Origin: Clostridiaceae bacterium
Lineage (GTDB): Bacteria; Bacillota; Clostridia; Peptostreptococcales; Tindalliaceae
DNA: 64,000 nucleotides
Reading direction: 5' to 3'
Assembly (NCBI GenBank): GCA_011390155.1
Contig: JAABSW010000012.1
Coordinates: forward strand, 1-64,000
Shown: positions 1-64,000 of the stretch, piece after piece
Position numbering within the stretch: position 1 is the stretch's first letter
Layout: each line of letters begins with the position of its first letter
Notes under the pieces: generated by a model
Database searches by the model: none
What the model was told of the DNA's origin: nothing
Seen by the model: only the letters and a program-made list of their open reading frames with translations
Made by a program: the position numbers and the translations under genes

Positions 1-296
1 GGGTAACCAACTTGTGTTGCCAATGTGCCGAAGAACCCTTCGGCTACGCCAACACCTCAGCCACCTTTTTCTTTATAGCCTTTGAAAGCGTTTTCTTCTG
101 CCACTGCAGGGTCAACCTTTTCATAAGGCAGCGGCCAGGAATATGGTTCTGGTGCAGCACTCGCTGTGGTGGAAGAACAGGCTGTCAAGACTGTACCCAT
201 TGTACCGGCCATAGCCACCCCTGCCAATGTCACTCCGGCGCCTTTCAAAAAATCCTTACGTGATAACTGCTTTGTTTCCAATGTCTTCTTTTCCAT
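1..296 (-). CDS. Tat-type lipoprotein, split-Soret/C_GCAxxG-like redox protein, selenocysteine at codon 80 (partial, runs off left edge)
   Basis: The start at 296 is preceded by AGGAGG (305-310). Residues 12-35 form a Tat-like signal (SRKDFLKGAG) ending in a lipobox LTAC, so the mature protein should be a membrane-anchored extracytoplasmic lipoprotein. A W-P-x-P-Y-x-K-x-D-P segment, then KGYKEKGG, leads to UGA at 57-59. The same frame stays open afterwards to the window edge (GVGVAEGFFGTLATQVGY). From memory this layout matches split-Soret cytochrome / C_GCAxxG-type redox proteins, in which a conserved Cys stands where the UGA is. A 7-bp hairpin starts 13 nt after the UGA, as expected of a SECIS. 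I therefore read the UGA as Sec80. The C-terminal part, which would hold any heme or metal ligands, lies outside the window, so the family is tentative. Confidence 0.72.
12..56 (-). promoter_or_regulatory. Candidate bacterial SECIS element of the left-edge Sec protein
   Basis: Immediately 3' of the UGA (57-59) the minus strand folds into GCCGAAG-GGUU-CUUCGGC, a perfect 7-bp stem (38-44 pairs with 27-33) with a four-base loop starting GG. An outer UGUUG/CAACA pairing is also possible. The loop begins 20 nt after the UGA. This fits the general bacterial SECIS model: apical loop roughly 16-37 nt after UGA and a G in the first two loop bases. Confidence 0.7.
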
Positions 297-647
297 TACT
301 TCATCCTCCTTGCATATGTATTGTTAAAATTTATACTTATTACCCTAAAAATATACATCCAATCAAATCAATGGATATATATTTAACGATATGATCATAC
401 CATAAGCGTAATCACATATCAAGCTTTTTTATGATAGTATTTAATTGTTTTATCCTTTTTTTATAGTTGGTCCTCGTAATCATTGAAAATACACGTCAAA
501 TAATATTGCTTTCCAAGTGTTTCGCAGCCTATCAATTTTTATTATGATGTCCCCACTAAACTTAGACATAAAAAAACATGCTAAATTTGTATTCTCAGCA
601 TGTTTTTCTGACTACAATGTGTTATTTGCGTAACGGAGCACTTGTCT
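297..647. other. Intergenic region, 350 nt
   Basis: Holds the ribosome binding site (AGGAGG, 305-310) of the left-edge gene, AT-rich leader sequence in which its promoter must lie, and the terminator of the deacetylase gene (571-608). I see no further gene or recognisable RNA. Confidence 0.6.
571..608 (-). terminator. Rho-independent terminator of the deacetylase gene
   Basis: On the minus strand ACATGCT pairs with AGCATGT (597-603 with 576-582) and is followed by a run of T. Confidence 0.7.
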
Positions 648-1826
648 TCAATATACCACCATTTCATATCCACTCATGTCATCGGCTAGAAATTCCAATC
701 GGCTTTCAGGAATGGCGATGGTCTTTGGATCGCCGTCACTGATGTAACGGGGTCGGCCTCCAGATTCAAAAGTGGCCAGCCAGTCATACATGCCCACATT
801 ATCAACCTTTGTCTCACTGGCCCTGATTCTCCTTATTTTGTGGGGGCTAAAATCTTTATGAAAAGGTGAGTGATAAGGGTCCCAGCCCACCTCCAGCACA
901 GCTTTGTTGTTGTAGGCTACACCCTCATGTTCTCCGGCAATCACGTAGGGAGCCACCCCTTCATCCTTTGGCCTTGATCCGAAGGGAAGGGAAAAGGTAT
1001 TGACAATGTAATCTTCCACGTGACGGTCCACCAACATTTGCACACGAGCCAGTTCCTGTTGCAGTCGTTCTGCACTGGCGTCGCCCAAGTGCAGGTGGGT
1101 TTCGGTGTGGTTGCCAATGTCCATACCGTGATCCACCAGGTAATTCAGTTTAAACTCCACCCAGTCTGCCTGAGCAAAGGGTGTGCCACCGTTGATGAAG
1201 AATGTGGCATGGGGTCTAAAATCAGGGTGTTCTTCATAAAAGGTCATGAGAACCCCCACAGCACTGTCTGGGTCGATAATCCATTCGCCAGATTCATCTT
1301 CTATCATGCTGAAGTTATTGTCATTGCCATCGTCGAAGGTGAGTACCACAGGGGTTGTTCCTGCCGGCACGTTGATGTGACCTCTTGCGTAATCGATGAG
1401 GCGTATAGGCCGAAAGTTTTGTTCGTAGAGCACTTCCAGATCACCTCGAAAATTTTCGGGTGTTCTTGACCATTCTTCTTCCGGTTCTTTAACATGATGG
1501 TACATCAGCACCATCACCTGTCCCAGTTCGTTGGCCTGTACCTGGGCAGGATCCATTCGCTCATACGAAGGCTCTTGTGTTAATCCAGGGTTTTCTTCCA
1601 CTTCTTCAGGGTTATCTCCGTCCATTTCATCATTCTCTGGTGGTTCATTCTCTTCTTCCTGCGTCAAAACCACCTCTTGGGGGGCATCATTGTTAATGAC
1701 CTCTTCTTCACCTTCAGAAGCTGCAGAGCACCCTGTGACCAGCAACAATAACAGCAACATCAAGGCTGCTGTTATTGAAATTGAATATTTCCATTTTTTT
1801 TGATTGTTGTTTCTGATAATATTCAT
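648..1826 (-). CDS. Polysaccharide deacetylase family lipoprotein
   Basis: A 392-residue protein. The N-terminus is a lipoprotein signal with lipobox VTGC (about residue 33), followed by a Glu/Asp/Pro-rich acidic linker to about residue 90. The rest is a NodB-type (carbohydrate esterase 4) fold: LTFDDGNDNN holds the catalytic Asp and metal-binding Asp, HATFFINGG follows, and HTETHLHL carries the two metal-binding His. By family it would remove N- or O-acetyl groups from cell-wall or other extracellular polysaccharide on the outside of the membrane. It has its own terminator and is followed by nothing obviously linked, so the substrate is unknown. Confidence 0.88.
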   Translation of the reverse strand: MNIIRNNNQKKWKYSISITAALMLLLLLLVTGCSAASEGEEEVINNDAPQEVVLTQEEENEPPENDEMDGDNPEEVEENPGLTQEPSYERMDPAQVQANELGQVMVLMYHHVKEPEEEWSRTPENFRGDLEVLYEQNFRPIRLIDYARGHINVPAGTTPVVLTFDDGNDNNFSMIEDESGEWIIDPDSAVGVLMTFYEEHPDFRPHATFFINGGTPFAQADWVEFKLNYLVDHGMDIGNHTETHLHLGDASAERLQQELARVQMLVDRHVEDYIVNTFSLPFGSRPKDEGVAPYVIAGEHEGVAYNNKAVLEVGWDPYHSPFHKDFSPHKIRRIRASETKVDNVGMYDWLATFESGGRPRYISDGDPKTIAIPESRLEFLADDMSGYEMVVY

Positions 1827-1907
1827 GAAAAATCATCTCCAGCATCATGGTTGTTTACCGGCAGCGTAATGGGTGGCCGGTGGTTTACTGATAAACTGTT
1901 GTCATTA

Positions 1908-2711
1908 TCACTTTGTTTTCGTTTCTTTTTTATTATTACCCCAGGGACAGACCCTGAAACAGATCCCACAAACAGCACCACGTCCGATATGCTGGTACTG
2001 CTTTTTCATATGGTGACTACACAGTGCAGGCTCCACCAGGGCTTCCCGTTCCAAACCAGGCACCCAATTGATGTTGCCCGCCAAGGCTCCGACGGGACAG
2101 GCGTCTGCACAAATGCGGCAGTCGTTACAACTGCTTTCTGTAACTGGGTCATTGACATACAGGGGCATGTCTGTGAGGATTGTCACCAAACGCACTCTGG
2201 CCCCATATGCCGGGGTGACAAGGCAGCTGTTCTTACCAATCCATCCCAGACCAGCCCTGGTGGCGGCCATGCGGTGAGGAAACCGTCCCCGGTACTGCTG
2301 GTCTTTCTCATTGAGGCTCTGGGAGGCTGGAATAGCCATGGCGCTGTACCCCCACCGCTGGATTTGCAGCATTCCCCTTGCCGCCAGCTGGTCCAACATT
2401 GTGTTAACAGTGCGGTAATGATGAAAATAGGTTTGGGTAGGTCCCTTGTCTTCTGTGATTTCATCAACAATACGACCTGACAGATGGATGACAACACTTA
2501 CCGCCTGTGTCAGGTCTTTCAGAGAGGCAGGCAACAGCCCGCTGACATCTCCCACTCCCACCAGGTCTGCCCCTGCTTTTTTCAGAAGCTTTGTCAGTTT
2601 TTTTTGCTTTATGTTGATATCATTCAATACATCAGTACCAATGGATCCTGCTGGCTTATTCATTCTTTCATTTTCACTATTCAGTTCTAAGATTTTTTCG
2701 TCATCTGTCAC
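1908..2711 (-). CDS. QueG-like double 4Fe-4S cluster protein
   Basis: About 267 residues, shorter than true epoxyqueuosine reductase QueG (about 350-380). The C-terminal third has two ferredoxin-type motifs, CNDCRICADACP and CGICFRVCPWG, and a further Cys in LCSHHMK. The middle (GRFPHRMAATRAGLGWIGKN) resembles the QueG cobalamin-binding region. I place the start at a GTG (2711) because it overlaps the folC stop as GTGA and has a GGAAGGA site just upstream; the longer frame to 2774 lies inside folC and the ATG at 2663 lacks a good site. Translational coupling puts it in the valS-folC operon. It is probably a redox protein of the epoxyqueuosine reductase superfamily; whether it acts on queuosine tRNA is uncertain. 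Confidence 0.8.
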   Translation of the reverse strand: MTDDEKILELNSENERMNKPAGSIGTDVLNDINIKQKKLTKLLKKAGADLVGVGDVSGLLPASLKDLTQAVSVVIHLSGRIVDEITEDKGPTQTYFHHYRTVNTMLDQLAARGMLQIQRWGYSAMAIPASQSLNEKDQQYRGRFPHRMAATRAGLGWIGKNSCLVTPAYGARVRLVTILTDMPLYVNDPVTESSCNDCRICADACPVGALAGNINWVPGLEREALVEPALCSHHMKKQYQHIGRGAVCGICFRVCPWGNNKKETKTK

Positions 2712-4024
2712 ACTTTTCTTCCTTCCAATATCCAGTGCCTCACACTGCCCAGCATATACAAAGAACCTGCACAAATAACGGCACCCTGTTCCGGTGTTAC
2801 TGCCAATGCTTCCTCCACGGCTTTTTCAATGTTCGGCTCAACAACCACTTTTTCCATTTGCTGGCCAAAGGTTTCGATAATGAGTCCACCCAGTTTATCC
2901 GGGTCCATGGCACGGGGGTTATCCGGTTTTGTGACCACCACACGGTGCACATAGGGAAGAATGATACGCAGGAACCCACGCACGTCTTTATCAGCCATCA
3001 TGCCGGTGAGAAGTGTCACCGACTGCTCTGGGAGCAACATGTGTATGCTCTTGGCAAGGGTCCTGGCCCCTGCCAGGTTATGGGCGCCATCCAGTATAAA
3101 GAGGGGATCCTGCTGTAAAATTTCCAGCCTTCCCATCCAATGAACCGTTGCCAACCCTTTACGAAGGGCTTCTTCCGGGATGGACAATAATTGTTTCTCT
3201 TCCAGCACCTGCAACACCATCAGTGCGACGAGACAGTTGTCCACCTGGTGGAGGCCTGGCAGGGACACCTTAATTCTTTCATAATGCCGACCACCCAAAA
3301 CCGCTGAAAAAACCTGTCCATGGAGGCTGCTTTCGTGCACTTCCAACTCTTCAGCAATGCCTCTCACCAGTGGTGCTTCCAAAGCTTCAGCTTTTTCTAC
3401 AATGACTTTCAGGGCTTCCGGATCCTGTTGACCCACCACCACAGAACAATGGGCTTTGATAATGCCTGCTTTTTCACCGGCAATGGCTGCCAGTGTGTTG
3501 CCCAGGTATTCCATGTGATCATAATCAACGGGTGTGATCACTGCTGCCAGAGGCTGGTCGATGACATTGGTGGAGTCACCGCGGCCTCCCAGGCCCACTT
3601 CCAACACCAGGATGTCCACCTGTTCCCGGGCATAATACAAGAAACCAATGGCTGTCACCACTTCAAATTCTGTAGGGTGGGTCAGCCCCTCCGACAACAT
3701 GGCGTCCACTGCCTCTTTCACTTCCGCTGTCAAATCGGCCAGGGCATCGTCAGAAATCATCTCTTCGCCGATGCGGATCCTCTCATTAAACCGTTGGATG
3801 TAAGGAGAAGTGTAGAGTCCGGTTTTATACCCTGCTGTGGTCAACACGGATTGCAGCATGGAACAAACGGAACCTTTACCGTTTGTTCCTGCCACATGAA
3901 TGACTTTCAGGTTTTTCTCCGGATTACCCAGTCTTTTCAACAGGGTTTTAATATTGTCCAGTCCCAGCTTGCTGCCAAATTTATAGGTGCCGTGGATGTA
4001 TTCCAGGGCTTCTTCATAATTCAT
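2708..4024 (-). CDS. folC: Folylpolyglutamate synthase / dihydrofolate synthase
   Basis: A 438-residue Mur-ligase-family enzyme. The ATP-binding loop AGTNGKGSVCSML is at about residues 46-58. ITPVDYDHMEYLGNTL and the C-terminal ligase domain with DGAHNLAG follow, all typical of FolC. It adds glutamate to dihydropteroate and/or folates in the cytoplasm, which retains folate cofactors in the cell. GAGGAGG precedes the ATG. It follows valS by 34 nt and is translationally coupled to the iron-sulfur gene after it, so the three form one operon read from the valS T-box. The length is normal for the family. Confidence 0.95.
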   Translation of the reverse strand: MNYEEALEYIHGTYKFGSKLGLDNIKTLLKRLGNPEKNLKVIHVAGTNGKGSVCSMLQSVLTTAGYKTGLYTSPYIQRFNERIRIGEEMISDDALADLTAEVKEAVDAMLSEGLTHPTEFEVVTAIGFLYYAREQVDILVLEVGLGGRGDSTNVIDQPLAAVITPVDYDHMEYLGNTLAAIAGEKAGIIKAHCSVVVGQQDPEALKVIVEKAEALEAPLVRGIAEELEVHESSLHGQVFSAVLGGRHYERIKVSLPGLHQVDNCLVALMVLQVLEEKQLLSIPEEALRKGLATVHWMGRLEILQQDPLFILDGAHNLAGARTLAKSIHMLLPEQSVTLLTGMMADKDVRGFLRIILPYVHRVVVTKPDNPRAMDPDKLGGLIIETFGQQMEKVVVEPNIEKAVEEALAVTPEQGAVICAGSLYMLGSVRHWILEGRKV

Positions 4025-4058
4025 GGGGGCACGTGCCTCCTCTAATCTAATTTTGATG

Positions 4059-6707
4059 TTAGGCTTTTAATTCCTCAATTCGTTTTTCAAGGGTCACTAA
4101 CATGTCCTGGAATTCGTCTTTTTTCGCTTTTTCTTCCTCCACCAGCTTAGTAGGGGCCTTTTTCAAAAACCCTTCATTGGCCAGTTTGCCCTCCACCCGT
4201 TTGATTTCAGAAAGAGCTTTTTCTTTCTCTTTTTCCAATCGCTGGATTTCTTTCTCGATATCGATAAGTTCCGCCAGTGGAATGTAGAGCTCTGCCCCGG
4301 GAATGATGGTGGAAACTGCCAACTCCGGTACTTCTTCAAATTTCTCCAGAAAGGTAACCTCTGCAATCCCCGCCAGGCTTTTTAGGTAGGGGGTTCCCAT
4401 GGTGATGACTTCCCGGCTTTCTTCCGTATGTGCCATCACCTGCAAGGCTGCCTTGACACTGTGGGGTACGTTCATCTCTGCCCGGATGTTGCGGATATTA
4501 CGAATGGCTGTCATCAGATGTTCCATGCGGGTTTCCATGTCTGGCTTCAGTGCTTTTTCCCGTGCCTGGGGCCAGGAAGCCACCATAATACTGCCTTCTG
4601 CACTGGGCAGGGTTTGCCAGATTTCTTCCGTGATAAAGGGCATGAAGGGATGGAGCAGACGCAGGATGCCTTTTAACACTTCTGTCAGCACCACCTGGGC
4701 GGTTTGACGTGGTTCCACCTGGTCGCCGTAAAGCCGTGTCTTGGTCATCTCAATGTACCAGTCGCAATATTCGTTCCAAGTGAACTCATAGACTTTTTGC
4801 AACGCCAGGCCCAGTTCAAATTTATCCAGGTTGGCGGTTACCTCCAAGCGGGTACGCTCCATCCGCGAAAGAATCCATTCATCTTCCAGGGCCAGGTTTC
4901 CTGCCATCTCTTCCATTGTGGGCATCTCTTCCTCCAAGTTCATAAGAACAAAACGGGTGGCGTTCCACAGTTTATTGGCGAAGTTCCGTGCAGATTCCAG
5001 TTTTTCCTGGCTGAAGCGCAGGTCGCTTCCAGGACTGTTGCCATGGATCAGGGTGTACCGCAGGGCGTCAGCACCAAATTCGTCGATCACTTGCAGGGGG
5101 TCAACCCCATTCCCGAGAGACTTACTCATTTTTCGTCCCTGTGCATCCCGTACCAATCCATGGATCAGCACGTGTTTGAAAGGTATTTCTTCCAAATGCT
5201 CCAGGCTGGAGAACACCATGCGGATGACCCAGAAGAAAATAATATCATAACCTGTCACCAAAACATCAGTGGGATGAAAGTATTTCAGTTCCGGGGTCTC
5301 TTCCGGCCATCCCAGGGTGGAAAAAGTCCACAGGGCGGAGCTGAACCATGTGTCCAGAGCATCTTCGTCCTGGCGAAGTTTTGTTCCGCCGCAGTCCGGG
5401 CATATTTCCGGGACAGTACGCTGTACGGTGATGTGGCCGCAATCATCGCAATAATAAGCAGGGATTCTGTGACCCCACCACAGCTGCCGTGAGATGCACC
5501 AGTCACGTATATTATCCAGCCAATGGAAATAGGTTTTGTCAAAACGTTCCGGCACAATTTTAATGGACCCGTCCTTTACCGCTTTGATAGCAGGCTCGGC
5601 CAGGGGTTCCATGTGAACAAACCATTGCTCTGAAGTAAGGGGTTCCACGGCGGTGTGGCAGCGGTAACAATGTCCGACGCTGTGGTTTCGTTCCTTGGTG
5701 GAGACCAGGAGGCCTCGTTCATCAAGGTCTTTGACAATCTGCTTTCGGCATTCGTAGCGGGTCATGCCCACATAAGGACCCCCCAGTTCATTGATGGTGG
5801 CATCGTCGTTCATGACACGGATCTGTGGCAGGTTGTGGCGCTGTCCCACTTCAAAGTCGTTGGGGTCATGTGCCGGCGTAATTTTAACAGCCCCTGTGCC
5901 AAATTCCGGGTCCACATAGGTATCTGCCACAATGGGAATCTCCCGGTTCAGGAAAGGAAGGACGGCGATTTTACCAATAAGGTGGCTGTAACGTTCATCC
6001 TCCGGATGAACCGCCACAGCGGTGTCACCAAGTATGGTTTCCGGACGGGTGGTGGCCACTTCAATGTATAGGTCTTCGTCTTTAATCGGGTATTTTACAT
6101 GCCAAAAGTTACCCATTTTTTCTTCGTGTTCCACTTCTGCGTCGGAAAGCGAGGTTTTGCAATCTGGGCACCAGTTGATGATTCGGTTTCCACGGTAAAT
6201 CAAACCCTTTTCATACAGGCGCACAAAGACTTCTGTAACGGCTTTGTTACAACCTTCGTCCATGGTGAACCGTTCCCGTTCCCAGTCACAGGAACTGCCC
6301 AGTTGCTGCATCTGTTCCACAATGCGGCGGCCATAGGTGTCGCGCCAGGCCCAGGCTTCGTCCATAAACTTTTCACGACCCAATTCCTTCTTGGAGATAC
6401 CCTTTTCTTTCTTCACCTTTTCAACCACTTTTACTTCTGTGGCAATGCTGGCATGGTCGGTACCCGGCATCCACAGAGCTTCATAACCGCTCATACGCTT
6501 GTAACGGATGAGAATGTCCTGTATGGTCTGGTCCAGGGCATGGCCCAGGTGAAGGGCGCCGGTGATGTTGGGTGGTGGCAGCATAATGGTAAAAGGCTCT
6601 TTTTCCTCGTTGACTTCAGCGTGGAAATAGTTTTTGTCCAGCCAGTTCTGATACACCTTTTTTTCAAATTCCTTTGGGTCGTAATTTTTGGGCAGTTGGT
6701 TCAGCAT
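4059..6707 (-). CDS. valS: Valyl-tRNA synthetase
   Basis: An 882-residue class Ia aminoacyl-tRNA synthetase, full length for the bacterial family. The HIGH-type motif is HLGHAL (about residue 53) after PPPNITGA, and the KMSKS motif is KMSKSLGNG (about residue 525). The CP1 editing domain lies between them, and the C-terminus is a Lys/Glu-rich coiled coil typical of ValS tRNA-binding arms. It charges tRNA-Val in the cytoplasm and hydrolyses mischarged Thr-tRNA-Val. Transcription passes a T-box leader (6745-7035), so expression should rise when tRNA-Val is uncharged. folC and the QueG-like gene follow in the same operon. Confidence 0.98.
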
Positions 6708-6744
6708 ACAGGTTCCTCCCTCGTATCATTTTGTTTACCTTAAA

Positions 6745-7035
6745 GACATCAAAAAACCCTTCCATCCTGTATAAGGACGAAAGGGTATCGCGGTACCACC
6801 TTACTTTCGGCAGTCACCCGGGGTGATGCCGACACTCAAACAGGGTAACGGCCTGTACCGTCTGAATGTACGCATCAGCACCAGTGTCAACGGGTGCAGA
6901 CTTCCATTCAAAAGCTCAGAAGCTACCTTCAGCAATCAGGGTTCCGAAAAGCCTTACAGCCGGGGGCTTTTCTCTCTGGGGATCTGCTCTGCCTACTCCT
7001 CTTCATCGTTGCTTGATGTATGGGGCTTTCTTTGG
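6745..7035 (-). promoter_or_regulatory. T-box leader of valS
   Basis: The minus strand contains the antiterminator consensus AAGGTGGTACCGCG (around 6790-6803), a terminator hairpin with T-run just before valS, and an upstream Stem I with the GAGGAGTAGGCAGAGC (AGUA/S-turn) segment. The likely specifier is GUA (Val) at 6924-6926 in the sequence GAAGGUAGCUUCUGAG. This is a transcription-attenuation T-box that senses uncharged tRNA-Val. The specifier choice was made by eye. Confidence 0.93.
6751..6787 (-). terminator. Intrinsic terminator of the valS T-box
   Basis: ACCCTTTCGTCC and GGATGGAAGGGT pair on the minus strand, followed by six T. It is mutually exclusive with the antiterminator formed by the GGTGGTACC segment. 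Confidence 0.88.
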
Positions 7036-7038
7036 TTC

Positions 7039-7066
7039 ATTATATCGTACTGAACAGTTTTGTCAA
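7039..7066 (-). promoter_or_regulatory. Sigma-A promoter of the valS operon
   Basis: Minus strand TTGACA (7061-7066), 16-bp spacer, TATAAT (7039-7044). Both boxes match consensus exactly. It lies directly downstream of the decarboxylase stop codon. Confidence 0.88.
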
Positions 7067-7072
7067 TACAGA

Positions 7073-8581
7073 TTATCCAATGTGTTGGGTTTCCACCGCT
7101 TGCAAATGGTGATGATTGACCACCCGAATGGTTTTTACTTCAGGGTCTTCTGTTCCCTGAATCCACAATCCCGCAGCCCGCTGGGATTCAATGTATTGCA
7201 CAATGTCTTCCGTAATCATTTCACCTGGGCACAGCACCGGTATTCCCGGTGGGTAGGCCATGAGAAATTCAGCACTGATATTGCCAATACTGTCAACAAG
7301 GGCTATGGATGTGGTGTCGCAATGCATGGCGTCCCGGGGTGACAGCATCAACAGGGGAATGCGGGGCATTTCCATAAAAGCCTCTTCCGGGTCATGCAGT
7401 GTGATGGTGTTACCATAGGTGGCGCTGATGGCCTCCAGGGCTTCCACCAAGGCGTCCAATTGTTCCTGGGTATTGCCCATAGACAGGGTGCATAGCACAT
7501 TGTACAGGTCAGATAACTCTGGCTGAATAAAGTATTCCTTCGCCAGGATCTTCTCCAGCTGCTGACCGGAAAGGCCCAGCTCCCGGCAGGTGATGGTCAG
7601 CTTGGCCGGGTCAAAACCGTAAAAACCCGGGCGTCCCATTATTTCTTCCCCAAAACAGCTGAACCCTTTGATACCATTAATACGCTGCCGCGCCTGACGG
7701 GCCAGGGCCAGAGTTTGGTCCATCAACTCTTTCCCCTCGGTTGCCATCTGCCGCCTGGCAACGTCAAGGGATGCCAGCAAAATATAGGAGGGGCTGGTGG
7801 TGTGAAGCAGGTTCATGGCTGCCTGCACCCGTCTGGGGTTCACCAACCCTTCCCGCACGTGAAGCATGGAGCTTTGGGTGAGAGATCCAATGATTTTATG
7901 GGTGCTCTGGGCAGAAATATCGGCTCCAGCTTCCATTGCGGAAACCGGTAAAGTTTCATGAAAACATAAATGGGGGCCATGGGCTTCGTCCACCATGAGA
8001 GGGATGCCGTGGTTATGGACTACTTCCACAATGGCTTCCAAATTCGCTGCAACACCAAAGTAAGTGGGATTGATCACCAGTACCGCTTTTGCATCCGGGT
8101 GCTGCTCCAGAGCCTTCTGTATGGTTTCAGGGGTCACATTCAGGGCCGTGCCTGTGAGGGCGTCCAATGCTGGCTGCACGTAAACAGGCACAGCTCCGCT
8201 GAGGGCTAAGCCCCCCGTAACAGATTTGTGCACGTTTCTGGGAATGATTACTTTTTCCCCTTCCCGCAGTACACTGAGGATCATAGCCTGTATGGCACCG
8301 GAAGTGCCATGGACACCAAAAAAGGTGTGGTCAGCATGAAAGGCTTCTGCTGCCAAGGCCTGTGCCTTAGCAATGGGGCCTGATGGATGATGCAGGCTGT
8401 CCACCTGCTCAAAGACGGTGACATCTATGCTCATGGCATTGACTCCAATAAAATCGCGAAACTGTCTGTCCATCCCCTGGCCTTTTTTATGGCCTGGCAC
8501 ATGGAAAGGTATGGTTTCATTGTTTACATAGGTTAATAGGGCATCAAACAGGGGGGTTTCATATTGGTTCAACTTTTTCAA
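7073..8581 (-). CDS. PLP-dependent Orn/Lys/Arg decarboxylase family protein
   Basis: About 502 residues, the short Gram-positive form (compare SpeA/Cad and YaaO types). FHVPGHKKG near the N-terminus, GTSGAIQAMI, VDEAHGPH and the PLP-lysine motif STHKIIGSLTQSS are all present. The C-terminal decarboxylase domain ends with PPGIPVLCPGE. The enzyme would decarboxylate arginine, lysine or ornithine to a polyamine precursor in the cytoplasm; which substrate is not decidable from sequence. I choose a TTG start at 8581 (AGGCAGGA upstream). An ATG at 8602 is in frame but has no ribosome binding site. Confidence 0.9.
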   Translation of the reverse strand: MKKLNQYETPLFDALLTYVNNETIPFHVPGHKKGQGMDRQFRDFIGVNAMSIDVTVFEQVDSLHHPSGPIAKAQALAAEAFHADHTFFGVHGTSGAIQAMILSVLREGEKVIIPRNVHKSVTGGLALSGAVPVYVQPALDALTGTALNVTPETIQKALEQHPDAKAVLVINPTYFGVAANLEAIVEVVHNHGIPLMVDEAHGPHLCFHETLPVSAMEAGADISAQSTHKIIGSLTQSSMLHVREGLVNPRRVQAAMNLLHTTSPSYILLASLDVARRQMATEGKELMDQTLALARQARQRINGIKGFSCFGEEIMGRPGFYGFDPAKLTITCRELGLSGQQLEKILAKEYFIQPELSDLYNVLCTLSMGNTQEQLDALVEALEAISATYGNTITLHDPEEAFMEMPRIPLLMLSPRDAMHCDTTSIALVDSIGNISAEFLMAYPPGIPVLCPGEMITEDIVQYIESQRAAGLWIQGTEDPEVKTIRVVNHHHLQAVETQHIG

Positions 8582-8828
8582 CGGAGCATTCCTGCCTTTC
8601 ATTCATATCAAAAATAGTAAATGCATATGCTCCTAAATATACGCTGTTTTACACAAAATAGCAACGATTATTTTCATTTTCGAGAAAACATCTTACAAAT
8701 GAGACGTAATAATCTTTTCATTATTGCGCATTGCTGCGTATTATTGATTTATGGGTTGAACGAGAGACATACGGGTATGAATATGTTAGTGATCGTTTAG
8801 TAGTATTCCAAGATTATTGAGGAGGATT

Positions 8829-9587
8829 ATGATGCGTTTTAAAGACAAAGTAGTACTTATTACAGGAGCCGCAGGAGGAATTGGATCTGCAACCGCCAAG
8901 CGATTTGCTTCTGAAGGGGCAAAAATCGTTTTGGTAGACATGGATCAAGAAGGGTCTGAAAAAGCAGCGAAGAAACTCAACCTGAATGCTGAGGATTATT
9001 TAGTGGTGAAAGCCGATGTAACCAAGGAAGAAGATGTGAAAAACTATGTAAAAGAAGCCAAAGATCGTTTCGGAAAAATTGACGTGTTTTTCAACAATGC
9101 CGGTATCGAAGCCAAATATGAAAGTATTATGGAGACAGACAGCGATGCCATGGAAATGGTACTGGATGTGAACTTAAAAGGAGTTTATTACGGTCTGAAA
9201 CATGTGCTAAAGGTGATGACGGAACAGGGCTCGGGAAGTATTATTAACACCTCTTCGACAGCAGGCTTGCTCGGTTTTCCCAACATGGCCCCATATGTGG
9301 CTTCAAAACATGCGGTCATTGGGCTGACAAAAACAGCAGCCTTAGAAGTGGCGGCTAAAAAAGTACGGGTTAACGCCATTTGCCCCGCACCGGTAGACAC
9401 CGACATGATGGAGGATATTGAGGAAGCAAGCGGTATGGAACAAGAAGATTTTAACGTGGCGATCCCTCTGGGACGTTACGCAAAAGCCAAGGAAATTGCA
9501 GCCTTGGTGGCCTTCTTGGGGTCCGATGATGCCTCCTATATTACAGGTAGTGCCTATACCATTGACGGAGCCATGACCAGCGGTTAA
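8829..9587 (+). CDS. SDR-family oxidoreductase
   Basis: About 252 residues. The Rossmann motif TGAAGGIG at the N-terminus, NNAG (about residue 90), the catalytic Ser (INTSS) and YVASK with catalytic Tyr and Lys give a classical short-chain dehydrogenase/reductase. VDMD after the second strand has an acidic residue, which usually means NAD(H) preference. Close relatives are annotated as 3-oxoacyl-ACP reductase or glucose dehydrogenase; the substrate cannot be named here. GAGGAGG at 8819-8825 precedes ATGATG, and the second ATG (8832) is equally possible. It is a single-gene unit on the plus strand with its own terminator. Confidence 0.9.
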   Translation: MMRFKDKVVLITGAAGGIGSATAKRFASEGAKIVLVDMDQEGSEKAAKKLNLNAEDYLVVKADVTKEEDVKNYVKEAKDRFGKIDVFFNNAGIEAKYESIMETDSDAMEMVLDVNLKGVYYGLKHVLKVMTEQGSGSIINTSSTAGLLGFPNMAPYVASKHAVIGLTKTAALEVAAKKVRVNAICPAPVDTDMMEDIEEASGMEQEDFNVAIPLGRYAKAKEIAALVAFLGSDDASYITGSAYTIDGAMTSG

Positions 9588-9614
9588 GTTCATTATTAAT
9601 AGGAGATATTAAAC

Positions 9615-9666
9615 AACAGTCAAACTTCCTGCATTTTACGCAGAAGTCTGGCTGTTGATATTTTTT
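9615..9666 (+). terminator. Terminator after the SDR gene
   Basis: AACAGTCAAACTTCCTGC pairs imperfectly with GCAGAAGTCTGGCTGTT, followed by a T-rich run. It lies between convergent genes and could work in both directions. Confidence 0.8.
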
Positions 9667-9678
9667 GGTGTAATTGGT

Positions 9679-10638
9679 TTAGTATCCCTTCAGAGGGTCC
9701 ACCACATTCATCATTTCGCCTTCCCCTGTTTGGTATACTTTCAGGTTATGGCTGATGATTTCCATGGCTTTTTTCATGTATTTGGTGGATTCGCCGCAAA
9801 TATGAGGAGTAATCACCACGTTTTCCAACTTCCACAATGGGCTGTCCTCCGGTAATGGTTCCTCTTCGAAGACGTCCGCCCAAAAGGCCCTGATTTTGTT
9901 TTCCTGCAGCACAGGAATCAGGTCCGCTTCTTTTACGGTGCTACCCCTTCCCATATTGATGAGGCAAGCTGAATGTTTCATTTGGTTCAGTAATGAGGCG
10001 TCCACCAAATGCTCTGTTTCCGGAGTGCCGGGCAGCAGGTTGATGATGTAGTCACTTTCACTGAAAAGCCACCCGATGTCTTCCATGCCCACCACCTTTT
10101 CCACATGGGGTACTGGTGTAGGATTGTTTTTCAAACCAATAACCCGCATGCCCATAAAGGCTGCTTTTCGGGCCACTTCCTGGCCGATGGTACCCAGGCC
10201 CAGAATGCCCAGGGTGGCACCATGGATTTCTCCCTGTTCAGACCGGCGATCCCAGGTAACATCAAACTGTCGACGCATGAAAGTGTGAACATTGCGGGCC
10301 AGCATCACCATGGCAGCAATGGAGTATTCCGCCATGTGAATCCGATGAATGCCTTTTCCATTGGTCACCACAGCTCCCTGGGCCATCAGTTCTTCCAGGG
10401 GAAAGGCGTCCACTCCCACACTAAGGGCCTGGACCCATTTCAAATTTTTTCCTTTCAGTAGAATGTCTTTGTTGCAGGGAAAAGCCACCAGGATTTCAGC
10501 TTCCGGGATAATTTTCTCCAAGTCTTCCGGTTTCAGAACGATGTCCAGTTGCCAGTCCTTGGAAGGATTAAGGTATTTCACAATCTCTTTTCGTTCCACC
10601 TTCAGGTATTTAGGGGCATATACCACCATTTTTCTCAT
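9679..10638 (-). CDS. D-isomer-specific 2-hydroxyacid dehydrogenase
   Basis: A 319-residue protein with the NAD-binding motif GILGLGTIGQEVA (about residues 145-157), the conserved Arg in NMGRGSTV, the Glu in FEEEPLPEDSPLW and the catalytic His in TPHICGES. It would interconvert a 2-keto acid and a D-2-hydroxy acid with NAD(P)H in the cytoplasm. Phosphoglycerate-, glyoxylate- and vanillate-type members share these motifs, so the substrate is open. It is read alone, downstream of the nrdG terminator. Confidence 0.92.
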   Translation of the reverse strand: MRKMVVYAPKYLKVERKEIVKYLNPSKDWQLDIVLKPEDLEKIIPEAEILVAFPCNKDILLKGKNLKWVQALSVGVDAFPLEELMAQGAVVTNGKGIHRIHMAEYSIAAMVMLARNVHTFMRRQFDVTWDRRSEQGEIHGATLGILGLGTIGQEVARKAAFMGMRVIGLKNNPTPVPHVEKVVGMEDIGWLFSESDYIINLLPGTPETEHLVDASLLNQMKHSACLINMGRGSTVKEADLIPVLQENKIRAFWADVFEEEPLPEDSPLWKLENVVITPHICGESTKYMKKAMEIISHNLKVYQTGEGEMMNVVDPLKGY

Positions 10639-10666
10639 GGTTTCATCATCTCCTTTTATTGAAACA

Positions 10667-10696
10667 ATCCCCCAGGGTCATGACACCTTGAGGGAT
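10667..10696 (-). terminator. Terminator after nrdG
   Basis: Minus strand ATCCCTCAAGG pairs with CCTGGGGGAT, followed by TGTTTC; the T-run is short. Confidence 0.6.
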
Positions 10697-10723
10697 CATT
10701 GTTGTTATATTGTTCTTCAACAC

Positions 10724-11410
10724 TTAAAAGCGAATAATGACTTCTTCAAACCACTGTTGAATTTCGCTATGCACTTCTTTCAGGAAGGCCTCGTCATAGG
10801 GATGAAATTTTCCTTTGCCTGCCAGCACATGCTGACTGTCTCGAAAATTTTGTAACACATACCTCTTGCTTCCTTTTACCCAGTAAGCAATGGCGATAAT
10901 ATCATCCCTGGTTAATATTTCCTGGCACACAGTGGTGCGAAATTCGTAATGAGTCATATGTTCCTTGATCAAGGTGATGCTTCTTTCCAACGTTGCTTTG
11001 TCCACGGGCACTCCAGTCACTTTTTGGTATTTATCCGGTGGGGCTTTGATGTCCATGGCCACATAATCTACCAGGGATTCTTGGAACAGTTTTTCAAGGA
11101 GCTCCGGATTCGTGCCATTGGTGTCTATTTTTATCTGGTATCCCATTTTTCTGATGTCAACTACCATGTCGTACAAATCGTCAGAAAGAGTGCATTCTCC
11201 CCCAGAAAAAACCACTGCATCAATAAGATGTGCTCTTCTGGCCAATTCTATCATCAACTCTTCACGGTTCAATGCCTCTCCATCCAAGGCCAACAACTCA
11301 CTGTTATGACAATAGGGACATCGAAAGTTGCAACCCCTGGTAAACAAGACTGTTGAAAGTCCGTTGGGATAATCGATGAGAGACGTTTTTTGTATGCCGC
11401 CAATGGTCAT
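10724..11410 (-). CDS. nrdG: Anaerobic ribonucleotide reductase activating protein (radical SAM)
   Basis: About 228 residues. The radical-SAM cluster motif CNFRCPYCHNSE is near residue 27, preceded by TSLIDYPNG typical of NrdG-type activases. GGECTL follows as the SAM-binding GGE motif. It would use SAM and a 4Fe-4S cluster to install the glycyl radical on NrdD, which is encoded just upstream. The start is set at ATG 11410 because GAGGTG lies 6 nt before it; the GTG at 11419 is part of that site. A terminator between nrdD and this gene implies separate or read-through transcription. Confidence 0.93.
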   Translation of the reverse strand: MTIGGIQKTSLIDYPNGLSTVLFTRGCNFRCPYCHNSELLALDGEALNREELMIELARRAHLIDAVVFSGGECTLSDDLYDMVVDIRKMGYQIKIDTNGTNPELLEKLFQESLVDYVAMDIKAPPDKYQKVTGVPVDKATLERSITLIKEHMTHYEFRTTVCQEILTRDDIIAIAYWVKGSKRYVLQNFRDSQHVLAGKGKFHPYDEAFLKEVHSEIQQWFEEVIIRF

Positions 11411-11514
11411 CCATGTCACCTCGATCAGTTAATTTAAATTACATCCTATGCTTTTATGTTAATGCATTAGACCCTGATTGACAAGAAGGTTTTAAAATAG
11501 AAAATCGCACAAAC

Positions 11515-11560
11515 AAAAAAGCAGGGAAACGCCATCTATTACCAGCCATCCCTGCTTTTG
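11515..11560 (-). terminator. Terminator between nrdD and nrdG
   Basis: Minus strand AAAAGCAGGGA pairs with TCCCTGCTTTTTT around a 24-nt loop, followed by T. Confidence 0.75.
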
Positions 11561-11588
11561 CGATGCAGTTTCATTTCTTTCCTGTTTA

Positions 11589-13730
11589 TTAACCAGCTTT
11601 GCTTTCAGCTTTGACACTGCTTTCTCTCTGGTGCTGGCTTTTTAGGCTGACTTCCGTGTCAAATTCCAACCGATCTTTGAATTCTTCTTTCTTGCCTTTG
11701 TTCCAGGACTGCACCGGTCGGTGAAAGCCAACCACCCTGGTCCATACTTCGGATTCTTCACCACAGGTGGGGCAAGAGAAATGTTCTCCTTTGAGATAAC
11801 CATGCTCGGGACAGATGCTGTAAGTGGGAGTCAAGGTCATGTAAGGCATATGGGAATATTGAAAACTGCGCTTAATCAGAAGCTTGGCTGTTTCCACGTT
11901 ATCAATTTCCTCACCCATGAAACCGTGGAACACGGTGCCTCCGGTGTATTGGGTCTGTAAGGCTTCCTGTGCCTGGATGGCTTCAAAAATATCCTTGGTG
12001 TGCCCCACAGGCAGCTGGGTTGAATTGGTGTAGTATGGCTCATTTTCTCCCTGGCTGAGGATGCGGGGGTACATGGCTTTGTCGATGCGGGCAAAGCGGT
12101 ATGAGGTGCCTTCTGCCGGTGAAGCTTCCAGGTTCCAGAGACTGCCGGCTTCCTCCTGAAAGATGGAGATGACACGGTTCATAAATTCCATGATTTCCAC
12201 TGCAAAATCATGGCCCTGCTCCGAGGTGATGTCTTCGCCAAAGAGGTTCAGGCAGGCTTCGTTCATGCCATTGAGGCCGATGGTTGAGAAATGGTTTTTA
12301 AAATATTCTCCCGTGGAATCTTTCACGCTCTGCAGGTAAAAACGGGAATAAGGATAGAGTCCTGCCTCCATATAGTTTTCCAATACTTTCCGTTTTTCAT
12401 CGGAAATTTCCCTTGCAAGTTCCATCAGTTCACGCACCCGACGTTTAAAATCTTCGGCACTTGTGGCCAGATAGCCGATGCGGGCCATGTTTAGGGTCAC
12501 CACATTGATGGACCCAGTCATTGGGTTTGCACCAAAGAGACCCCCACCACGTTTACGCAATTCCCGGTTGTCCAGCCGCAGCCGGCAGCACATGCTTCGG
12601 ATATCTTCCGGTGCCAGGTCTGAATTAAGGAAATTGGCAAAATAAGGAGTGCCAAACTTTCTGGTCATCTCCATGATGGCGTCCGCCACCTGAGAGTCCC
12701 AAGGGAAGTCCGGGGTAATGTTGATGGTGGGGATGGGAAAACTGAAAGCACGTTCTGCTCCATCACCCTCCATCATCACTTCGCAGAAAGCCATGTTGAA
12801 CATGTCCATTTCTTTCTGGAACTCACCGTAGGTTTTGTCCATGGGTTTACCGCCAATGATGGCAGGTTCATTCTTCAGCAATGGATGGGGGGCTATGTCC
12901 AGGGTGACATTCGTAAAAGGTGTCTGGAAGCCGACCCGGGTTGGTATGTTAAGGTTGAAGATAAAACGCTGCAGGGCCTTTTTCACCTGGGCATAATTCA
13001 ATTGGTCATAATGAATGAAAGGCGCCAGGTAAGTGTCGATGCTGGAGACAGCCTGTGCACCTGCAGATTCCCCTTGTAGGGTGTACAGTAGGTTTACCAG
13101 TTGGCCTAAAGCGGTTTCCAGGTGTTTGGGTGGTCGTGATTCCACCTTTCCCTTTGCCCCTTTGAAGCCCCGACGAAGGAAATCTTCGATGTCCCATCCG
13201 CAACAATAGGGCGCCAGCAGCCCCAGGTCATGGATATGTAAGTCACCTCTTACATGGGCGTCCCTCAACTCTTTGCGATAGATTTTATTCAACCAGTATT
13301 TTGAACTGATGGATTCGACAATGTGGTTGTTCAGTCCCTGGAGAGAAAAACCCATATTGGCGTTTTCGTTGACACGCCAGTCTGCCAAACTGACATATTC
13401 TTCCACCATTTCTTCGGCGTCCATGAACAGGTTTTTTACTTCACGAATTTCTTCCCGTTTCTTGCGGTACAGGATATAGGCTTTGGCGGTTTTAGCATGA
13501 CCCTCTTCAATCAACACTTTTTCCACAATGTCCTGTATGTCCTCCACGGAAGGAATACTGGCCCGGTAGGTTTCATTGAGAATGTCCTCTGCTTTTTTTG
13601 CCAACATAACAGCCTTCATTTCGTCGTTTCCACCCACAGATTTCACTGCAGCGAAAATGGCATCTTTAATTTTTGTCAGCTGAAAATCGGCAATTTCGCC
13701 ATTTCGTTTCTGTATCTTTGTGATCGCCAC
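11589..13730 (-). CDS. nrdD: Anaerobic ribonucleoside-triphosphate reductase
   Basis: A 713-residue class III ribonucleotide reductase. The N-terminal ATP-cone (about residues 1-95) is the allosteric domain, and the barrel follows. Near the C-terminus are the Zn-type Cys pairs CPEHGYL and CPTCG and the glycyl-radical segment RVVGFHRPVQ (Gly about residue 670). It reduces NTPs to dNTPs under anoxic conditions after activation by NrdG. The start is GTG at 13730 with AGGAGG 9 nt upstream. The promoter region has a NrdR-like box, so repression by NrdR is likely. Confidence 0.96.
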   Translation of the reverse strand: MAITKIQKRNGEIADFQLTKIKDAIFAAVKSVGGNDEMKAVMLAKKAEDILNETYRASIPSVEDIQDIVEKVLIEEGHAKTAKAYILYRKKREEIREVKNLFMDAEEMVEEYVSLADWRVNENANMGFSLQGLNNHIVESISSKYWLNKIYRKELRDAHVRGDLHIHDLGLLAPYCCGWDIEDFLRRGFKGAKGKVESRPPKHLETALGQLVNLLYTLQGESAGAQAVSSIDTYLAPFIHYDQLNYAQVKKALQRFIFNLNIPTRVGFQTPFTNVTLDIAPHPLLKNEPAIIGGKPMDKTYGEFQKEMDMFNMAFCEVMMEGDGAERAFSFPIPTINITPDFPWDSQVADAIMEMTRKFGTPYFANFLNSDLAPEDIRSMCCRLRLDNRELRKRGGGLFGANPMTGSINVVTLNMARIGYLATSAEDFKRRVRELMELAREISDEKRKVLENYMEAGLYPYSRFYLQSVKDSTGEYFKNHFSTIGLNGMNEACLNLFGEDITSEQGHDFAVEIMEFMNRVISIFQEEAGSLWNLEASPAEGTSYRFARIDKAMYPRILSQGENEPYYTNSTQLPVGHTKDIFEAIQAQEALQTQYTGGTVFHGFMGEEIDNVETAKLLIKRSFQYSHMPYMTLTPTYSICPEHGYLKGEHFSCPTCGEESEVWTRVVGFHRPVQSWNKGKKEEFKDRLEFDTEVSLKSQHQRESSVKAESKAG

Positions 13731-13765
13731 GATCCGATACCTCCTTTATTTAGTAGTGCGCATGA

Positions 13766-13795
13766 ATTATATGTACAATATATGGTATAGTCTAA
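13766..13795 (-). promoter_or_regulatory. nrdD promoter with NrdR-like box in the spacer
   Basis: Minus strand TTAGAC (13790-13795), 18-bp spacer, TATAAT (13766-13771). The spacer carries ATACCATATATTGT (13775-13788), which matches 12 of 14 positions of the NrdR-box consensus as I remember it. A repressor bound there would occlude RNA polymerase. I do not see a convincing second box at the usual spacing. Confidence 0.62.
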
Positions 13796-13799
13796 CGGA

Positions 13800-14071
13800 T
13801 TTTCAAGAAATTTCAAAATGCCGTTATCAAAGATTTGCTTTCTCAATATCCCTTTATCTTGTTTTTTCTTCCATTATCTACTTGTTTTCATTTATACAAT
13901 TGTTTTATGACGAAACACACTTGACAAAAGCTGAACGCCCATTTAACGTTTTGATAGATGGCTGTTTTCAGCACAGTGAAAGGCCTTCAGGCTGTTCTAT
14001 GCCTGAAGGCCTATTTATCCCATGACTACCAGCGATAAGCCTCCCTCATCTTCAAGAGTGAACAAGCCTGT
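13800..14071. other. Intergenic region between nrdD and the ABC-F gene
   Basis: AT-rich upstream region of nrdD followed by a strong inverted repeat (13981-14012). No coding potential is visible on either strand. Confidence 0.6.
13981..14012 (-). terminator. Strong hairpin, probable terminator of the ABC-F gene
   Basis: A perfect 12-bp inverted repeat AGGCCTTCAGGC / GCCTGAAGGCCT with an 8-nt loop. The T-run on the minus strand is short (TTTCACTG), so efficiency is uncertain. Confidence 0.65.
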
Positions 14072-15976
14072 TTATACTCGGCTTTGTTGTTCAATGATAT
14101 CCGCTTTTTCCGACAGTTCTGTCCATCTTTCCAGTAGCCTGTCCATTTCCTTTTCTAAAGACTTTTTTTCTTTTCCGGCTTCTTCCAGGTAATGGAAGTC
14201 CGTGGCATTGTACACCATGGCTTTTTCCAGTTCGGCTATTTTTTGTTCCAACTGTTGTATGTCCGTTTCAATGTGGTCAAACTCCTGTTGTTCTTTATAG
14301 GTGAATTTTAAGGGTCTTTCGGTGGTCTGCCGATTTTGCCCTTCCTGGGCCGACTTTTTCGGTGTATTGGATTTACCGGCATCTTTCTCTGTCGCTACCC
14401 ATTCCGAGCAGGAAAGACCGGTTTCCTCCACGTTACCTTTCCCTTTAAACACCAACATCCGGTCAGCCAACCGGTCCAGGAGGTAGCGGTCATGGGAGGC
14501 AATGACCACTGTTCCGGGAAAGTGGTCCAGGTAGTCTTCCAGCACGGTCAGGGTGGTGATGTCCAGGTCGTTGGTAGGTTCATCCAGCAACAGCAAATTA
14601 GGTTCTTCCATCAACCGCCGCAGCAACAGGAGTCTTCTCTTCTCACCACCGGACAGGGAACCCACAGTGGTCCACTGCTTTTCCGGTGAAAACAGAAATT
14701 GTTCCAGCATCTGTGAGGCAGTGATTCGTTGATCTTTACTCAAAGTAATCACTTCACGGCCTTCCTGAATGTATTCCAACACCTTCTGGTCACCCTCCAG
14801 TTCCAGGTTTTCTTGCCGGAAATATGACAACCGGACTGTTTCACCCTGTTCAATGACGCCGTTATCAGGCTTCAGTTCTCCGGCAATCAGCTTCAGCAGT
14901 GTACTTTTGCCAGCGCCATTGGGGCCAGCCAAGCCTACAATTTCGCCAGGCTTAAGCAACAAGTTCAGTGACTTAATAAGTGGCTGATCGTCATAGGAAA
15001 AACTGACATCTTTCATTTCAATCACTTTTTTACCCAGACGCCTCGTTAACACTGGTACTTCCAGCTCAGCTTTGGATGTCTTTTCAAGGGTTTCTTCCAG
15101 CTGTTCAAACCTCCCAATCCGTGCTTTTTGTTTGGTTGTGCGCGCCCTGGCTCCTCTTTTCATCCATGCTAATTCCTGCCGATAAAGTGTTTGAAGACGA
15201 CGCTCAGTGGCAGCGTCCTTGGCCAGCATTTCTTCCTTCTCCACTAAATAGTGTTGATAACTACCACTATACTGGGTTAGCTGTCCTGCTTCAAGTTCTA
15301 TAATAGTGTTGGTGACCCTGTCAAGAAAATACCGGTCATGAGTGACCATGACCAGAGAACCATTTCGGGTTTTCAGGTAATTTTCCAGCCATTCAATCAT
15401 GTCCAGGTCAAGATGGTTCGTTGGTTCGTCAAGGATCAGTACATTGGATGGCCTGATGAGAGCTCCGGCCAGGGCGATGCGGCGTCGCTGTCCACCGGAG
15501 AGGGTTTCCACCAATGCATGGTAGTCTTCCAGCCCCAGTTGATGTAGCACTGTTTTTGCCTGGGTTTCCAGGTTCCACACTTGCTGGTCATCCATTTTTT
15601 GCTGAAGTTTCACCACTTCTGTCTGGAACCCTTTATCTTCCGGATGATTTTGAAGCCTGTCCATGGCCTGCTCATAGCTAAGCAACAACCGGCACAAGGT
15701 ATCGCCACCCTGAAGAGTGGCTTCCAGCACCGTCATACCGGAAGGTATGGGTGGATCCTGGTCTACCATACTGACCACCACTGAAGGGTGGTGGATCAAG
15801 TCACCGGACTCTGGTTGAAGTTCCCCGGCAATAATGCGCATCAGAGTCGTTTTACCTGTGCCGTTGACGCCGATCAGGCCTATTTTTGTTTCGTCTGTGA
15901 TATGGAGTGTGACACCATCAAGGAGCTTATGAATGCCGTAATGATGGTTCACTTGTTGTAAAGTTATGAGGTTCAT
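14072..15976 (-). CDS. ABC-F family ATPase (Uup-like, with C-terminal coiled coil)
   Basis: About 634 residues with two ABC cassettes on one chain and no membrane segments. Walker A motifs are GVNGTGKTT and GPNGAGKST, signatures LSGGQRRR and LSGGEKRR, and Walker B LILDEPTNHLD and LLLDEPTNDLD. A Lys/Glu-rich linker separates the cassettes and the last ~80 residues form a coiled coil, as in Uup. ABC-F proteins act on ribosomes or nucleic-acid intermediates; Uup-type members have been linked to ribosome function and DNA recombination. The ATG at 15976 is 7 nt after GAGG inside the murI stop region. An ATG at 15982 overlaps the murI stop. It is coupled to murI. Confidence 0.9.
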   Translation of the reverse strand: MNLITLQQVNHHYGIHKLLDGVTLHITDETKIGLIGVNGTGKTTLMRIIAGELQPESGDLIHHPSVVVSMVDQDPPIPSGMTVLEATLQGGDTLCRLLLSYEQAMDRLQNHPEDKGFQTEVVKLQQKMDDQQVWNLETQAKTVLHQLGLEDYHALVETLSGGQRRRIALAGALIRPSNVLILDEPTNHLDLDMIEWLENYLKTRNGSLVMVTHDRYFLDRVTNTIIELEAGQLTQYSGSYQHYLVEKEEMLAKDAATERRLQTLYRQELAWMKRGARARTTKQKARIGRFEQLEETLEKTSKAELEVPVLTRRLGKKVIEMKDVSFSYDDQPLIKSLNLLLKPGEIVGLAGPNGAGKSTLLKLIAGELKPDNGVIEQGETVRLSYFRQENLELEGDQKVLEYIQEGREVITLSKDQRITASQMLEQFLFSPEKQWTTVGSLSGGEKRRLLLLRRLMEEPNLLLLDEPTNDLDITTLTVLEDYLDHFPGTVVIASHDRYLLDRLADRMLVFKGKGNVEETGLSCSEWVATEKDAGKSNTPKKSAQEGQNRQTTERPLKFTYKEQQEFDHIETDIQQLEQKIAELEKAMVYNATDFHYLEEAGKEKKSLEKEMDRLLERWTELSEKADIIEQQSRV

Positions 15977-15978
15977 AT

Positions 15979-16803
15979 TCATTCCTCTTCCGTATAAATC
16001 TTTATAAATTGTTGAATAAAATCTTCCGTAAATCCTCTAAGAATAAGTTGCTGTATCAGAATATGTTTCATATTTTCAATGGTCTCGGGGTTATGTGAGG
16101 ATGATTTTAAGGTGACACGGGTTTCAGCAGGGGTTTCTTCTTCCTGTAACAATCGCATGACCTGTCGAAGGGTTCCCTTGTTTCCGTCGATGAGCTGCAC
16201 ATGGTCACCCATGAGCTGCTGCCACTTATGACGAATGAGTACATAATGGGTACACCCCAAAACCAGTCGATGGATGTCCTCGCATTCATAAGGGGCCACC
16301 AATGACTTCAGCTTTTCATCCACCGCCAAAGCATCCGGCCCCTCATTTTCAATGACTTCCACTAATCCTGGACAGGGTAGCAAAAGTACCCTGTGAGACC
16401 CTCTCCAATGTTCCATCAGGCTGGTAAACTTCTTTTCCCGTAAGGTTAAAGGCGTGGCCGCCACCAGAATTGTCTTACCTGTATTTCCCTCCACCGCAGG
16501 TTTAAGGGCGGGTTCCATGCCCACCACAGGAATATCAATTTTTTTTCGAATAATCTCCGCCGCAACACTGGTAGCTGTATTACAGGCGATCACCAGTATG
16601 CGAATGCCTGAAGTGACCAGTTCATCCACTACTTCCAATACTCTTTTTTCAACATCTCCCCTACTTTTAACACCATAGGGAGCATAATGGGTATCTGCAT
16701 AGTATACGTAATGGTCGCGGGGCCTTTCGACAATAAGATCTGCCAATACACTAAGTCCACCCAGACCAGAATCAAAGATACCGATGGAGTTTTCATCACC
16801 CAT
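15979..16803 (-). CDS. murI: Glutamate racemase
   Basis: About 274 residues. IGIFDSGLGGLS at the N-terminus and the two catalytic cysteines in VIACNTATS (Cys74) and VLGCTHY (Cys184) identify glutamate racemase. It supplies D-glutamate for peptidoglycan in the cytoplasm. The start at ATG 16803 is chosen because GGAG lies 5 nt before it; an upstream in-frame ATG at 16818 overlaps pgi and contains that site. pgi ends 2 nt before it and the ABC-F gene starts within its stop codon, so the three are one operon. Confidence 0.95.
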   Translation of the reverse strand: MGDENSIGIFDSGLGGLSVLADLIVERPRDHYVYYADTHYAPYGVKSRGDVEKRVLEVVDELVTSGIRILVIACNTATSVAAEIIRKKIDIPVVGMEPALKPAVEGNTGKTILVAATPLTLREKKFTSLMEHWRGSHRVLLLPCPGLVEVIENEGPDALAVDEKLKSLVAPYECEDIHRLVLGCTHYVLIRHKWQQLMGDHVQLIDGNKGTLRQVMRLLQEEETPAETRVTLKSSSHNPETIENMKHILIQQLILRGFTEDFIQQFIKIYTEEE

Positions 16804-16805
16804 TG

Positions 16806-18146
16806 TTACTCCTGCCATCGACTTTCAAGCTCCTTTTTCAGTTTCTCATAACCCGGTTTGCCCAATAAAGCAAACATGTTGGCTTTGTAAGCTTCCACGC
16901 CAGGCTGGTTAAAAGGGTTAACTCCCAGCAAATAGCCGCTGATGGCGCAAGATTTCATAAAGAAATAGAAGAGTTGCCCTGCCCAGTAGGGGCTTTTTTC
17001 TGGTATGGAAATCTGTAAAACAGGTACACCTCCAGCAGTGTGGGCCATGGATGTACCTTGCATTGCTTTTTCATTTACCAACGATAATGGCTTGCCGGCC
17101 AAATAGCCCAGGCCGTCATCATCACTGCCGGTGTCAGGTACCAGAATATCTTTCACAGGTTTTTCTGTGCTGACAACCGTTTCAAAAAGGTTGCGCAAAC
17201 CTTCCTGGACGTATTGACCCATGGAATGAAGGTCTGTGGTTAGTTGGAGAGAAGCTGGGAAAATACCCTTGCCGTCTTTTCCTTCACTTTCTCCGAACAG
17301 CTGTTTCCACCATTCTGCCATGTAATGATAGGATGGGTCATAACTTACCATGATTTCTGTGGTTTTTCCTTTTCTTGCCAGGGCATTTCGATAAGCTGCA
17401 TATTGATAACAAGGATTTTCGGTGATCACCAGTTCACTGTACCTTGACTGGGCATCACGTGCGCCCTGGATCAGGTTATCCACATCAATGCCTGCCACTG
17501 CAATGGGCAAGAGTCCCACAGGGGTAAGCACAGAGTAGCGTCCTCCAATGTCATCAGGAATCACAAAAGTCTGGTATCCTTCACCGTCTGCCAGTGTTTT
17601 CAAGGCTCCTTTAGCAGCATCAGTGGTGACCACTATACGATCTTTCGCGCCTTCCTGTCCATATTTTTCTTCCATCAATGCTTTAACCATTCGAAAAGAA
17701 ATGGCCGGTTCAGTGGTGGTACCAGATTTGGATATGACATTAACAGTTACTTCCTTGTCCTTCAGATAATCCATGAGTCCAGAGAGATAATCGCTGTCCA
17801 GATGGTGTCCCGCATAGATAATTTCCGGATTGCCTTTTGTTTTTGGTGTAAAAGGCGGGGTTAACCACTCAATGGCAGCCCTTGATCCAAGGTACGATCC
17901 ACCAATACCAATAACCAGAAAAACCTCTGACTCTTCCCGCAACTTTTCTGCTGTTGTTTTAATTTTTTCAATTTCTTCGCGGTGCATCGTGGTGGGCCAG
18001 TCCAGCCAGCCCAAAAAATCATCGCCAGGTCCATCCTGTTCTTCCAGCATGGCTTCGACAGCCTCCAGCAATGCTTTCATTTCTTTTAATTCCCGCTCAC
18101 TGATGGTTTCCCTGGCCAGCGTTGCTTCCAGTGTAAGATATTTCAT
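16806..18146 (-). CDS. pgi: Glucose-6-phosphate isomerase
   Basis: About 446 residues, the short Gram-positive form. The active-site regions IGIGGSYLGSRA, SKSGTTTEPA and the catalytic LTTDLHSMGQY are intact. It interconverts glucose 6-phosphate and fructose 6-phosphate in glycolysis/gluconeogenesis. The ATG at 18146 is preceded by AAGGAG with 8-nt spacing. An in-frame extension to 18170 has no site of its own. It leads a run of tightly packed genes with murI and the ABC-F ATPase. Confidence 0.96.
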   Translation of the reverse strand: MKYLTLEATLARETISERELKEMKALLEAVEAMLEEQDGPGDDFLGWLDWPTTMHREEIEKIKTTAEKLREESEVFLVIGIGGSYLGSRAAIEWLTPPFTPKTKGNPEIIYAGHHLDSDYLSGLMDYLKDKEVTVNVISKSGTTTEPAISFRMVKALMEEKYGQEGAKDRIVVTTDAAKGALKTLADGEGYQTFVIPDDIGGRYSVLTPVGLLPIAVAGIDVDNLIQGARDAQSRYSELVITENPCYQYAAYRNALARKGKTTEIMVSYDPSYHYMAEWWKQLFGESEGKDGKGIFPASLQLTTDLHSMGQYVQEGLRNLFETVVSTEKPVKDILVPDTGSDDDGLGYLAGKPLSLVNEKAMQGTSMAHTAGGVPVLQISIPEKSPYWAGQLFYFFMKSCAISGYLLGVNPFNQPGVEAYKANMFALLGKPGYEKLKKELESRWQE

Positions 18147-18170
18147 TGATTTCACTCCTTCAAAAATCAA

Positions 18171-19061
18171 TTATTTCTCTACCCGGTTTTCAAGTGTACC
18201 AATACCTTCAATGGTACAGGTAACCGTATCTCCCGGCTGAAGGTATCTGGGTGGTTCAAACCCCATACCCACTCCTGCAGGTGTGCCCGTGGCGATCATG
18301 TCACCTGATTTCAGTGTAAACCCTCTTGATAAGTCACTGATCACATAGGGTAAGTCAAAAATAAAATTGCGTGTATTGGATGATTGCCGGATCTCTCCGT
18401 TCACCGCACAGCTTAAGTCCAATTCTGGCGGATCATTAAACTGGCTTCGATGGACCAGTACCGGACCCATGGCCGTGAATGTGTCCAGGCTTTTACCTCT
18501 TACCCACTGGGTATGACGCTGCTGAAGGTCTCTGGCAGTGATGTCGTTCATGATAGTATAGCCGAATATATGCTTGAATGCATCCTCCGCTTTTATGTTT
18601 ATGCCGCCTTTACCAATAACGGCTACCAACTCCACTTCATAATCGATGGTTTCTGTTACTCCTGCGTGACGACTTATAAAAGCACCTGGCCCTACAATTT
18701 CATTGGTCATCTTAGTAAAATACACTGGCGCCGATGGCTCTTTTCGCTGCTTTCCGAAGCTGTCTTTTAACTCTGTGGCATGGTCCGAATAATTTAGACC
18801 CAGGCAAATGATATTGCGAATCGGATAAGGAATGGGTGCCATCAGTTCAACATCCGCAAGATATAATGTGTCTTTGCCCGGGTTTTCCTGGGCATCGCGC
18901 AAAGCGTTTAATATTGTCTCATCATCACGTTCTACCAATTCCAGTAAATTTCGGGGGGCATTGTCTCCCAATGCAGCGGAAATGGGTAATATTTCATGGC
19001 CGTCCCGAACCAGTAATGCAGGCGTCTCTTTTCCTTCAATTTTTACAGTGATAAATTTCAT
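18171..19061 (-). CDS. Fumarylacetoacetate hydrolase family protein
   Basis: About 296 residues. The C-terminal two-thirds is an FAH fold: ICLGLNYSDHATE, the metal-binding Glu residues in YEVELVAVIG, GYTIMNDITARD, and the C-terminal GDMIATGTPAGVG. Members hydrolyse or decarboxylate 2-keto and acylpyruvate compounds with Mg or Mn; a broad acylpyruvase/oxaloacetate-decarboxylase-like role is possible but unproven. The ATG at 19061 follows AAAGGAGG. It lies 24 nt before pgi and may share its transcript. Confidence 0.92.
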   Translation of the reverse strand: MKFITVKIEGKETPALLVRDGHEILPISAALGDNAPRNLLELVERDDETILNALRDAQENPGKDTLYLADVELMAPIPYPIRNIICLGLNYSDHATELKDSFGKQRKEPSAPVYFTKMTNEIVGPGAFISRHAGVTETIDYEVELVAVIGKGGINIKAEDAFKHIFGYTIMNDITARDLQQRHTQWVRGKSLDTFTAMGPVLVHRSQFNDPPELDLSCAVNGEIRQSSNTRNFIFDLPYVISDLSRGFTLKSGDMIATGTPAGVGMGFEPPRYLQPGDTVTCTIEGIGTLENRVEK

Positions 19062-19197
19062 AAAAAGCCTCCTTTTTGCCTTTTTTATGCTCATCAACTT
19101 TTTTGTACATTTTGATTGCGTTTATTGAATACCCAAAATAATGGTGGTAATTCTAAAATTAACAATCAGGGCCATGAGTTTACCATCGTAATGCGTT

Positions 19198-20307
19198 TTA
19201 GAAATTGATTAGATCCCGCCGCATGTTCACGTTCAGCACCATACCAATGGCAATGAAGTTGGTTAGCATAAAGGTACCCCCATGGCTAATAAAGGGCAAC
19301 GGCTTCCCTGTAACGGGAAATAGGCCAATGGTCATGCCCACGTTGATAATAATATGAAAGGCCAGCATAAAGACAACGCCAATGACCAGGTACATACCAA
19401 AATCGTCCCGGGCATTCATGGCGATTCGTACACATTTGAACAACAAAATAAAAAACAGTCCCATTAAGACAGCAGTACCAATGAAGCCCAATTCTTCAGC
19501 AATCACAGAAAAAATAAAATCTGTGTGTCTTTCCGGTAAAAATCCGTATTGACTTTGTGTTCCCTTGTACAAACCCTGGCCCCACATCATGCCTGAGCCA
19601 ACAGCTCGTTTGGACTGTATAATCTGATAGCCTGCGCCAGATGGGTCCATTTCAGGGTTTAAAAAAATGAGAATTCTTGTTTTTTGATAATTTTCCAGAA
19701 ACTGCCAAAAGATGGGTAAAGCAACCAAACCCATGCCAAAACCTGCGAAAAGGTAACGGTATTGCAATCCGGCGATGTATAAAATACCAATGGTAAAAGC
19801 CGCAATGATGACCGTGGTTCCCAGGTCTGGCTGCATCATGATGAGTCCCATGGGCAGTGCCATCAACAGACCAATTTTAATCAAAACCCCGGGACTGTCC
19901 AGGTAATCTCTGTGATCTTCTGCCACCCTGGCCAGAAAGATGATAAGCCCCAGTTTCACAAAGTCGGCAGGCTGAAAACCAAAACCGCCGATGCGAATCC
20001 AACGGTTGGCGCCCCATTCTTCCGCCCCTGTTCCGGCAAACAATACCAGTAACAGCAGCAGGATGCTGACCCCGTAGATGGGCAGGGCCAACCTTCGAAT
20101 TGTTTTATAATCGATGGCCACGGTGAACACCATGGCCACAATGCCCACAAGAATGGATCTTATCTGACTTTGTATAAATGTGCCGGCTCCCAGGCGGTGG
20201 TTCAGTGCAGCACTGGAGATGGCCACCAAACCATAGGCACATAACAGCAACACAATAATGATAAGACCTATGTCTATTTTTCGAACCAGTTTCATATCCG
20301 GCTTCAT
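19198..20307 (-). CDS. rodA: Rod-shape-determining protein RodA (SEDS glycosyltransferase)
   Basis: A 369-residue integral membrane protein with about ten predicted membrane segments. It has SEDS signatures: GGFGFQPADFVKLGLI, MQPDLGTTVIIA and FPVTGKPLPFISHGGTFM. SEDS proteins polymerise lipid II into glycan strands with a class B PBP; RodA does so in the elongation complex. The SEDS paralogue FtsW/SpoVE is similar, but the short N-terminus and overall length fit RodA. AGGAG lies 8 nt before ATG 20307. It is read alone. Confidence 0.93.
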   Translation of the reverse strand: MKPDMKLVRKIDIGLIIIVLLLCAYGLVAISSAALNHRLGAGTFIQSQIRSILVGIVAMVFTVAIDYKTIRRLALPIYGVSILLLLLVLFAGTGAEEWGANRWIRIGGFGFQPADFVKLGLIIFLARVAEDHRDYLDSPGVLIKIGLLMALPMGLIMMQPDLGTTVIIAAFTIGILYIAGLQYRYLFAGFGMGLVALPIFWQFLENYQKTRILIFLNPEMDPSGAGYQIIQSKRAVGSGMMWGQGLYKGTQSQYGFLPERHTDFIFSVIAEELGFIGTAVLMGLFFILLFKCVRIAMNARDDFGMYLVIGVVFMLAFHIIINVGMTIGLFPVTGKPLPFISHGGTFMLTNFIAIGMVLNVNMRRDLINF

Positions 20308-20402
20308 GTTTTCAACTCCTGAAATAGATTGAATGATTGGGTTTACTTATCTTCATTCAGTGTAACGCAGTTTTGAGGCTTTTGCAATCGAGAACCATCA
20401 CG

Positions 20403-20431
20403 AAAAAAACCGCCATTTTTAAACGACGGTT
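20403..20431 (-). terminator. Terminator after the TlpA-like gene
   Basis: Minus strand AACCGTCG and GGCGGTT pair around an A/T-rich loop and are followed by seven T. Confidence 0.72.
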
Positions 20432-20456
20432 CTGATTGAATACATCCTTTACCTGT

Positions 20457-21053
20457 TTATTCTATGCCAACACGCTCTCTAATGAATTCCAGGTTCATCA
20501 TGCCTTCCACCCTGTGTTTCACCAATCCGTTTTCATCGATGAACACACTGGTGGGTGTTGCCCTTACGCCGTATTCCACAGCAGCAAAATTATCTCTAGT
20601 ATCATACAACACCGGAAAAGTATAATCATGTTCTGCCATATAGGCCTCCACCTGCTGTTGAGAGTCTCTCAGATTAACAGACAATATGACTACCTCTTCA
20701 TTGCCATATTCATCGACAAAAGACTGAAAAACTTCCTTCTCTGCCAGGCAAGGCGGGCAACTTAGTTGCCAGAAATTAACAATCACCTGCTGTCCTCTTA
20801 AATCCCACAGGCAAACCTCCCGGCCTTCCAGGTCATACAGAGTAAAATCCGGAGCTGTGTTCCCCTGAAAAATGCCGATGGGTGGTGACTCATTCACTGG
20901 TTCTTCTTTTGTTGGCGATTCTTCAACATTCTCTTCTCCAGGAGCCACCGTTACCTCAGGCGCTTCCGTCTCAGGATTGCTGCAACCTTGCACAAATAAC
21001 AGTGAACCCATGAGGATAATCAAAATCACAATTGTTTTATTCTTCACTTTCAT
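20457..21053 (-). CDS. ResA/TlpA-like thiol-disulfide oxidoreductase lipoprotein
   Basis: About 198 residues. A lipoprotein signal ends at VQGC, an acidic linker follows, then a thioredoxin fold with the active site CPPC in WQLSCPPCLAEKE and the cis-Pro in ATPTSVFID. Such proteins reduce apocytochrome CxxCH cysteines or other disulfides outside the membrane. CcdA, encoded 18 nt upstream in the same direction, would pass reducing power to it. The 11-heme cytochrome and ResBC in this window are plausible clients. The start is ambiguous (ATG 21053, GTG 21056 or GTG 21047 share one GGGAG site). Confidence 0.9.
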   Translation of the reverse strand: MKVKNKTIVILIILMGSLLFVQGCSNPETEAPEVTVAPGEENVEESPTKEEPVNESPPIGIFQGNTAPDFTLYDLEGREVCLWDLRGQQVIVNFWQLSCPPCLAEKEVFQSFVDEYGNEEVVILSVNLRDSQQQVEAYMAEHDYTFPVLYDTRDNFAAVEYGVRATPTSVFIDENGLVKHRVEGMMNLEFIRERVGIE

Positions 21054-21070
21054 CACTCCCGTCTTTTATC

Positions 21071-21784
21071 TTACAGTGTGGGAAACCCTATTGACATTAA
21101 CCACAATGTTAAATCTGCCATTTTATCAAAAAAGATACCTGCGCCCAGCAGTACCAGCAAAAACCCACCTGCCTTGCTTACCTTGGCCAATACTTTATCA
21201 AACTTGGCAACAAAACCGTAAAACCATTTCAGGAAAAGAGCAGTCAGGATAAAGGGAATCCCCAGTCCCAGGGAATAAAAGCCAAGTAGCAGAATGCCCT
21301 GGGTCATGGTATCTGACATGCCTGCATACAATAAGATCCCTGCCAGCACAGAACCAATACATGGTGTCCATCCTGCAGCAAAGGCCACTCCCATCAAGAA
21401 TGCACTGACGGAACCACCACCGGCTTTTGGAACGGGTATGCGAAAGGTTTTTCCCAGTTTTTCCATGGGAATGACCCCCAGCAAATACAAACCAAAAAAA
21501 ACAATGAATGCACCAGCAATTCGGTTCAAAAATTGTACATACTGGTATAAGAACCGACCTACAGCACTTGCCGTTGCTCCTAAGGCGATGAAAACCAACG
21601 AAAAGCCCAGAACAAAAAATAAAGATCGAATGACCATTAAGCCCGTTCTGGGTTCTGCGTCATCTTCGTCATTAATCCCCGCGCTGATATAACCAATATA
21701 CCCTGGCACCAGGGGTAGAATGCAAGGCGACAAAAACGAGAGGCCTCCCGCGGCAAGGGCAACAATCCAAGACACTTCTGCCAT
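21071..21784 (-). CDS. ccdA: Cytochrome c biogenesis protein CcdA (thiol-disulfide membrane transporter)
   Basis: A 237-residue protein with six predicted membrane segments. The two redox cysteines lie in LSPCILPLVPGY and GWTPCIGSVLAG, the pattern of CcdA/DsbD-beta. It carries electrons from cytoplasmic thioredoxin to extracytoplasmic thioredoxin-like proteins. The TlpA-like lipoprotein follows directly, and together they form the reducing arm of System II cytochrome c maturation. ATG 21784 follows AGGAG. Confidence 0.95.
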   Translation of the reverse strand: MAEVSWIVALAAGGLSFLSPCILPLVPGYIGYISAGINDEDDAEPRTGLMVIRSLFFVLGFSLVFIALGATASAVGRFLYQYVQFLNRIAGAFIVFFGLYLLGVIPMEKLGKTFRIPVPKAGGGSVSAFLMGVAFAAGWTPCIGSVLAGILLYAGMSDTMTQGILLLGFYSLGLGIPFILTALFLKWFYGFVAKFDKVLAKVSKAGGFLLVLLGAGIFFDKMADLTLWLMSIGFPTL

Positions 21785-21856
21785 TCACAACACTCCTTCT
21801 CTGTTCGTCATTTATTTAACCATCCCCCTAGGGGAGGGTATCATTCCTTCTTAAAT

Positions 21857-21884
21857 GCCTCTGCCCTGACCTCAGAGCAGAGGC
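21857..21884 (-). terminator. Hairpin after the activase operon
   Basis: GCCTCTGC pairs perfectly with GCAGAGGC. The following T-run on the minus strand is poor, so this is only a probable terminator. Confidence 0.5.
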
Positions 21885-21896
21885 AGTGATTCTCAA

Positions 21897-22871
21897 TTAA
21901 ATTACTGTATTAACTGAGTTTGTCCACTTGCCACACCTGTCACCCCAACGGGCAACGATTTTTTTATCCAGGCGTACTTCTACCACTTCGCAATGGTTTG
22001 GGCAATCTTCACATTCGAAAGTGCTGGGAACAAACTCCAAGTCTGCCGCTTCAAACCCTCTAAACAAGGTTTCTGTCTGGGAATTCCAGTTGCCATCACG
22101 GGCCAGAATGGCAGAGCCAAGGGCACCCATGATGTTATAGTGTTCAGGTATGATGATTTCGTGATTAATTTCCTTCTCAAAAGCAGCTTTGATTCCTTTG
22201 TTAGCCGCCACACCCCCCTGGAAAACAAAAGGCGGTTCCAATTTTTTACCCCTGCCCAGGTTATTGATATAGTTGCGTACCAATGCTTCGCAAAGTCCTT
22301 TGATGATTTCAGATTTGGAAAAACCAAACTGTTGTTTGGCAATCATATCTGATTCCGCAAAAACAGTACATCTACCTGCAATACGAACATCTCTGTCGGC
22401 TGCCATCGCTTTGTCGCCGAATTCTTCAATGGGAATGCCCAGTCGTTCAGACTGGTGGTCCAAAAAAGAGCCTGTGCCCGCTGCACAAACTGTGTTCATG
22501 GCAAAATCTGTGACCATCTGGTTATCCACCACGATAATTTTGGAATCCTGACCACCTATTTCAAAAATGGTTTTGACATTTGGTACAAAATGAATGGTGG
22601 CTGTTGCGTGGGCAGTTATTTCATTTTTAATCACATCTGCACCAATCATAACACCTACCAGTTGTCTGCCGCTGCCAGTCGTACCAACACCTTTGATTTT
22701 ACCATCAACAGGGAATTCTTTTTTAAGCTTTTTCAGTCCTGTTTTTACCGTTTCCAAAGGTTGTCCATTGGTTCGAATGTACTGGCTTGAAATCACATTA
22801 ATGTCTTCATCCACCAACACAATGTTTGTGCTGACAGATCCCACGTCTACACCCAAATAGAGCTCTCGCAA
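21897..22871 (-). CDS. Acyl-CoA dehydratase activase (BcrAD/BadFG ATPase family)
   Basis: About 324 residues with an actin-like ASKHA ATPase fold: GVDVGSVSTN, GTTGSGRQLVG, IGGQDSKI and the cluster-binding CAAGTGSFLD. Family members such as HgdC are homodimers with one 4Fe-4S cluster that inject an ATP-energised electron into 2-hydroxyacyl-CoA dehydratases or benzoyl-CoA reductases. Extra Cys near the C-terminus (CEDCPNHC) may bind a second cluster. AGGAGG abuts an ATG at 22880 with no spacing, so I prefer TTG 22871 (9-nt spacing). It is last in a three-gene operon with two activase-like partners; no dehydratase subunits are in the window. Confidence 0.88.
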   Translation of the reverse strand: MRELYLGVDVGSVSTNIVLVDEDINVISSQYIRTNGQPLETVKTGLKKLKKEFPVDGKIKGVGTTGSGRQLVGVMIGADVIKNEITAHATATIHFVPNVKTIFEIGGQDSKIIVVDNQMVTDFAMNTVCAAGTGSFLDHQSERLGIPIEEFGDKAMAADRDVRIAGRCTVFAESDMIAKQQFGFSKSEIIKGLCEALVRNYINNLGRGKKLEPPFVFQGGVAANKGIKAAFEKEINHEIIIPEHYNIMGALGSAILARDGNWNSQTETLFRGFEAADLEFVPSTFECEDCPNHCEVVEVRLDKKIVARWGDRCGKWTNSVNTVI

Positions 22872-22906
22872 CGATTTCATCCTCCTATAATCAACGAATA
22901 AACTGC

Positions 22907-24049
22907 TTAACCAGTGGTGGTCACATGTTGTGTACTTTTGTTAATGTTTTTCTCGCCCTGGCTCAATCGCTCTTTGTGTTTGCTTTTCACCAAATCAATA
23001 AAAGCTTCCACCCTGGTTTGGTTATTGGCAATGCCTGCTTGTTCATCCAGGGATATGGTGAGCACCGGAATCCCGAAATCTTCATTTATTTTAGGAATGA
23101 TACTTTGGGATACCAGTTCCGGCAGGCATCCAAAGGGCATCAGGTGAACCACTCCGTCGAACCCTCGACGGCTGTAATCAACGATTTGACCCACGCTTTG
23201 TTTGGCATGTCCGCCAATTTGTATGGGTAAATAGGGATCACTTAGTTTTAGGATATGTTTTTCGTGGGACCAGTTTATCCATTTTGGCAGCATATTATAG
23301 GTAACCCACTGTGACAGGTATTGGGATCTCTCAACCTCAGCACCAAGGCTGTTAAGAAGTTGTTCCATTTTCATGTTGATGGAATCTTCCATGACAACAT
23401 AGATTTCTCCAACAATTCCGATGCGGATGCGGTTTTCTTCTTCCACAGAGTGAAGCTCAATGGCCGCCAGCATTTTTCTTCCCTTATCATAGGCATTTCG
23501 CAATGCCCCTCGCGTATATGCCTTGTCAAACATTTTCTGTATGTGTTCCCATATCCGGGTGGTTTCCCCTCGGTTCACTTCATAGGCACGTATACGCTGT
23601 ACTTCCATTTCCAGTTTATCCAATTTGCCAATCATATCATACACCATCCATAGGGCATGAATCACCTTATGCAAAGGTGTTTTTCCTTTGAGTCGTTTGA
23701 CATTTTCAATGAAAGTCTTACGATCACGGAACATGGAATCGAAAACAATAAAATCAACAAAGTGTCCTTCTGCTTCCAGGATTCTTCTGTGAACCCGCTC
23801 GTAAAATCCCGCACGGCATGGGCCATGGCCTCCTGAAGTTATAATAACTTCAGCGCCTTTGTCGATGGCTTCAAAATAACTGCCCATGATCACTTTTAAT
23901 GGAAAACAAGCAAACTCAGGACTGTATTTGACCCCAAGGTTGATGGTTTTTTGTGTGGGCTTCGGTGGCATAATCACTTCATGCCCCAGCATTTCCAATA
24001 ATTTCTTATAAACCACAGTGGTACCCATATAGGGAAATGACACTTTCAT
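22907..24049 (-). CDS. Acyl-CoA dehydratase activase-related protein (DUF2229-type, large part)
   Basis: A 380-residue soluble protein. FSPYMG-like N-terminus (FPYMGTTVVYK), CFPLKVIMGSY, TSGGHGPCRAGFY and MPFGCLPE carry conserved cysteines in the pattern of the CoA-substrate-specific activase-associated proteins often fused to BcrAD/BadFG ATPases in Clostridia. The fold resembles the 2-hydroxyglutaryl-CoA dehydratase D component. The exact reaction is unknown; a radical or cofactor-delivery role is inference. It starts 2 nt after the preceding gene and ends 26 nt before the activase ATPase. Confidence 0.82.
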   Translation of the reverse strand: MKVSFPYMGTTVVYKKLLEMLGHEVIMPPKPTQKTINLGVKYSPEFACFPLKVIMGSYFEAIDKGAEVIITSGGHGPCRAGFYERVHRRILEAEGHFVDFIVFDSMFRDRKTFIENVKRLKGKTPLHKVIHALWMVYDMIGKLDKLEMEVQRIRAYEVNRGETTRIWEHIQKMFDKAYTRGALRNAYDKGRKMLAAIELHSVEEENRIRIGIVGEIYVVMEDSINMKMEQLLNSLGAEVERSQYLSQWVTYNMLPKWINWSHEKHILKLSDPYLPIQIGGHAKQSVGQIVDYSRRGFDGVVHLMPFGCLPELVSQSIIPKINEDFGIPVLTISLDEQAGIANNQTRVEAFIDLVKSKHKERLSQGEKNINKSTQHVTTTG

Positions 24050-24051
24050 GG

Positions 24052-25065
24052 CTAAGCACCTCTTTGCGTATTCAACTGTTTTTTACGACGCAGCATATCC
24101 ACGTACGCTTCAATCCGGGTTTGCAAATGATTTTCACCGGAATGCTCGTCAATGCGAACAGTCATAAAAGGTTTTTGGTATTTGACAGAATCCAGTTCAA
24201 GCAATTTCCCCAGCATGGAATCCGGTCCACAACCAAAGGCTGTTACATGGATCAGGCCATCGATGCTTTCTTCGTTATAGAAGTGGTACCCTGCCGCAAA
24301 CAGTTTATCGCTAAAAGTCCAAAACATGGTTTTGGGCATTCCAATCAGCCGTTCTTTCAACATGCGTTCGGGAATCATTTCAAAGGTTTTAACCTTAACA
24401 TTCATCTCTCGCAACCTACTGAGAATATCAAGGCTGATCATAGAATCATACAGGTTGTACACATACCCCAGAACCCCCAGGGTGATTTCGTCCTGCTGAT
24501 GTTCTATTATAGTTGCTGCCTCTTGCTGTGGGTTTTTAGTCCCCAGGGCAAGGGCCATTGCGTCAGGAATCTCATAGCCTTTCAGGCTCCATCGCCGAAA
24601 ATCAATCCATACTGTTTCTGCTTTTTTCAACGCCCTTTTATTGGCAGCGGTGGAAATACCTAACTTTTCCTCGATTTCCCGGTACTGCTTTGGTGAAGTG
24701 GCTAAATCGTCGGTAGTACTTTCGATGGCCGGTATCAATAAACGTGATGCAATGTGGGGAAAGGAATGGCGAATCATGTCTGGCAGACCCATAAATTTTG
24801 GACAGAAAAATTGTCCTTTTTGTATGGACACAAACCGGGGAACAAAAATCCAGTCGGCTCCCATGTTAACCAACTCCAAAACATGTCCCAAATAAACTTT
24901 AATGGGAACACAGATTTCTGGAACAGATGCCTTGACACCCAAATCCATAACGACTTTGTTGGTTGGCGGTGAAACCATGACTTCGATGCCCAACTCTTCA
25001 AAATACGTTTTCCAGAACGGGTAATAATAATGGTAGAGCAATGCTCTGGGAATACCTACTATCAT
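24052..25065 (-). CDS. Acyl-CoA dehydratase activase-related protein (DUF2229-type, first part)
   Basis: About 337 residues. VGIPRALLYHYYYPFWKTYF, the Cys motifs VPEICVPIKVYLGH and FCPKFMGLP, and FGCGPDSMLG are family hallmarks. In many clostridia one long protein carries this region, its partner and the ATPase; here they are three separate, adjacent genes. AGGAGG lies 8 nt before ATG 25065, which I use instead of an upstream GTG. The reaction is not established; it probably works with the downstream activase on a dehydratase or similar Fe-S enzyme. Confidence 0.82.
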   Translation of the reverse strand: MIVGIPRALLYHYYYPFWKTYFEELGIEVMVSPPTNKVVMDLGVKASVPEICVPIKVYLGHVLELVNMGADWIFVPRFVSIQKGQFFCPKFMGLPDMIRHSFPHIASRLLIPAIESTTDDLATSPKQYREIEEKLGISTAANKRALKKAETVWIDFRRWSLKGYEIPDAMALALGTKNPQQEAATIIEHQQDEITLGVLGYVYNLYDSMISLDILSRLREMNVKVKTFEMIPERMLKERLIGMPKTMFWTFSDKLFAAGYHFYNEESIDGLIHVTAFGCGPDSMLGKLLELDSVKYQKPFMTVRIDEHSGENHLQTRIEAYVDMLRRKKQLNTQRGA

Positions 25066-25186
25066 CAACACAACCTCCTGTCATGCTGTCCGCAACAAGC
25101 GGGTACAATCCATTATAACGCTTTTTTTACATTGTGCCAATCATAAGATTTATACCCTTATTCACAAGTCTTTTCCCATGTTTTTT

Positions 25187-25209
25187 AACAACTGAACCTT
25201 ATGGTTCAG
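25187..25209 (-). terminator. Hairpin spanning the CapA gene stop
   Basis: ACTGAACC pairs with GGTTCAGT around a four-base loop and includes the stop codon. No proper T-run follows, so it may act as a transcript stabiliser instead. Confidence 0.4.
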
Positions 25210-26533
25210 TAACTGGTAACGGAAGCATGGAAAGGTTATGCCATTGAGTTGTTGTTCGTTCAAAAGAATTTTGTGCCCGGATCAGGCTGTCACTTGATAT
25301 GAGGTTATATTCTTCCGGTTGGTTCAATGCTTCTGTTAGAGGTAATATTTCATACACCAGTTGCTTGTTTTTCCAGTACCGATGTACCCAAGTGGGTTGG
25401 TAACTGACATCCTGTATTTCAACAGATCCATTGACAGGGTCTTTTAAGATGTCCACAAAAAATATTGCTCCATCTTCTGGTTCATGGCGCTTTAAGATTT
25501 CAAACCGCTGGTTTGAAATAAAGTTACCAGAAGAATAGACCACCCAACTTGTACGGCCCTCTGCTTCCCGCTGTATAGGTCGTACCGGTTGTAATACATG
25601 AGGATGAGATCCCAGAATCAGGTCTGCTCCAGCTGCTGCCAGTTCGTTGGCGATGGTTTCCTGCCACTGGTTTTGTTGTGGCTGGTATTCCTCCCCCCAA
25701 TGAATCATAACCGCTGTGATGTCTGCTCCCGCTTCTTTCATAGCCTGCAGTTGTTCTTTCACTGACACCAAATCATCCTCCCAGGTATGGTAGTCAAACG
25801 AATTAATCAATCCTTTTAGTTCTTCGGGGATTATCAGTGCATTTAATGTTCTTCTGCCATACGCCCTGGGGGTTTCATAGGAAACGGCCGTGATACCAAG
25901 TACAATTTCATCATGGATGAATAATTGCCAGTACTCATTGGTATCATGGCTCCTGGTTCCCATGTTTTTTATTCCCAGTTCTTTCAGCACAGTAAGTGTT
26001 CGAAAAAATCCCTGGCTACCAGTATCAATGGTATGGTTGTTTACCGTTGAAACACCATGAAAACCAGCCTCAAACAAAGCCTCACCAAAGGCATCAGGTG
26101 TGTTAAACCTGGGATAACTGCTGTATTTTTGACTGGAACCAGCAAAAGTGGTTTCAAGGTTTCCCACTACAACATCGGATGACTGAAGCCAGGGTTTAAT
26201 GAAATGGAAGTTGTTATGAAAATCATAGGTTCCATCCGATTGCTGTTGTGCCCTGATCTGTGGTCCATGAACCATCAGGTCACCCACAACAGCCAATCGC
26301 AGCTGACGTGGTGCTGTTTTTACATTTGTCACCTGTTGAAGGGATGAATCCACAGATCCATGGGGATATAAGGGCAGGGTCTCTTTTGTTGCCTCTATCA
26401 CTGGTTCTGTATCAATTGTATCCAGCCTTTCATCCACCACTGTCAATCCCATGGTACAGGAAGTAAGAAAGAGGCATGCCAGGCAGATGGAAATGAGTCT
26501 GATTAACTTTACACTACAAAAACTGTATTTCAT
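25199..26533 (-). CDS. CapA-family metallophosphatase-like lipoprotein
   Basis: A 444-residue protein. The signal peptide ends at LTSC (lipobox), then a linker and a CapA/PgsA-type calcineurin-like domain: VGDLMVHGP, GNLETTFAG, NNHTIDTGSQG, MIHWGEEYQP and LGSHPHVLQP. CapA proteins are extracytoplasmic and linked to poly-gamma-glutamate or capsule synthesis and to cell-wall amidase activity in some species. No capB/capC genes are nearby, so the role is unclear. The start overlaps the end of the TerB-like gene by 20 nt, suggesting coupling. Confidence 0.9.
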   Translation of the reverse strand: MKYSFCSVKLIRLISICLACLFLTSCTMGLTVVDERLDTIDTEPVIEATKETLPLYPHGSVDSSLQQVTNVKTAPRQLRLAVVGDLMVHGPQIRAQQQSDGTYDFHNNFHFIKPWLQSSDVVVGNLETTFAGSSQKYSSYPRFNTPDAFGEALFEAGFHGVSTVNNHTIDTGSQGFFRTLTVLKELGIKNMGTRSHDTNEYWQLFIHDEIVLGITAVSYETPRAYGRRTLNALIIPEELKGLINSFDYHTWEDDLVSVKEQLQAMKEAGADITAVMIHWGEEYQPQQNQWQETIANELAAAGADLILGSHPHVLQPVRPIQREAEGRTSWVVYSSGNFISNQRFEILKRHEPEDGAIFFVDILKDPVNGSVEIQDVSYQPTWVHRYWKNKQLVYEILPLTEALNQPEEYNLISSDSLIRAQNSFERTTTQWHNLSMLPLPVTEP

Positions 26534-27428
26534 TTTTTATTTCCTCATTTTTCACCCGAATTAATGATCTGCTTCTTTTTAGAAGGTTTTCAAGGGTCAC
26601 CCAAGAGTCTGTTTCTGCAAAATCAGCCGCCCTTGATTCAATTTGTTTTTGCATCATAAGAATGTCCTCATCAATGCATTTTGCTGTTTGTTTCATTTTT
26701 TTTATTTCACTTTTTTTAAGACGTTTTAACATCCATAGACGTTTCCATTCAGGATAATGCAAAAGCCATTTGGTTGAACGCCAGGCCATACCTCCGGCAG
26801 CCAGGGTGATGAGCAGTCCGGGAACCAGGCTTTTATTGCGACCTTTTCCGGGACTAATGGCTTTTAGACCACTGGCGATACCCCAGGGCGATAGACCTCT
26901 TTCTCCTGACACTGCCACCATACCTACGGGTACGCTCAACCCGACCAACCCTGCAGCTGTTTGACGGACAACCTTGTGGGGTAAATTTTCAGGCTTCAAT
27001 TTTGGAAGATATGTGCTGTCACTATTGTACATTTGGCGGATCATATCAATGTGTTCTTCATGAATAGCTAGTTTGTCCAATACCTGGTTAAAAAGCACTG
27101 TTTCTTCGTCTCCTGCATTGTGGTCTGCCATAAGCATATGATAGATGTCTTCCACCAATGAAAAGCGCAGCAGGTTCCTTTCTTCTTCGAGCTCCACTGA
27201 CATCAGTGTGCTACAAAGTGTATTGAGATCTGTGTCTGGTGACAACATAAACTCCAGTACTGCACGACGTTCCTTTTCTTTTAATGTCAACTCATGCAAT
27301 GACCTGTAAAAAACCACCACCACTGACGTTTCCGGATAAGGGGTTGCCATTAATACCAAACCGACTATTTTGGCATAGGCTAGACGTATTTCCTGGGGCA
27401 TGTCTCCCGGGGTTCTGTGTTTTTTCAT
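26514..27428 (-). CDS. TerB-like domain protein with hydrophobic segment
   Basis: About 304 residues. The first ~130 residues are helical with acidic pairs and resemble the TerB (tellurite-resistance/DjlA-like) fold. A Gly/Ala-rich hydrophobic stretch around residues 150-225 could be one or two membrane segments. The C-terminus is Lys/Glu-rich and likely coiled coil. AGGAGAG lies before ATG 27428; an in-frame extension upstream lacks a site. The function is unknown. It is followed with overlap by the CapA lipoprotein, so both may serve the envelope. Confidence 0.7.
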   Translation of the reverse strand: MKKHRTPGDMPQEIRLAYAKIVGLVLMATPYPETSVVVVFYRSLHELTLKEKERRAVLEFMLSPDTDLNTLCSTLMSVELEEERNLLRFSLVEDIYHMLMADHNAGDEETVLFNQVLDKLAIHEEHIDMIRQMYNSDSTYLPKLKPENLPHKVVRQTAAGLVGLSVPVGMVAVSGERGLSPWGIASGLKAISPGKGRNKSLVPGLLITLAAGGMAWRSTKWLLHYPEWKRLWMLKRLKKSEIKKMKQTAKCIDEDILMMQKQIESRAADFAETDSWVTLENLLKRSRSLIRVKNEEIKNEIQFL

Positions 27429-27520
27429 ATTTTTCTCTCCTTCACTCAAATCGATGATGATGAGCTTTACAACCATATTGTACCTTATTCCCCTTAAAAG
27501 CACAAAATAAAACACATGTA

Positions 27521-27564
27521 AAAACCTTCAGCCCTACATGTTTATCCATGTGGCTGAAGGTTTT
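27521..27564 (-). terminator. Terminator after cheW
   Basis: AACCTTCAGCC pairs with GGCTGAAGGTT; T-runs on both sides make it potentially bidirectional. Confidence 0.85.
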
Positions 27565-27578
27565 GAATTTCTAATTTC

Positions 27579-28025
27579 TTACATCTTTTCAATTTCTTTT
27601 TGTTCCTGCTCTGACAGAATTTTTTCCAAATCAAGGAGCACAATAATCTTATCCTCCACTTTTCCAATGCCTATGATGTAATCCCTGTCGATACCGGCAA
27701 CTAATTCAGGGGGTTTTTCAATCTGGTTTTCATCAAGGGTTAATACCTGTGAAGCGTCATCAACAATAAAACCAACCTGCTTATCTTTCAAATTGATAAT
27801 GATGATCCTCTGTTCTCCCATTTCAGCCTGTTGTGGCAAATCGAAACGTTTTTTAATGCTTACAATGGGAACAATTTTGCCTCTCAGGTTAATGATTCCT
27901 TCCACAAAGACAGGTGTGTTGGGGACCGTGGTGATACTCTTTATTTCGGTAATTTCTTGCACATGGCTAATTTCCACACCATATTCTTCTCTGTTTAGTT
28001 TAAATATAACATATTGTTTTTCCAA
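27579..28025 (-). CDS. cheW: Chemotaxis coupling protein CheW
   Basis: A 148-residue single CheW domain: NREEYGVEISHVQEI, VVNLRGKIVPI-type segment (INLRGKIVPIVSIKKRF) and VGFIVDDASQVL. It bridges chemoreceptors and the CheA kinase at the cell pole. The start is TTG at 28025 with AAGGAGG 7 nt upstream. No CheA or receptor gene is adjacent; cheB and cheR are 10 kb away. Confidence 0.94.
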   Translation of the reverse strand: MEKQYVIFKLNREEYGVEISHVQEITEIKSITTVPNTPVFVEGIINLRGKIVPIVSIKKRFDLPQQAEMGEQRIIIINLKDKQVGFIVDDASQVLTLDENQIEKPPELVAGIDRDYIIGIGKVEDKIIVLLDLEKILSEQEQKEIEKM

Positions 28026-28095
28026 AGCATTGCCTCCTTGTTCTCTATCATTTAGTTATCCGATGACTGCCACAACTTATTACCAGGTAAACAAA

Positions 28096-28293
28096 CTAAC
28101 CACCTCCAAGGGGACGCAGTACTTTTACCCGGTCTCCTTCCTTAAGCTGTCGGGTTTCATACTGTTTCTGCAACAACCTCTGGTCATTCACCCAGACAGC
28201 CACCCTTTTTGACAATCCGACTGAAGCCAGCAGGTCAATGACCCGGCTTCCTTCTTCGATATTCATGTTTTTCTGGTTCATCATCACATTCAT
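28096..28293 (-). CDS. ThiS/MoaD-like sulfur-carrier protein
   Basis: About 65 residues with a ubiquitin-like layout ending in PLGGG, the C-terminal di-Gly needed for adenylation and thiocarboxylation. DRVKVLRPLGGG is typical of ThiS and MoaD. It lies two genes downstream of an aldehyde:ferredoxin oxidoreductase, as do MoaD-like carriers for tungsto- or molybdopterin in other anaerobes. I infer a role in cofactor sulfur transfer; thiamine synthesis is the alternative. The start is uncertain; ATG 28293 gives the usual family length. Confidence 0.8.
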   Translation of the reverse strand: MNVMMNQKNMNIEEGSRVIDLLASVGLSKRVAVWVNDQRLLQKQYETRQLKEGDRVKVLRPLGGG

Positions 28294-28347
28294 ATTCGCA
28301 CCTGCTTTAAAGACATTGTATCTCTTGCTTACCAACGAGATGCATCC

Positions 28348-28719
28348 TTACAACAAAAATTTTGCAACATAATAAAATATACCAGTTGCTGACAACAGAA
28401 AAATAATGATCAGGTTAATGCGGTAATAGTCTTCTCTGCGGCGGTTTCGTGTTTTGTTGATGATGAGCCCGACAGCTGATAAAATCAATAGAAAGAACAT
28501 CAGCATCACAGCCCACCTATAAACATCCAGGTTCCAGGTAGACCTTACCTGCAGGCCAAACATTTTGTCAAAAAACGTTTCAAATTCTGGTTTTGCACGG
28601 TCGATGAGGTATAATAACGGCAACATAAGTCCCCAGGAAATCAAACCGATCCACTGGATCATCCTAAGCCAGATATCCGGACCTTTACGCCTTTCCTGCC
28701 TGTCATTACGATCAGCCAT
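28348..28719 (-). CDS. Small membrane protein of unknown function
   Basis: About 123 residues. After a charged N-terminus there are three hydrophobic segments (around 20-40, 65-85 and 95-120), separated by an Arg-rich cytoplasmic stretch (NKTRNRRRED). GAGG precedes ATG 28719. It sits between the AOR gene and the ThiS-like gene. I do not recognise a family; it could anchor or serve the oxidoreductase, but this is guesswork. Confidence 0.7.
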   Translation of the reverse strand: MADRNDRQERRKGPDIWLRMIQWIGLISWGLMLPLLYLIDRAKPEFETFFDKMFGLQVRSTWNLDVYRWAVMLMFFLLILSAVGLIINKTRNRRREDYYRINLIIIFLLSATGIFYYVAKFLL

Positions 28720-28813
28720 GCCATCATCCTCTTCCACTTTTCTTCTATTCTATGGAACACAGCCACTTTCGTCAAGAAAAAGCGTCATCACTTATCAACA
28801 GGATAAATATTCA

Positions 28814-28847
28814 GCCCGGCCTGTCATCAGGCCGGGCAATTTTTTTG
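28814..28847 (+). terminator. Strong hairpin with T-run, upstream of AOR stop
   Basis: GCCCGGCCTG pairs with CAGGCCGGGC, followed by AATTTTTTT on the plus strand. No plus-strand gene precedes it; on the minus strand it follows the AOR stop and may act there, though with a poorer T-run. Confidence 0.6.
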
Positions 28848-28852
28848 TCTTA

Positions 28853-30742
28853 TTAATCCAGCAACCAGTTTAATGAAAGTCTTTTGAGTGTTGCTTCCCT
28901 TGGTTTACCATCCTGATCCCATCCCATGAATCCATAGTAGGATTCCTTCGCTTTTTCGAAATCGTCTTTCAGCATTTGATGCCCCTCCGATGGACCATTT
29001 GGCATTGGGTCAAATATACGCTCTGGCAGCACGTCATCCTTGGCGCTGAATCCATCCCGCACGTTAAACCATCGCATCATGTTGATACGTCGCTCCCCAA
29101 TGTCCATTAACTCCTGAACAGAAGTCTGCCAGCCAATGCCATATTTGCATGCATCCACCAATTCAGCAGGTCCGTATAACTGCCAGGATGGTCCCCAGGA
29201 AAATTGACATAGGCACAGTGTGTCCATCATGGAATAAAACTTTTGGCCTGCAATGGCAAATCGAACTTTTCCATCGTCCAGGGTTTTTTGTTCATCATAC
29301 TGGAGATTAATGCCCAGCATTCCCAACCATACTTGTTCTTTTGCGTCTGCCGGCATAGTGAGGAAGGGATCATGTTCACATGATTGGTGATCTGCACCAA
29401 AATTGTTAACGGCGTAGATCAGTCCCACAGCCGGTTTATATTGTGGCATGTGGGCAGGCAATTCCTGTTTTTTAACACTTACACTGAGTGGCAGTGCTTC
29501 AGGTCCCAGTTTTTCCGCCATGCGGTAACTGCCTTCTGCCATCATGTCGCCTATTCCTTCCCGCAGGGCAATTTTTTTGATCAGTTCCGGATAAACTGAC
29601 CCATTACCAAAAGTGATATCCATATCATCCACATCGTCTTTGGTCATAATGCCTTTTTCCATGCATTCCATGACAAAAGCGATGGTTGCTCCACATGAGA
29701 TGGTGTCTAACCCATACATATTACAGTATTGGTTTGCCACTGCTATGTCTTCCAGGTTCTCTGTCAAACAATAGGAACCAAAAGCTGCACAGGTCTCATA
29801 TTCAGGACCTCCATAAAAAGGATCCACTTTCCCTTCCACTTCCACCACACGCTTACAGCGAATGGCACAACTGAAACAGGTGTCTCGTCCCTTCAGAATG
29901 GTTTTGGCCATGGTTGTGCCGGTGATTTTCTTGGCTTTATCTCCAAAATACCCTGAACTAAAATTGTGTGTCGGTAAAAAGCCATCACGGTTATGACCGT
30001 TCAATTCACCATCTGTTCCAAATTTACCCAAAGCTTCAATGCCTTCATTCTCGATGATGCGTTCTTTCACGTTGCCTGTCAACGATTTAAAACCTTCCTG
30101 ATCCTCCGCCTTTCTTGCCTTACCTTTTTTTACCACCACAGCTTTCAAATGCTTTGACCCCATTACTGCTCCCGTACCGTTGCGACCGTTGGCACGATTG
30201 GACATGTTCATAATGGATGCATATTTAACCATGTTTTCACCAGCTGGACCAATTTGAGCAATTTCCAGTTGTTGATCATTCAACTCTTCTTTAATCATTT
30301 TTTCCGCCTCGCCGGTTACCTTTCCCCATACCGAAGAAGCATCTTTTAATACCACTTTTTCTCCATCAATGTAAAGATATACCGGTTTTTCTGACTGCCC
30401 CCGGAAGATAATGGCATCATAACCATTGATTTTCAGTTGGGCAGGGAAGAAACCACCTGACTGGCTGTCACCTATGGTACCCGTCAAAGGGCTTTTTGTG
30501 GTGATATTCAGTCGGCTTTGACCACTGATGGGCAATCCTGTGAGCACTGAAACTGAAAAAATCAACATATTCTCTGGGGATAACGGATCAATACCCGCCC
30601 CCATTTCCTGCAAGGCCAGGTATAACCCCAGGGAAGACCCTCCTGGGTACAACCTGTAAATCTCTCCTGGCAGTGATTTTGTATCAATGGTCCCTTTGCT
30701 TAAATCAATGTCCAATATTTTTGCATCAGGAAAAACACTCAT
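28853..30742 (-). CDS. Aldehyde:ferredoxin oxidoreductase family protein (tungsten/molybdenum)
   Basis: About 629 residues. The N-terminal domain has ILDIDLSKG and GGSSLGLYL, and NGRNGTGAVMGSKHLKA is typical of AOR. The 4Fe-4S ligands are in CFSCAIRC and a later Cys in DTLCLCQFSW. These enzymes bind tungsto-bispterin and oxidise aldehydes to acids (or the reverse) with ferredoxin in the cytoplasm. AGGAG precedes ATG 30742. A ThiS-like sulfur carrier and a small membrane protein follow. The AOR, formaldehyde and glyceraldehyde-3-phosphate branches are not distinguishable by eye. Confidence 0.93.
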   Translation of the reverse strand: MSVFPDAKILDIDLSKGTIDTKSLPGEIYRLYPGGSSLGLYLALQEMGAGIDPLSPENMLIFSVSVLTGLPISGQSRLNITTKSPLTGTIGDSQSGGFFPAQLKINGYDAIIFRGQSEKPVYLYIDGEKVVLKDASSVWGKVTGEAEKMIKEELNDQQLEIAQIGPAGENMVKYASIMNMSNRANGRNGTGAVMGSKHLKAVVVKKGKARKAEDQEGFKSLTGNVKERIIENEGIEALGKFGTDGELNGHNRDGFLPTHNFSSGYFGDKAKKITGTTMAKTILKGRDTCFSCAIRCKRVVEVEGKVDPFYGGPEYETCAAFGSYCLTENLEDIAVANQYCNMYGLDTISCGATIAFVMECMEKGIMTKDDVDDMDITFGNGSVYPELIKKIALREGIGDMMAEGSYRMAEKLGPEALPLSVSVKKQELPAHMPQYKPAVGLIYAVNNFGADHQSCEHDPFLTMPADAKEQVWLGMLGINLQYDEQKTLDDGKVRFAIAGQKFYSMMDTLCLCQFSWGPSWQLYGPAELVDACKYGIGWQTSVQELMDIGERRINMMRWFNVRDGFSAKDDVLPERIFDPMPNGPSEGHQMLKDDFEKAKESYYGFMGWDQDGKPREATLKRLSLNWLLD

Positions 30743-30884
30743 AACCTTTCTCCTCTCTTTCTTTCTTCGGTCAATTAAAATGTTGACCCTGCTTTGTCGG
30801 TTATTCGACAAAAAACATAAAAACCCTTCTTAACTTTCACATTTTTTAAAAGTTTCCATTCCATCAATCTTTGTGGTATTATAT

Positions 30885-30903
30885 TGATAGAGAATAGTTA
30901 TCA
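30885..30903 (+). promoter_or_regulatory. Possible Fur/metal-regulator-like palindrome upstream of the MerT-like gene
   Basis: TGATAGAGAATAGTTATCA is an imperfect inverted repeat (TGATA / TATCA ends) in the size range of Fur-family operators and lies about 65 nt before the start codon. The match to Fur consensus is partial, so this is tentative. Confidence 0.3.
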
Positions 30904-30967
30904 TTTATCAGATGACTACCATTGCTAATAATCCTGTTTATCCATATTAATGATTGAAGGTGAATTC

Positions 30968-31279
30968 ATGAAAAATAACAAGGATCATCTCCTTGGCGCC
31001 GGAGCAATTGTTGGCGCCTTCTTATCAGCCATGTGCTGAGTGGTTCCCATGGTGGTTGTGTCACTAGGACTTGGTGGCTTCGCATTGTCATATGTCTCCG
31101 TGCTGGCACCTTACCAGCGCTACATTCAATTTGCAACCATAGGATTACTCATGTGGGCTCATTACCGTATGGACAAGCAGCCCATGAAACGCAGCACCAG
31201 GATTTTTATCTGGGCAGCAACAGTGGCTGTTCTGCTCTTTCTGCTCTCGCCACTCATCACACGTCTGCTGCTCTACTAA
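30968..31279 (+). CDS. MerT-like mercury transport protein with selenocysteine (Sec24)
   Basis: Read through UGA at 31037-31039 the frame is open from ATG 30968 to TAA 31279 and gives 103 residues. It has three hydrophobic segments and clear MerT architecture: GAIVGAFLSAMC-U-VVPM, then SLGLGGFALS and LAPYQRY. In MerT the first membrane segment holds a vicinal Cys pair followed by x-G/V-P (ACCLGP in Tn501) that takes Hg(II) from the periplasm; here the second Cys is Sec. The cytoplasmic Cys pair of classical MerT is absent, as in MerT-like variants. A SECIS-like hairpin starts 20 nt after UGA. Without recoding only a 23-residue peptide and a headless fragment would result. It is monocistronic, upstream of a terminator, with no merA/merR nearby. 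Inferred role: uptake or handling of Hg or another soft metal at the membrane. Confidence 0.85.
31040..31078 (+). promoter_or_regulatory. Candidate SECIS element of the MerT-like gene
   Basis: After the UGA, GUCACU (31060-31065) pairs with GGUGGC (31073-31078) including two G-U pairs. The loop AGGACUU starts 27 nt after the UGA and has G at its second base. Distance and loop fit the bacterial SECIS pattern; the stem is weaker than in the other two cases. Confidence 0.55.
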
Positions 31280-31280
31280 C

Positions 31281-31318
31281 AAAACCCCGGAAATCAATTC
31301 CGGGGTTTATGTTTTTTG
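31281..31318. terminator. Bidirectional terminator between the MerT-like and HAD genes
   Basis: AAACCCCGGAA pairs with TTCCGGGGTTT; T-runs occur on both strands. It lies between convergent genes. Confidence 0.88.
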
Positions 31319-32173
31319 CAGTTCTCTTAGTTTTTGATACAGGTCCCACAGCGCGTCTTCATTGTTCGTCGATGTGACGTAATCTGCCTGCTCCTTTATG
31401 AGATGTTCAGCATTACCCGTGGCAAAGCCAATGCCTGCCATTTGTACCATGCTTATATCATTGTCATGATCGCCAATAGCAACAATTTCTTCCATCGAAA
31501 TACCCACATATTCAGCCAGCCAGTGCAATGCGTTGCCTTTTGTTGCTTCCTGGTCAAGCACTTCCAGGTTATCCCTACCCGAGCGGGTCAGGTAAATTCC
31601 TTCAATGACTTCCAATTGCTGCTTTTTTATGTCAAGGGCTTCTAAATCTCTTGATATGATAATAAGGTTTGCCAGGCGTCCACCACCTTTAGAGAAAGTT
31701 GAAAAATCAACTTGTCGGTGAATGGGTGAGAGATAGACTGTGTTAAAGGCATGCAAAGCTGCCTTAACAGGTGAGCATAAACTCCTTCGTTCAAAACCAT
31801 ATATGTTTTTCATCCGATCCCACCGGCTTTGTATATACGTATTATGGTTATCTGAACCATGGTAATAAAGCTTAGGTGGTTGTCCCAGGGTGACCAGGAC
31901 TTTTTCCAGTGCCTCATGGTGGATATACCGGGTGTGGATTATGTCATTCGCCGGATTCCTGATGACAGACCCGTTATTGGTGATAAGCCAGCATGGGATG
32001 TCCAACTGGGGCAGGTATGGCTCTACAGTGTGAAAGGGGCGCCCTGTGCACAAGACAATCTGAATACCTTTTTCATTTAACTGCCTCAATGCATCGATAT
32101 TTTTGCCAGACAATCGTTTGTAATCATCCAGTAAGGTACCATCCAGATCAGTTGCCAATAATTTAATGTACAT
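31307..32173 (-). CDS. Cof-type HAD-superfamily phosphatase
   Basis: A 288-residue HAD-IIB protein. Motif I LLATDLDGTLLDD at the N-terminus, the Thr of motif II in VLCTGRPF, a Cof-type cap domain in the middle, and motif IV AIGDHDNDISM are present. Members dephosphorylate sugar phosphates, nucleotides or flavin/PLP-type cofactors in the cytoplasm; the substrate is unknown. AGGAGG precedes ATG 32173. It is a single-gene unit convergent with the MerT-like gene. Confidence 0.92.
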   Translation of the reverse strand: MYIKLLATDLDGTLLDDYKRLSGKNIDALRQLNEKGIQIVLCTGRPFHTVEPYLPQLDIPCWLITNNGSVIRNPANDIIHTRYIHHEALEKVLVTLGQPPKLYYHGSDNHNTYIQSRWDRMKNIYGFERRSLCSPVKAALHAFNTVYLSPIHRQVDFSTFSKGGGRLANLIIISRDLEALDIKKQQLEVIEGIYLTRSGRDNLEVLDQEATKGNALHWLAEYVGISMEEIVAIGDHDNDISMVQMAGIGFATGNAEHLIKEQADYVTSTNNEDALWDLYQKLRELQKT

Positions 32174-32268
32174 ATTCGGCCTCCTGTTTTAGCTCACGTT
32201 TTTCTTAATAATACTGATTCTGCTTATCAGCTATCTTTAAATGTATCTACAGTGAATACCACCTTCAT

Positions 32269-32388
32269 GGATAAATTAAGTGCCTGCAACCACATAGTAC
32301 ATTTGGTACACCGGCTTATGGATAGCGGGTTCTAACCTTCAGAGGAATTTAAAACTCCACCAGAAGCTAAGAATCCTGTTTATTTACC
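32269..32388 (+). ncRNA. Conserved structured element, copy A, upstream of ferritin
   Basis: A 120-nt stretch with clear similarity to 54636-54756 on the other strand. Shared blocks include GUACAUUUGG, CUUAUGGAUA, and ACUCCACCAGAAGCUAAGAA followed by UCCUGUUUAU. GGAUAAAUUAAG at the 5' end can pair with CUGUUUAUUUACC at the 3' end, and the hairpin CUUC...GAAG forms inside. The pairing is kept with base changes in copy B, so the element is probably RNA. I do not recognise the class. The ferritin start is 63 nt further on. Confidence 0.65.
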
Positions 32389-32405
32389 AGCCATAGGTGT
32401 ATAAT
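32377..32405 (+). promoter_or_regulatory. Possible promoter of the ferritin gene
   Basis: TGTTTA (32377-32382), 17-bp spacer, TATAAT (32400-32405). The -10 matches exactly and the -35 is weak and overlaps the 3' end of the conserved element. If this promoter is used, the element would lie outside the ferritin transcript. Confidence 0.4.
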
Positions 32406-32450
32406 ACATATAGTACCTTACTTACTAATTTTTGAACAGGAGGATGAACA

Positions 32451-32945
32451 ATGTTATCCGAAAATCTATTAAAAGAAATGAATGATCAAATTAAGTATGA
32501 AATGTTTTCAGCAAATTACTATCTGGCAATGTCAGCCTGGTGCTACGAGCAAAACCTGCCGGGCTTTGCTACTTTCTTCAAAGCGCAAGCTCAGGAAGAG
32601 AACATGCATGCCATGAAGTTCTTTGGTTTTATTGACGAGTTATCACAACGCGTCACCATCCAGGGATTGGATGAGCCCACCAATGAATTCGATTCCTTAA
32701 AAGCTGTTTTTGAGGCTGGTTATGCCCATGAGCAGTTTGTGACAAAAAGAATCCATTTACTGATGAGCATTGCCGTGGAAGAGAAAAATTATCCGGCTGT
32801 TTCTTTCCTCAATTGGTTTGTTGATGAACAAGTGGAAGAAGAAGACGCCATGTTGACCATCCTTGAAAAAATTAAGATGGTTGGCGACAAGGGACATGTG
32901 CTTTACATGCTTGACAAAGAAATGGCTGCCAGAGGCGCTCAATAG
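32451..32945 (+). CDS. ftn: Ferritin (non-heme)
   Basis: A 164-residue four-helix ferritin. Ferroxidase-site residues are visible in EMFSANYYLAM (Glu17 region), the EEENMHAMKF-type motif (AQEENMHAMKFF) and FVDEQVEEEDAM. It stores iron as a 24-mer and oxidises Fe(II) in the cytoplasm, which also limits Fenton chemistry. AGGAGG lies 8 nt upstream of the ATG. It is monocistronic, between the conserved intergenic element and a terminator. Confidence 0.96.
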   Translation: MLSENLLKEMNDQIKYEMFSANYYLAMSAWCYEQNLPGFATFFKAQAQEENMHAMKFFGFIDELSQRVTIQGLDEPTNEFDSLKAVFEAGYAHEQFVTKRIHLLMSIAVEEKNYPAVSFLNWFVDEQVEEEDAMLTILEKIKMVGDKGHVLYMLDKEMAARGAQ

Positions 32946-32973
32946 ACACCGCTTCTGCCTGACAAACGAATTG

Positions 32974-33004
32974 AACCGGCATCTACTGAGATGCCGGTTT
33001 TTCT
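32974..33004 (+). terminator. Terminator after ferritin
   Basis: ACCGGCATCT / AGATGCCGGT, perfect 10-bp stem with ACTG loop, followed by five T. Confidence 0.9.
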
Positions 33005-33243
33005 GTGCGTTTTATTAAAGAGTCTTTGTCGCATCGTTTCATTTTTTTTATTTGGTGTTCTCTTTTTAATGCTGTGGATTTATCCCCAAGTTTTTCCACA
33101 TAAACCAGGCTGACAGGTATGCGGGACCGGGTATACCTGGAAGCCTTCCCTGTGTTGTGCATGCGAAGCCTGTTTTCAACATCAGTTGTCCAACCGGTAT
33201 AATAGGTATTGTCTGCGCAACGCAGTATATAAACATACGGCAA
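32983..33243 (-). CDS. GIY-YIG domain endonuclease-like protein (UPF0213 type)
   Basis: About 86 residues that make up one GIY-YIG domain: YVYILRCADNTYYTGWT holds the two Tyr motifs, followed by the Arg in NRLRMHN and the C-terminal Glu in KREHQIKK. Small proteins of this type (YhbQ/UPF0213) are widespread; a role in DNA repair is suspected. A TTG start at 33243 is preceded by AAGGGGG with 8-nt spacing; an in-frame GTG at 33252 lies within that site. Its stop lies inside the ferritin terminator. Confidence 0.88.
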   Translation of the reverse strand: MPYVYILRCADNTYYTGWTTDVENRLRMHNTGKASRYTRSRIPVSLVYVEKLGDKSTALKREHQIKKMKRCDKDSLIKRTEKPASQ

Positions 33244-33287
33244 TGAGTACACCCCCTTACCTATTTTATCATCTTGACGAAAAAAAG

Positions 33288-33317
33288 TTGACTCTGCCGG
33301 AAAATTTACATTATAAT
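33288..33317 (+). promoter_or_regulatory. Promoter of the aspartate kinase gene
   Basis: TTGACT (33288-33293), 18-bp spacer, TATAAT (33312-33317). Good match to sigma-A consensus; the ATG is 28 nt downstream of the -10. Confidence 0.75.
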
Positions 33318-33344
33318 GCTATTAATCACCTGGAGGTGTTGATC

Positions 33345-34670
33345 ATGACCATTAAAGTTGCCAAATTTGGCGGAAGTTCACTGTCTGACACGGCACAATA
33401 TGAAAAGGTTAAATCCATCATACTTTCTGACCCTGACCGTTTGTTCATTGTCCCATCCGCACCTGGCAAACGTCACCGGGAGGACATTAAAATTACTGAC
33501 CTGCTTTATTTATGTCATGCACAGGTTTCACACCGTGTTCCTTTTTCTGAAATTTTCCGTATGATTGCCGACCGTTACCTGCAAATAGAAAACTCATTAT
33601 CCATTAATTGTCAACTGGAACAAGTGCTGGAGAATACGAAGCATGAAATTGGCAGCGGCGCCAGCCTGGATTATGTCGTCAGCAGAGGCGAGTACTTAAA
33701 CGGTCTTTTATTATCCCACTACCTGGGTTGTCGTTTTGTGGATGCTGCAGATATCATCCATTTTAACCAGGATGGTCTTGTGGATCCGGATGCCACTCGC
33801 GAGGCATTGGAGAAGTTTACATCTCCTGGAGAACGGGTCGTCATTCCAGGATTTTATGGTTCTTTACCCGATGGAAGTTTGAAGATCTTTCCCAGAGGTG
33901 GCTCTGACATAACAGGTGCTGTGGTTGCACGTGCTGCTGCGGCGGATATTTATGAGAATTGGACAGATGTTTCCGGATTTCTTGTCACCGACCCTGGCAT
34001 TGTCCCTGCATCAAAACCCATTCACACCATCACGTATCGTGAGTTGAGGGAGCTGTCGTACATGGGCGCACGGGTGTTGCACGAAGAAACCATTTTCCCT
34101 GTACTGGAATCTGGCATCCCCATCAACATTAAAAATACAAATGATCCATTAAACCCAGGAACTATGATCGTCAGCTATGCTGATCCAGTCACTCCCAGAG
34201 GTTCCATTACCGGCATTGCCGGACGCAAAGATTTCACTGTCATCGCCATCGAAAAAAACCTGATGAAACGGGAGTCTGGTTTTGTCCGAAGGTTACTGAC
34301 AATTCTGGAGCAGCTGCAGATTCGTTTTGAACACATGCCCTCAGGCATTGATACACTTTCCCTTGTTATTAGCAACAGTGAACTGAATAGCAAATTGGAT
34401 AAATTGTTGGAAGAAATACAACACCAGTGCCAACCAGATTTATTGGAAGTTTACCCTAATATGGCCCTGGTTGCCACAGTGGGTCATGGTATGGCTTATA
34501 CCCCCGGCATTTCTGCCAGGTTGTTCACTGCCCTTTATCAATCAGGTGTCAATGTACGGATGATTGACCAGGGATCCAGCGAGATCAACATCATTGTTGG
34601 TGTTGAAAACAAAGATTTTGAAAAAGCCGTAGCATCAATTTACCATGCGTTTTTCCCGGAAACAGAATGA
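33345..34670 (+). CDS. Aspartate kinase
   Basis: About 441 residues. KFGGSSLSD at the N-terminus, GRGGSD-type segment (PRGGSDITGA) and WTDVSGFLVTDPG identify the amino-acid-kinase domain. The C-terminal ~150 residues hold two ACT domains with VRMIDQGSSEINIIVGV, so feedback by lysine and/or threonine is expected. It phosphorylates aspartate, the first step to Lys, Met, Thr and diaminopimelate. GGAGGTG precedes ATG 33345; the longer in-frame reading from 33186 overlaps the divergent GIY-YIG gene and is rejected. Confidence 0.95.
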   Translation: MTIKVAKFGGSSLSDTAQYEKVKSIILSDPDRLFIVPSAPGKRHREDIKITDLLYLCHAQVSHRVPFSEIFRMIADRYLQIENSLSINCQLEQVLENTKHEIGSGASLDYVVSRGEYLNGLLLSHYLGCRFVDAADIIHFNQDGLVDPDATREALEKFTSPGERVVIPGFYGSLPDGSLKIFPRGGSDITGAVVARAAAADIYENWTDVSGFLVTDPGIVPASKPIHTITYRELRELSYMGARVLHEETIFPVLESGIPINIKNTNDPLNPGTMIVSYADPVTPRGSITGIAGRKDFTVIAIEKNLMKRESGFVRRLLTILEQLQIRFEHMPSGIDTLSLVISNSELNSKLDKLLEEIQHQCQPDLLEVYPNMALVATVGHGMAYTPGISARLFTALYQSGVNVRMIDQGSSEINIIVGVENKDFEKAVASIYHAFFPETE

Positions 34671-34759
34671 GATTAAAAAAATGATTGAACACAGGGATCT
34701 GATGGGTATCTACTTATTGTCCATAATGTGTACATAAATTTGGCGAATGGAGGGGTTTT

Positions 34760-35341
34760 ATGAAGGTGAATCCTGAAAAAACAGCATTTTTAAAGGATAT
34801 TAGAAGCATTCGGACTTATGATGACAAACCAATTGACAAAGAAATTTTAGAAGATCTTGTGGATGCAGCTCGCATGGCGCCTACTGCCCGAAACATCCAG
34901 CCTTGGGAGTTTGTGGTGATTGAAGACAAGGCAGTGCTGGCTGAATTGGCAGGAACCCATGCCAATGGCAGGTTTATTAAGGATGCTGCTGCCGCCATTA
35001 TGGTATTGTGCCACAAAAGTTCAGAGTATTATATTGAGGACGGATCTGCTGCCACACAAAACATCATCATCGCAGCGCGACTCTATGATCTGAAAAGCTG
35101 CTGGATCGGAGGGTGCAAAGGCCCTTATTATGAAAACGATGACATACCCATGTGCGAAGGGGTCCCCTGTAAAATTCCACCCATGTACGATGACCTGTGC
35201 ACACGGTTAAAAGAAATCGTAAGGGCACCCATGGACCTGGAAGTGATCTCCATCGTATCCCTTGGGTACAGTGATGAAGATTTTAAAGCACAAAAGAGAT
35301 CACTCAATGAAGTCATGCACTGGAACCACTACACACGTTAA
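34760..35341 (+). CDS. Nitroreductase family protein
   Basis: A 193-residue flavoenzyme of the nitroreductase fold. The N-terminal IRSIRTYDDKPI and ARMAPTARNIQPWEFVVI provide the FMN-phosphate contacts, and ATQNIIIAARLYDLKSCWIG follows. It would use NAD(P)H and FMN to reduce nitro, quinone or flavin substrates in the cytoplasm. A Cys cluster around residues 125-140 (CEGVPCKIPP) is unusual but not a known motif. GGAGGGG lies before the ATG; it follows aspartate kinase by 89 nt and could share its transcript. Confidence 0.92.
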   Translation: MKVNPEKTAFLKDIRSIRTYDDKPIDKEILEDLVDAARMAPTARNIQPWEFVVIEDKAVLAELAGTHANGRFIKDAAAAIMVLCHKSSEYYIEDGSAATQNIIIAARLYDLKSCWIGGCKGPYYENDDIPMCEGVPCKIPPMYDDLCTRLKEIVRAPMDLEVISIVSLGYSDEDFKAQKRSLNEVMHWNHYTR

Positions 35342-35367
35342 ACAGGATTACCTGCATCAAATATCAA

Positions 35368-35404
35368 CAAGCCCGTCCTTTTTGGACAGGCTTGTTTGTG
35401 TTTA
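35368..35404. terminator. Terminator between convergent nitroreductase and response regulator genes
   Basis: CAAGCCCGTCC and GGACAGGCTTG pair (one mismatch) around TTTTT and are followed by a T-rich run. Confidence 0.8.
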
Positions 35405-35806
35405 CTCAGTCTTAGGTTTTATTCCCAGTTTTTCCAACACTTCTTTCAGTTTTTCCTGGTTGATTGGCTTGGCTGCAAAGGCTTCACAACCAAGGTCGAA
35501 AGCGTCATAGACGGTCTGTTGCTCGTTAAGTGCTGTGGTCATGATGATTTTTACCCTTTTATCCTCCGGCACCTTTTTATCATTCTCCAGCTCACGGATT
35601 ATTTTTAGTGCCTTTAAGCCATCCAGTTTAGGCATCATGATATCCAGACAGATTAATTCATAAGGGTCTTCTTCATCCCAGGCCAACAAAAATGCGTCAA
35701 CAGTTTCAATACCGTCAACCGTTACGTCACAGTCACCATAGGCCTTTAAAAATTGTTGCATAAATTTTCTGCTGCCCAGATCATCTTCAGCTATTAATAT
35801 TCTCAT
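35402..35806 (-). CDS. Single-domain response regulator (CheY-like)
   Basis: A 134-residue receiver domain alone. Acidic residues in LIAEDDLGS, the phospho-accepting Asp in LICLDIMMPKLDG, the Thr/Ser in MTTALNE and the Lys in FAAKPINQEKL are all present. There is no output domain, so it acts by protein contact. Its ATG overlaps the stop of the hybrid kinase gene (ATGA), so it is probably the kinase's partner or a phosphorelay step. Confidence 0.93.
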   Translation of the reverse strand: MRILIAEDDLGSRKFMQQFLKAYGDCDVTVDGIETVDAFLLAWDEEDPYELICLDIMMPKLDGLKALKIIRELENDKKVPEDKRVKIIMTTALNEQQTVYDAFDLGCEAFAAKPINQEKLKEVLEKLGIKPKTE

Positions 35807-38139
35807 GACTCATCTCCTCCATTCTGTTCCCATTTAGTTGTTTGTCCTACAAAATTTAGGTACGCTTTATAAGATCTTTTCAGCGCCGCATAAGCTTCGG
35901 CTATTTGAAGTGAGTCATTTTTTCTGGAAGCCAGTTGAACTTTAAATACTCTGTTTTTAATATCAAGTTCACCCGCCCTCAAAGACAGCAATTTAATTTG
36001 CTCTGACAAATTATCAACCTTATTATAATCCATCAAATCAATGGCTGCTTCCATGTCGTCCATTAGCCGAAACATATCAGATATAAACTTGTCTGGAGTC
36101 TGGAGGGAGTATTCCCCCTGATTATTCTGGTTATCAACTCGCTGATCAGGTTCAAACCCAGGTTCCAGTACCCGATTTACCGCAGCAAAGAGTTTTTCCA
36201 TGTCAATGGGTTTCGCCACATAGTCATCCATGCCGGAAGCTATAAACCGTTCCCTGTCACCATGTATGGCATGGGCTGTCAGGGCAATAATGGGTGTATA
36301 CGGTGTACCAAATTCTTTTTCCCCTTCTCTGATTCTTCTTGTGGCTTCAATACCGTCAATACCAGGCATCTGTATGTCCATTAAAACCACGTCTGGTTTT
36401 ACTGTTTTCCATTGTTCTACTGCCTCCACACCATCTTTTGCCACACTTAAATCATACCCTTTGGCTTTCAAAATACTAAGAATCACTGTCCGGTTAATGT
36501 CATCGTCTTCTGCAACCAGTAATTTATGGTTGCTTATATTAGTTTTTAACAGTTGTCCACTCTCCAACCCTGATTTTGATATAGTTTCTGCCTCTGTCAG
36601 GAGGAAGGGAATTGTTACACTAAACTCGCTTCCTTCTCCCACCGTACTTTTTACCTCTATGCTACCCCCCATCAATTCAATCAATTGGCGGGTAATGGAA
36701 AGGCCCAATCCTGTTCCTCCAAACCGTCTGGTGATTGATCCGTCCAACTGTGTAAAACTGTCGAACAACCTGGGTATGGCTTCTTTTGGAATCCCCATAC
36801 CTGTGTCTGAAATTTTTATTTCAACCCATAATCTTTCTTCTTCTTTGACTAGCTGATTAACAGTTACTTTAACCTGTCCATGATCGGTAAATTTGATGGC
36901 ATTTCCCACCAGATTATTTATGATTTGCTGCAGGTGCTTAGGATCGCCTGATAACTGTCTGGGCAAATGTGAGTCGACAACCCATAATAGTTGAATGCCT
37001 TTTTTATCAGCTTGAGACTGATGCACACTCATGGATTTTTCCAGCCAATCAGCAAACGCAAAGGAGGTGTAGTCCAATTCCATTTTACCTGATTCTATTT
37101 TGGAAAAATCTAATACATTGTTGATCACATTCAACAGGTTATCACCACAAATCCGAATAACTTCCAGGTTTTCCATCTGCTCTTTTGATAGAGATGAGAG
37201 TTCCAGTAATGAGATCATGCCCAATAAGCCATTCAATGGCGTTCGAATTTCATGGCTCATGTTTGCCAAAAACTCACTCTTAGCCCGATTTGCCAGTTCT
37301 GCCTCCCGTCTGGCTTTTTCAAGTTGTTTCATGTAATATTGACTTTTTTCCAAGTTGTTCTCCGCCATGACGCGGGTTCTTCTTAACTCATCTTCCATAG
37401 CTTTTTGCAATGTCACATCTTCTTTAATGGCCAGGTAGTGGGTCGTTCTTCCCACGCTGTTTTGAATAGGAGAAATCACTGCCTTTTCCCAATAAAACTG
37501 ACCATTTTTTTTGCGGTTATAAAACTCACCTGTCCATATTCGTCCTTCTTCCAACGTATCCCAAAGTTGTTCATACTTTGTTTTTGGTGTACTGCCAGAT
37601 TTTAAAAATCCTGGATCATTGCCCATTACTTCATCACTACCATACTCTGTGATCAAGGTAAACTGTCGGTTCACATAAACAATTTTGTTATCCTCATCTG
37701 TTATTACCACAGCATTAGGACTTTGTTCCAGGGCCAGCTGGTATAGATACAATTTTTCTTCTTTTTCTCTTAACAGGCTTACATCCCTAAAAACAACCAC
37801 AACACCCCGCGGTGTCTGGTTCATCTTTTGAATGGTAGAAAACGTAGCCGATACATAAGACTGGTGACCATCATTATTAACCAATATCACATCCTGGTAT
37901 AGCCCCACTTTTTTTCCAGAGGACAATGCCTCTTTCCACAACCCGCGAACAGATTTCTTTGTGTTTTTATCCATTAACAAAAAGACCTCATCAATGGGTT
38001 TCTCTTTCGCTGTTTCATCGGTCACACCCAACATTTTCTTTGCTGCCTGATTTATACCCGTGATGATCCCCTCTGTATCGGTTGCAATAATACCGTCAGC
38101 GATGGAATCCAATGTCAGTTCCATTAATTCGTTTTGCAT
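35803..38139 (-). CDS. Hybrid sensor histidine kinase with PAS domains
   Basis: A 778-residue cytoplasmic kinase without clear membrane segments. Two PAS domains (about 1-115 and 125-245), HisKA with the phospho-His in ANMSHEIRTPLNG (about residue 295), a HATPase domain with GTGLGLSITRQL, then a receiver domain with VLMDIQMPGIDG and AKPIDM (about 535-650). The last ~110 residues are helical like an Hpt domain, but I see no phospho-His motif. The PAS domains imply a cytoplasmic redox or ligand signal. Its stop overlaps the single-domain regulator; cheB and cheR lie upstream in the same direction. Confidence 0.94.
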   Translation of the reverse strand: MQNELMELTLDSIADGIIATDTEGIITGINQAAKKMLGVTDETAKEKPIDEVFLLMDKNTKKSVRGLWKEALSSGKKVGLYQDVILVNNDGHQSYVSATFSTIQKMNQTPRGVVVVFRDVSLLREKEEKLYLYQLALEQSPNAVVITDEDNKIVYVNRQFTLITEYGSDEVMGNDPGFLKSGSTPKTKYEQLWDTLEEGRIWTGEFYNRKKNGQFYWEKAVISPIQNSVGRTTHYLAIKEDVTLQKAMEDELRRTRVMAENNLEKSQYYMKQLEKARREAELANRAKSEFLANMSHEIRTPLNGLLGMISLLELSSLSKEQMENLEVIRICGDNLLNVINNVLDFSKIESGKMELDYTSFAFADWLEKSMSVHQSQADKKGIQLLWVVDSHLPRQLSGDPKHLQQIINNLVGNAIKFTDHGQVKVTVNQLVKEEERLWVEIKISDTGMGIPKEAIPRLFDSFTQLDGSITRRFGGTGLGLSITRQLIELMGGSIEVKSTVGEGSEFSVTIPFLLTEAETISKSGLESGQLLKTNISNHKLLVAEDDDINRTVILSILKAKGYDLSVAKDGVEAVEQWKTVKPDVVLMDIQMPGIDGIEATRRIREGEKEFGTPYTPIIALTAHAIHGDRERFIASGMDDYVAKPIDMEKLFAAVNRVLEPGFEPDQRVDNQNNQGEYSLQTPDKFISDMFRLMDDMEAAIDLMDYNKVDNLSEQIKLLSLRAGELDIKNRVFKVQLASRKNDSLQIAEAYAALKRSYKAYLNFVGQTTKWEQNGGDES

Positions 38140-38181
38140 GCAGTAACATCCTTCCAGATTGATGCCAAAAATAATTATTCC

Positions 38182-39219
38182 TCAGTTCTGCAGGTGTCGA
38201 ATCAACTCTGTTCCTATTCGATCAAGAGGCAACTGGCGAACAACCGCTCCCATATTATACGCTACCATGGGCATTCCGTAAACAACGCAAGAGTCTTTGT
38301 TTTGACCAAAGGTATAGGCCCCATTTTTTCGCATGGACAGAAGTCCTTTTGCCCCATCGCTTCCCATGCCAGTCAGAATGATACCCACAGCTTTGCGTGC
38401 CACCTTGTCTGCAACCGACTGAAAGAGAACGTCTACGGAAGGACAATGACCACTTACTTTTTCCCCTGGATAACACCGAATGAGGTAGCGAGACCCTTCT
38501 TTCACCACTTTCATATGAAGATCTCCAGGGGCAATGAATGCCATGCCTTCACTCACCACATCACCTGTTGCTGCTTCTTTCACTTGAAGTTGGCATTGGC
38601 TGTTTAGGCGTTCCGCATACATACGGGTAAAAACCGGCGGCATGTGTTGGACAATCACAATACCCGGTGTTGTAACAGGCAGTGTTTTTAGTACTGTCAA
38701 TAACGCATCCGTTCCTCCTGTGGAGGCGCCGATGGCGATTAAATCCACTTCTCTGGATGGCACTAAAGTCTGCTTCGGCTTATTTTCTTCTGATACCTCA
38801 CTGGGCATGCTACGCTTCATCATTGCCACAGATGCAATTTTTATCTTTTTAATCACTTCTATAAGAAATTCATCCAGATCTCCCGGGGTATGGATTTCCG
38901 GCTTGGCAACAAAATCGACTGCACCTGATTCAATGGCTTCAAATACGCTATTTGCTGAGGAACTGATAACAACAACCGGCATTGGGTGTTGCCCCATTAA
39001 TTTTTTTAGAAACGTGATACCATCCATTCTTGGCATGTTAATGTCAAGCGTTAACACGTCCGGATCCAATTCTTCAATTTTATCAACCGCTTCATACGGA
39101 TCACCGGCCACTCCAACAACCTCTAACCGGATATCCCTTGCCAGACCTTTTCTCAATACTTCTCTTGAAACAAGACTGTCATCAATGATTAATACTTTTA
39201 CTCTTCGTTGGGATCCCAT
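38182..39219 (-). CDS. cheB: Chemotaxis response regulator protein-glutamate methylesterase CheB
   Basis: A 345-residue protein. The N-terminal receiver has VLIIDDSLVSRE and the phospho-Asp in VLTLDINMPRMDG. The C-terminal methylesterase has the Ser in AIGASTGGTDAL, the His in IVQHMPP and the Asp in GMGSDGAKGLL. It removes methyl groups (and deamidates Gln) on chemoreceptors when phosphorylated by CheA. cheR is 4 nt upstream, so the adaptation pair is co-expressed. CheA and receptors are not in the window. Confidence 0.96.
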   Translation of the reverse strand: MGSQRRVKVLIIDDSLVSREVLRKGLARDIRLEVVGVAGDPYEAVDKIEELDPDVLTLDINMPRMDGITFLKKLMGQHPMPVVVISSSANSVFEAIESGAVDFVAKPEIHTPGDLDEFLIEVIKKIKIASVAMMKRSMPSEVSEENKPKQTLVPSREVDLIAIGASTGGTDALLTVLKTLPVTTPGIVIVQHMPPVFTRMYAERLNSQCQLQVKEAATGDVVSEGMAFIAPGDLHMKVVKEGSRYLIRCYPGEKVSGHCPSVDVLFQSVADKVARKAVGIILTGMGSDGAKGLLSMRKNGAYTFGQNKDSCVVYGMPMVAYNMGAVVRQLPLDRIGTELIRHLQN

Positions 39220-39223
39220 GACA

Positions 39224-40039
39224 TTATTCCTTTCTATAAACAGCTGGCTGTACGTAGCTCAAACCTTCACTGTCCCGGCCAAGACTCTCAGAATGCCCAA
39301 TAAACAAGTATCCTCCCGGCATAAGATGTTCATAAAAACGCTTTACAAGCTTTTTTTTCGTTGGTGCATCAAAATAAATCATCACATTTCGGCAAAATAT
39401 TGTGTGGAAAGGTTTTTTAAAGGGAAATTGTTCATTCATTAAATTAAAACTGCGTAGAATCAGCTCATTTTTTAAAGCCTGTTGAACTTGGTATTTGTCC
39501 TGATCTAATTTTTGGAAATGGGTTTTTCGCCAACGTTCAGGTAAGGACGCCACTTCTTCCGCCCCATAAATACCTTGATAAGCAGCTTCAAGAGCCTGGG
39601 CAGAAATATCCGTTGCCAAAACTGGTGTGTTCCACGTGGTAATATCTTTTCCAAAGAAATCTTGCATGATCATGGCCAGGGTATATGGTTCCTGTCCTCT
39701 TGAACACCCTGCACTCCAAACACGTACATCTTTGTTTGCTGCGACAGATCGAATCCAGGGCAAGACTTGTTTTTGAAAAAAGCGAAAATGTTCAGGTTCT
39801 CTCATAAAATATGTGTGATTGGTGGTGATTTTGTTCAATAATTCAAAGACTGCCTGACCGGAATCGTCGTTTATAACATGTTCGTAATAGTCGGCAAAGC
39901 TTCCCAAACCTTTTTGAGCCAGGGTACTGGCAAGCCTGCCCGTGATCAATGTACGTTTTTCAGGCCCTAATTTTATACCATAATGACTTCGTATATAGCC
40001 TGTAAGTTGTTGAAATTCCTTGTCTGTGATTTTTAACAT
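39224..40039 (-). CDS. cheR: Chemotaxis protein methyltransferase CheR
   Basis: About 271 residues. The N-terminal helical domain (YIRSHYGIKLGPEKRTLI) is followed by the SAM-binding domain with VWSAGCSRGQEPYTLAM and ATDISAQALE, and FCRNVMIYFD and GGYLFIGHSESL near the end. It methylates chemoreceptor glutamates with SAM. Three in-frame ATGs share one AAAGG site; 40039 has the best spacing (40048 is the longest option). It overlaps the cheB promoter region by being 4 nt upstream of it. Confidence 0.96.
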   Translation of the reverse strand: MLKITDKEFQQLTGYIRSHYGIKLGPEKRTLITGRLASTLAQKGLGSFADYYEHVINDDSGQAVFELLNKITTNHTYFMREPEHFRFFQKQVLPWIRSVAANKDVRVWSAGCSRGQEPYTLAMIMQDFFGKDITTWNTPVLATDISAQALEAAYQGIYGAEEVASLPERWRKTHFQKLDQDKYQVQQALKNELILRSFNLMNEQFPFKKPFHTIFCRNVMIYFDAPTKKKLVKRFYEHLMPGGYLFIGHSESLGRDSEGLSYVQPAVYRKE

Positions 40040-40102
40040 AGGCATCATCCTTTACCATAGTTGGTGACTGGGTGGCTACTTTCACATAAACAGGACATCT
40101 TA

Positions 40103-40696
40103 CTACGATGACTGCTTCATGCAGTTAAGCATCCATTTCAGCTGTTCCATCATGTTATTTTTTAAATTCCATCCACACTCATCCATCTTCCACTGGTACA
40201 TGCTTGACCACAATAAGCCCAGTAACATTTGTGCATAGATTTGTGCAGACTGGTCAGCCGAAAATATTTCCAGTTCAATGCCCTCCTGGGTTAACCGTTC
40301 TACAAAGCTGCTTCTTTTCTGAATAATTTCCTTCATTCTCCTATTGGCTTCTGGTTCATACCGATAAACATCGAATGAAAAAAGCGCCGTTACGATTTGT
40401 GGGTAATTTTCATAATAGGTGGCGTAGGAAGTAAAGAAATAGATGATTGCCTCCTCCGGTTTCATTTGCTGTTGGCTCACTGTGTTCATAAGGTTTTCAT
40501 CAAACGCTGCAAAACGCCCTAAAATGGTTAGAACAATCTCTTTTTTATTGTTGAATTGTCTGTAAACAGCGGGTTCTGTAACGCCCTGCTGATTGGCAAT
40601 TTCTTTCATTGTCAAACCATTTATGCCACCCTGGTCAAGGATATCAATCGCGTTAATGATAATTTTTTCTTTTCGTGTTAAATAGGACTTTGCCAT
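40103..40696 (-). CDS. TetR/AcrR-family transcriptional regulator
   Basis: About 197 residues. The N-terminal HTH (IINAIDILDQGGINGLTMKE, then YRQFNNKKEIVLTIL) is typical of TetR; the C-terminal helical domain binds an unknown ligand. AAGGAGGACAAC precedes ATG 40696; an in-frame ATG at 40720 has no site. It may repress itself or a neighbour. No exporter gene, the usual target, lies next to it. Confidence 0.92.
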   Translation of the reverse strand: MAKSYLTRKEKIIINAIDILDQGGINGLTMKEIANQQGVTEPAVYRQFNNKKEIVLTILGRFAAFDENLMNTVSQQQMKPEEAIIYFFTSYATYYENYPQIVTALFSFDVYRYEPEANRRMKEIIQKRSSFVERLTQEGIELEIFSADQSAQIYAQMLLGLLWSSMYQWKMDECGWNLKNNMMEQLKWMLNCMKQSS

Positions 40697-40781
40697 GTTG
40701 TCCTCCTTTTCATCGTTCATTGCTGTTAGTAATAACTAACACCATTGTAATAAGCATTCTCTGAAATGTCAACAGATAACG

Positions 40782-40814
40782 TAAAAAAATCGCCGGCTTT
40801 TTTCAGCCGACGAC
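40782..40814 (-). terminator. Terminator after the triple-HTH regulator gene
   Basis: GTCGTCGGCT pairs with AGCCGGCGAT (one mismatch) on the minus strand, followed by seven T. Confidence 0.82.
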
Positions 40815-40845
40815 TTGCTTTTCACTTTTTTGTTGATTGTCGTTA

Positions 40846-41619
40846 TTATTTCTGTACATGTGGGTTACGTATCAGATGAATATAGTTAAGCACTCTCACC
40901 ATTTCATCCTTAGAAAAGGTGCAGATTGATCCAATAATGCTTTGCACTTTTGGATCATATAAAACATCCCTCATTTCCGGTGTAATTGCCCCGATCATGT
41001 CTTCAACTTCTTCTTGTTCAAGAATCAGGTAACATACTGATATGCCAAGTAATTCACTTATTTTTTCTATGGTGTCCAGGGAGGCCTGCACTTTTCCGTT
41101 TTCAAGATGTGCCACCATTGCCGGTGATATGCCGGCTGACTCTGCAACATCTTTCTGTGTCATTCGGCGGCCCTTACGTGCTATGCGAAGCTTATCGCCT
41201 ATGATGCTCTGTTTTCTTTTGTTACCTATGAATAAGCTGATCGGCACCCCGAACACCTCTGTGATGGACTTCATTGCAGAAAAGGAGGGAACTTTTTCTC
41301 CCCTTTCCACTTCGCTGAGGTAAGCAGGCGACATGTCGACCAGGATACCCAATTGTTCCAGACTGTATTGATGCTTTTTTCGTAAAACCCGAATTTTGCT
41401 TCCCAGGTTACCCACAGTCATATGTTTCCAACTGGGAACCTCATCATCGCTAATATGCAAGGCATTCACCATGCGGTTGAATGTGCCGGGGGTCATATCC
41501 CTTTTTCCCGTTTCCATGTCGATCCATTGATTGATGGGTATCTTCATCTCATCAGCCATTTGCCGTTCTGTTAAGTTTCGGGATACTCTAATGCTTTTTA
41601 ATACATGTGTACTAATCAT
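40846..41619 (-). CDS. XRE-family regulator with three tandem HTH domains
   Basis: About 257 residues. Three Cro/C1-type helix-turn-helix domains occur in a row: LKSIRVSRNLTERQMADEMK (about 6-60), SKIRVLRKKHQYSLEQLGIL (about 70-125) and KLRIARKGRRMTQKDVAESA (about 135-190). A ~60-residue C-terminal tail follows (FSKDEMVRVLNYIHLIR). Domain 1 lacks the usual Gln-Ser recognition-helix pattern and may be degenerate. AGGAAG precedes ATG 41619; the extension to 41670 lacks a site. Target genes are unknown; the divergent rhodanese lipoprotein gene 430 nt away is a candidate. Confidence 0.88.
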   Translation of the reverse strand: MISTHVLKSIRVSRNLTERQMADEMKIPINQWIDMETGKRDMTPGTFNRMVNALHISDDEVPSWKHMTVGNLGSKIRVLRKKHQYSLEQLGILVDMSPAYLSEVERGEKVPSFSAMKSITEVFGVPISLFIGNKRKQSIIGDKLRIARKGRRMTQKDVAESAGISPAMVAHLENGKVQASLDTIEKISELLGISVCYLILEQEEVEDMIGAITPEMRDVLYDPKVQSIIGSICTFSKDEMVRVLNYIHLIRNPHVQK

Positions 41620-41670
41620 TAAACTCTTCCTTTCCCTCAGCGTTCTAATCACCCTGATAACCTTCATCAT

Positions 41671-42046
41671 GAATCATGATATCATAGATATGCGTCGATG
41701 TATTGTTCTATTATAAACTTTTTTTGTCTTTTTTGCGAAAGATTATTGATTTAATTTTCACATTCGGTTATGATGACATTATATCACATTGTAATTGTAG
41801 TGTCAGCGTATGCATGGCTTATTCGATAGTATATAAAATGTTTTCGAACGAATAGAAGGTTATCAATTGGATATTGTCAGCGTATTTTGTTCCTTGACAA
41901 CCATCGGTGAACAAGCCGATAATCTTTCGTTTCTCCAACCCCAACTTTTGTGGCAGCCATGCCTGTTACCAGCAAGGGTGCCTTGAAATAAATCATCTAT
42001 GCTCGTTACATAAGCAATAATATTATAATTCAAAGGAGGATTTTAT
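41671..42046. other. Intergenic region of about 375 nt between the triple-HTH regulator and the rhodanese gene
   Basis: AT-rich at the regulator side and more GC-rich toward 41900-41985, where two hairpins are visible: ATCGG/CCGAT (41910-41927 area) and a longer one at 41952-41982 (GGCA, CC, TGC pairing with GCA, GG, TGCC around single mismatches). No gene or known riboswitch was recognised. AAAGGAGG at 42033 is the ribosome binding site of the rhodanese gene. Confidence 0.5.
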
Positions 42047-43024
42047 ATGTTGTCAAAGAAAAAAACCATTAGTGTGTTGCTTATTCTACTGTTAAGCCTG
42101 TCTATGCTTGCTGGATGTGGATCTCCAGCGCCTGCCGAAGAACCGGTTGAAGAACCTGCTCCAGTAGAAGAACCTGCAGAGGAACCTGCTGAGGAACCTG
42201 CTGAGGAACCTGCTGAAGAACCTGCCCAACTGGATGAAGCAGAAGTATTGAAATCTTTCACCGAAGAATACTATGCGTCAATGCCAGATAGCAACAATAA
42301 CATGAAGGCGGAAGATGTACTTCAATTAATGACAGATAACCCAGATGCCGTTGTATTACTGGACATGCGTGCGGCTGAAGATTATGATGCAGGCCATCTG
42401 CCAGGTGCCTATCATGCACCTTTCGGTACTTTTACAGATACAATGAAAAAATTACCCACAAACCGTCAAATCATCGTTTACTGTTACAGTGGACAAAACT
42501 CTTCTCAGGGTGCAGCTGCACTTCGCCTAATGGGTTTCAATGCAGTTTCAATGACTTCAGGAATGAATTTTGGATGGGCACCTCTTGAGTTAGGTGAAGA
42601 TACACTGGAAATGGAAGCAAACGAGATGGGTGATGACCGTGACATGGATCTTTCACCTGAGCAGGAAATTGTTTATGCAGCATTGAGTGACTATTTTTCT
42701 GCCGGCAGTAACCATGTTACAGCTCCGGAAGAAATTCAGGAATTAATCGAAGGTAACCCTGGCGCCATCACCATTCTCGACATCCGTGCTGCTGACGACT
42801 ATACAGCAGGTCACATCGAAGGTGCTATCAACATACCCTTCAGAGAAGTTGGCAGCCGACTGGATGAAGTCAGCAAAGTGAAGCCTGTTTATATCTTCTG
42901 CTATTCAGGACAAACTGCCGGACAAACACAAGTGAACATGCGCATTAATGGATACAATAGTTTTACTGCCAACCGAGGCATGATTGGTTGGAATAACGCA
43001 GAACTTCCCGTAGTGACAGAATAA
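42047..43024 (+). CDS. Double-rhodanese lipoprotein
   Basis: A 325-residue protein. A lipoprotein signal ends at LAGC, then a Glu-Glu-Pro-Ala repeat linker (about residues 25-62), then two rhodanese domains (about 75-190 and 215-320). Their active-site loops are VYCYSGQNSS and FCYSGQTAGQ, both with the catalytic Cys. Rhodaneses carry persulfide sulfur, or selenium in some cases. The lipobox places it on the outer face of the membrane, which is unusual but seen in anaerobes. The next gene is the Sec cytochrome, so a joint role in sulfur, selenium or metalloid chemistry outside the cell is possible (inference). It has its own terminator. Confidence 0.93.
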   Translation: MLSKKKTISVLLILLLSLSMLAGCGSPAPAEEPVEEPAPVEEPAEEPAEEPAEEPAEEPAQLDEAEVLKSFTEEYYASMPDSNNNMKAEDVLQLMTDNPDAVVLLDMRAAEDYDAGHLPGAYHAPFGTFTDTMKKLPTNRQIIVYCYSGQNSSQGAAALRLMGFNAVSMTSGMNFGWAPLELGEDTLEMEANEMGDDRDMDLSPEQEIVYAALSDYFSAGSNHVTAPEEIQELIEGNPGAITILDIRAADDYTAGHIEGAINIPFREVGSRLDEVSKVKPVYIFCYSGQTAGQTQVNMRINGYNSFTANRGMIGWNNAELPVVTE

Positions 43025-43070
43025 TCATCAATTCAATAAACTCATCTTCCAGATGAGGAAGCAGGGTTAT

Positions 43071-43112
43071 GCGCCCTTCCCAGATTTGTCTGAGAGGGGC
43101 GTGTTTTCAATA
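43071..43112 (+). terminator. Terminator after the rhodanese gene
   Basis: GCGCCCTTCCCAGA pairs with TCTGAGAGGGGCGT (few mismatches) around TTTG, followed by GTTTTC. Confidence 0.75.
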
Positions 43113-43208
43113 GGTGCATCTATATGTATCAATGTTAGAATTTTTTGTATATTTGATTGTCATTTAATCTACTATCGTTTACAATAAGAGTATGAAGGAG
43201 GTGGTGTT

Positions 43209-44600
43209 ATGACGCAATCTTTATCCTGTAAAAGAATTACTCATCTGACCAGCATACTTGCTCTGACCTTGTTGATGGTGGCTGTTCTTGTGGGATGTGG
43301 AAGTCCTGCAACTGAAAGTCCCACCGAAAGTCCCACCGAAAGCCCCACCGTAAGCGAACCCGAAGGCCCCACCACACCTGTCGCCATTACACCTACTGAC
43401 AGCGCCAGTTGTGTTGCCTGTCATACTGATGCAGACATCATCGAAAGCATGGCAGAACTGGTTGATGACGGTGGCCACGGCGGTGAAGGAGGCTGAGGTG
43501 TGGCAGGGCCTCAGTTGACGGCCACAGAAATGTTTTTAGTGTCCAACGAGTTTACCGCTTCCACCCATGGTGAATTAGGGTGTATTACCTGTCACGGTGG
43601 TGAGAATGTAGCTGATAAGGCTGCCGCCCACGCTGGTATGCAACCTTACCCCTCCAGCGATTTGGAAGGCGTATGTTACCAGTGCCATGCCGGTGTTGCG
43701 GATACTTATGCAGATTCACTTCATTACAACCTGCACGGCATGCAGAATGGGTTAATGGCGTTCTCCAATGACAGTTTGTTATCAGATTCCCCTGAACATG
43801 CAGAAGTTTTTGATAAAAACTGTATTTCCTGTCATGCTACATGCGGTGACTGCCACGTAAGCAGACCCAGTGTTTATTCAGGCGGACTGATCGACCAACA
43901 TAATTTTTTAGGAACACCACCCATGGATCAGACTTGTTTTGGTTGTCATGGAGCCCGTAATGCAGGTGAATTTATGGGAACAGTTGGGTTCCAGGGCGAT
44001 GTTCACTTTGAAATGGGTATGACTTGTATGGATTGTCACCCACAAAATAACTTCCACGGCACAGGAGAAGTGAATGACAGCATGTGGACTAAGGCAGAAT
44101 TGCCTAGCTGTTATGATTGCCATGAAAACCAACAACCTGGTCAATCTGAGCTTCAGGTGCATAACCTTCATACTGAAACAGTATCCTGTCAGGTATGTCA
44201 TGCCCAGGCCAACAATAACTGCTTTGAGTGTCATGTCGAATACAACGAAGATCAAACAGGGCTTGGCAGTACATCTGATGTGCGTCTGATGTTTCGCATT
44301 GGCAACAACCCAATTCAGTCAGAAACACGACCTTACGAATATGTCACGCTGCGTCACATACCGACTTATGTAGATTCTTTTGAAGTAGTAGGCCCTGATA
44401 TGCTCCCAAATTATGATGAAATCAGTAACTGGAAGTATTCACCCACCCATAACATACAACGGTTGACATTCCAGAACGAAACCTGTAACGCTTGCCATGG
44501 CAACGAGAATATATTCCTAAAAGAAAGTGATCTGTTGGAATCTGACAGCCAGGCCAACTGGAACCTGATTCCTGAAGTACCTCCGGAAATGAATAATTAA
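43209..44600 (+). CDS. Undecaheme c-type cytochrome lipoprotein with selenocysteine (Sec96)
   Basis: Read through UGA at 43494-43496 the frame is continuous from ATG 43209 (GAAGGAGGTGG upstream) to TAA 44600, 463 residues. The signal peptide ends at a lipobox (LVGC), and a Ser-Pro-Thr-Glu repeat linker follows. I count 11 CxxCH heme motifs: CVACH before the UGA, then CITCH, CYQCH, CISCH, CGDCH, CFGCH, CMDCH, CYDCH, CQVCH, CFECH and CNACH. The heme motif upstream of the UGA and the ten downstream are in one frame, which argues against two genes. The Sec lies in GGHGGEGG-U-GVAG, 15-20 residues after heme 1. A SECIS-like hairpin follows directly. ResB and ResC genes for heme attachment are next. 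Likely role: extracytoplasmic electron transfer or a Sec-dependent reductase; substrate unknown. Confidence 0.88.
43497..43526 (+). promoter_or_regulatory. Candidate SECIS element of the cytochrome gene
   Basis: Directly after the UGA, GGCCUC (43507-43512) pairs with GA-C-GGCC (43517-43523) with one bulged C and an AGUU loop. The loop starts 17 nt after the UGA and has G at position 2. An alternative 6-bp stem UGUGGC/GCCACA (43499-43504 with 43521-43526) encloses the same region. Both fit the bacterial SECIS layout. Confidence 0.65.
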
Positions 44601-44635
44601 CACCTTGATTGTACAAGAATCCTGTTTATCATTGA

Positions 44636-44679
44636 AATACGTTGATTGAGGGAGAGAAATCTCCCTCTTTCAGCGTATT
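44636..44679 (+). terminator. Long inverted repeat between the cytochrome and resB (attenuator or processing site)
   Basis: Twenty-base arms at 44636-44655 and 44660-44679 pair at 18 of 20 positions (two G-U/Watson-Crick included, two T-T mismatches) around GAAA. Only TTTTAC follows, so termination would be partial. It likely sets the ratio between cytochrome and resBC transcripts. Confidence 0.7.
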
Positions 44680-44712
44680 TTACTAATTCACCACCCTCAA
44701 AGGAGGCAATTC

Positions 44713-45981
44713 ATGATCTCACGCATAAAACGTTGGCTTTTCAGCCTTCAATTTGGAATTTTTTTATTAATACTCATGGCGGTATATGTTACATTCGGCA
44801 CTTTGCTACCCCAGAACTTACCAGATGCCTTTTATGTGGAAAATTACGCCTGGAACACACTTGTGTTACTTTTAGGATTCAACAAGGCCTATAGCTCATG
44901 GATTTTTCGGGTTATTATGGTTTTATTCCTGATAAACCTGTCAGGTTGCACCCTTAAAATGATACCTTCACTGCAACGCCGTTTTCATCATAATTACTTT
45001 CCATCTCCTACACTTAATGCAGAGAATCTTTGGCCTGACCATGCCACCCTTGCAACCATGCTCCCTTTATTAAAAAAGAAAGGTTTTACAGTTTCTGAAT
45101 CACCCGATGAGCCGGGAACTTACCGGGCAGTTCGTCATCGTTTTGGGGTTTTTGGCCCAACCATCACCCACATTGGAATCATCACCATCATACTCAGCAG
45201 TTTTGTTGGAAATTATTTCGCTCAGGAAGGTTTTTTTAATTTAATGCCTGGAGAAACTGCCAGTTTTCATGAAGAAAACTTTTCTGTGTCACTAAGCGAT
45301 TTTTATATAACACACCGGGAAGACGGCTCTGTGGAACAATATTACAGTGATTTGATGGTGCTGGAAAATGACATTCCCATTAAAGAAGAAACAATATGGG
45401 TAAACAAACCGTTACGGCATAACGGAATGATGCTGTATCAAACAAGTTTTGGCTGGGCTTCCAAATTGCAAATCCGTGAGACGGCATCAGGGGACCTGGT
45501 GCAAGAATCTTACATGCGCGATGAAGAGACAATATTTTTTCAGCCTGCCCATTTAAACATTCAACTATTTGGTTATTACCCGGATTTTCAGATTGGCATG
45601 GATGGAATGCCCCTGACCATGACCCAGGAAAAACGGAATCCCCACTACGCAGTGGTTTTATATCATTTTGGAGAGTTTGTTGATTCCTTCATCATGAACC
45701 CTGACCAGCGTTTTACCTACTTGGATTACGAAATCAGTTTTCCCGACAGTGTTATGTACACCGGTTTGATCTTCAGAAAAGACTATGGCTATTATGCCGT
45801 TCTTCTTGGATGCCTCTTCTTGTTAGCCGGTTTAATGTTGGCTTTTTACTTTTATCCTAAATACATTTATATCAGGGACGGTGTCTTACATGCCATCTCA
45901 CGGCAGAATTCATGGGGGTTCAGCATGTGGCTTAAGCGACAAATGAGTCAATTTAATAAGAAAGAAGGGGATATACAATGA
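44713..45981 (+). CDS. resB: Cytochrome c biogenesis protein ResB
   Basis: A 422-residue membrane protein. The N-terminus has RWLFSLQFGIFLLILMAVYVTFG, and three further membrane segments and a large extracytoplasmic domain (about 170-345) follow; the last segment is near 355-385. GVFGPTITHIGIITIILSSFVG is typical of ResB/CcsB-type proteins of System II. With ResC it forms the heme exporter and synthetase that attaches heme to CxxCH. AAAGGAGG precedes the ATG, and it overlaps resC by 4 nt. Confidence 0.94.
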   Translation: MISRIKRWLFSLQFGIFLLILMAVYVTFGTLLPQNLPDAFYVENYAWNTLVLLLGFNKAYSSWIFRVIMVLFLINLSGCTLKMIPSLQRRFHHNYFPSPTLNAENLWPDHATLATMLPLLKKKGFTVSESPDEPGTYRAVRHRFGVFGPTITHIGIITIILSSFVGNYFAQEGFFNLMPGETASFHEENFSVSLSDFYITHREDGSVEQYYSDLMVLENDIPIKEETIWVNKPLRHNGMMLYQTSFGWASKLQIRETASGDLVQESYMRDEETIFFQPAHLNIQLFGYYPDFQIGMDGMPLTMTQEKRNPHYAVVLYHFGEFVDSFIMNPDQRFTYLDYEISFPDSVMYTGLIFRKDYGYYAVLLGCLFLLAGLMLAFYFYPKYIYIRDGVLHAISRQNSWGFSMWLKRQMSQFNKKEGDIQ

Positions 45982-46793
45982 ATTATATTGTTCTTGAAGA
46001 AAACCTCTTTACCATTGCATTTGTTCTATACATTGTGGCATCACTGAGTTTTTTTATATTCCTGGCTTCATCAAAAGAAAAACTGGGTTACATGGCTGTT
46101 TCTGTTTCATTACTGGGTTTTTTCGTCCACACCATGGCCATGGGGGCTCGCATCATCGAATCTGGCCGGCTCCCTTTCAGCAATCAATATGAATTTGCCA
46201 ACAGCTTCACCTGGGGCATTGTGCTTTGTTACCTGATCATTCACTTTTATTATCGTTTTACAGCTGTGGGCGCTTTTGTCATGCCACTGGCTTTTTTAAT
46301 GATGGGTTACGCTTCACTTTTACCCAGGCATGTAAGGCCACTAATGCCTGCTCTGCAAAGTAATTGGTTGGCCATTCATGTGGGAACAGCTGTGGTTTCC
46401 TATGGTGCCTTTGCCGTGGCAGCAGGACTTTCCTTTATTTATTTGATTTCTTTCAACAAGAAGTCTGATAAAAGGTCACTGTTACCGGACCCAGATGCCT
46501 GTGATTTCCTCAGCTATCGCATCATCGCTTTCGGCTACTTAATGCTGACATTGGTCATCATTACCGGTGCTATTTGGGCACGAAGTGCGTGGTCACGGTA
46601 CTGGGGTTGGGACCCTAAAGAAACCTGGTCTCTGATCACCTGGATTATTTACTCTGTGTACCTTCATCTTCGTTACAACCGTGGTTGGAAAGGAAAACCT
46701 GCAGCCTGGTTCGCGGTAATTGGGTTTGTCGCGGTAATATTTACTTTTATTGGTGTTAATAATTTGTTACCAGGAATCCATAGCTATCGATAG
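45978..46793 (+). CDS. resC: Cytochrome c biogenesis protein ResC (CcsA-type heme handling)
   Basis: A 271-residue protein with eight predicted membrane segments. The heme-binding WWD-like signature is WSRYWGWDPKETWSLITW, and the conserved His residues lie in flanking loops (IHVGTAVVSYG and LHLRYNRG). It presents heme for attachment to apocytochromes. Its ATG overlaps the resB stop. The upstream Sec cytochrome with 11 heme sites is the obvious client. Confidence 0.95.
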   Translation: MNYIVLEENLFTIAFVLYIVASLSFFIFLASSKEKLGYMAVSVSLLGFFVHTMAMGARIIESGRLPFSNQYEFANSFTWGIVLCYLIIHFYYRFTAVGAFVMPLAFLMMGYASLLPRHVRPLMPALQSNWLAIHVGTAVVSYGAFAVAAGLSFIYLISFNKKSDKRSLLPDPDACDFLSYRIIAFGYLMLTLVIITGAIWARSAWSRYWGWDPKETWSLITWIIYSVYLHLRYNRGWKGKPAAWFAVIGFVAVIFTFIGVNNLLPGIHSYR

Positions 46794-46811
46794 ATGAAAT
46801 AAAAATTCAAT

Positions 46812-46846
46812 AAAAAGCCGATTTTCCCAAGGAAAATCGGCTTTTT
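46812..46846. terminator. Bidirectional terminator between resC and the FMN-binding gene
   Basis: AAAAAGCCGATTTTCC / GGAAAATCGGCTTTTT, perfect 16-bp stem with a three-base loop. Confidence 0.92.
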
Positions 46847-46881
46847 ATCATTCTGCTTTTTAAATGTTTTCTTCTAACAAT

Positions 46882-47247
46882 TTACATCTGTGACAATGCG
46901 TCTTCAATGGCTTCCAAAATTCCTTCGCTGGAACCGGTTGCCTCAGCAACAACGTCCACACCTTCTACTGATTGATTTTCAATAACAGCAGGGATGATTT
47001 CTTCAAACGCACTATCAGAAAGCCCTGGGGTATCACTTGATTCCACCACTTCAATTGCTGTAATGGTGTCACCCTCAACGGTTACTTCTACAACCACTTC
47101 CCCGGCATAGCCAGTGCCTGTACCTGTCAGTGTTTGTGTTTCAACTGCCGGCTCAGACGCTCCACCACATGCTGTCAATGTTCCCAGTGTTATGACTGCG
47201 ATTAGCACCAATACCAGTAAACCCTTCATCTGTTTCATATCCATCAT
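46882..47247 (-). CDS. FMN-binding domain lipoprotein
   Basis: A 121-residue protein. The signal ends at LTAC (lipobox) and the mature part is one FMN-bind domain: GEVVVEVTVEGDTITAIEV, DTPGLSDSAFEEII and the C-terminal AEATGSSEGILEAIEDAL. The usual flavinylation motif is SGATxT; here the equivalent AEATGS offers Ser106 in place of Thr, so covalent FMN attachment is plausible but not canonical. Such lipoproteins pass electrons outside the membrane. ApbE, which attaches FMN, is encoded at 60.3 kb. AGGAGG precedes ATGATG (47247 or 47244). Confidence 0.88.
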   Translation of the reverse strand: MMDMKQMKGLLVLVLIAVITLGTLTACGGASEPAVETQTLTGTGTGYAGEVVVEVTVEGDTITAIEVVESSDTPGLSDSAFEEIIPAVIENQSVEGVDVVAEATGSSEGILEAIEDALSQM

Positions 47248-47382
47248 ACGCCTCCTTAAATAAATAACCTGCGGTCATCCTCAGCTTATGGCTGCGATGA
47301 CACTGTTTATTATACCTCTTCATCGATCAATTAGCAAGTAGTCTGCTAGGGCGCAGGATTTTTGTCCTTATCAGTTCGCCAA

Positions 47383-48024
47383 TCAAAACTTTCGACTGCC
47401 CGTCTTATGTTTTAACCAAAACGCGGCAGCTTCTGTTCGGTTACTCACTTCAATTTTTTTCATGACTTTTGTAACCAGGTTTCGCACCGTCTTTTCCGCA
47501 AGGAAGAGACTCTCACCAATTTCTTTATTGGTTTTGCCTTTGCTGATGAGGCTCAGCAATATCTGTTCTCTATCATCAAGTTTTCTTAAAACAGGGTTTT
47601 CAGCTGGTGCCATCAAGGTGTTTCCCACAGAGGGGTCCACTACCATTAATCGATTCAATACATTATGAATTGCCTTTGTGATAGATCTGCCATCAACGTT
47701 CTTCAACAGATAACCATCAGCCCCATTCCTCAGGGATTCCTGTACCATATAATCTTCAGCATACGCCGTTAGAATCAACACCCTGATGTCCGGTTTGATT
47801 TTTTTGATTTCCCTGACACCTTCAGATCCATCGCCATCCGGCAGCTTCATGTCTAACAACACCAAATCTGGCGTCACTGTTTTCAACAGCTCATAAGCCT
47901 CTTCCAGCGTAGATGCTTCAGCGCAGACATTTAGCTCTGGATCTTTGTCAATAAGGCCTTTAAGGCCCATTCTAACGATGTTGTGGTCATCCACCAGCAT
48001 AATGTTATTGACGCTATTGTTCAT
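47383..48024 (-). CDS. LuxR/NarL-family response regulator
   Basis: A 213-residue protein. The receiver domain has MLVDDHNIVRMGL and the phospho-Asp in LVLLDMKLPDGDG; the C-terminal HTH is EQILLSLISKGKTNKEIGES and KTVRNLVTKVMKKI. It overlaps the sensor kinase gene by 11 nt, so they are a pair. The FMN-binding lipoprotein and cytochrome operon nearby are candidate targets, by position only. Confidence 0.95.
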   Translation of the reverse strand: MNNSVNNIMLVDDHNIVRMGLKGLIDKDPELNVCAEASTLEEAYELLKTVTPDLVLLDMKLPDGDGSEGVREIKKIKPDIRVLILTAYAEDYMVQESLRNGADGYLLKNVDGRSITKAIHNVLNRLMVVDPSVGNTLMAPAENPVLRKLDDREQILLSLISKGKTNKEIGESLFLAEKTVRNLVTKVMKKIEVSNRTEAAAFWLKHKTGSRKF

Positions 48025-49381
48025 ATAACCCCTCCTCCCAGGGAACTACAATGATGACATTGGTCAAACCATTTTTATTTTCAAAAGTGATGGTGGCACT
48101 GATTTCTTTAGCACGTTCCTTCATTGTTTGTATCCCAAAACCAACTGGTCCTTGATTTGACGGGTTTATTCCAACACCATTATCTGATATATGAATCACT
48201 AATTCCTGTAAAGTTGAATACACACTCACCTTTACATTAGTAGCATGAGCATGCTTTTGAACATTAAGCAATGCCTCCTGAAGAATAAAGTACAGCTGGG
48301 AATTTGTAACAGGAGATAGTTTTCCCAATACCATGGGAGGTACATGGTATTCAAATTTCACATGGATTTTTGTGTTCACTTTAAATCGATCAATGAGGTT
48401 CTGGATGTTGTCCTGAAAGTCTTCCATCAACATACCTGTTTCTGAAAAGCTTTTCAAAAATGTACGCGCCTCGCCAATGGTTTCATTCAATTCTTTTTTC
48501 AGTAATAGCAAATCTTTTCGATAGGTGGCAGGATCGTTATCCATCATATTTTCGATGAACATCCCGGCTCCAAACAAACGTTGTATGATTTGATCGTGCA
48601 CCATACGAATGGTTTTTTTTCGCTCCTGCAGCAACATTTGTCTTTGGGCATACTTATTCAGCCGCTCCTGCATCTCCCACACGAAAGAATCAAACAGCCT
48701 AATGGTAATAACAGAGATGCCGATGGCTGACATCACCCGAAACATTTCCATATACTGGCGCGTCAACTGGCTTAATGCCAGCATTAGCAGACTAGTGGTC
48801 ATGGCGAAAAATAAAAACAACAAACCTCCCAGATAATACATGCGTGCGTAGGAAATCAATTTCATCCGCTCCAACTGCCTGCCATTGATGAAATAGGCAG
48901 TTCCTGCCAGAAGCGCACCAGGAAACCCCAGTAAATACCAGGCAATACGATCAAATAGCTGTATATAGGCAAAGTAATCCATGGAAACGGAGTAGTACCT
49001 GCCCAGGTAAAAGAAACTCCATAATACAAAAATCATCCAGGGCAGCCATACATGTAAATTTAAGTGCCTCACACGGTTTGTTGCCAACAAGGCGATGCCA
49101 AAACTGAGCAAAATTGTAAAGGCAAACCCATGAATTTGTGTTTCTGTCAAATATAATAGCTGATCTCTTTCACCATAAACCCCCATCAACCTAATCATGG
49201 CAATCCATTCGGCTGTTCCATAAGAAACGCCAAATACACCCAGCAAATGAATCCATCGCATCAATGGAAATTCACTGCTGTGTCGAAGTTTTTGTTGTAA
49301 CGCAGAAACACCCATGGTAAAAAAGGCTAATCCATAAAAGAAATACAACCACATATATGATTGAGCACTCAATTCAATCAA
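48014..49381 (-). CDS. Sensor histidine kinase with multi-membrane N-terminus (DegS/NarX-like)
   Basis: About 455 residues. The first ~230 residues hold seven or so predicted membrane segments (7TM-like sensor). A HisKA_3-type dimerisation domain with the phospho-His in MVHDQIIQRLFGAGM follows, and the HATPase has HAHATNVKV and DNGVGINPS. The signal is membrane-linked and unknown. I use TTG 49381 as start because AGGAGG is 7 nt before it; the ATG at 49399 has no site. It pairs with the LuxR-type regulator. Confidence 0.9.
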   Translation of the reverse strand: MIELSAQSYMWLYFFYGLAFFTMGVSALQQKLRHSSEFPLMRWIHLLGVFGVSYGTAEWIAMIRLMGVYGERDQLLYLTETQIHGFAFTILLSFGIALLATNRVRHLNLHVWLPWMIFVLWSFFYLGRYYSVSMDYFAYIQLFDRIAWYLLGFPGALLAGTAYFINGRQLERMKLISYARMYYLGGLLFLFFAMTTSLLMLALSQLTRQYMEMFRVMSAIGISVITIRLFDSFVWEMQERLNKYAQRQMLLQERKKTIRMVHDQIIQRLFGAGMFIENMMDNDPATYRKDLLLLKKELNETIGEARTFLKSFSETGMLMEDFQDNIQNLIDRFKVNTKIHVKFEYHVPPMVLGKLSPVTNSQLYFILQEALLNVQKHAHATNVKVSVYSTLQELVIHISDNGVGINPSNQGPVGFGIQTMKERAKEISATITFENKNGLTNVIIVVPWEEGLYEQ

Positions 49382-49480
49382 AACAGATCCTCCTGCCATT
49401 GTTATTCGTTTGTTTGTTACATTTTATCAGATTTTCCAATACTTATCGAGTGTGAACACAGGCAGGTTTGTATCCACCAA

Positions 49481-49508
49481 GAAAACCCGCAGCTTATGTG
49501 GCTGCGGG
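49481..49508 (-). terminator. Terminator overlapping the TudS-like gene stop
   Basis: CCCGCAGC pairs with GCTGCGGG around a seven-base loop; TTTTCTT follows on the minus strand. Confidence 0.7.
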
Positions 49509-50459
49509 ATCATCTTTCATCATTTTCTGTACCCTTTGTTCACTTCGGTATAGAATTGGTGCAGAAGAGAAAAATTGTCCTTTTTCAAAGGCATTTCGTT
49601 CCATGGTTAACAGCTCTTTTGTAATGTGGGTAATGTTTCGAGGTGTTTCAGGTGGCAACACCACGTCAACCTCCCCATAAGCTGTTCGTCGATGGTAGAT
49701 ATAACTTTTCCAGAGCCTTTGCTTTATACGCTTGACACTGGATGGTTTGCGCAAAATCTCAAGTATACTTGTCTTAAGGTCTTCTGCATCATTGGCAATA
49801 AAACCTTTTGGCAGAGAAGCCAATTTCTTCCCAAGGTTTCTGGCCATAGGCTCATCCAGTTCCTGGCATAAAAATTTAACAGTGTACCACAGGTTATACA
49901 AATCCTGTTTGGATTTTATTTCCTGGTTTTTAACCCACACGAATGCGTGCAACCGTCGTCGCCAATCCCACCAACGTAGTGGACTCTCAAGGTCTAAGGC
50001 CGGAATGAGAAAAAAACCTTCTCTCAACAACAATGCTCCGAAGACACCTGGCGGGTGTCCCAATCGTTTGTTTTTTAAACTTGTTCGATAGACTCCACAG
50101 GTAGGGCTGCCTTCCATAAACACATACCCCAATGCACCTGCTTTTTTCAGCATCTCAAGAGATTGTAGGCATGCCTGTTTGAGACGTTCTGTAACATCTT
50201 CACCTTTGCGGTTAAGCACTTTGGCTGAGCCGTCCCATACGTCCTGTCCATTACCACCCGAAATTCTAATGGGTTCTCTTGGAACTCCCAATGCAGCCAT
50301 CACCTCAGGGCAAACCGGGTGCCAGATAAAATCACTCTGTTCCCGATTCAAATTCTTGATACGGTCCCAACCTTTCCGGTTATAACGGTAAGGTGCACCA
50401 AAATTACATCCGCTTACACCTAATACCACCTTTTCCTGGAGCAGAAATTCCATAGTCAT
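49494..50459 (-). CDS. DUF523 (TudS-like) protein with C-terminal helical domain
   Basis: About 321 residues. The N-terminal half matches DUF523: VVLGVSGCNFGAPYRYN, HPVCPEVMAALGVPREP, and EGSPTCGV provide the Cys residues that bind a 4Fe-4S cluster in TudS desulfidases. The C-terminal half (about 180-320) is Lys/Arg-rich and helical, reminiscent of DUF1722-type partners but not a clear match. TudS proteins desulfurate thiouracil; whether this long form does is unknown. GGGAG precedes ATG 50459 (50453 also possible). Confidence 0.75.
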   Translation of the reverse strand: MTMEFLLQEKVVLGVSGCNFGAPYRYNRKGWDRIKNLNREQSDFIWHPVCPEVMAALGVPREPIRISGGNGQDVWDGSAKVLNRKGEDVTERLKQACLQSLEMLKKAGALGYVFMEGSPTCGVYRTSLKNKRLGHPPGVFGALLLREGFFLIPALDLESPLRWWDWRRRLHAFVWVKNQEIKSKQDLYNLWYTVKFLCQELDEPMARNLGKKLASLPKGFIANDAEDLKTSILEILRKPSSVKRIKQRLWKSYIYHRRTAYGEVDVVLPPETPRNITHITKELLTMERNAFEKGQFFSSAPILYRSEQRVQKMMKDDPAAT

Positions 50460-50586
50460 CAACTCCCGTTTCTTATGATAACATCCTGTGGGTATTTCAC
50501 CCGTATAGATTCTTTTAGGCTTATACCCCAACTTAGATCTCATAAGCAGATGCTTTTAGCATAGCAATTTCATAAACAGAATATCC

Positions 50587-51435
50587 TCACCGTGTCAGCA
50601 TGGTTCCAATGCCATCATTGGTAAATATTTCAAGTAACAGCGCATGGGGTTTGTTGCCATTGATCATATGGACTCTTTCCACACCTCCCATGACGGCTTT
50701 TCGACAATATTTCACCTTTGGTATCATACCACCACTAATGGTTCCGTCGGCCATATAATCTTCAATTTCATTCACGTACATATGGGAAATAACGCTTTCA
50801 TTATTGCCCATTTCACGCATCACACCCTCCACGTTGGTAATATAGACAAGTTTCCTGGCATTTAAGGCCAATGCAATGCGGGAGGCAGCTTCATCCGCAT
50901 TAATGTTGTACGACTCACCTCTTTCTCCTATTCCAATGGGTGCAATTACAGGAATGTAATCCAGCCTTAAGAGATGTGTTAATAAGTCAGTCTTCACTTC
51001 TTTCACTTTTCCCACATACCCTAATTTGGGATCTCGCATGACACACGATAGCATGTTGTCATCTTTTCCGCTCAACCCCGTAGCTTTTACCTCCATACGA
51101 TTAATGCGTCCTACAATTTCGCTGTTTATCTTTCCCAGTAACACCATTTCAACCAAGTTCATGGTTTCTTCGTCTGTTACACGCAGCCCATTTACATAAG
51201 AAGGTTTTTTGCCCACTTTTTCCATCAAAGCATTTATTTCTGGACCTCCTCCATGAACGATTACAGGGTTCATTCCAACATATTTCATCAGAACAACATC
51301 TTCAATCACCGTTTGTTTCAGTTCTTCATCAATCATGGCATTGCCGCCATATTTGATCACCACTGTTTCATTCCTGAACTTCCTGATATAAGGTAAACTT
51401 TCCACCAAAATAACTGCTTTGTCTTCTGGAGACAT
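50587..51435 (-). CDS. argB: Acetylglutamate kinase
   Basis: About 282 residues of the amino-acid-kinase family. IKYGGNAMID near the N-terminus, VHGGGPEIN and NINADEAASRIAL are classical ArgB motifs. The enzyme phosphorylates N-acetylglutamate, the second step of arginine (cyclic or linear) biosynthesis. No other arg gene is adjacent. The ATG at 51435 is preceded by GAGG; a longer frame to 51468 lacks a site. Confidence 0.95.
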   Translation of the reverse strand: MSPEDKAVILVESLPYIRKFRNETVVIKYGGNAMIDEELKQTVIEDVVLMKYVGMNPVIVHGGGPEINALMEKVGKKPSYVNGLRVTDEETMNLVEMVLLGKINSEIVGRINRMEVKATGLSGKDDNMLSCVMRDPKLGYVGKVKEVKTDLLTHLLRLDYIPVIAPIGIGERGESYNINADEAASRIALALNARKLVYITNVEGVMREMGNNESVISHMYVNEIEDYMADGTISGGMIPKVKYCRKAVMGGVERVHMINGNKPHALLLEIFTNDGIGTMLTR

Positions 51436-51508
51436 AACCCTCATCCTCTCAAGCGCATATATATACATTTATACTTTTATTCATGCTTTTGTCAAGACAC
51501 GAATGATT

Positions 51509-51537
51509 AAAAAAACCGGCCCCCTGAGGAAACCGGC
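51509..51537 (-). terminator. Terminator upstream of argB (end of the YtxH/DUF948 operon)
   Basis: CCGGTTTCC pairs with GGGGGCCGG through Watson-Crick and G-T pairs, followed by TTTTTT on the minus strand. Confidence 0.8.
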
Positions 51538-51560
51538 TATTTGCAATATAAAAAATGTGA

Positions 51561-51956
51561 CTAATACCATCTCTTCTTTTTTGGTCCTGCAAAAATTGAT
51601 TTAATCATAAATATTATTTTGAACATTTCCTTGAGAGGTTCCACCACTTCTTCATTAATGCCTTCTACCATATCTGTTACATAGTCTGACACATCACTGA
51701 CATTTTCGATGGTTGATTGTACATGAACCATGCTTTTGTTCACATTGTCAGTAATTCCTTCAACATTTTCCAACACCCTTGGAATTCTCTCAAGGGTTTC
51801 ATCCAAGTATTTTTCATTCCGACTAACGATACCCTGAATGTCTTTAAGGGTTTCATTTACCTTCATCAATAATATGACCAGGTATGCCAGAACACCTACA
51901 CCCAGAATTGACATTAATACCACCAGCAACTCACCTACGGTGATGGTCGCATTCAT
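51561..51956 (-). CDS. DUF948-like membrane-anchored coiled-coil protein
   Basis: A 131-residue protein. One N-terminal membrane segment (about 8-32) is followed by a long amphipathic helix with repeated Asn/Val/Glu periodicity, as in DUF948 proteins. The C-terminus ends in Lys/Arg (PKKKRWY). Function is unknown. It is 22 nt downstream of the YtxH-like gene, and such pairs are often general-stress or envelope proteins. Confidence 0.8.
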   Translation of the reverse strand: MNATITVGELLVVLMSILGVGVLAYLVILLMKVNETLKDIQGIVSRNEKYLDETLERIPRVLENVEGITDNVNKSMVHVQSTIENVSDVSDYVTDMVEGINEEVVEPLKEMFKIIFMIKSIFAGPKKKRWY

Positions 51957-51977
51957 GTTATCCCACCTTTATGTTGG

Positions 51978-52550
51978 TTATTTTTCCAGCTCTTTCCTAG
52001 CCGCAGACGCAGCCCTTTCCGCCTTATCTTTTGCTTCTTCCGTTTTTTCCTTTACCTCGTCCACTTTTTCTTCGGCTTTTTTTTCTGCTTCTTTCTTTTT
52101 TTCCTTTAACTCTTTTGCTTTCTCATCCACCAGTTCTTCAGCTTCTTCACTGGCTTCTTCTGCTTCTTTTTTGACGATTCCCTTAATTTCCGAAGCCTTT
52201 CCTTTTAAATCTGCAGCTTTTTCTTCCAATACTTCTTTCGTTTCTTCATAATAAGTTGATAGTTTTTCCTTGCCTTCTCCGATGTTTTCTTCAATTCGGA
52301 TTTTTGTTTCTTTCAATTCCTCTTCAACTTTGTTTTTCGCTTTTTCCAACTCTTCCTTGGTTTTTTTACGTGTGTTTTCACCTTTATCAGGCGCAAAGAA
52401 TATACCTGCCAAGCCTCCTAAAAAAGTGCCCGCAGCCAGTCCTTTGGCAACTCCCTTACGCTTTTCAGCTTCCTTTTCCTTACGTACTCTCTCCGGATTT
52501 AAGGCGGCCATTGCATCTTTCAATTTTTCTCCTAGATTTTTCATGCTCAT
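51978..52550 (-). CDS. YtxH-domain protein with Lys/Glu-rich repeats
   Basis: About 190 residues. The segment VAKGLAAGTFLGGLAGIFFA is one membrane segment followed by PDKG, matching YtxH (gas vesicle/general stress family). The rest is Lys/Glu-rich coiled coil. AAGGGAG lies before ATG 52550; the extension to 52586 is in the upstream region. It forms a two-gene unit with the DUF948 protein. A stress role is typical of the family but not proven here. Confidence 0.85.
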   Translation of the reverse strand: MSMKNLGEKLKDAMAALNPERVRKEKEAEKRKGVAKGLAAGTFLGGLAGIFFAPDKGENTRKKTKEELEKAKNKVEEELKETKIRIEENIGEGKEKLSTYYEETKEVLEEKAADLKGKASEIKGIVKKEAEEASEEAEELVDEKAKELKEKKKEAEKKAEEKVDEVKEKTEEAKDKAERAASAARKELEK

Positions 52551-52621
52551 TGTATCCACTCCCTTTTTAGCGTTGTTAATATACATACCCGTCGGATATT
52601 TGCCTAAACAAGGGTTTCACG

Positions 52622-52650
52622 ACAAAACCCCGGATATCCGGGGTTTTGTC
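52622..52650 (-). terminator. Terminator after the glutamine synthetase gene
   Basis: ACAAAACCCCGG / CCGGGGTTTTGT nearly perfect inverted repeat with T-runs on both sides. Confidence 0.88.
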
Positions 52651-52669
52651 TGCTTTACTCATTTTAACT

Positions 52670-54610
52670 TTAATTTCCGTTGATTTCTTCCAATAAATTA
52701 CGGCGATATTTTAGATACTGGGACTTTAATGATGCCACTTTATCGGCAACCAGCAATTGAAGACCCGATACCTTGTCATAGTCCTGTTCAATGATGGCCT
52801 CCCGGGTTTGCGTGATGTATGATTTTTTCTCCAGGCTGTCTTTCATTAAATCATACCGTATCGCATTGATTTTTTCCCAGTTAACCACATCAAGGTCTGT
52901 CACATAATCGAAACCATGTTGTTTTTTAGTATTTCTAACCAGTTTCATGTATTGAGGAAGCAATCTGCCGGAAATTTCCATTACCCATTGGTCCAGCGTC
53001 GCTAATTCGTATGAACGGACAATGGCTTCAGTAAACACATTTCCATTAAACAATTTAGCCCGTTTATCTGTGGATTTATTGAAAATACTGATGTTTTCCC
53101 ACACTGTAGCCGGGGGTCTTCCAAACAGATTGTTACGTTCTTCCTCTGTGTAGTCGTCAAAAACATCGTGCTCACTGCGAAACATCCTGTCTTTTGAAAG
53201 GTAGAATTTTTCTTCTCCTGCTCCTTTGGAAAATTCCGCTTCTAGCTGTTTAGAATTCATGCCTGATTTTGCAGCTGCATTCAATCCGTCCAGCATCATT
53301 TGGTAGGAGGCTGCCACATACAAATAGGCGTTTGACATTGGGTTGGGTGCTCGTAGTTCAAAGCGAGTTGCCAGTGGGTTTTTCATGTCCCGCACAAGGC
53401 CTACCAATACCGTTCTGTTTCGTGATGGGTTTTCAGGTGTGTGTCCAACAGAAGCCACAATACACACCGGCGCTTCAAACCCCGGCTTCAATCGATTGAA
53501 CGCGTCATTGCTGGAAGTGATAAATGGGTTGATGGCTTCATAGTTTTCAAGAAGCCCCATCAAACAGCCCCATCCCGCCACACTCATGAACTCATCTTTT
53601 TTGCGGGCAGTCATTACATTTATTCTTTTACCGTTTTTCAATACCAGGGCGATTCCCATATGGGTGTGCTTTCCACAACCAGCCACACCTTCGATGGGTT
53701 TAGCACGGAATGTGACTTCCAAGCCATGGTGCTCAAATACTTCTTCAACAATGTCACGAACAAATGCTTCATTGTCAGCTGTTTCCATGGGCGTGTTGTA
53801 TTTCCAGTCTATTTCCAGCTGTTCCATGACATGGTTAAGCTTACCAGTATTGCTGATTTTAGCCGTTACGCCCCCCACTTCTTTATGACCCATTTCAGGC
53901 TCCAACCCGTAGTATTCAAGCATGAGAATCGATTCTTCCAAAGCGGTTCGCACACTTCCTTTTGTTCTTTTCCAATATTGTTCCTTTAATGTTTGTGATG
54001 CTGTCAACTTCTCTTCATCAGCCTTATCCTGCGGTGTTTTAACCCAGAATTCCATCTCAGTGGCCGCTGTCAAATCCACTTTTTCTATTTCCTCTGCCGA
54101 ATCAATACCGTACTCTGTTAACAGGTGCGGATTTTCTATCAGTACGTCCATCAGCTTATGCTCCAAATAACTTTCCATTCGTTTCAGCACACCCCTGGAA
54201 CCAACGTATGTGCCATTGTGCTGCAAGAAAGCAGGAACACGCAATGTCCCAATAGGTAGTCCTGATTCTTCATGGAGGTGGTCTCTGTTATAATCAACAT
54301 ACCAGCTAACACCTAGGTCCGGAATCAAATCAACTTTGGCATTGTTCAATGTGGCAATTTCATGCAGCATAACACTGGATCCGTCTGTTTGTACACCAAG
54401 TTTTAGAAATTGGTCCATGTCTCCCAGCATAACAGCAATGGGAATTTTTTCATCAGTATTGTTTCCACGAAGATCAACTCCCACCAGTGATACAAACTGG
54501 ATGTTGGTAAATTTTTGCAGCAGCTGGGTTAAAATGTCCTTCTCGTGAGCCCAAACCGGTACACTGTACAGCATTTTTTGCGATAAAAGTGTTTCTAGAT
54601 TTTTTTCCAT
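52670..54610 (-). CDS. Glutamine synthetase family protein (long form)
   Basis: About 646 residues, longer than GlnA type I (about 445-470) and shorter than type III (about 700-730). The N-terminal beta-grasp region resembles GlnA, and catalytic-domain motifs such as GCGKHTHMGIAL (compare AGSGMHTH), NRTVLVGLV and RFELRAPNPMSNAYL are present. The C-terminal ~150 residues are extra and helical. It should form glutamine from glutamate and ammonia, or a related gamma-glutamyl product. AGGAGGG precedes ATG 54610. A strong promoter (54833-54860) and a structured leader (54636-54756) precede it, which suggests RNA-level control. Confidence 0.85.
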   Translation of the reverse strand: MEKNLETLLSQKMLYSVPVWAHEKDILTQLLQKFTNIQFVSLVGVDLRGNNTDEKIPIAVMLGDMDQFLKLGVQTDGSSVMLHEIATLNNAKVDLIPDLGVSWYVDYNRDHLHEESGLPIGTLRVPAFLQHNGTYVGSRGVLKRMESYLEHKLMDVLIENPHLLTEYGIDSAEEIEKVDLTAATEMEFWVKTPQDKADEEKLTASQTLKEQYWKRTKGSVRTALEESILMLEYYGLEPEMGHKEVGGVTAKISNTGKLNHVMEQLEIDWKYNTPMETADNEAFVRDIVEEVFEHHGLEVTFRAKPIEGVAGCGKHTHMGIALVLKNGKRINVMTARKKDEFMSVAGWGCLMGLLENYEAINPFITSSNDAFNRLKPGFEAPVCIVASVGHTPENPSRNRTVLVGLVRDMKNPLATRFELRAPNPMSNAYLYVAASYQMMLDGLNAAAKSGMNSKQLEAEFSKGAGEEKFYLSKDRMFRSEHDVFDDYTEEERNNLFGRPPATVWENISIFNKSTDKRAKLFNGNVFTEAIVRSYELATLDQWVMEISGRLLPQYMKLVRNTKKQHGFDYVTDLDVVNWEKINAIRYDLMKDSLEKKSYITQTREAIIEQDYDKVSGLQLLVADKVASLKSQYLKYRRNLLEEINGN

Positions 54611-54635
54611 ACAATACCCTCCTACATTCATTTAT

Positions 54636-54756
54636 GTGAATAAACAGGATTCTTAGCTTCTGGTGGAGTTTCAACTCCCTCAGAAGGTAGAATGCCTTAT
54701 CCATAAGTAGATGGCCCAAATGTACCATTTGGTGGCAGATACTTAGTTTGTTCACC
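54636..54756 (-). ncRNA. Conserved structured element, copy B, in the leader of the glutamine synthetase gene
   Basis: About 120 nt, similar to 32269-32388. A closing helix forms between GUGAACAAAC and GUUUAUUCAC (9 of 10 pairs); the corresponding arms in copy A differ but still pair. The internal hairpin CUUCUG...GGAGU-UGAA-ACUCC...CAGAAG is strong, and ACUCCACCAGAAGCUAAGAA is shared with copy A. The ribosome binding site AGGAGG begins about 11 nt after the helix. This looks like a cis-regulatory RNA. No known class came to mind. Confidence 0.7.
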
Positions 54757-54832
54757 GAGGGACACAGCACCACTTATCTCCTTCTTGCAGAAGAGAGTTT
54801 TAGCGATGGTAGTCGTCGGATAAATAAATTCT

Positions 54833-54860
54833 ATTATAGCATTCCATCATGAATTGTAAA
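54833..54860 (-). promoter_or_regulatory. Promoter of the glutamine synthetase gene
   Basis: Minus strand TTTACA (54855-54860), 16-bp spacer, TATAAT (54833-54838). It lies about 220 nt before the start codon, so the transcript has a long 5' leader that includes copy B of the conserved element. Confidence 0.75.
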
Positions 54861-54956
54861 GGAGATTCAAGTGGTTTATTAAAAAATATGTATACTTATG
54901 CAAACCTTTTCCCCATACTCACCTATTCCGGTTTCTACCCCTTGCCATATCAAAAA

Positions 54957-54985
54957 ATAAAAAAGCCCCTTTTTCGGGGCAAAAA
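54957..54985 (-). terminator. Terminator after the PsiE-like gene
   Basis: GCCCC / GGGGC with A/T-rich flanks; TTTTTT follows on the minus strand. Confidence 0.78.
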
Positions 54986-54989
54986 TAAC

Positions 54990-55670
54990 TTAGTAATGCC
55001 AGTTTTCTCCTTCATGTGACGCCTCGTCATGATTGTTCTCATCTTCATCTGCCTTAGTGATCATGACCTTTTCAATGACACCATCTGTTGCTTTTACCAC
55101 TTTAATTCTGATGTTACCTGATTCAAATTCTGAACCCTGTGACACCGGCACACAAGCCTCTTCTGCCAGACTACACACCAGTCCTCCCACAGTGTTTCCT
55201 CTGTTCAGAGGTAATTCCAAGCCTGTGTCTTGCAATATTTTATCGACACTGGTTGATGCTGAGTATACCCGGTCATCCCTGGATAGTAAATCTTTTTTCG
55301 GTGCCAGGTACTTAAGAATGGCGAAGACGCCAGCGATGGCCAGGGTTCCCAACACCAGGTCCAGCATGGTTTCTCCATAAATTAGCATTTTACGGGCTAT
55401 AACAAACAGTACCAACTCTAAAATGGCGTTGGTAGAGTGGGATAAAAGCATTAACATAAGCTCAATACCTACTACCAGCAACAATGTATGTGCTAAAAAG
55501 TGCTTGAAAATGTCATAGGTTTCGTCTGCTCCATGAGTAAATATCTCAATATAGTATTTCACTATGTCAATCAATCCAATGGCAATACCGACAGCCAACA
55601 TGACCGTGAGTACCAATTCTAAAACATAGGTGTACTCCTCCAGTTTTTTAACAATTGAATATTCTTTCAC
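54990..55670 (-). CDS. Membrane protein with PsiE-like region and CorC/HlyC-type transporter-associated domain
   Basis: A 226-residue protein. Four predicted membrane segments (about 15-125) resemble the PsiE-type family. The C-terminal ~75 residues resemble the CorC/HlyC transporter-associated domain (GNTVGGLVCSLAEEACVPVSQ). The last residues are Glu/His/Asp-rich (HDEASHEGENWHY), which could bind metal. The start is GTG at 55670 after GAGGAG. The function is unknown; ion flux regulation is a guess from the associated domain. Confidence 0.72.
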   Translation of the reverse strand: MKEYSIVKKLEEYTYVLELVLTVMLAVGIAIGLIDIVKYYIEIFTHGADETYDIFKHFLAHTLLLVVGIELMLMLLSHSTNAILELVLFVIARKMLIYGETMLDLVLGTLAIAGVFAILKYLAPKKDLLSRDDRVYSASTSVDKILQDTGLELPLNRGNTVGGLVCSLAEEACVPVSQGSEFESGNIRIKVVKATDGVIEKVMITKADEDENNHDEASHEGENWHY

Positions 55671-55795
55671 ACCAACATCTCCTCGTTTTATATTTATACC
55701 TTATATGCCCAACATATACATAATAATTGATTTTATTAATAAAGACAAGTATTTCCTGTTAATCCCATGACAATTAACATTATCCTTTGCTTACC

Positions 55796-57034
55796 TTATC
55801 CATCAAGAGACTGCCACACCATTTCAATCAGTGTTAAATCATCCTTCACTGTTCCCTGTTTATCAGCCATTCTCTTGAATTTCATTGAAAAGGGACGACT
55901 CTCATTGGATGTCAGGTAATCCTGCGCCAATCGAATTAACTTGTCATAGTCCAGGTTTTCTCTGTGTTCATCTTCAAGTTCCAATAATCCATCTGTGTAG
56001 ATCATGAGACGATCCCCGGGGTTTAAATGCAAGACCGCTTCTTCATAGCCTTGTGAAAATTCAAACCCAACAGGTGTGCCATAAGCATTCAGCGTTTCAA
56101 TGTCTCCGTTTTGTCTCATGAGAAGAGGCTCCGGGTGTGCCCCTCGCACATAACGTAATTCCCCTGTTTCTATGTTGAATATCATGTAAAAGATCGTGAA
56201 ATAATGTTGGTATTTGGAAAAAGCAAATCGTTTGTTTAAATAACGAATAACTTCTAAAGGTGATACGATTTCATAGTAGGGTGCTTCTTCCAGCTCTCTT
56301 TTTAGCGGCGTTCCCCGCTTCGTATCCACCACCAAAAATTCTGACAATGCGACGGCCAACATGGATGAAGCCACACCGTGACCCATCACATCCACCATGT
56401 ATAGCCCCATGTGTGTATCATCCAGCATAAAAATATCGTAGATATCTCCACCAACCCTGCCCGAGGGTTGGAAATGACAGTAAAAATTGCAGAACGGGAC
56501 CTGTATAAGGTTACTGGGGATCAAAGATTCTTGAATTTTTGCTGCCAGCGCCAGGTGGTAATCCAGTTCAGATTTTTGTCTTTTGATTTTAAACAAACTC
56601 TCTTCAAGTGCTTTTTGGGAAGCATCCAATTTTTTTTGCAACAAGATAGTAACAATGTGTTGCTGCGCACAGGCCCTTAGTTCCTCATCAAGCACCGGAG
56701 CAGCCAGACAGGCATTAACGCCAGAATTGTAAAGATCTAATTTCAACGATTTCAGCCCTTCTGGCAAAAGCACAATTAATGGCACACTATAAAACACACC
56801 GTAAGCCCGTATGCTTTTAACAGATTCCATGACTTCTTCTTTGTTACATTTTTCAGCCTGCAACACAATTAAATGGGGATCTATTTTTGCTACATTGTTC
56901 ACAAGGTTGTCACCGTCTTTGATCCGAACAACTTCATGACCCCATTTGCGCAGTTTATCTTTTATCGAGTGGTCTGTTACTGAATTATCTGTGTTGTTGG
57001 CCTTTTCAATGATGAGAATTTTTCCAGTAATCAT
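55796..57034 (-). CDS. PP2C (SpoIIE/RsbU-type) phosphatase with degenerate receiver domain
   Basis: A 412-residue protein. Residues 1-125 form a receiver-like domain in which the phospho-Asp position is Gln (PHLIVLQ) and the conserved Lys position is Ala (CLAAPV), so it probably cannot be phosphorylated. A short coiled coil follows (about 130-165), then the PP2C domain with GRVGGDIYDIF, MVDVMGHGVASSM and YTDGLLELED. Such phosphatases act on anti-sigma-factor antagonists or control proteins. It is read alone; the partner proteins are not visible here. Confidence 0.93.
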   Translation of the reverse strand: MITGKILIIEKANNTDNSVTDHSIKDKLRKWGHEVVRIKDGDNLVNNVAKIDPHLIVLQAEKCNKEEVMESVKSIRAYGVFYSVPLIVLLPEGLKSLKLDLYNSGVNACLAAPVLDEELRACAQQHIVTILLQKKLDASQKALEESLFKIKRQKSELDYHLALAAKIQESLIPSNLIQVPFCNFYCHFQPSGRVGGDIYDIFMLDDTHMGLYMVDVMGHGVASSMLAVALSEFLVVDTKRGTPLKRELEEAPYYEIVSPLEVIRYLNKRFAFSKYQHYFTIFYMIFNIETGELRYVRGAHPEPLLMRQNGDIETLNAYGTPVGFEFSQGYEEAVLHLNPGDRLMIYTDGLLELEDEHRENLDYDKLIRLAQDYLTSNESRPFSMKFKRMADKQGTVKDDLTLIEMVWQSLDG

Positions 57035-57263
57035 GGCAGATGTGGTGTCCTTTCCTTTGACCTTTTGCCAGCGTATTTATCTTAATCGATAAATAATTAA
57101 CCAGTATCCATGTTTCTTATAGTGTAACGCTTCTTCACTTGTTTCGCAATCAAATTATCTGTTTTCCAATGTCACATCTACTCTTCTTTATCATGTTTTG
57201 GTTTGCATAGCTTTGGGGTATGATAGCTAACATATGATGATCATCTATGAAAGGTGGAATATG

Positions 57264-58895
57264 ATGGAAATAAAATTTTTAGGTGCTGCTCAAGTGGTTA
57301 CCGGTTCTAACATTCTCATCAGAACAAAATCATGTAATCTTTTGATCGACTGTGGTTTATACCAAGGCAGCGATGAACTGGAAGCAATGAATTACAAAGC
57401 CTTTGATTATGATCCTTCTACCATTGATTACCTTTTTCTCACCCATGCTCATGTGGATCACAGCGCACGCATTCCAAAACTGGTAAAAGAAGGGTTCAGG
57501 GGAAAAATCTATACCACACAGGCTACCGCTGATCTTTCGGAGATTATGTTACTGGACAGTGCGCATATTCAGGAATCTGATGCTGAGTGGAGTAATCGAA
57601 AAAATGAGAGGGCTGGAAGACCTCTTGTTGAACCCCTCTACCATGTTCACGATGCTGAAGAAAGTCTTCGTTATTTTGTTCCTGTTCAATACGGCCAGAA
57701 GATTGACGTCAATAACATCATCAGCATACGCTTCCGTGATGCAGGACACATTTTGGGATCTGCCATTTTGGAACTATGGATTTCCGAAGAGGAACACACG
57801 GCTAAAATCGTTTTTTCAGGTGATTTGGGCATGAAAAACAAACCTTTGATTCGCGACCCGGAATTCATTGAAGAAGCAGATTATCTGATCATGGAATCAA
57901 CCTACGGTGACCGACTTCATGAACAGGTTGAAGACCGTATGCACTTGTTGATTGACACCATCAATCGAACCATAAAACGCAATGGTACTGTGGTAATTCC
58001 CTCCTTTGCTGTAGGCAGAACCCAGGAGCTTATTTATGAACTCAACAAATACTTTGCTGAGACCAGCGAATTGGATATTTTTAGAAACACACCTGTGTAC
58101 ATCGACAGTCCAATGGCCACCTCAGCAACCAAGGTATTTCAGAAAAATGCCCAGAACTTTGACAATGAGACAAAGGAATTGATTCTTAGCGGAGATAATC
58201 CTCTGGAATTTGAAAACCTTCATTTCGTTCGTGATCACCTTGAATCAATGAAATTAAATTCCGACAGAACACCTAAAGTGATTATATCTGCCAGTGGTAT
58301 GGCCACAGCCGGCAGGGTGAGGCACCATCTAAAACACAACTTATGGGATGACAAAAACACAGTGATTTTTGTGGGTTACCAAGCCCAGGGAACCCTTGGA
58401 CGAATTTTAAAAGAAGGCGTTAAAAAAGTAAAACTCTTCGGTGAAGAAATTGCTGTAAAAGCCGAAATTGTCAGCATTGATGGATTCTCTGGTCACGCTG
58501 ACCAGCAGGGGCTTATGGATTGGCTGCGAGGCTTCAAAAAAATGCCAAAGAAAATTTTCCTGGTTCACGGAGAACCAGAAGCTTCCGAAACATTGGCTGG
58601 TTTAATTCGGGAGGAAATGAACATTCCAGTGGAGACACCCTCTGTGGGCTATGCTTTTGAAATGGAAGAAGCTGTTTTGAAAGCAGATTCCAAGGAAATG
58701 CTGTTACCGGTTCAGCGCAGGGAAAACATAAAAAAAGAGTTGGACGAAGTTTTTTCCCAAATGGAAAAACTTGTGCCAAAGACCGAACGGTTTCTTGATG
58801 AAAAAGTACTGGAAAAAGAATATGACACTCTTAAAAATAAACTGATTGATCTTCAACGGGAGTTAATGAACCTGAGCATACTCCTTGGTGAATAG
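57264..58895 (+). CDS. Metallo-beta-lactamase/beta-CASP RNA metallohydrolase
   Basis: About 543 residues. The metal-binding motif THAHVDHSARIP (HxHxDH) is at about residue 62, GDLGMKN is motif 3, and the beta-CASP domain has SGHADQ. PVFP-type residues of a specificity-factor-like enzyme are seen (ESTYGD). Members (YhfI/KH-less CPSF-like) cleave RNA by endo- or exonuclease action. It lacks the N-terminal KH domains of archaeal CPSF. The C-terminus has ~60 extra coiled-coil residues. AAAGGTGG lies before ATGATG (57261/57264). Its RNA target is unknown. Confidence 0.9.
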   Translation: MEIKFLGAAQVVTGSNILIRTKSCNLLIDCGLYQGSDELEAMNYKAFDYDPSTIDYLFLTHAHVDHSARIPKLVKEGFRGKIYTTQATADLSEIMLLDSAHIQESDAEWSNRKNERAGRPLVEPLYHVHDAEESLRYFVPVQYGQKIDVNNIISIRFRDAGHILGSAILELWISEEEHTAKIVFSGDLGMKNKPLIRDPEFIEEADYLIMESTYGDRLHEQVEDRMHLLIDTINRTIKRNGTVVIPSFAVGRTQELIYELNKYFAETSELDIFRNTPVYIDSPMATSATKVFQKNAQNFDNETKELILSGDNPLEFENLHFVRDHLESMKLNSDRTPKVIISASGMATAGRVRHHLKHNLWDDKNTVIFVGYQAQGTLGRILKEGVKKVKLFGEEIAVKAEIVSIDGFSGHADQQGLMDWLRGFKKMPKKIFLVHGEPEASETLAGLIREEMNIPVETPSVGYAFEMEEAVLKADSKEMLLPVQRRENIKKELDEVFSQMEKLVPKTERFLDEKVLEKEYDTLKNKLIDLQRELMNLSILLGE

Positions 58896-58924
58896 TATTA
58901 GACGATTATGGCCATTGCAACGTA

Positions 58925-58964
58925 ACAATGACAGGAGAACCGGCGGTTCTCCTGTCATTGTTTT
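58925..58964 (+). terminator. Terminator after the metallohydrolase gene
   Basis: ACAATGACAGGAGAACC / GGTTCTCCTGTCATTGT, perfect 17-bp stem with GGC loop, followed by TTT. Confidence 0.92.
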
Positions 58965-59006
58965 GATAACCTATAGGCGTTTGTTATTAATCCACTTCTT
59001 TTATTC

Positions 59007-60122
59007 TTAAAGTAAGTTTTCCGGATTAAGCACCTGCAGTGATTCAGGTAAAAAATAGCCATCTTTTCTCACCAGCACATCGTCAAAATACATTTCACCA
59101 CCGCCGTAGGCGGAGGTTTGGATGCAGACGAGATCCCAGTGTACTGAAGATCTGTTCCCATTGTCTGCTTCCTGGTATGCATTGCCTGGTGTGAAATGGA
59201 AACTTCCCATGATCTTTTCATCAAACAGCGTATCCTTCATTGGTTTTAAAATATAGGGGTTAACACCAATGGCAAACTCGCCAATGTACCTGGCACCTTC
59301 ATCTGTATTAAATATTTCTGTCATTTTACCACTGTCGTTGGATTTGATGTCAACGATCTTGCCTTCTTCAAAAGTTAGTTCGATGTTTTCAAAAACAAAG
59401 CCCTGGTATACTGAAGGGGTATTATAGGTAAGGATACCATTAACTGTATTCATAACCGGCGCTGTATATACTTCACCATCTGGTATGTTGCGTTTTCCTG
59501 AACACTTAACAATTCCCATGTCTTTGATAGAGAAAGTCAGGTCTGTTCCAGGACCTGTGATGTGTACCTGGTCAGTCTTTTCCATCCATTCCACCAGGGA
59601 ATCCATCGCCTGATCCATTTTTTGATAGTCCAGGTTGCATACATTAAAATAAAAGTCTTCAAAGGCCTCAGTGCTCATGGAAGCAGATTGGGCCATGGCT
59701 TCATTGGGGTATCGAAGCACAACCCATTTGGTTTTTGCCACCCGTTCCTGAATGTGTACCGGACCCACGAATAATTCCGAATACAGTTTCATTATATCAC
59801 TTGGGATGTCGGCCAGTTCGTTGGCATTGTTACCCGCCCGAAGGCCAATGTAAGCGTCCATTTCCTTCATTCTCATCAGTTCAAACGAAGCTGCAAGCTT
59901 TATCTGTTCTTTCGTGGCGCCCATTAACCATTCCCGGGTAAACCTTGGTTCTTTCACTGTCACAAAGGGTAGTGCTCCAACCTTGTACACTTCCTTCACA
60001 AGGGCTTCCACCAAAGGTGTTTCCAAACCTACTGCCTCAATTAGTACTTTTTCTCCTGGTTGCAGTGAAGTGGAATAATGAACTAAATTGTTTGCCAATT
60101 GGTTAATGCGAGGATCTTTCAT
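59007..60122 (-). CDS. M29-family aminopeptidase
   Basis: About 371 residues. The C-terminal half carries the metal ligands of aminopeptidase M29 (AmpS/PepS): EVYTAPVMNTVNG, FEEGKIVDI, GEFAIGVNPY and HFTPGNAYQEADNGN with the His/Asp pair. M29 peptidases remove N-terminal residues from peptides in the cytoplasm with Co, Zn or Mn. GGGAGAG precedes ATG 60122; the in-frame ATG at 60137 is part of that site. It has its own unit, divergent from the ApbE gene. Confidence 0.93.
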   Translation of the reverse strand: MKDPRINQLANNLVHYSTSLQPGEKVLIEAVGLETPLVEALVKEVYKVGALPFVTVKEPRFTREWLMGATKEQIKLAASFELMRMKEMDAYIGLRAGNNANELADIPSDIMKLYSELFVGPVHIQERVAKTKWVVLRYPNEAMAQSASMSTEAFEDFYFNVCNLDYQKMDQAMDSLVEWMEKTDQVHITGPGTDLTFSIKDMGIVKCSGKRNIPDGEVYTAPVMNTVNGILTYNTPSVYQGFVFENIELTFEEGKIVDIKSNDSGKMTEIFNTDEGARYIGEFAIGVNPYILKPMKDTLFDEKIMGSFHFTPGNAYQEADNGNRSSVHWDLVCIQTSAYGGGEMYFDDVLVRKDGYFLPESLQVLNPENLL

Positions 60123-60291
60123 GTCACACTCTCCCATTCATTTTATAATCACAACTCGATTCTGCTTTATTCTATCATACAACACAGGTTTCTTCCATTG
60201 ACTTCCCACATTCCATATGCTGTAATAAGAGTGTTCCCTGTTCATCTATCATCGAGAACACACTTATATCTCATGAAAAGAGGATTTTTTT

Positions 60292-61377
60292 ATGTTGCTA
60301 CGGATTAAAAACAAATATACATCTATGATGTTTCTTATGGTTATCATTTTTATATTGTCTGGCTGCACTTCACCAGACCGTGGATGGTCAGACAACAAGA
60401 TGGATTTCATGCACACCTCCTCTGAAATCAGGGTGTTACACCAGAATCGGTCATTGGGAAGGGAAGCCATTGAAGAAGCATTTGCAAGAATGGTGGAGAT
60501 TGAAGGTGCCTTTTTCACACAACATGCGAACAGTCAGGTCAGCCGCATCAATGCCTCTGCCGGTATTTCCCCAGTGTCTGTTGATGATGAAGTCAGGTTC
60601 CTTGTGGAAGAAGGATTGAAGCATAATGAGTTTAGTGAAGGCCTGTTTCATATAGGATTGGGTAACCTCATTACTTTGTGGGGTTTTAACAGCAACCAGC
60701 CACGCATACCGAATACCGATGCAACTTCTGCAACACTTGAGACAGCAAAAATTGAATCGATTCAGTTGACAGGTAACGAAATCATGATTCTTGAGAGAGG
60801 AACATCACTTCACCTGGATGAACTTGCCAAGGGTTATGCATTGGATGAAGCAGCCCGGATTTTGGGCGATTTTGGAATTGACAGCGGTCTCATCACTTTG
60901 GGTGATGATGTGTACGCTTTGGGTGAGAAACCAGGAGGCAATTCCTGGCACGTATGGATCAAGAAACCTTTTGCACCAAACCATGAAATGCTGGGTTATC
61001 TGGAAGTCATAAACCTGGCTGTCACCACCACGGGAAACGACACACCTGTCAATTTCACTGATGACGACGCCGAATATTATCACAGGGTTATTGATCCCCG
61101 GACGGGCCGGTTGGTCTCAAATGACCTGGCCAGTGTAACTGTGATCAGCAACACCGGACTGGATGGCAGTCTTTATTCAAGGACAGCATTCATTATGGGT
61201 TTGGATGAAGGTTACCGCTATCTTCTGGAAGCACCTGGTTTGGAAGGGTTTTTTATCACCCAGGACAACATCATCTATGCCACACCCGGATTATCCGGCA
61301 TGTTTCACTTGATTGACGAAGAGAATTATACCATGGAGATTATGGTGATTGAAGACGAATCTGAAAATGATCAATAA
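60292..61377 (+). CDS. apbE: FAD:protein FMN transferase (ApbE) lipoprotein
   Basis: A 361-residue protein. The signal peptide ends at LSGC (lipobox), so it sits on the outer face of the membrane. ApbE hallmarks are LDELAKGYALDEAARIL, GDDVYALGEKP-type strand and DPRTGRLVSNDLASVTV with the catalytic Asp region. It splits FAD and attaches FMN to Thr/Ser of partner proteins. The FMN-binding lipoprotein at 46.9 kb is a candidate substrate. AGAGG lies before ATG 60292. Confidence 0.94.
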   Translation: MLLRIKNKYTSMMFLMVIIFILSGCTSPDRGWSDNKMDFMHTSSEIRVLHQNRSLGREAIEEAFARMVEIEGAFFTQHANSQVSRINASAGISPVSVDDEVRFLVEEGLKHNEFSEGLFHIGLGNLITLWGFNSNQPRIPNTDATSATLETAKIESIQLTGNEIMILERGTSLHLDELAKGYALDEAARILGDFGIDSGLITLGDDVYALGEKPGGNSWHVWIKKPFAPNHEMLGYLEVINLAVTTTGNDTPVNFTDDDAEYYHRVIDPRTGRLVSNDLASVTVISNTGLDGSLYSRTAFIMGLDEGYRYLLEAPGLEGFFITQDNIIYATPGLSGMFHLIDEENYTMEIMVIEDESENDQ

Positions 61378-61430
61378 AAAACTCCCAAAGCCGATATATT
61401 TTACATATCAATGGCTTTGGGAGTTTCTTC
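61376..61430. terminator. Bidirectional terminator between apbE and the HAD gene
   Basis: ACTCCCAAAGCC / GGCTTTGGGAGT, perfect 12-bp stem with a 20-nt loop; T-rich on both sides. Confidence 0.9.
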
Positions 61431-61447
61431 ATATCTTTGGCGCTGGG

Positions 61448-62173
61448 TTATAACACCTGTACTGACGCATCAAATTGGTAAATAACATCTTTACGTTCAA
61501 TAATGATCAACGTACGTTCAGCTAGTTTTTTGTCTTTTTTAATTTCAAACAATAGCTCTTTGGCTGGGTTAATGGCCACCGGGTGCCGGACCGCTTTTAA
61601 CATGGTCAAATCGCCTTTTGTATCTCCATAAGCGTAACTTAGGTCTAAATCAAGGTCATAGGCTTCCACCAGCTCTTTAATGGCTGCAGATTTACTTTTT
61701 GAATCCCACATTCGTTTGATTTCGCCGGTAAAATTATGGTTCTTATCCACCATGTACTCCGTGGCCCGGAAGTCATCCGCTCCAAATTTCACTGCCATAC
61801 GCTCCACCAGGTAATCCGGACTCCCAGAAATAAAGATGACACGATGTCCTTGTTCTTTATGCCAATCAATCCGGTCTCTTGTGAACCGGTACACCCGGTC
61901 TCCCTTGGTTTCAATCACCTGGTTAACAATGAAATCGATGTAATTCTTGTTTTGACCTTTCATGGAATTCAGGTATATTTCAGCAACTTCCAATAAATAG
62001 TCTTCATAATTACCCATGCGTTTATCCCAGTCTTGAAAAGCTTTTTGGGCGTGACTGTACCAATAACTGGGGTCAATTATTTCGTAGCGAATCAAACGCT
62101 TGAAATGTTCCATCATTAACGAATCTCTGTGAAGTGTACCGTCGATATCGAAAAAAGCTGCTGGGTGACCCAT
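61448..62173 (-). CDS. HAD-IB family phosphatase (SerB-like)
   Basis: A 241-residue HAD protein. Motif I is FFDIDGTLHRD (N-terminus), motif II VIFISGSPDY with the Ser, and motif IV AYGDTKGDLTML. The helical cap between motifs I and II is of SerB/HAD-IB type. It may hydrolyse a phosphorylated small molecule such as phosphoserine; substrate unproven. GGGAGG precedes ATG 62173. It starts 11 nt after the transporter stop, so it is likely cotranscribed with it. Confidence 0.92.
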   Translation of the reverse strand: MGHPAAFFDIDGTLHRDSLMMEHFKRLIRYEIIDPSYWYSHAQKAFQDWDKRMGNYEDYLLEVAEIYLNSMKGQNKNYIDFIVNQVIETKGDRVYRFTRDRIDWHKEQGHRVIFISGSPDYLVERMAVKFGADDFRATEYMVDKNHNFTGEIKRMWDSKSKSAAIKELVEAYDLDLDLSYAYGDTKGDLTMLKAVRHPVAINPAKELLFEIKKDKKLAERTLIIIERKDVIYQFDASVQVL

Positions 62174-62184
62174 GTTGTCCCTCC

Positions 62185-63804
62185 CTATTTATACCTGCCG
62201 CCACGAATTTCGTCGCGTGCTGCCAGGGCTATGTTGGCGGCATGGTCTGAAATCCTTTCCAGATTGCTAATCATATCCAGGAAAATAACGCCAGAACTTG
62301 GAACGCATTGGTGAGCATTTAACCGACTGATATGATTTCCTCTGAACCGTTTTTCAAGCCGGTCAACTTCTTTTTCCTTGCGCAAAACATCATTCACCAT
62401 GTTTTCATCCAATTTCACCATAGCAGAAAGTGCTGTTTCATAAGCCTCAATGGTAAGGGTGGAAATTTCTCTCAGTTCATCGATGGCTTCCGGGGAAAAC
62501 TGAAGGTTGCCATCCATTTTAAATTGTGCCAGTTCTGCCAGGTTTTCAGAATGGTCACCCACCCGCTCAATGTCATTGATCGTATTAAACAGCCCATCCA
62601 CTGTTTCTCGGCTTGTACTTGACAGGTTAGAGTTGGACAATTTCACCAGGTACCCTGAAATTTCCCTTTCCAGTTCGTTGGTAATGCGTTCCACCCTCAT
62701 GACCTCATCAATCTTTTTCTGATCCTTATTGAAGATGGCATCCATGGAAGCGTGAAGTGTTTGTCCTGCCGTTTTTCCCATATGAAGGGTTTCTTTAATG
62801 GCTGCACCCAGAGCAATGGCAGGGGTGCTGAGAATACGGTCGTCTATATATTTTACGCCCTGTATTGCTTCATCTCCTCCCGGTACCATTTTAAAGGCAG
62901 CTTTGATGAGCATGCTGGTGAAGGGAAGCAATATCACAGTGGTGGTGACATTGAAAAAAGTGTGAGCGTTGGCGATTTGCCGGGGCACATCCCCTGGACT
63001 CAGGTAATTTACAAGAAGATAGGTGGGTTGTCGTAATAGAGAGACAAAAATCACTGTCCCAATCACATTAAAGAGAAAGTGAAAGGCAGCGGCTCTTTTT
63101 GCCGTTTTATTGGCACCCACACTGGAAATGATGGCTGTGGTGGTGGTCCCCAGGTTAATACCAAACAAGATCGGCAGACCTGATTCAATGGGGATTAATC
63201 CTTCCATGGCCAATGCCAGCAATATTCCTGTGGAAGCGGTACTGCTCTGCACCACAACAGTAATGGCAAATCCTGCAAGGATTCCCATGAAAGGATGAGT
63301 CGCAAAACTTACCAGCATTGTGCGGAAGGCTTCAAATTCCCGCATGGGCCGTAGGGCGTCCCCCATCATTTTCATCCCGATAAATAACATCCCGAAGCCA
63401 ATAAACGCTTCAGCCATCTGTTTTGTTTTTCGATTTTTCGTAAAAAGCCAAACACCTACTGCCACACCAATGATAATGGGTGCATATTTGTCAATTTTAA
63501 AACTGATGATCTGCGCTGTAACGGTGGTACCAATGTTGGCCCCCATAATAAGGCTGGCGGCCTGGGTTAATTGCATCATACCGGCATTAACAAACCCGAC
63601 AACCATGACCGTGGTGGCACTGCTGCTTTGAACAATGGCAGTCACCAAAGCGCCTACCATCACCCCCATGACTCGATTGGCCGTCAACATACTGATGATG
63701 TCTTTCAGTTTACTGCCAGCCACTTTTTGCAATCCTGAACTCATGACATGCATGCCGTACAGGAATAAACCTAATCCTCCCAGCACGCCAAAGGCAATAT
63801 CCAT
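62185..63804 (-). CDS. Na+/phosphate cotransporter family protein with PhoU-like domain
   Basis: A 539-residue PNaS-family transporter. Two inverted repeats with QSSSATTVMVVGF and QSSTASTGI, and GANIGTTVTAQI and GINLGTTTTAII, form the transport core; about eight membrane segments end near residue 330. The C-terminal ~190 residues are two PhoU-type helical repeats (NDIERVGDHSENL and NLERISDHAANI). It imports phosphate with sodium, and the PhoU part may sense phosphate. The start is ATG 63804 after GGGAGG. The HAD phosphatase follows in the same operon. Confidence 0.94.
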   Translation of the reverse strand: MDIAFGVLGGLGLFLYGMHVMSSGLQKVAGSKLKDIISMLTANRVMGVMVGALVTAIVQSSSATTVMVVGFVNAGMMQLTQAASLIMGANIGTTVTAQIISFKIDKYAPIIIGVAVGVWLFTKNRKTKQMAEAFIGFGMLFIGMKMMGDALRPMREFEAFRTMLVSFATHPFMGILAGFAITVVVQSSTASTGILLALAMEGLIPIESGLPILFGINLGTTTTAIISSVGANKTAKRAAAFHFLFNVIGTVIFVSLLRQPTYLLVNYLSPGDVPRQIANAHTFFNVTTTVILLPFTSMLIKAAFKMVPGGDEAIQGVKYIDDRILSTPAIALGAAIKETLHMGKTAGQTLHASMDAIFNKDQKKIDEVMRVERITNELEREISGYLVKLSNSNLSSTSRETVDGLFNTINDIERVGDHSENLAELAQFKMDGNLQFSPEAIDELREISTLTIEAYETALSAMVKLDENMVNDVLRKEKEVDRLEKRFRGNHISRLNAHQCVPSSGVIFLDMISNLERISDHAANIALAARDEIRGGRYK

Positions 63805-64000
63805 TCTATATCCTCCCTGTCTACGTCTTCAAAACCATTATCATTATACACTGAGTGACCTAGGAATGTCATGTTTTAAAAAAAATTAAGGAAAATTTTC
63901 TTGAAATATGGGTTAAATAATCGATGCAAAAGAAATGGAAGTGTGGTATTCTTATGTCGGATGTTTTTTCAATAAGCACTACGATTAAAGGAGGATCCTC
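63805..64000 (+). promoter_or_regulatory. Divergent upstream region; right-edge ribosome binding site
   Basis: Contains the upstream region of the Na/Pi transporter on the minus strand. At the right end AAAGGAGG (63987-63994) is a strong ribosome binding site for a plus-strand gene that begins just beyond the window. No coding sequence is visible within the window. Confidence 0.6.

Follow-up and report, generated by a model that had tools for sequence, protein, structure and literature searches.

The window analysed here, a stretch of 64,000 nucleotides, carries at its left end the 5' part of a gene (copy A) that comparison of homologues confirms as a real gene, predicted to encode a selenium-containing protein, in agreement with the first observation made on this DNA: its in-frame UGA is conserved and exchangeable with cysteine, the SECIS-type hairpin behind it is shown to be under selection within the coding sequence and is frozen in its codons, and tRNA-Sec and SelB are encoded in the same genome. 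The product would be a selenocysteine (Sec)-containing, heme-less lipoprotein, probably exported by the Tat system, in which Sec and three cysteines jointly build one redox site, for which an iron-sulfur (Fe-S) centre with a selenolate ligand is most likely, a reading that we consider fairly probable. The features on which the following sections draw are these:

1..296, minus strand: 5' part of selenoprotein gene copy A, about 98-99 codons, with ATG at 294-296 and the frame open to base 1
305..310, minus strand: AGGAGG ribosome binding site, read directly, 8 nt before the ATG
243..263, minus strand: Tat-like motif SRKDFLK (RK, not RR), R and K invariant in 24 aligned members
177..188, minus strand: lipobox LTAC, predicted lipidated Cys at 177-179, this Cys being present in at least 90% of 24 members
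57..59, minus strand: UGA, read as Sec, codon 80, position 1 of the four-Cys quartet by the Cys/UGA alignment of homologues
27..44, minus strand: bacterial SECIS-like hairpin, arms 38-44 and 27-33 (7 pairs), loop 34-37 (GGUU), 12 nt after the UGA

Conservation of the UGA codon and of its hairpin

At position 1 of the quartet, the 95 distinct sequences aligned (including relatives added from 398 genomes of the phylum, with all UGA-bearing matches taken and not all others, which biases any Sec/Cys ratio) have UGA in 68 cases, Cys in 27 and nothing else. The earlier note had placed the UGA at a conserved cysteine site, and this is borne out, Cys-bearing homologues included. Full-length copies from the own and related genomes (29 examined of 30 listed) have TGA at this codon in 28 cases and TGC in one; TGA is likewise found at 37 of 38 loci taken from 84,980 genomes of named species, the two sets overlapping and the single TGC locus, from a MAG, being identical in both. 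Conservation on this scale excludes a chance in-frame UGA. The protein itself is carried by 24 of the 198 genomes searched (the own genome and relatives).

Could the UGA be a genuine stop, leaving a 79-aa exported peptide or a pseudogene? UGA does end 10 of the 48 long ORFs in the window, but this reading is contradicted by purifying selection beyond the codon (dN 0.15-0.26 and dS 0.55-4.8 in four pairs), by the invariant cysteines downstream, by the Cys codon that homologues have at the site and by the frozen hairpin, and we regard it as highly improbable. Still less credit can be given to a change of code in which UGA would be read as another amino acid, e.g., Trp: the frame is indeed open through the UGA, but UGA terminates other genes, all 27 non-UGA sequences have Cys at the site, and tRNA-Sec (73.4 bits, cut-off 47) adjoins SelB (395.9, cut-off 242.25) on contig C28 of the own genome. 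Every one of the 198 genomes gives a match to profile TIGR00475 at E 1e-20, other elongation factors presumably included, and only matches above its cut-off were counted; these occur in 22 of the 24 protein-carrying genomes (own included), the two below it being 79% (G050) and 63% (G058) complete, and in 155 of the 198 genomes overall, so that the result is consistent with Sec and not discriminating.

The hairpin described in the earlier note, with seven perfect base pairs and a GGUU loop (GCCGAAG-GGUU-CUUCGGC), is present. Folded alone it reaches -12.6 kcal/mol (z -4.54), which none of 200 shuffles equalled; for the 44-nt stretch from the UGA of copy A, z is -2.44 and 6 of 200 shuffles did as well. 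Applied to the intact paralogue described below, this 44-nt test yields a z of 0.11; the energy test alone is thus not decisive, and codon freezing and pairing across homologues were used instead. When the 63 conserved columns that have degenerate codons were ranked by codon freezing across 46 distinct UGA homologues, four of the top five proved to lie in the hairpin (F88, E85, A84 and G86), the F88 codon being TTC in 44/44 UGA homologues. All 46 UGA homologues keep six or seven of the seven stem pairs, both sides of the stem having changed in two genes (TCCGAG/CTCGGA), against a close Cys homologue in which the hairpin is lost, with five of seven pairs left. A search of Rfam gave no match near the UGA.

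Contig end, continuation and copies of the gene

The window corresponds to G000:C13:1-64000, and its left edge coincides with the end of contig C13; copy A is therefore cut by the assembly and not by nature. The gene had been described as truncated, with a frame open to the window edge: the frame is open to base 1, and the truncation is that of the contig only. At its start, contig C45 repeats the first 311 bases with 95% identity and diverges afterwards, and the same contig carries an intact paralogue of 219 aa with a single UGA, at the same place as in copy A, while each end of contig C32 holds a C-terminal half of the selenoprotein. The assembly evidently broke inside near-identical copies of the selenoprotein gene, and the genome therefore has at least three of them.

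Synteny with a contig of a same-genus MAG (L046) places the continuation of copy A. There, an intact selenoprotein gene is preceded in a single row by ValS, FolC, a QueG-like gene and a polysaccharide deacetylase and followed by MTHFR, these neighbours being named by eye. Similarity to the window extends as far as base 6293 of this contig; similarity to the right end of C32 begins at base 6496 and runs on through MTHFR (1,662 bases, 82%), so that about 200 bases are missing between C13 and C32. The 3' part of copy A is thereby placed at C32:50973-51132, where the frame ends ...ERKSRCAGVTADVTRKLVEILNEQLG and then a stop. Far from closing just past the window edge, the frame thus continues on C32, and about 138 to 140 codons lie beyond the UGA in the intact orthologue and paralogue. 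As part of the favoured reading, and with the same measured confidence, the full protein would be a Sec-containing lipoprotein of roughly 218 aa, about the first half of which is encoded in the window. Gene callers stopping at UGA would split such genes in two.

A scan of the window for further UGA candidates returned seven, mostly chance by eye. In the window at 31016-31279 (plus strand, UGA at 31037-31039), a small membrane protein contains the motif CU (in AFLSAMCUVVPMVVV), its UGA is followed by a hairpin, and it looks like the MerT-like selenoprotein of reviews (C/SxxU); it may be one of the other two selenoproteins that the earlier note counts. At the left end of C32 (L008 702-974, minus strand), a 91-codon open stretch with its UGA in GUCHSG lies near the C-terminal half of another copy of the gene, and is one that we take to resemble HesB-like selenoproteins. 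In Alkaliphilus sp. NP8 (L052 5102-5659), a neighbouring copy has no stretch around the Sec codon (KEMGGYGMSTLCG) and is an apparent internal-deletion paralogue without Sec.

Fold, cysteine quartet and predicted export

The protein had been assigned from the outset to the split-Soret/C_GCAxxG_C_C type. The intact paralogue scores 34.9 bits with PF09719 (C_GCAxxG_C_C; gathering cut-off 27), and the window's fragment of about 98-99 residues gives no match to this profile because it is mostly signal and linker. By sequence, the intact paralogue matches the split-Soret cytochrome c 1h21 (E 9.1e-18), with U79 aligned under a Cys of 1h21; a structure model (pLDDT 80.2) has 1h21, the only solved relative, as its sole fold match below E 0.001 (E 4.1e-10, TM 0.70, rmsd 2.0), the protein being predicted to fold like 1h21. 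The curated cut-off of NF047622 (split-Soret cytochrome c) is not reached. CxxCH heme motifs were sought in the intact paralogue and none was found; they are absent too from 54 of the 95 aligned members (51 of them Sec), and 41 of the 95 (17 of them Sec) have two in a C-terminal extension, UGA matches being over-sampled in both counts. The other three cysteines of the quartet are invariant wherever their column is filled (95/95, 94/94 and 94/94), and the third is followed by His in 41/41 diheme forms and 0/53 heme-less forms, which fits a role of this His as heme ligand. The gene belongs to the heme-less branch and thus does not encode a cytochrome; the split-Soret/C_GCAxxG_C_C relationship of the original assignment stands.

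A quick tree of 94 rows has two heme changes and six Sec/Cys changes, the latter counted without direction, so that the exchange happened repeatedly. Such repeated exchange is usual for catalytic thiols and, together with the Pfam label of PF09719 ('putative redox-active'), speaks for an enzyme of thiol-disulfide type with Sec as its catalytic nucleophile, in which Sec would pair with one of the three Cys as a selenenylsulfide, no metal cluster being bound. In the excerpt available of PMC9312934, moreover, most prokaryotic selenoproteins are presumed to take part in redox reactions. However, across the 95 distinct sequences, diheme forms included, the three other cysteines do not vary and the fourth position admits Sec or Cys only, the PDB title of the only solved relative speaks of 'a novel iron centre', and the frequent TatC neighbours suggest a folded, cofactor-bearing cargo. 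Because of this title, and of the TatC genes that accompany the family, an Fe-S centre is our first choice and a catalytic selenol, possible and of lesser probability, comes next. The iron centre of 1h21 is, we assume, possibly of the [2Fe-2S] type.

As regards export, Tat profiles gave matches below cut-off only, and TatC is present in the own genome. What the earlier note called a Tat-like lipoprotein is retained as a predicted exported lipoprotein, LTAC being present, with the reservation that the Tat motif has RK rather than RR; the protein is probably exported folded via Tat and anchored outside the membrane. In the favoured Fe-S reading, Sec and the three invariant cysteines would make up a single redox site, its Fe-S centre would be assembled in the cytoplasm prior to Tat export, and once exported the protein would transfer electrons or carry out a reduction outside the cell, FMN-binding proteins being plausible electron partners.

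Gene neighbourhood and comparison with known systems

Neighbourhoods were compared within up to 6 kb on either side of the gene at 39 loci, namely the 38 named ones and copy C of the own genome. Genes for LysR, TatC and FMN-binding proteins are each found at 14 of the 39, and paired YedE/YeeE halves at 13, always with LysR and in at least three gene orders; TusA-like and rhodanese neighbours are also present at selenoprotein loci. All seven LysR neighbours tested have NF040786 ('selenium metabolism-associated') as best match, one example scoring 242.3, below the cut-off of 250, and the transporter halves match YedE/FdhT best, at 108.6 and 112.7, well below the cut-off of 350. No copy in the window's own genome was seen to have this LysR/YedE neighbourhood, and in that genome NF033796 has one weak broken match only. 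There, copy A lies between the polysaccharide deacetylase and MTHFR genes, copy B adjoins an ArsR-like gene and a permease (both named by eye), and copy C has a reductive-dehalogenase-like ferredoxin protein on one side and an FMN_bind protein of four repeats on the other. The latter (L004 6806-7981, plus strand), which adjoins the intact copy C, is a candidate electron partner.

The selenium-type regulator and transporter genes near several relatives suggest that expression follows selenium supply, and it is from the neighbours that a sulfur or selenium compound is put forward as a possible substrate. The same LysR_Se-like, split YedE-like, TusA-like and rhodanese neighbours would fit a protein acting mainly as a receptor or reductase of selenium or sulfur compounds that feeds a YedE-type importer, YedE (split in archaea) and the LysR_Se subfamily having been proposed as selenium genes by comparative genomics (PMC5322559, the available excerpt of which makes no mention of this lipoprotein). 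Against such a role, which we hold to be unlikely, the neighbourhood occurs at 13 of 39 loci only and is not seen around the own-genome copies, and the neighbour scores lie below curated cut-offs.

A broader and more speculative proposal, which goes with the Fe-S reading and on which we place limited weight, is that the whole superfamily, with its heme-less lipoproteins and its diheme split-Soret cytochromes, has time and again exchanged Cys for Sec at one ligand of an extracytoplasmic Fe-S centre, and that in selenium-using Clostridia the Sec form is co-controlled with a split YedE-type importer, as an outward-facing, selenium-tuned module of electron transfer or selenium acquisition. If Sec does ligate an iron centre, the family would offer a natural system of exchangeable Sec and Cys for probing the effect of selenium on an Fe-S or redox site, and versions with and without heme could be compared. 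The locus is also a handle on selenium uptake or response in selenium-using Clostridia.

In the literature searched, no work joins split-Soret to selenoprotein, an earlier description elsewhere being possible, and nothing was found on selenocysteine as selenolate ligand of an iron-sulfur cluster. The Sec-bearing diheme split-Soret relatives and the selenium-type neighbours (LysR, split YedE) were not seen in this literature either, which may miss earlier descriptions.

C-GCAxxG-C-C selenoproteins (PF09719) are tabled in two reviews, as form 1 and form 2 in the excerpt of PMC13188914 and as one entry in that of PMC9312934; they have the Pfam family and one predicted Sec in common with the window protein, and the table rows do not say which residue is Sec. 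The window protein is likely form 2. The accession of form 2, WP_012158890.1, is near in number to WP_012158954, an Alkaliphilus oremlandii protein according to the excerpt of PMC6683785, and is thus probably from this species and of the window protein's family, which other Alkaliphilus species carry. Selenium versions of the broad PF09719 family are therefore already known, as far as these excerpts go, and the gene adds a member. With split-Soret cytochrome c (1h21; NF047622), the window protein has in common the fold, the domain order and the four-Cys pattern, with Cys there at the Sec site, but it differs in having no CxxCH hemes and no His after the third Cys, and in its score of 99.6 against the NF047622 cut-off of 400. 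The UGA-bearing diheme split-Soret-like proteins (L091-L104, L106 and L107), predicted from their sequences to be selenium-containing split-Soret cytochromes, have the same Sec position and the same other three Cys as the window protein, and differ from it by two CxxCH in a C-terminal extension and by their separate branches on the tree.

Follow-up and report, generated by a model that had tools for sequence, protein, structure and literature searches.

A UGA-recoded MerT-like selenoprotein with a Cys-Sec pair, a candidate soft-metal carrier of Tindalliaceae

The locus

The window, as we call the whole stretch of 64,000 nucleotides that was analysed, belongs to a genome of 2.7 Mb in 125 contigs (G000). 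It contains a short gene for a MerT-like membrane protein, the frame of which (30968-31279) holds one TGA only, at codon 24; the translation begins MKNNKDHLLGAGAIVGAFLSAMCUVVPMVVV when this codon is read as selenocysteine (Sec). The features are collected in Table 1, along with an hgcAB locus on another contig. The gene is monocistronic and, as the initial annotation stated, short with a terminator of its own. It stands alone between a divergent gene for an aldehyde ferredoxin oxidoreductase (AOR; 28853-30811, minus strand) and a convergent gene for a HAD hydrolase, with a ferritin gene nearby, and no metal-resistance gene is found beside it at the locus. Elsewhere in the window (20457-21784, minus strand) a thioredoxin-like lipoprotein is encoded next to a CcdA-like membrane protein, both judged by eye from their translations.

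Table 1. Coordinates of the MerT-like gene and its associated features, and of the hgcAB locus of the same genome
Feature	Position	Strand	Remarks
MerT-like selenoprotein gene	30968..31279	+	103 aa; TGA codon 24 = Sec; stop TAA; from translation
Ribosome-binding site GAAGGTG	30956..30962	+	5' of ATG 30968; read from sequence
First predicted helix, residues 3-32 (codons)	30974..31063	+	Cys23-Sec24 in second half
In-frame UGA for Sec24	31037..31039	+	adjoins Cys23 codon 31034-31036
Bacterial SECIS hairpin	31060..31078	+	stem 31060-31066 with 31072-31078; apical loop GGACU 31067-31071
Terminator-like hairpin, 11 pairs, then T-rich tail	31282..31308	+	
hgcA and Sec-type hgcB (GVGU)	L130:4756-6077, contig C30 of the window genome	-	ArsC-like gene just upstream

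Evidence for recoding of the UGA codon

Each of the seven genomes of the family has one copy of the gene, with the TGA at the identical codon and the N-terminal segment intact. A cultured relative, Anoxynatronum buryatiense, has the gene as well (L009). Homologues beginning at GTG 31040 had been named as what would overturn the joined reading; none was seen. The family copies are 54-91% identical, and residues before as well as after the TGA are conserved. Among the seven closest genes, the differences at codon positions 1, 2 and 3 number 161, 59 and 279 on the 5' side of the TGA and 562, 226 and 950 on the 3' side; the pattern is alike up- and downstream, which indicates that both sides evolve as coding sequence.

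A SECIS element had been expected within 31040-31078, and a hairpin was indeed found there. Its stem has seven pairs, and the apical loop GGACU, which contains G as required, begins 28 nt past the UGA. For the six-pair core, 97.6% of the cells in the 14 nearest genes are paired, six of them compensatory, and the covariation score is 0.266, whereas slid versions reach no more than 0.088. As the hairpin lies within a coding region, its stability was judged against synonymous-codon resampling (400 sets). The mean energy for 33 Sec genes is -7.95 kcal/mol, as against -2.30 kcal/mol for the null, and none of the 400 sets does as well; individually, 29 of the 33 reach p<=0.05, a level attained by none of the three Cys-Cys genes tested with the same null. 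By a plain folding z-score, in contrast, the MFE structure of the 54 nt that start at the UGA is not significantly stable (z = 1.28). The machinery for Sec insertion is encoded in the same genome, where selA, selB and the tRNA-Sec gene selC (C28:24295-24387, 73.4 bits) lie side by side on one contig. On this comparative evidence, recoding of the UGA in the MerT-like gene is confirmed.

Distribution and exchange of Sec and Cys

Beyond the family, the gene was found in 33 of 297 sampled genomes of the order, 10 of 391 of the class and 27 of 398 of the phylum, with one in-frame TGA in nearly all copies. At the codon-24 site, 57 of 61 distinct genes have Sec; the other four have Cys-Cys and are the homologues with CC replacing CU that the initial annotation proposed to look for. 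With few exceptions, the Sec proteins have exactly one Cys and one Sec each, as expected for a two-ligand site. The Cys is at position -1 relative to Sec in 46 genes (the window's type) and at -3 in 11.

Two of the Cys types are sister to Sec types in the tree, L067 to L065 (support 100/99) and L075 to L070 (support 98/92). The tRNA-Sec gene is present in every Sec-MerT genome tested, and none above the gathering score was found in G019 and G489, the genomes of these two Cys types, in which the copies found are all Cys-Cys. This fits a change from Sec to Cys in genomes that had lost Sec, the presumed direction. A further Cys-Cys copy, L071 (G083:C36), has a TAG within its frame at a site other than Cys; a Sec copy occurs in the same genome, and L071 is perhaps a decaying duplicate.

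Relationship to MerT

Homology of the UGA-joined protein to MerT, as first proposed, is borne out. The Pfam MerT model matches the window protein at E=2e-7 (31.5 bits, 1.4 bits below the gathering cut-off of 32.9) and all 41 relatives scanned (E<=0.01, best 3.2e-14); the NCBIfam model MerT_RC607 likewise matches 41 of 41 (best 2.8e-27). Four plasmid MerT proteins served as references, three from annotated mer gene sets and a fourth that adjoins a putative mercury transporter and a MerC-domain gene. Aligned with these, Sec24 falls on the second Cys of the CC pair in the first transmembrane segment (TM1), the position assigned to it from the outset. The same alignment shows that the Cys-bearing cytoplasmic loop between helices 2 and 3 is deleted, so that the second Cys pair of classical MerT is absent, again as annotated. 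An AlphaFold2 model of moderate confidence (pLDDT 77, pTM 0.53) has three helices, at residues 3-32, 36-70 and 75-102. Searches of the PDB by sequence and by fold yielded nothing of use. According to PMC5715351, transport of Hg(II) by MerT requires the TM1 Cys pair.

Classical MerT of the Tn501/Tn21 type (NF010314, PF02411) and the window protein share the TM1 pair at the aligned place, a Pro three residues past the pair, an LGxxG motif and three helices. They differ in that the window protein has Sec for the second Cys and lacks the cytoplasmic Cys loop, and in that its locus is without a merP/merA/merR operon. Among NCBIfam models, NF033560 (MerT_RC607) scores best, with a nearly full-length match, but the window protein reaches only 47.4 bits against a cut-off of 130. 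NF045683, for a MerT/CopZ fusion-like heavy metal transport selenoprotein, matches 40 of the 41 members, and MerT and CopZ are neighbouring genes in several relatives; the window protein, in contrast, has 103 residues, no CopZ domain and a score of 22.6 bits against a cut-off of 375.

Another protein of MerT type with Sec is ABB16073.1, a putative mercuric transport selenoprotein (PF02411). The CITU member in genome G714 is presumably the gene of this protein, from Carboxydothermus hydrogenoformans. Its type has the motif C/SxxU, with Cys three residues before Sec, whereas the window protein has AMCU, with Cys directly before, and no rhodanese gene downstream. As early as 2008, a list of selenoproteins included a putative mercuric transport protein (PMC2398784), and a MerT-type selenoprotein also features in later reviews (PMC9312934 and PMC13188914, as C/SxxU); the window protein fits the description in the latter, being of PF02411 type with Sec at the TM1 pair. 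The Cys-Sec MerT, originally presented as new, therefore belongs to a selenoprotein family predicted earlier, to which the window gene adds a member. In the literature that could be read, no description was found of the split into CU and CxTU types with its rhodanese linkage, or of Sec-MerT coexisting with Sec-type hgcB.

Gene neighbourhoods

In the other genus of the family, the block AOR (or remnant)-MerT-HAD-ferritin-aspartokinase is kept, which suggests vertical descent and not a mobile resistance cassette. The AOR there, as far as seen next to MerT, is just a short ORF that resembles the N-terminus of AOR. Among more distant relatives the company is different. In seven of them, MerT is accompanied by an ArsR of CmtR-like type and by a CopZ-type protein (zf_CopZ plus Fer2_BFD). 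One CU relative, L115, lies just 3' of a MerR that passes the mercury-MerR cut-off (169.9 compared with 150.85 bits) and has Cys spacings of 35 and 9 residues, which we take to be those of Tn501 MerR. There are ars genes beside two relatives and copper P-type ATPases near three, some of these assignments having been made by eye. Taken together, these neighbourhoods suggest a link with soft metals as a group. Three of the CopZ-type neighbours (L070:5083-5571, L118:5276-5614 and L120:3968-4438) contain in-frame TGA codons, and such neighbours of Sec-MerT may be selenoproteins too.

Mercury-related genes of the genome

No MerA above the curated cut-off was found in the seven family genomes, the window's included; the search returned many flavoprotein disulfide reductases, all below that cut-off. 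The initial remark that neither merA nor merR is nearby holds, since the window gene is flanked by AOR, HAD and ferritin genes in a genome without MerA at cut-off. Nor does zf_CopZ occur in the window genome; as a partner of MerT within the family it was rejected, being present in one of the seven genomes only, and not the window's.

The genome does encode HgcA, the corrinoid protein of mercury methylation (413.7 bits, cut-off 275; motif NVWCAAGK). The adjoining hgcB reads GVG-TGA and then continues in frame to a Cys-rich tail, alike in G000 and G002, and the GVGU type is listed for HgcB (PMC13188914). In the window genome hgcB has a further TGA at its 3' end, which is probably a true stop and not Sec, as G002 ends there with a different stop codon. 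With hgcA and a Sec-type hgcB, the bacterium is a likely mercury methylator and probably handles Hg(II) inside the cell. It should be noted that hgcA is found in two of the seven family genomes, as against seven of seven for Sec-MerT, and mercury methylation cannot therefore be the general reason for the gene.

Possible functions

We consider it rather probable that the protein is a three-helix inner-membrane carrier of the MerT superfamily for soft metals, in which the Cys23-Sec24 pair would most likely serve Hg(II), possibly Cu(I), Cd(II) or As(III). A soft metal ion would be bound in helix 1 by the thiolate of Cys23 together with the selenolate of Sec24, and then passed through the membrane to a thiol or chaperone in the cytosol. 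In favour of this reading are the match of all 41 relatives to MerT, with Sec24 on the TM1 pair and, as a rule, one Cys and one Sec per protein; the mercury MerR, CmtR-like ArsR/CopZ, ars and copper ATPase genes that lie with or near relatives; and the hgcA and Sec-type hgcB of the window genome. Several observations count against it. The window locus has no metal-resistance neighbour, the second Cys pair is missing and the genome has no zf_CopZ, hgcA is much less widespread in the family than Sec-MerT, and the window member falls just short of the Pfam gathering cut-off. Moreover, as is known from mer operons, import of Hg(II) without MerA would be harmful unless another sink exists. Of the initial interpretation as a MerT-like transporter, the anatomy is supported, while mercury as the substrate and an effect of Sec on capture or release would be conjecture. 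We infer that the protein transports a metal, which metal and in which direction, and that Sec acts as a ligand rather than as a redox centre.

Alternatively, the Cys/Sec pair might move reducing equivalents or sulfane sulfur across the membrane, the MerT fold having been recruited for a thiol or sulfur carrier. We regard this as unlikely; the case for it comes from relatives with the motif CxTU. In all nine CxTU loci examined (L110, L113, L114, L117, L119, L121, L122, L123 and L125), a lipoprotein rhodanese is encoded 16-57 bases downstream on the same strand, a CcmH-like protein is close by at one of them, and CcmH-like proteins appear in the ORF lists of others; CxxU is, besides, a common redox motif among selenoproteins (PMC13188914). 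The pairing of CxTU with rhodanese suggests a sulfur-related two-gene unit, and this subtype may do something other than metal carriage. However, none of the CU loci examined, the window's close kin included, has a rhodanese directly downstream. In MerT it is the vicinal pair that binds the metal, and the genes found with CU relatives are those for metal regulators and CopZ. A redox or sulfur function is thus a candidate chiefly for the CxTU subtype.

That the Cys-Sec pair captures a toxic soft metal in order to release it outside or retain it in the membrane, as an exporter or buffering trap, seems to us improbable. The lack of a MerA above cut-off and of a cytoplasmic Cys relay would suit such a function, as would the ars or copper efflux genes near some relatives, but the characterized MerT, MerC, MerE and MerF import Hg(II) (PMC5715351), and so small a protein has no evident energy source. 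A narrower form of the metal-carrier reading, in which a mercury pathway based on selenols takes in Hg(II) through Sec-MerT and supplies it to HgcAB, is prompted by the HgcA and Sec-containing HgcB of the same genome; we think it quite improbable. Finally, a reading of the TGA as a genuine stop, or of the gene as a decayed MerT, is very improbable: conventional annotation would end at the TGA and the 54-nt fold is by itself not unusually stable, but 57 relatives share the position of the TGA, the sequence before and after it evolves as coding, the covarying hairpin is absent from the Cys versions, two genomes with Cys versions have no selC, and selA, selB and selC are together in the window genome.

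Implications

Most known roles of selenocysteine are in redox catalysis; in this putative membrane carrier, it would probably act as a metal ligand. Nearly all members of the family (57 of 61) are of Sec type, and ordinary gene calling would end its members at the UGA. The arrangement of one Cys and one Sec is simple enough for a clean test. An importer that feeds HgcAB would, if true, answer how Hg(II) enters some methylating anaerobes, and it is the occurrence of hgcA and a Sec-type hgcB in the window genome that ties Sec-MerT to this question.

Follow-up and report, generated by a model that had tools for sequence, protein, structure and literature searches.

The window, the whole stretch of 64,000 nucleotides analyzed here, contains at 43209–44600 (+ strand) the gene of an 11-heme c-type cytochrome into which a selenocysteine (Sec) is predicted to be inserted at an in-frame UGA codon, and a neighboring gene for an exported rhodanese. 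Sec at residue 96, the export signal, the 11 hemes, and the partnership with the rhodanese are each supported by comparative sequence analysis. We moderately favor the view that the two proteins act as a redox enzyme outside the cytoplasm: the rhodanese would present a sulfane-sulfur (or selenium) group, Sec would accept it, and electrons would be supplied or removed by the heme chain. The eleven-heme Sec protein is common to many relatives of this anaerobe and probably represents a new redox enzyme that makes use of selenium.

The selenocytochrome gene

The frame at 43209–44600 is preceded by a Shine-Dalgarno (SD) sequence, AAGGAGG, at 43195–43201 and encodes 463 residues plus a stop when read through its single in-frame TGA (43494–43496), the codon of residue 96. 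The lipobox LVGC, with Cys30 (codon 43296–43298) as the putative site of the lipid anchor, and one of the 11 CxxCH motifs are located on the 5′ side of the TGA, and the other ten motifs on the 3′ side. The preliminary description of this DNA had joined a lipobox and heme 1 to ten CxxCH motifs in one continuous frame, and this is borne out. Other family members have a plain signal or a membrane anchor instead of the lipobox. A standard gene finder would report two separate genes here.

The surroundings of Sec96 should be noted. The residue is positioned in a Gly-rich loop with hemes 1 and 2 flanking it, and the alignment of members shows no conserved Cys beside it apart from the heme Cys residues. 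Ten extra His residues are conserved in most Sec members against 11 hemes, suggesting that at one heme a ligand position may be open or unusual. An AlphaFold2 model of the selenocytochrome from an 8-row alignment has a pLDDT of 30.

Conservation of the UGA codon in homologues

The first homologue set was obtained by a scan of genome contigs and consists of seven relatives with full-length frames (51–82% identical); TGA occupies the same column in all eight sequences, including that of the window. The survey was then extended by a phylum search (398 genomes) and a class search, giving a sample within one phylum. TGA is found at the Sec site in 23 distinct members (the window, L025–L031, L067–L073, L075–L078, and L088–L091), with identities down to about 34%, and all of them continue in frame. 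The same-genome pairs L003/L025, L004/L031, and L030/L087 are counted once in this number, and L091, a partial, broken copy, is included. In L075 the UGA lies one column off in the alignment, and we read it as the same site. The homologues thus read on beyond this position instead of stopping, and a sequencing error at 43494–43496, as considered in the preliminary description, cannot account for the UGA, since the same codon is TGA in 23 genomes. The broken homologue (L091/L101) breaks off behind its fifth heme motif and has no rhodanese in its vicinity; it represents a frameshift or a decaying copy.

One member, L074 (5790–6758), has Ser (TCA) at the Sec position, with the hairpin described below intact and selA in the genome, the assembly of which is 72% complete. 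The retained hairpin suggests a recent change; L074 represents either a recent loss of Sec or an assembly error. No member with Cys at the Sec position was found in the sample within this phylum. The distant relatives L079–L082 (26–30% identity) have neither the Sec motif nor all or most of the loop. In a tree computed with the loop columns removed, the Sec members cluster, the Sec-less relatives fall outside, and the labels need only one gain and one loss. The branch separating the Sec members from L079 and L080 has a support of 90/74 and is a place where long branches meet, so that a single origin of the Sec members is likely rather than proven. Between the window and L025, a close homologue from the named strain Anoxynatronum buryatiense, pN/pS is 0.42 before the UGA and 0.09 after it, ratios that are rough because pS is near saturation but that indicate purifying selection on both sides.

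A bSECIS-type hairpin downstream of the UGA

The apical loop of the bSECIS consensus is small and bears G in the first two positions. A hairpin of this type, GGCCUC-AGUU-GA(C)GGCC, is located at 43507–43523 (+ strand), as identified by a constrained hairpin search and a synonymous-recoding control. The hairpin with an AGUU loop reported earlier is therefore real, but it starts 10 nt after the UGA, not directly behind it. With the constraint of a small loop having G in the first two positions, such a hairpin is found in 18 of 19 non-redundant members, with loops mostly of AGUU(N) or GGA that start at about +17 to +21. The stem sequences vary with the pairing kept (GGCC/GGCC, CCCC/GGGG, and CCACAGC/GCUGUGG in different members). 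The summed hairpin energy is −177.8 kcal/mol. Recodings that preserve the amino acids average −52.8 (sd 15.8), and none of 500 reaches the observed value, indicating that selection acts on the hairpin in addition to the encoded amino acids; the 19 members are related by descent and amount to fewer than 19 independent tests. Plain folding of the 47 nt after the UGA gives no consistent signal, and the hairpin is visible only with the bSECIS-type constraint and the recoding control.

Selenocysteine machinery and decoding of the UGA

The genome contains selA, selB, and the tRNA-Sec gene together on contig C28, and selD a few kilobases off, in answer to the earlier proposal that these genes be looked for. 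The selD gene (L083, contig C28:29966–30886) has an in-frame TGA itself, and SelD of this genome is probably also a selenoprotein. SelA is found in all 23 other genomes tested, in those with Sec members and those with Sec-less relatives alike, and its presence hence does not account for the distribution of Sec among the members. TGA terminates 7 of the 31 long frames in the window and is still an ordinary stop there, so general recoding of UGA is rejected.

The UGA could alternatively be a true stop, followed by a separate 3′ protein from GTG 43500. An SD-like AAGGAGG at 43486–43492 is located 7 nt ahead of this GTG, contrary to the preliminary description, in which the 3′ part was said to have no ribosome binding site. 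The AAGGAGG falls within the codons of the Gly-rich loop, and neither it nor the GTG is kept in the homologues, the codons of which differ at the GTG site. A separate 3′ gene from GTG 43500 is rejected on this ground. Its product would have no export signal, as had been noted. The UGA, the frame, and the hairpin are conserved, and the member with Ser reads straight through. Taken together, a protein without Sec is exceedingly improbable, and UGA 43494–43496 is almost certainly decoded as Sec, as judged from the conservation of the codon and its context.

The rhodanese partner and heme attachment genes

The gene at 42047–43024 (+ strand) encodes an exported lipoprotein with two rhodanese domains in tandem, both with a CYSGQ active loop. 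The protein matches PF00581 above the cut-off, and the active-site Cys is present. A rhodanese gene adjoins the cytochrome gene in 20 of the 23 Sec members and also in the Ser member, upstream of it in some members and downstream in others. In L026 only the end of a rhodanese is visible, at the contig edge, and no rhodanese is found in the available flanking DNA of L030, L031, and L101. Most of the partner rhodaneses have two domains and CYSGQ-type active loops, the exceptions being single-domain proteins in L071 and L072 and divergent ones in L075–L078. Among the Sec-less relatives, no rhodanese was found beside L079–L081, and at L082 a divergent one is located at a distance of about 2 kb.

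In genome G933 (L090/L100), the Sec cytochrome and two rhodanese domains share a single open frame, about 730 residues long (L100, 2701–6452, − strand), and a separate tandem rhodanese gene adjoins it. From the gene neighborhood and this fusion, the adjacent exported tandem rhodanese is very probably the functional partner of the selenocytochrome. The adjoining rhodanese in most Sec members and the fusion linking the pair physically are newly found here.

Downstream of the cytochrome gene, ResB (44713–45981, + strand; PF05140) and ResC/CcsB (45978–46793, + strand; PF01578 and TIGR03144) for heme attachment are encoded as previously described, and the two genes follow the cytochrome gene in eight loci. 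A divergent helix-turn-helix regulator gene is located at 40846–41670 (− strand), with a relative near the module in six loci. A plasmid search gave no match.

Comparison with known selenocytochromes and rhodaneses

The preliminary description regarded a Sec residue in a multiheme cytochrome as rare. This needs qualifying, because ExtKL/MccSep and an octaheme family are already known. Of the selenoprotein families listed in a 2026 review, three have heme motifs or names, namely ExtKL (NF040886), the GSU2204 CXXCH protein (NF041027), and the octaheme family (TIGR04315) (PMC13188914). Geobacter ExtKL is a 5-heme Sec protein, the gene cluster of which includes the rhodanese ExtH (PMC5877670, PMC6148476). 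MccSep, with structures in the PDB (9wt8–9wtc) including a U325A mutant, is probably ExtKL itself or closely related to it, to go by its name and size. ExtKL/MccSep resembles the window protein in being a multiheme c-type cytochrome with one Sec, in having its annotated gene split at the UGA, and in having a rhodanese in the cluster. However, ExtKL has 5 hemes and a UGA that comes after the heme part, whereas the window protein has 11 with the UGA after heme 1, and the ExtKL cluster contains a porin and belongs to a Gram-negative host, whereas the present family is found in Bacillota. The window protein has no match to the ExtKL model NF040886 at E ≤ 1e-3, nor do 24 members at E ≤ 1e-8. The comparison of the window protein with MccSep gives an E value of 0.24, which is at chance level, and PDB sequence searches return generic heme matches only.

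The octaheme tetrathionate reductase family (TIGR04315) likewise has Sec in a multiheme cytochrome (PMC13188914), but with 8 hemes instead of 11, and its model gives no match. Weak similarity to DmsE-type decaheme cytochromes (TIGR03508) and to ExtM/ExtN extends over heme-rich segments of the family, with best scores of about 41–51 bits against cut-offs of 192–800; the window protein scores 46.8 bits with TIGR03508, below the curated cut-off of 192.2. Since the window protein matches none of the known models of Sec heme proteins, it is placed by these searches in a family separate from ExtKL, though in a similar setting. A tandem two-site rhodanese of Desulfitobacterium hafniense, also an anaerobic member of Bacillota, has the same architecture as the window rhodanese, as far as the title of its report tells (cited in PMC6148476). 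Pairing or fusion with a Sec cytochrome distinguishes the rhodaneses of the present family from what that title describes.

No description of an 11-heme selenocytochrome family was found in a literature search, and the proteins apparently form a separate, unnamed, obligate-Sec family in Bacillota. They provide a second case, apparently unrelated to ExtKL, in which a Sec cytochrome has a rhodanese as its partner. Cys homologues exist for nearly all selenoproteins (PMC13188914). Searches based on Cys/Sec pairs would miss the 11-heme family, because no Cys member of it was found in the sample within this phylum.

Proposed reaction and alternatives

SelB would insert Sec at residue 96, guided by the hairpin at 43507–43523, and ResB/ResC would attach the hemes, to give an exported, membrane-anchored 11-heme cytochrome c. 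The rhodanese may pick up sulfane sulfur from thiosulfate or polysulfide, or possibly a selenium compound, to form a cysteine persulfide. The selenolate of Sec96, lacking an adjacent resolving Cys, could then attack this persulfide or a small substrate to form an Se–S adduct. Two electrons from the heme chain would release sulfide; in the oxidative direction, the heme chain would remove electrons. A thioredoxin-like cycle is unlikely, because no conserved non-heme Cys is present beside Sec. The separate Sec redox site beside the heme chain suggested in the preliminary description is plausible, and the rhodanese partner, not mentioned in that description, adds weight to the idea. The sulfane-sulfur chemistry of the pair is put forward tentatively, its chance being slightly short of even. 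It is possible, with still more reserve, that the family is an obligate-Sec enzyme class of Bacillota in which sulfane sulfur passes directly from the rhodanese persulfide to a selenolate next to a heme and is reduced with electrons from the 11-heme chain; rhodanese-fed selenium-heme sulfur reductase is offered with the same reserve as a label for such an enzyme. The proposal gives selenium a testable role beside hemes, in sulfur or selenium transfer.

The substrate of the same selenocytochrome and partner may instead be an oxidized selenium or tellurium compound, with the rhodanese carrying selenium in selenite reduction or detoxification. This is suggested by ExtKL, a Sec cytochrome clustered with the rhodanese ExtH, for which a role in selenite reduction has been proposed, and by the loss of ExtI, which impairs reduction of both selenite and tellurite (PMC5877670). 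However, ExtKL is not a detectable homologue of the selenocytochrome, the porin-type ext cluster is absent here, and no selenium-specific feature is found at the locus, so we regard such a substrate as rather unlikely. The heme lacking a conserved distal His, together with the absence of a neighboring Cys at Sec, could also mean that Sec96 is a ligand of one heme or of another metal, an unusual site, with the rhodanese serving only in maturation or protection. Contrarily, about eleven hemes are retained in the Sec-less relatives too, which have fewer conserved extra His residues, so that Sec does not stand in for a lost ligand, and the rhodanese fusion points to sulfur chemistry; a ligand role is improbable. 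Even less probable is a generic cytochrome for extracellular electron transfer (e.g., iron reduction) with a noncatalytic Sec. The weak matches to DmsE, ExtM/N, and MtrC-type models fit such a protein, but the Sec, loop, and hairpin are kept in most members without Cys replacement, which is hard to reconcile with a nonfunctional residue.

Neighboring redox and regulatory genes

A small FMN-binding lipoprotein, a possible electron carrier, is encoded next to the module at 46882–47247 (− strand) of the window, and relatives are found likewise in L025 and L031. A two-component system consisting of a LuxR-type response regulator and a histidine kinase is encoded at 47383–49399 (− strand) and is also beside the module in these two loci. 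In L073, genes for a b561-type cytochrome b together with a second related cytochrome (9470–11058, − strand) adjoin the Sec cytochrome gene, a possible membrane electron donor to it. b561-type genes are also found near L070 and L082.
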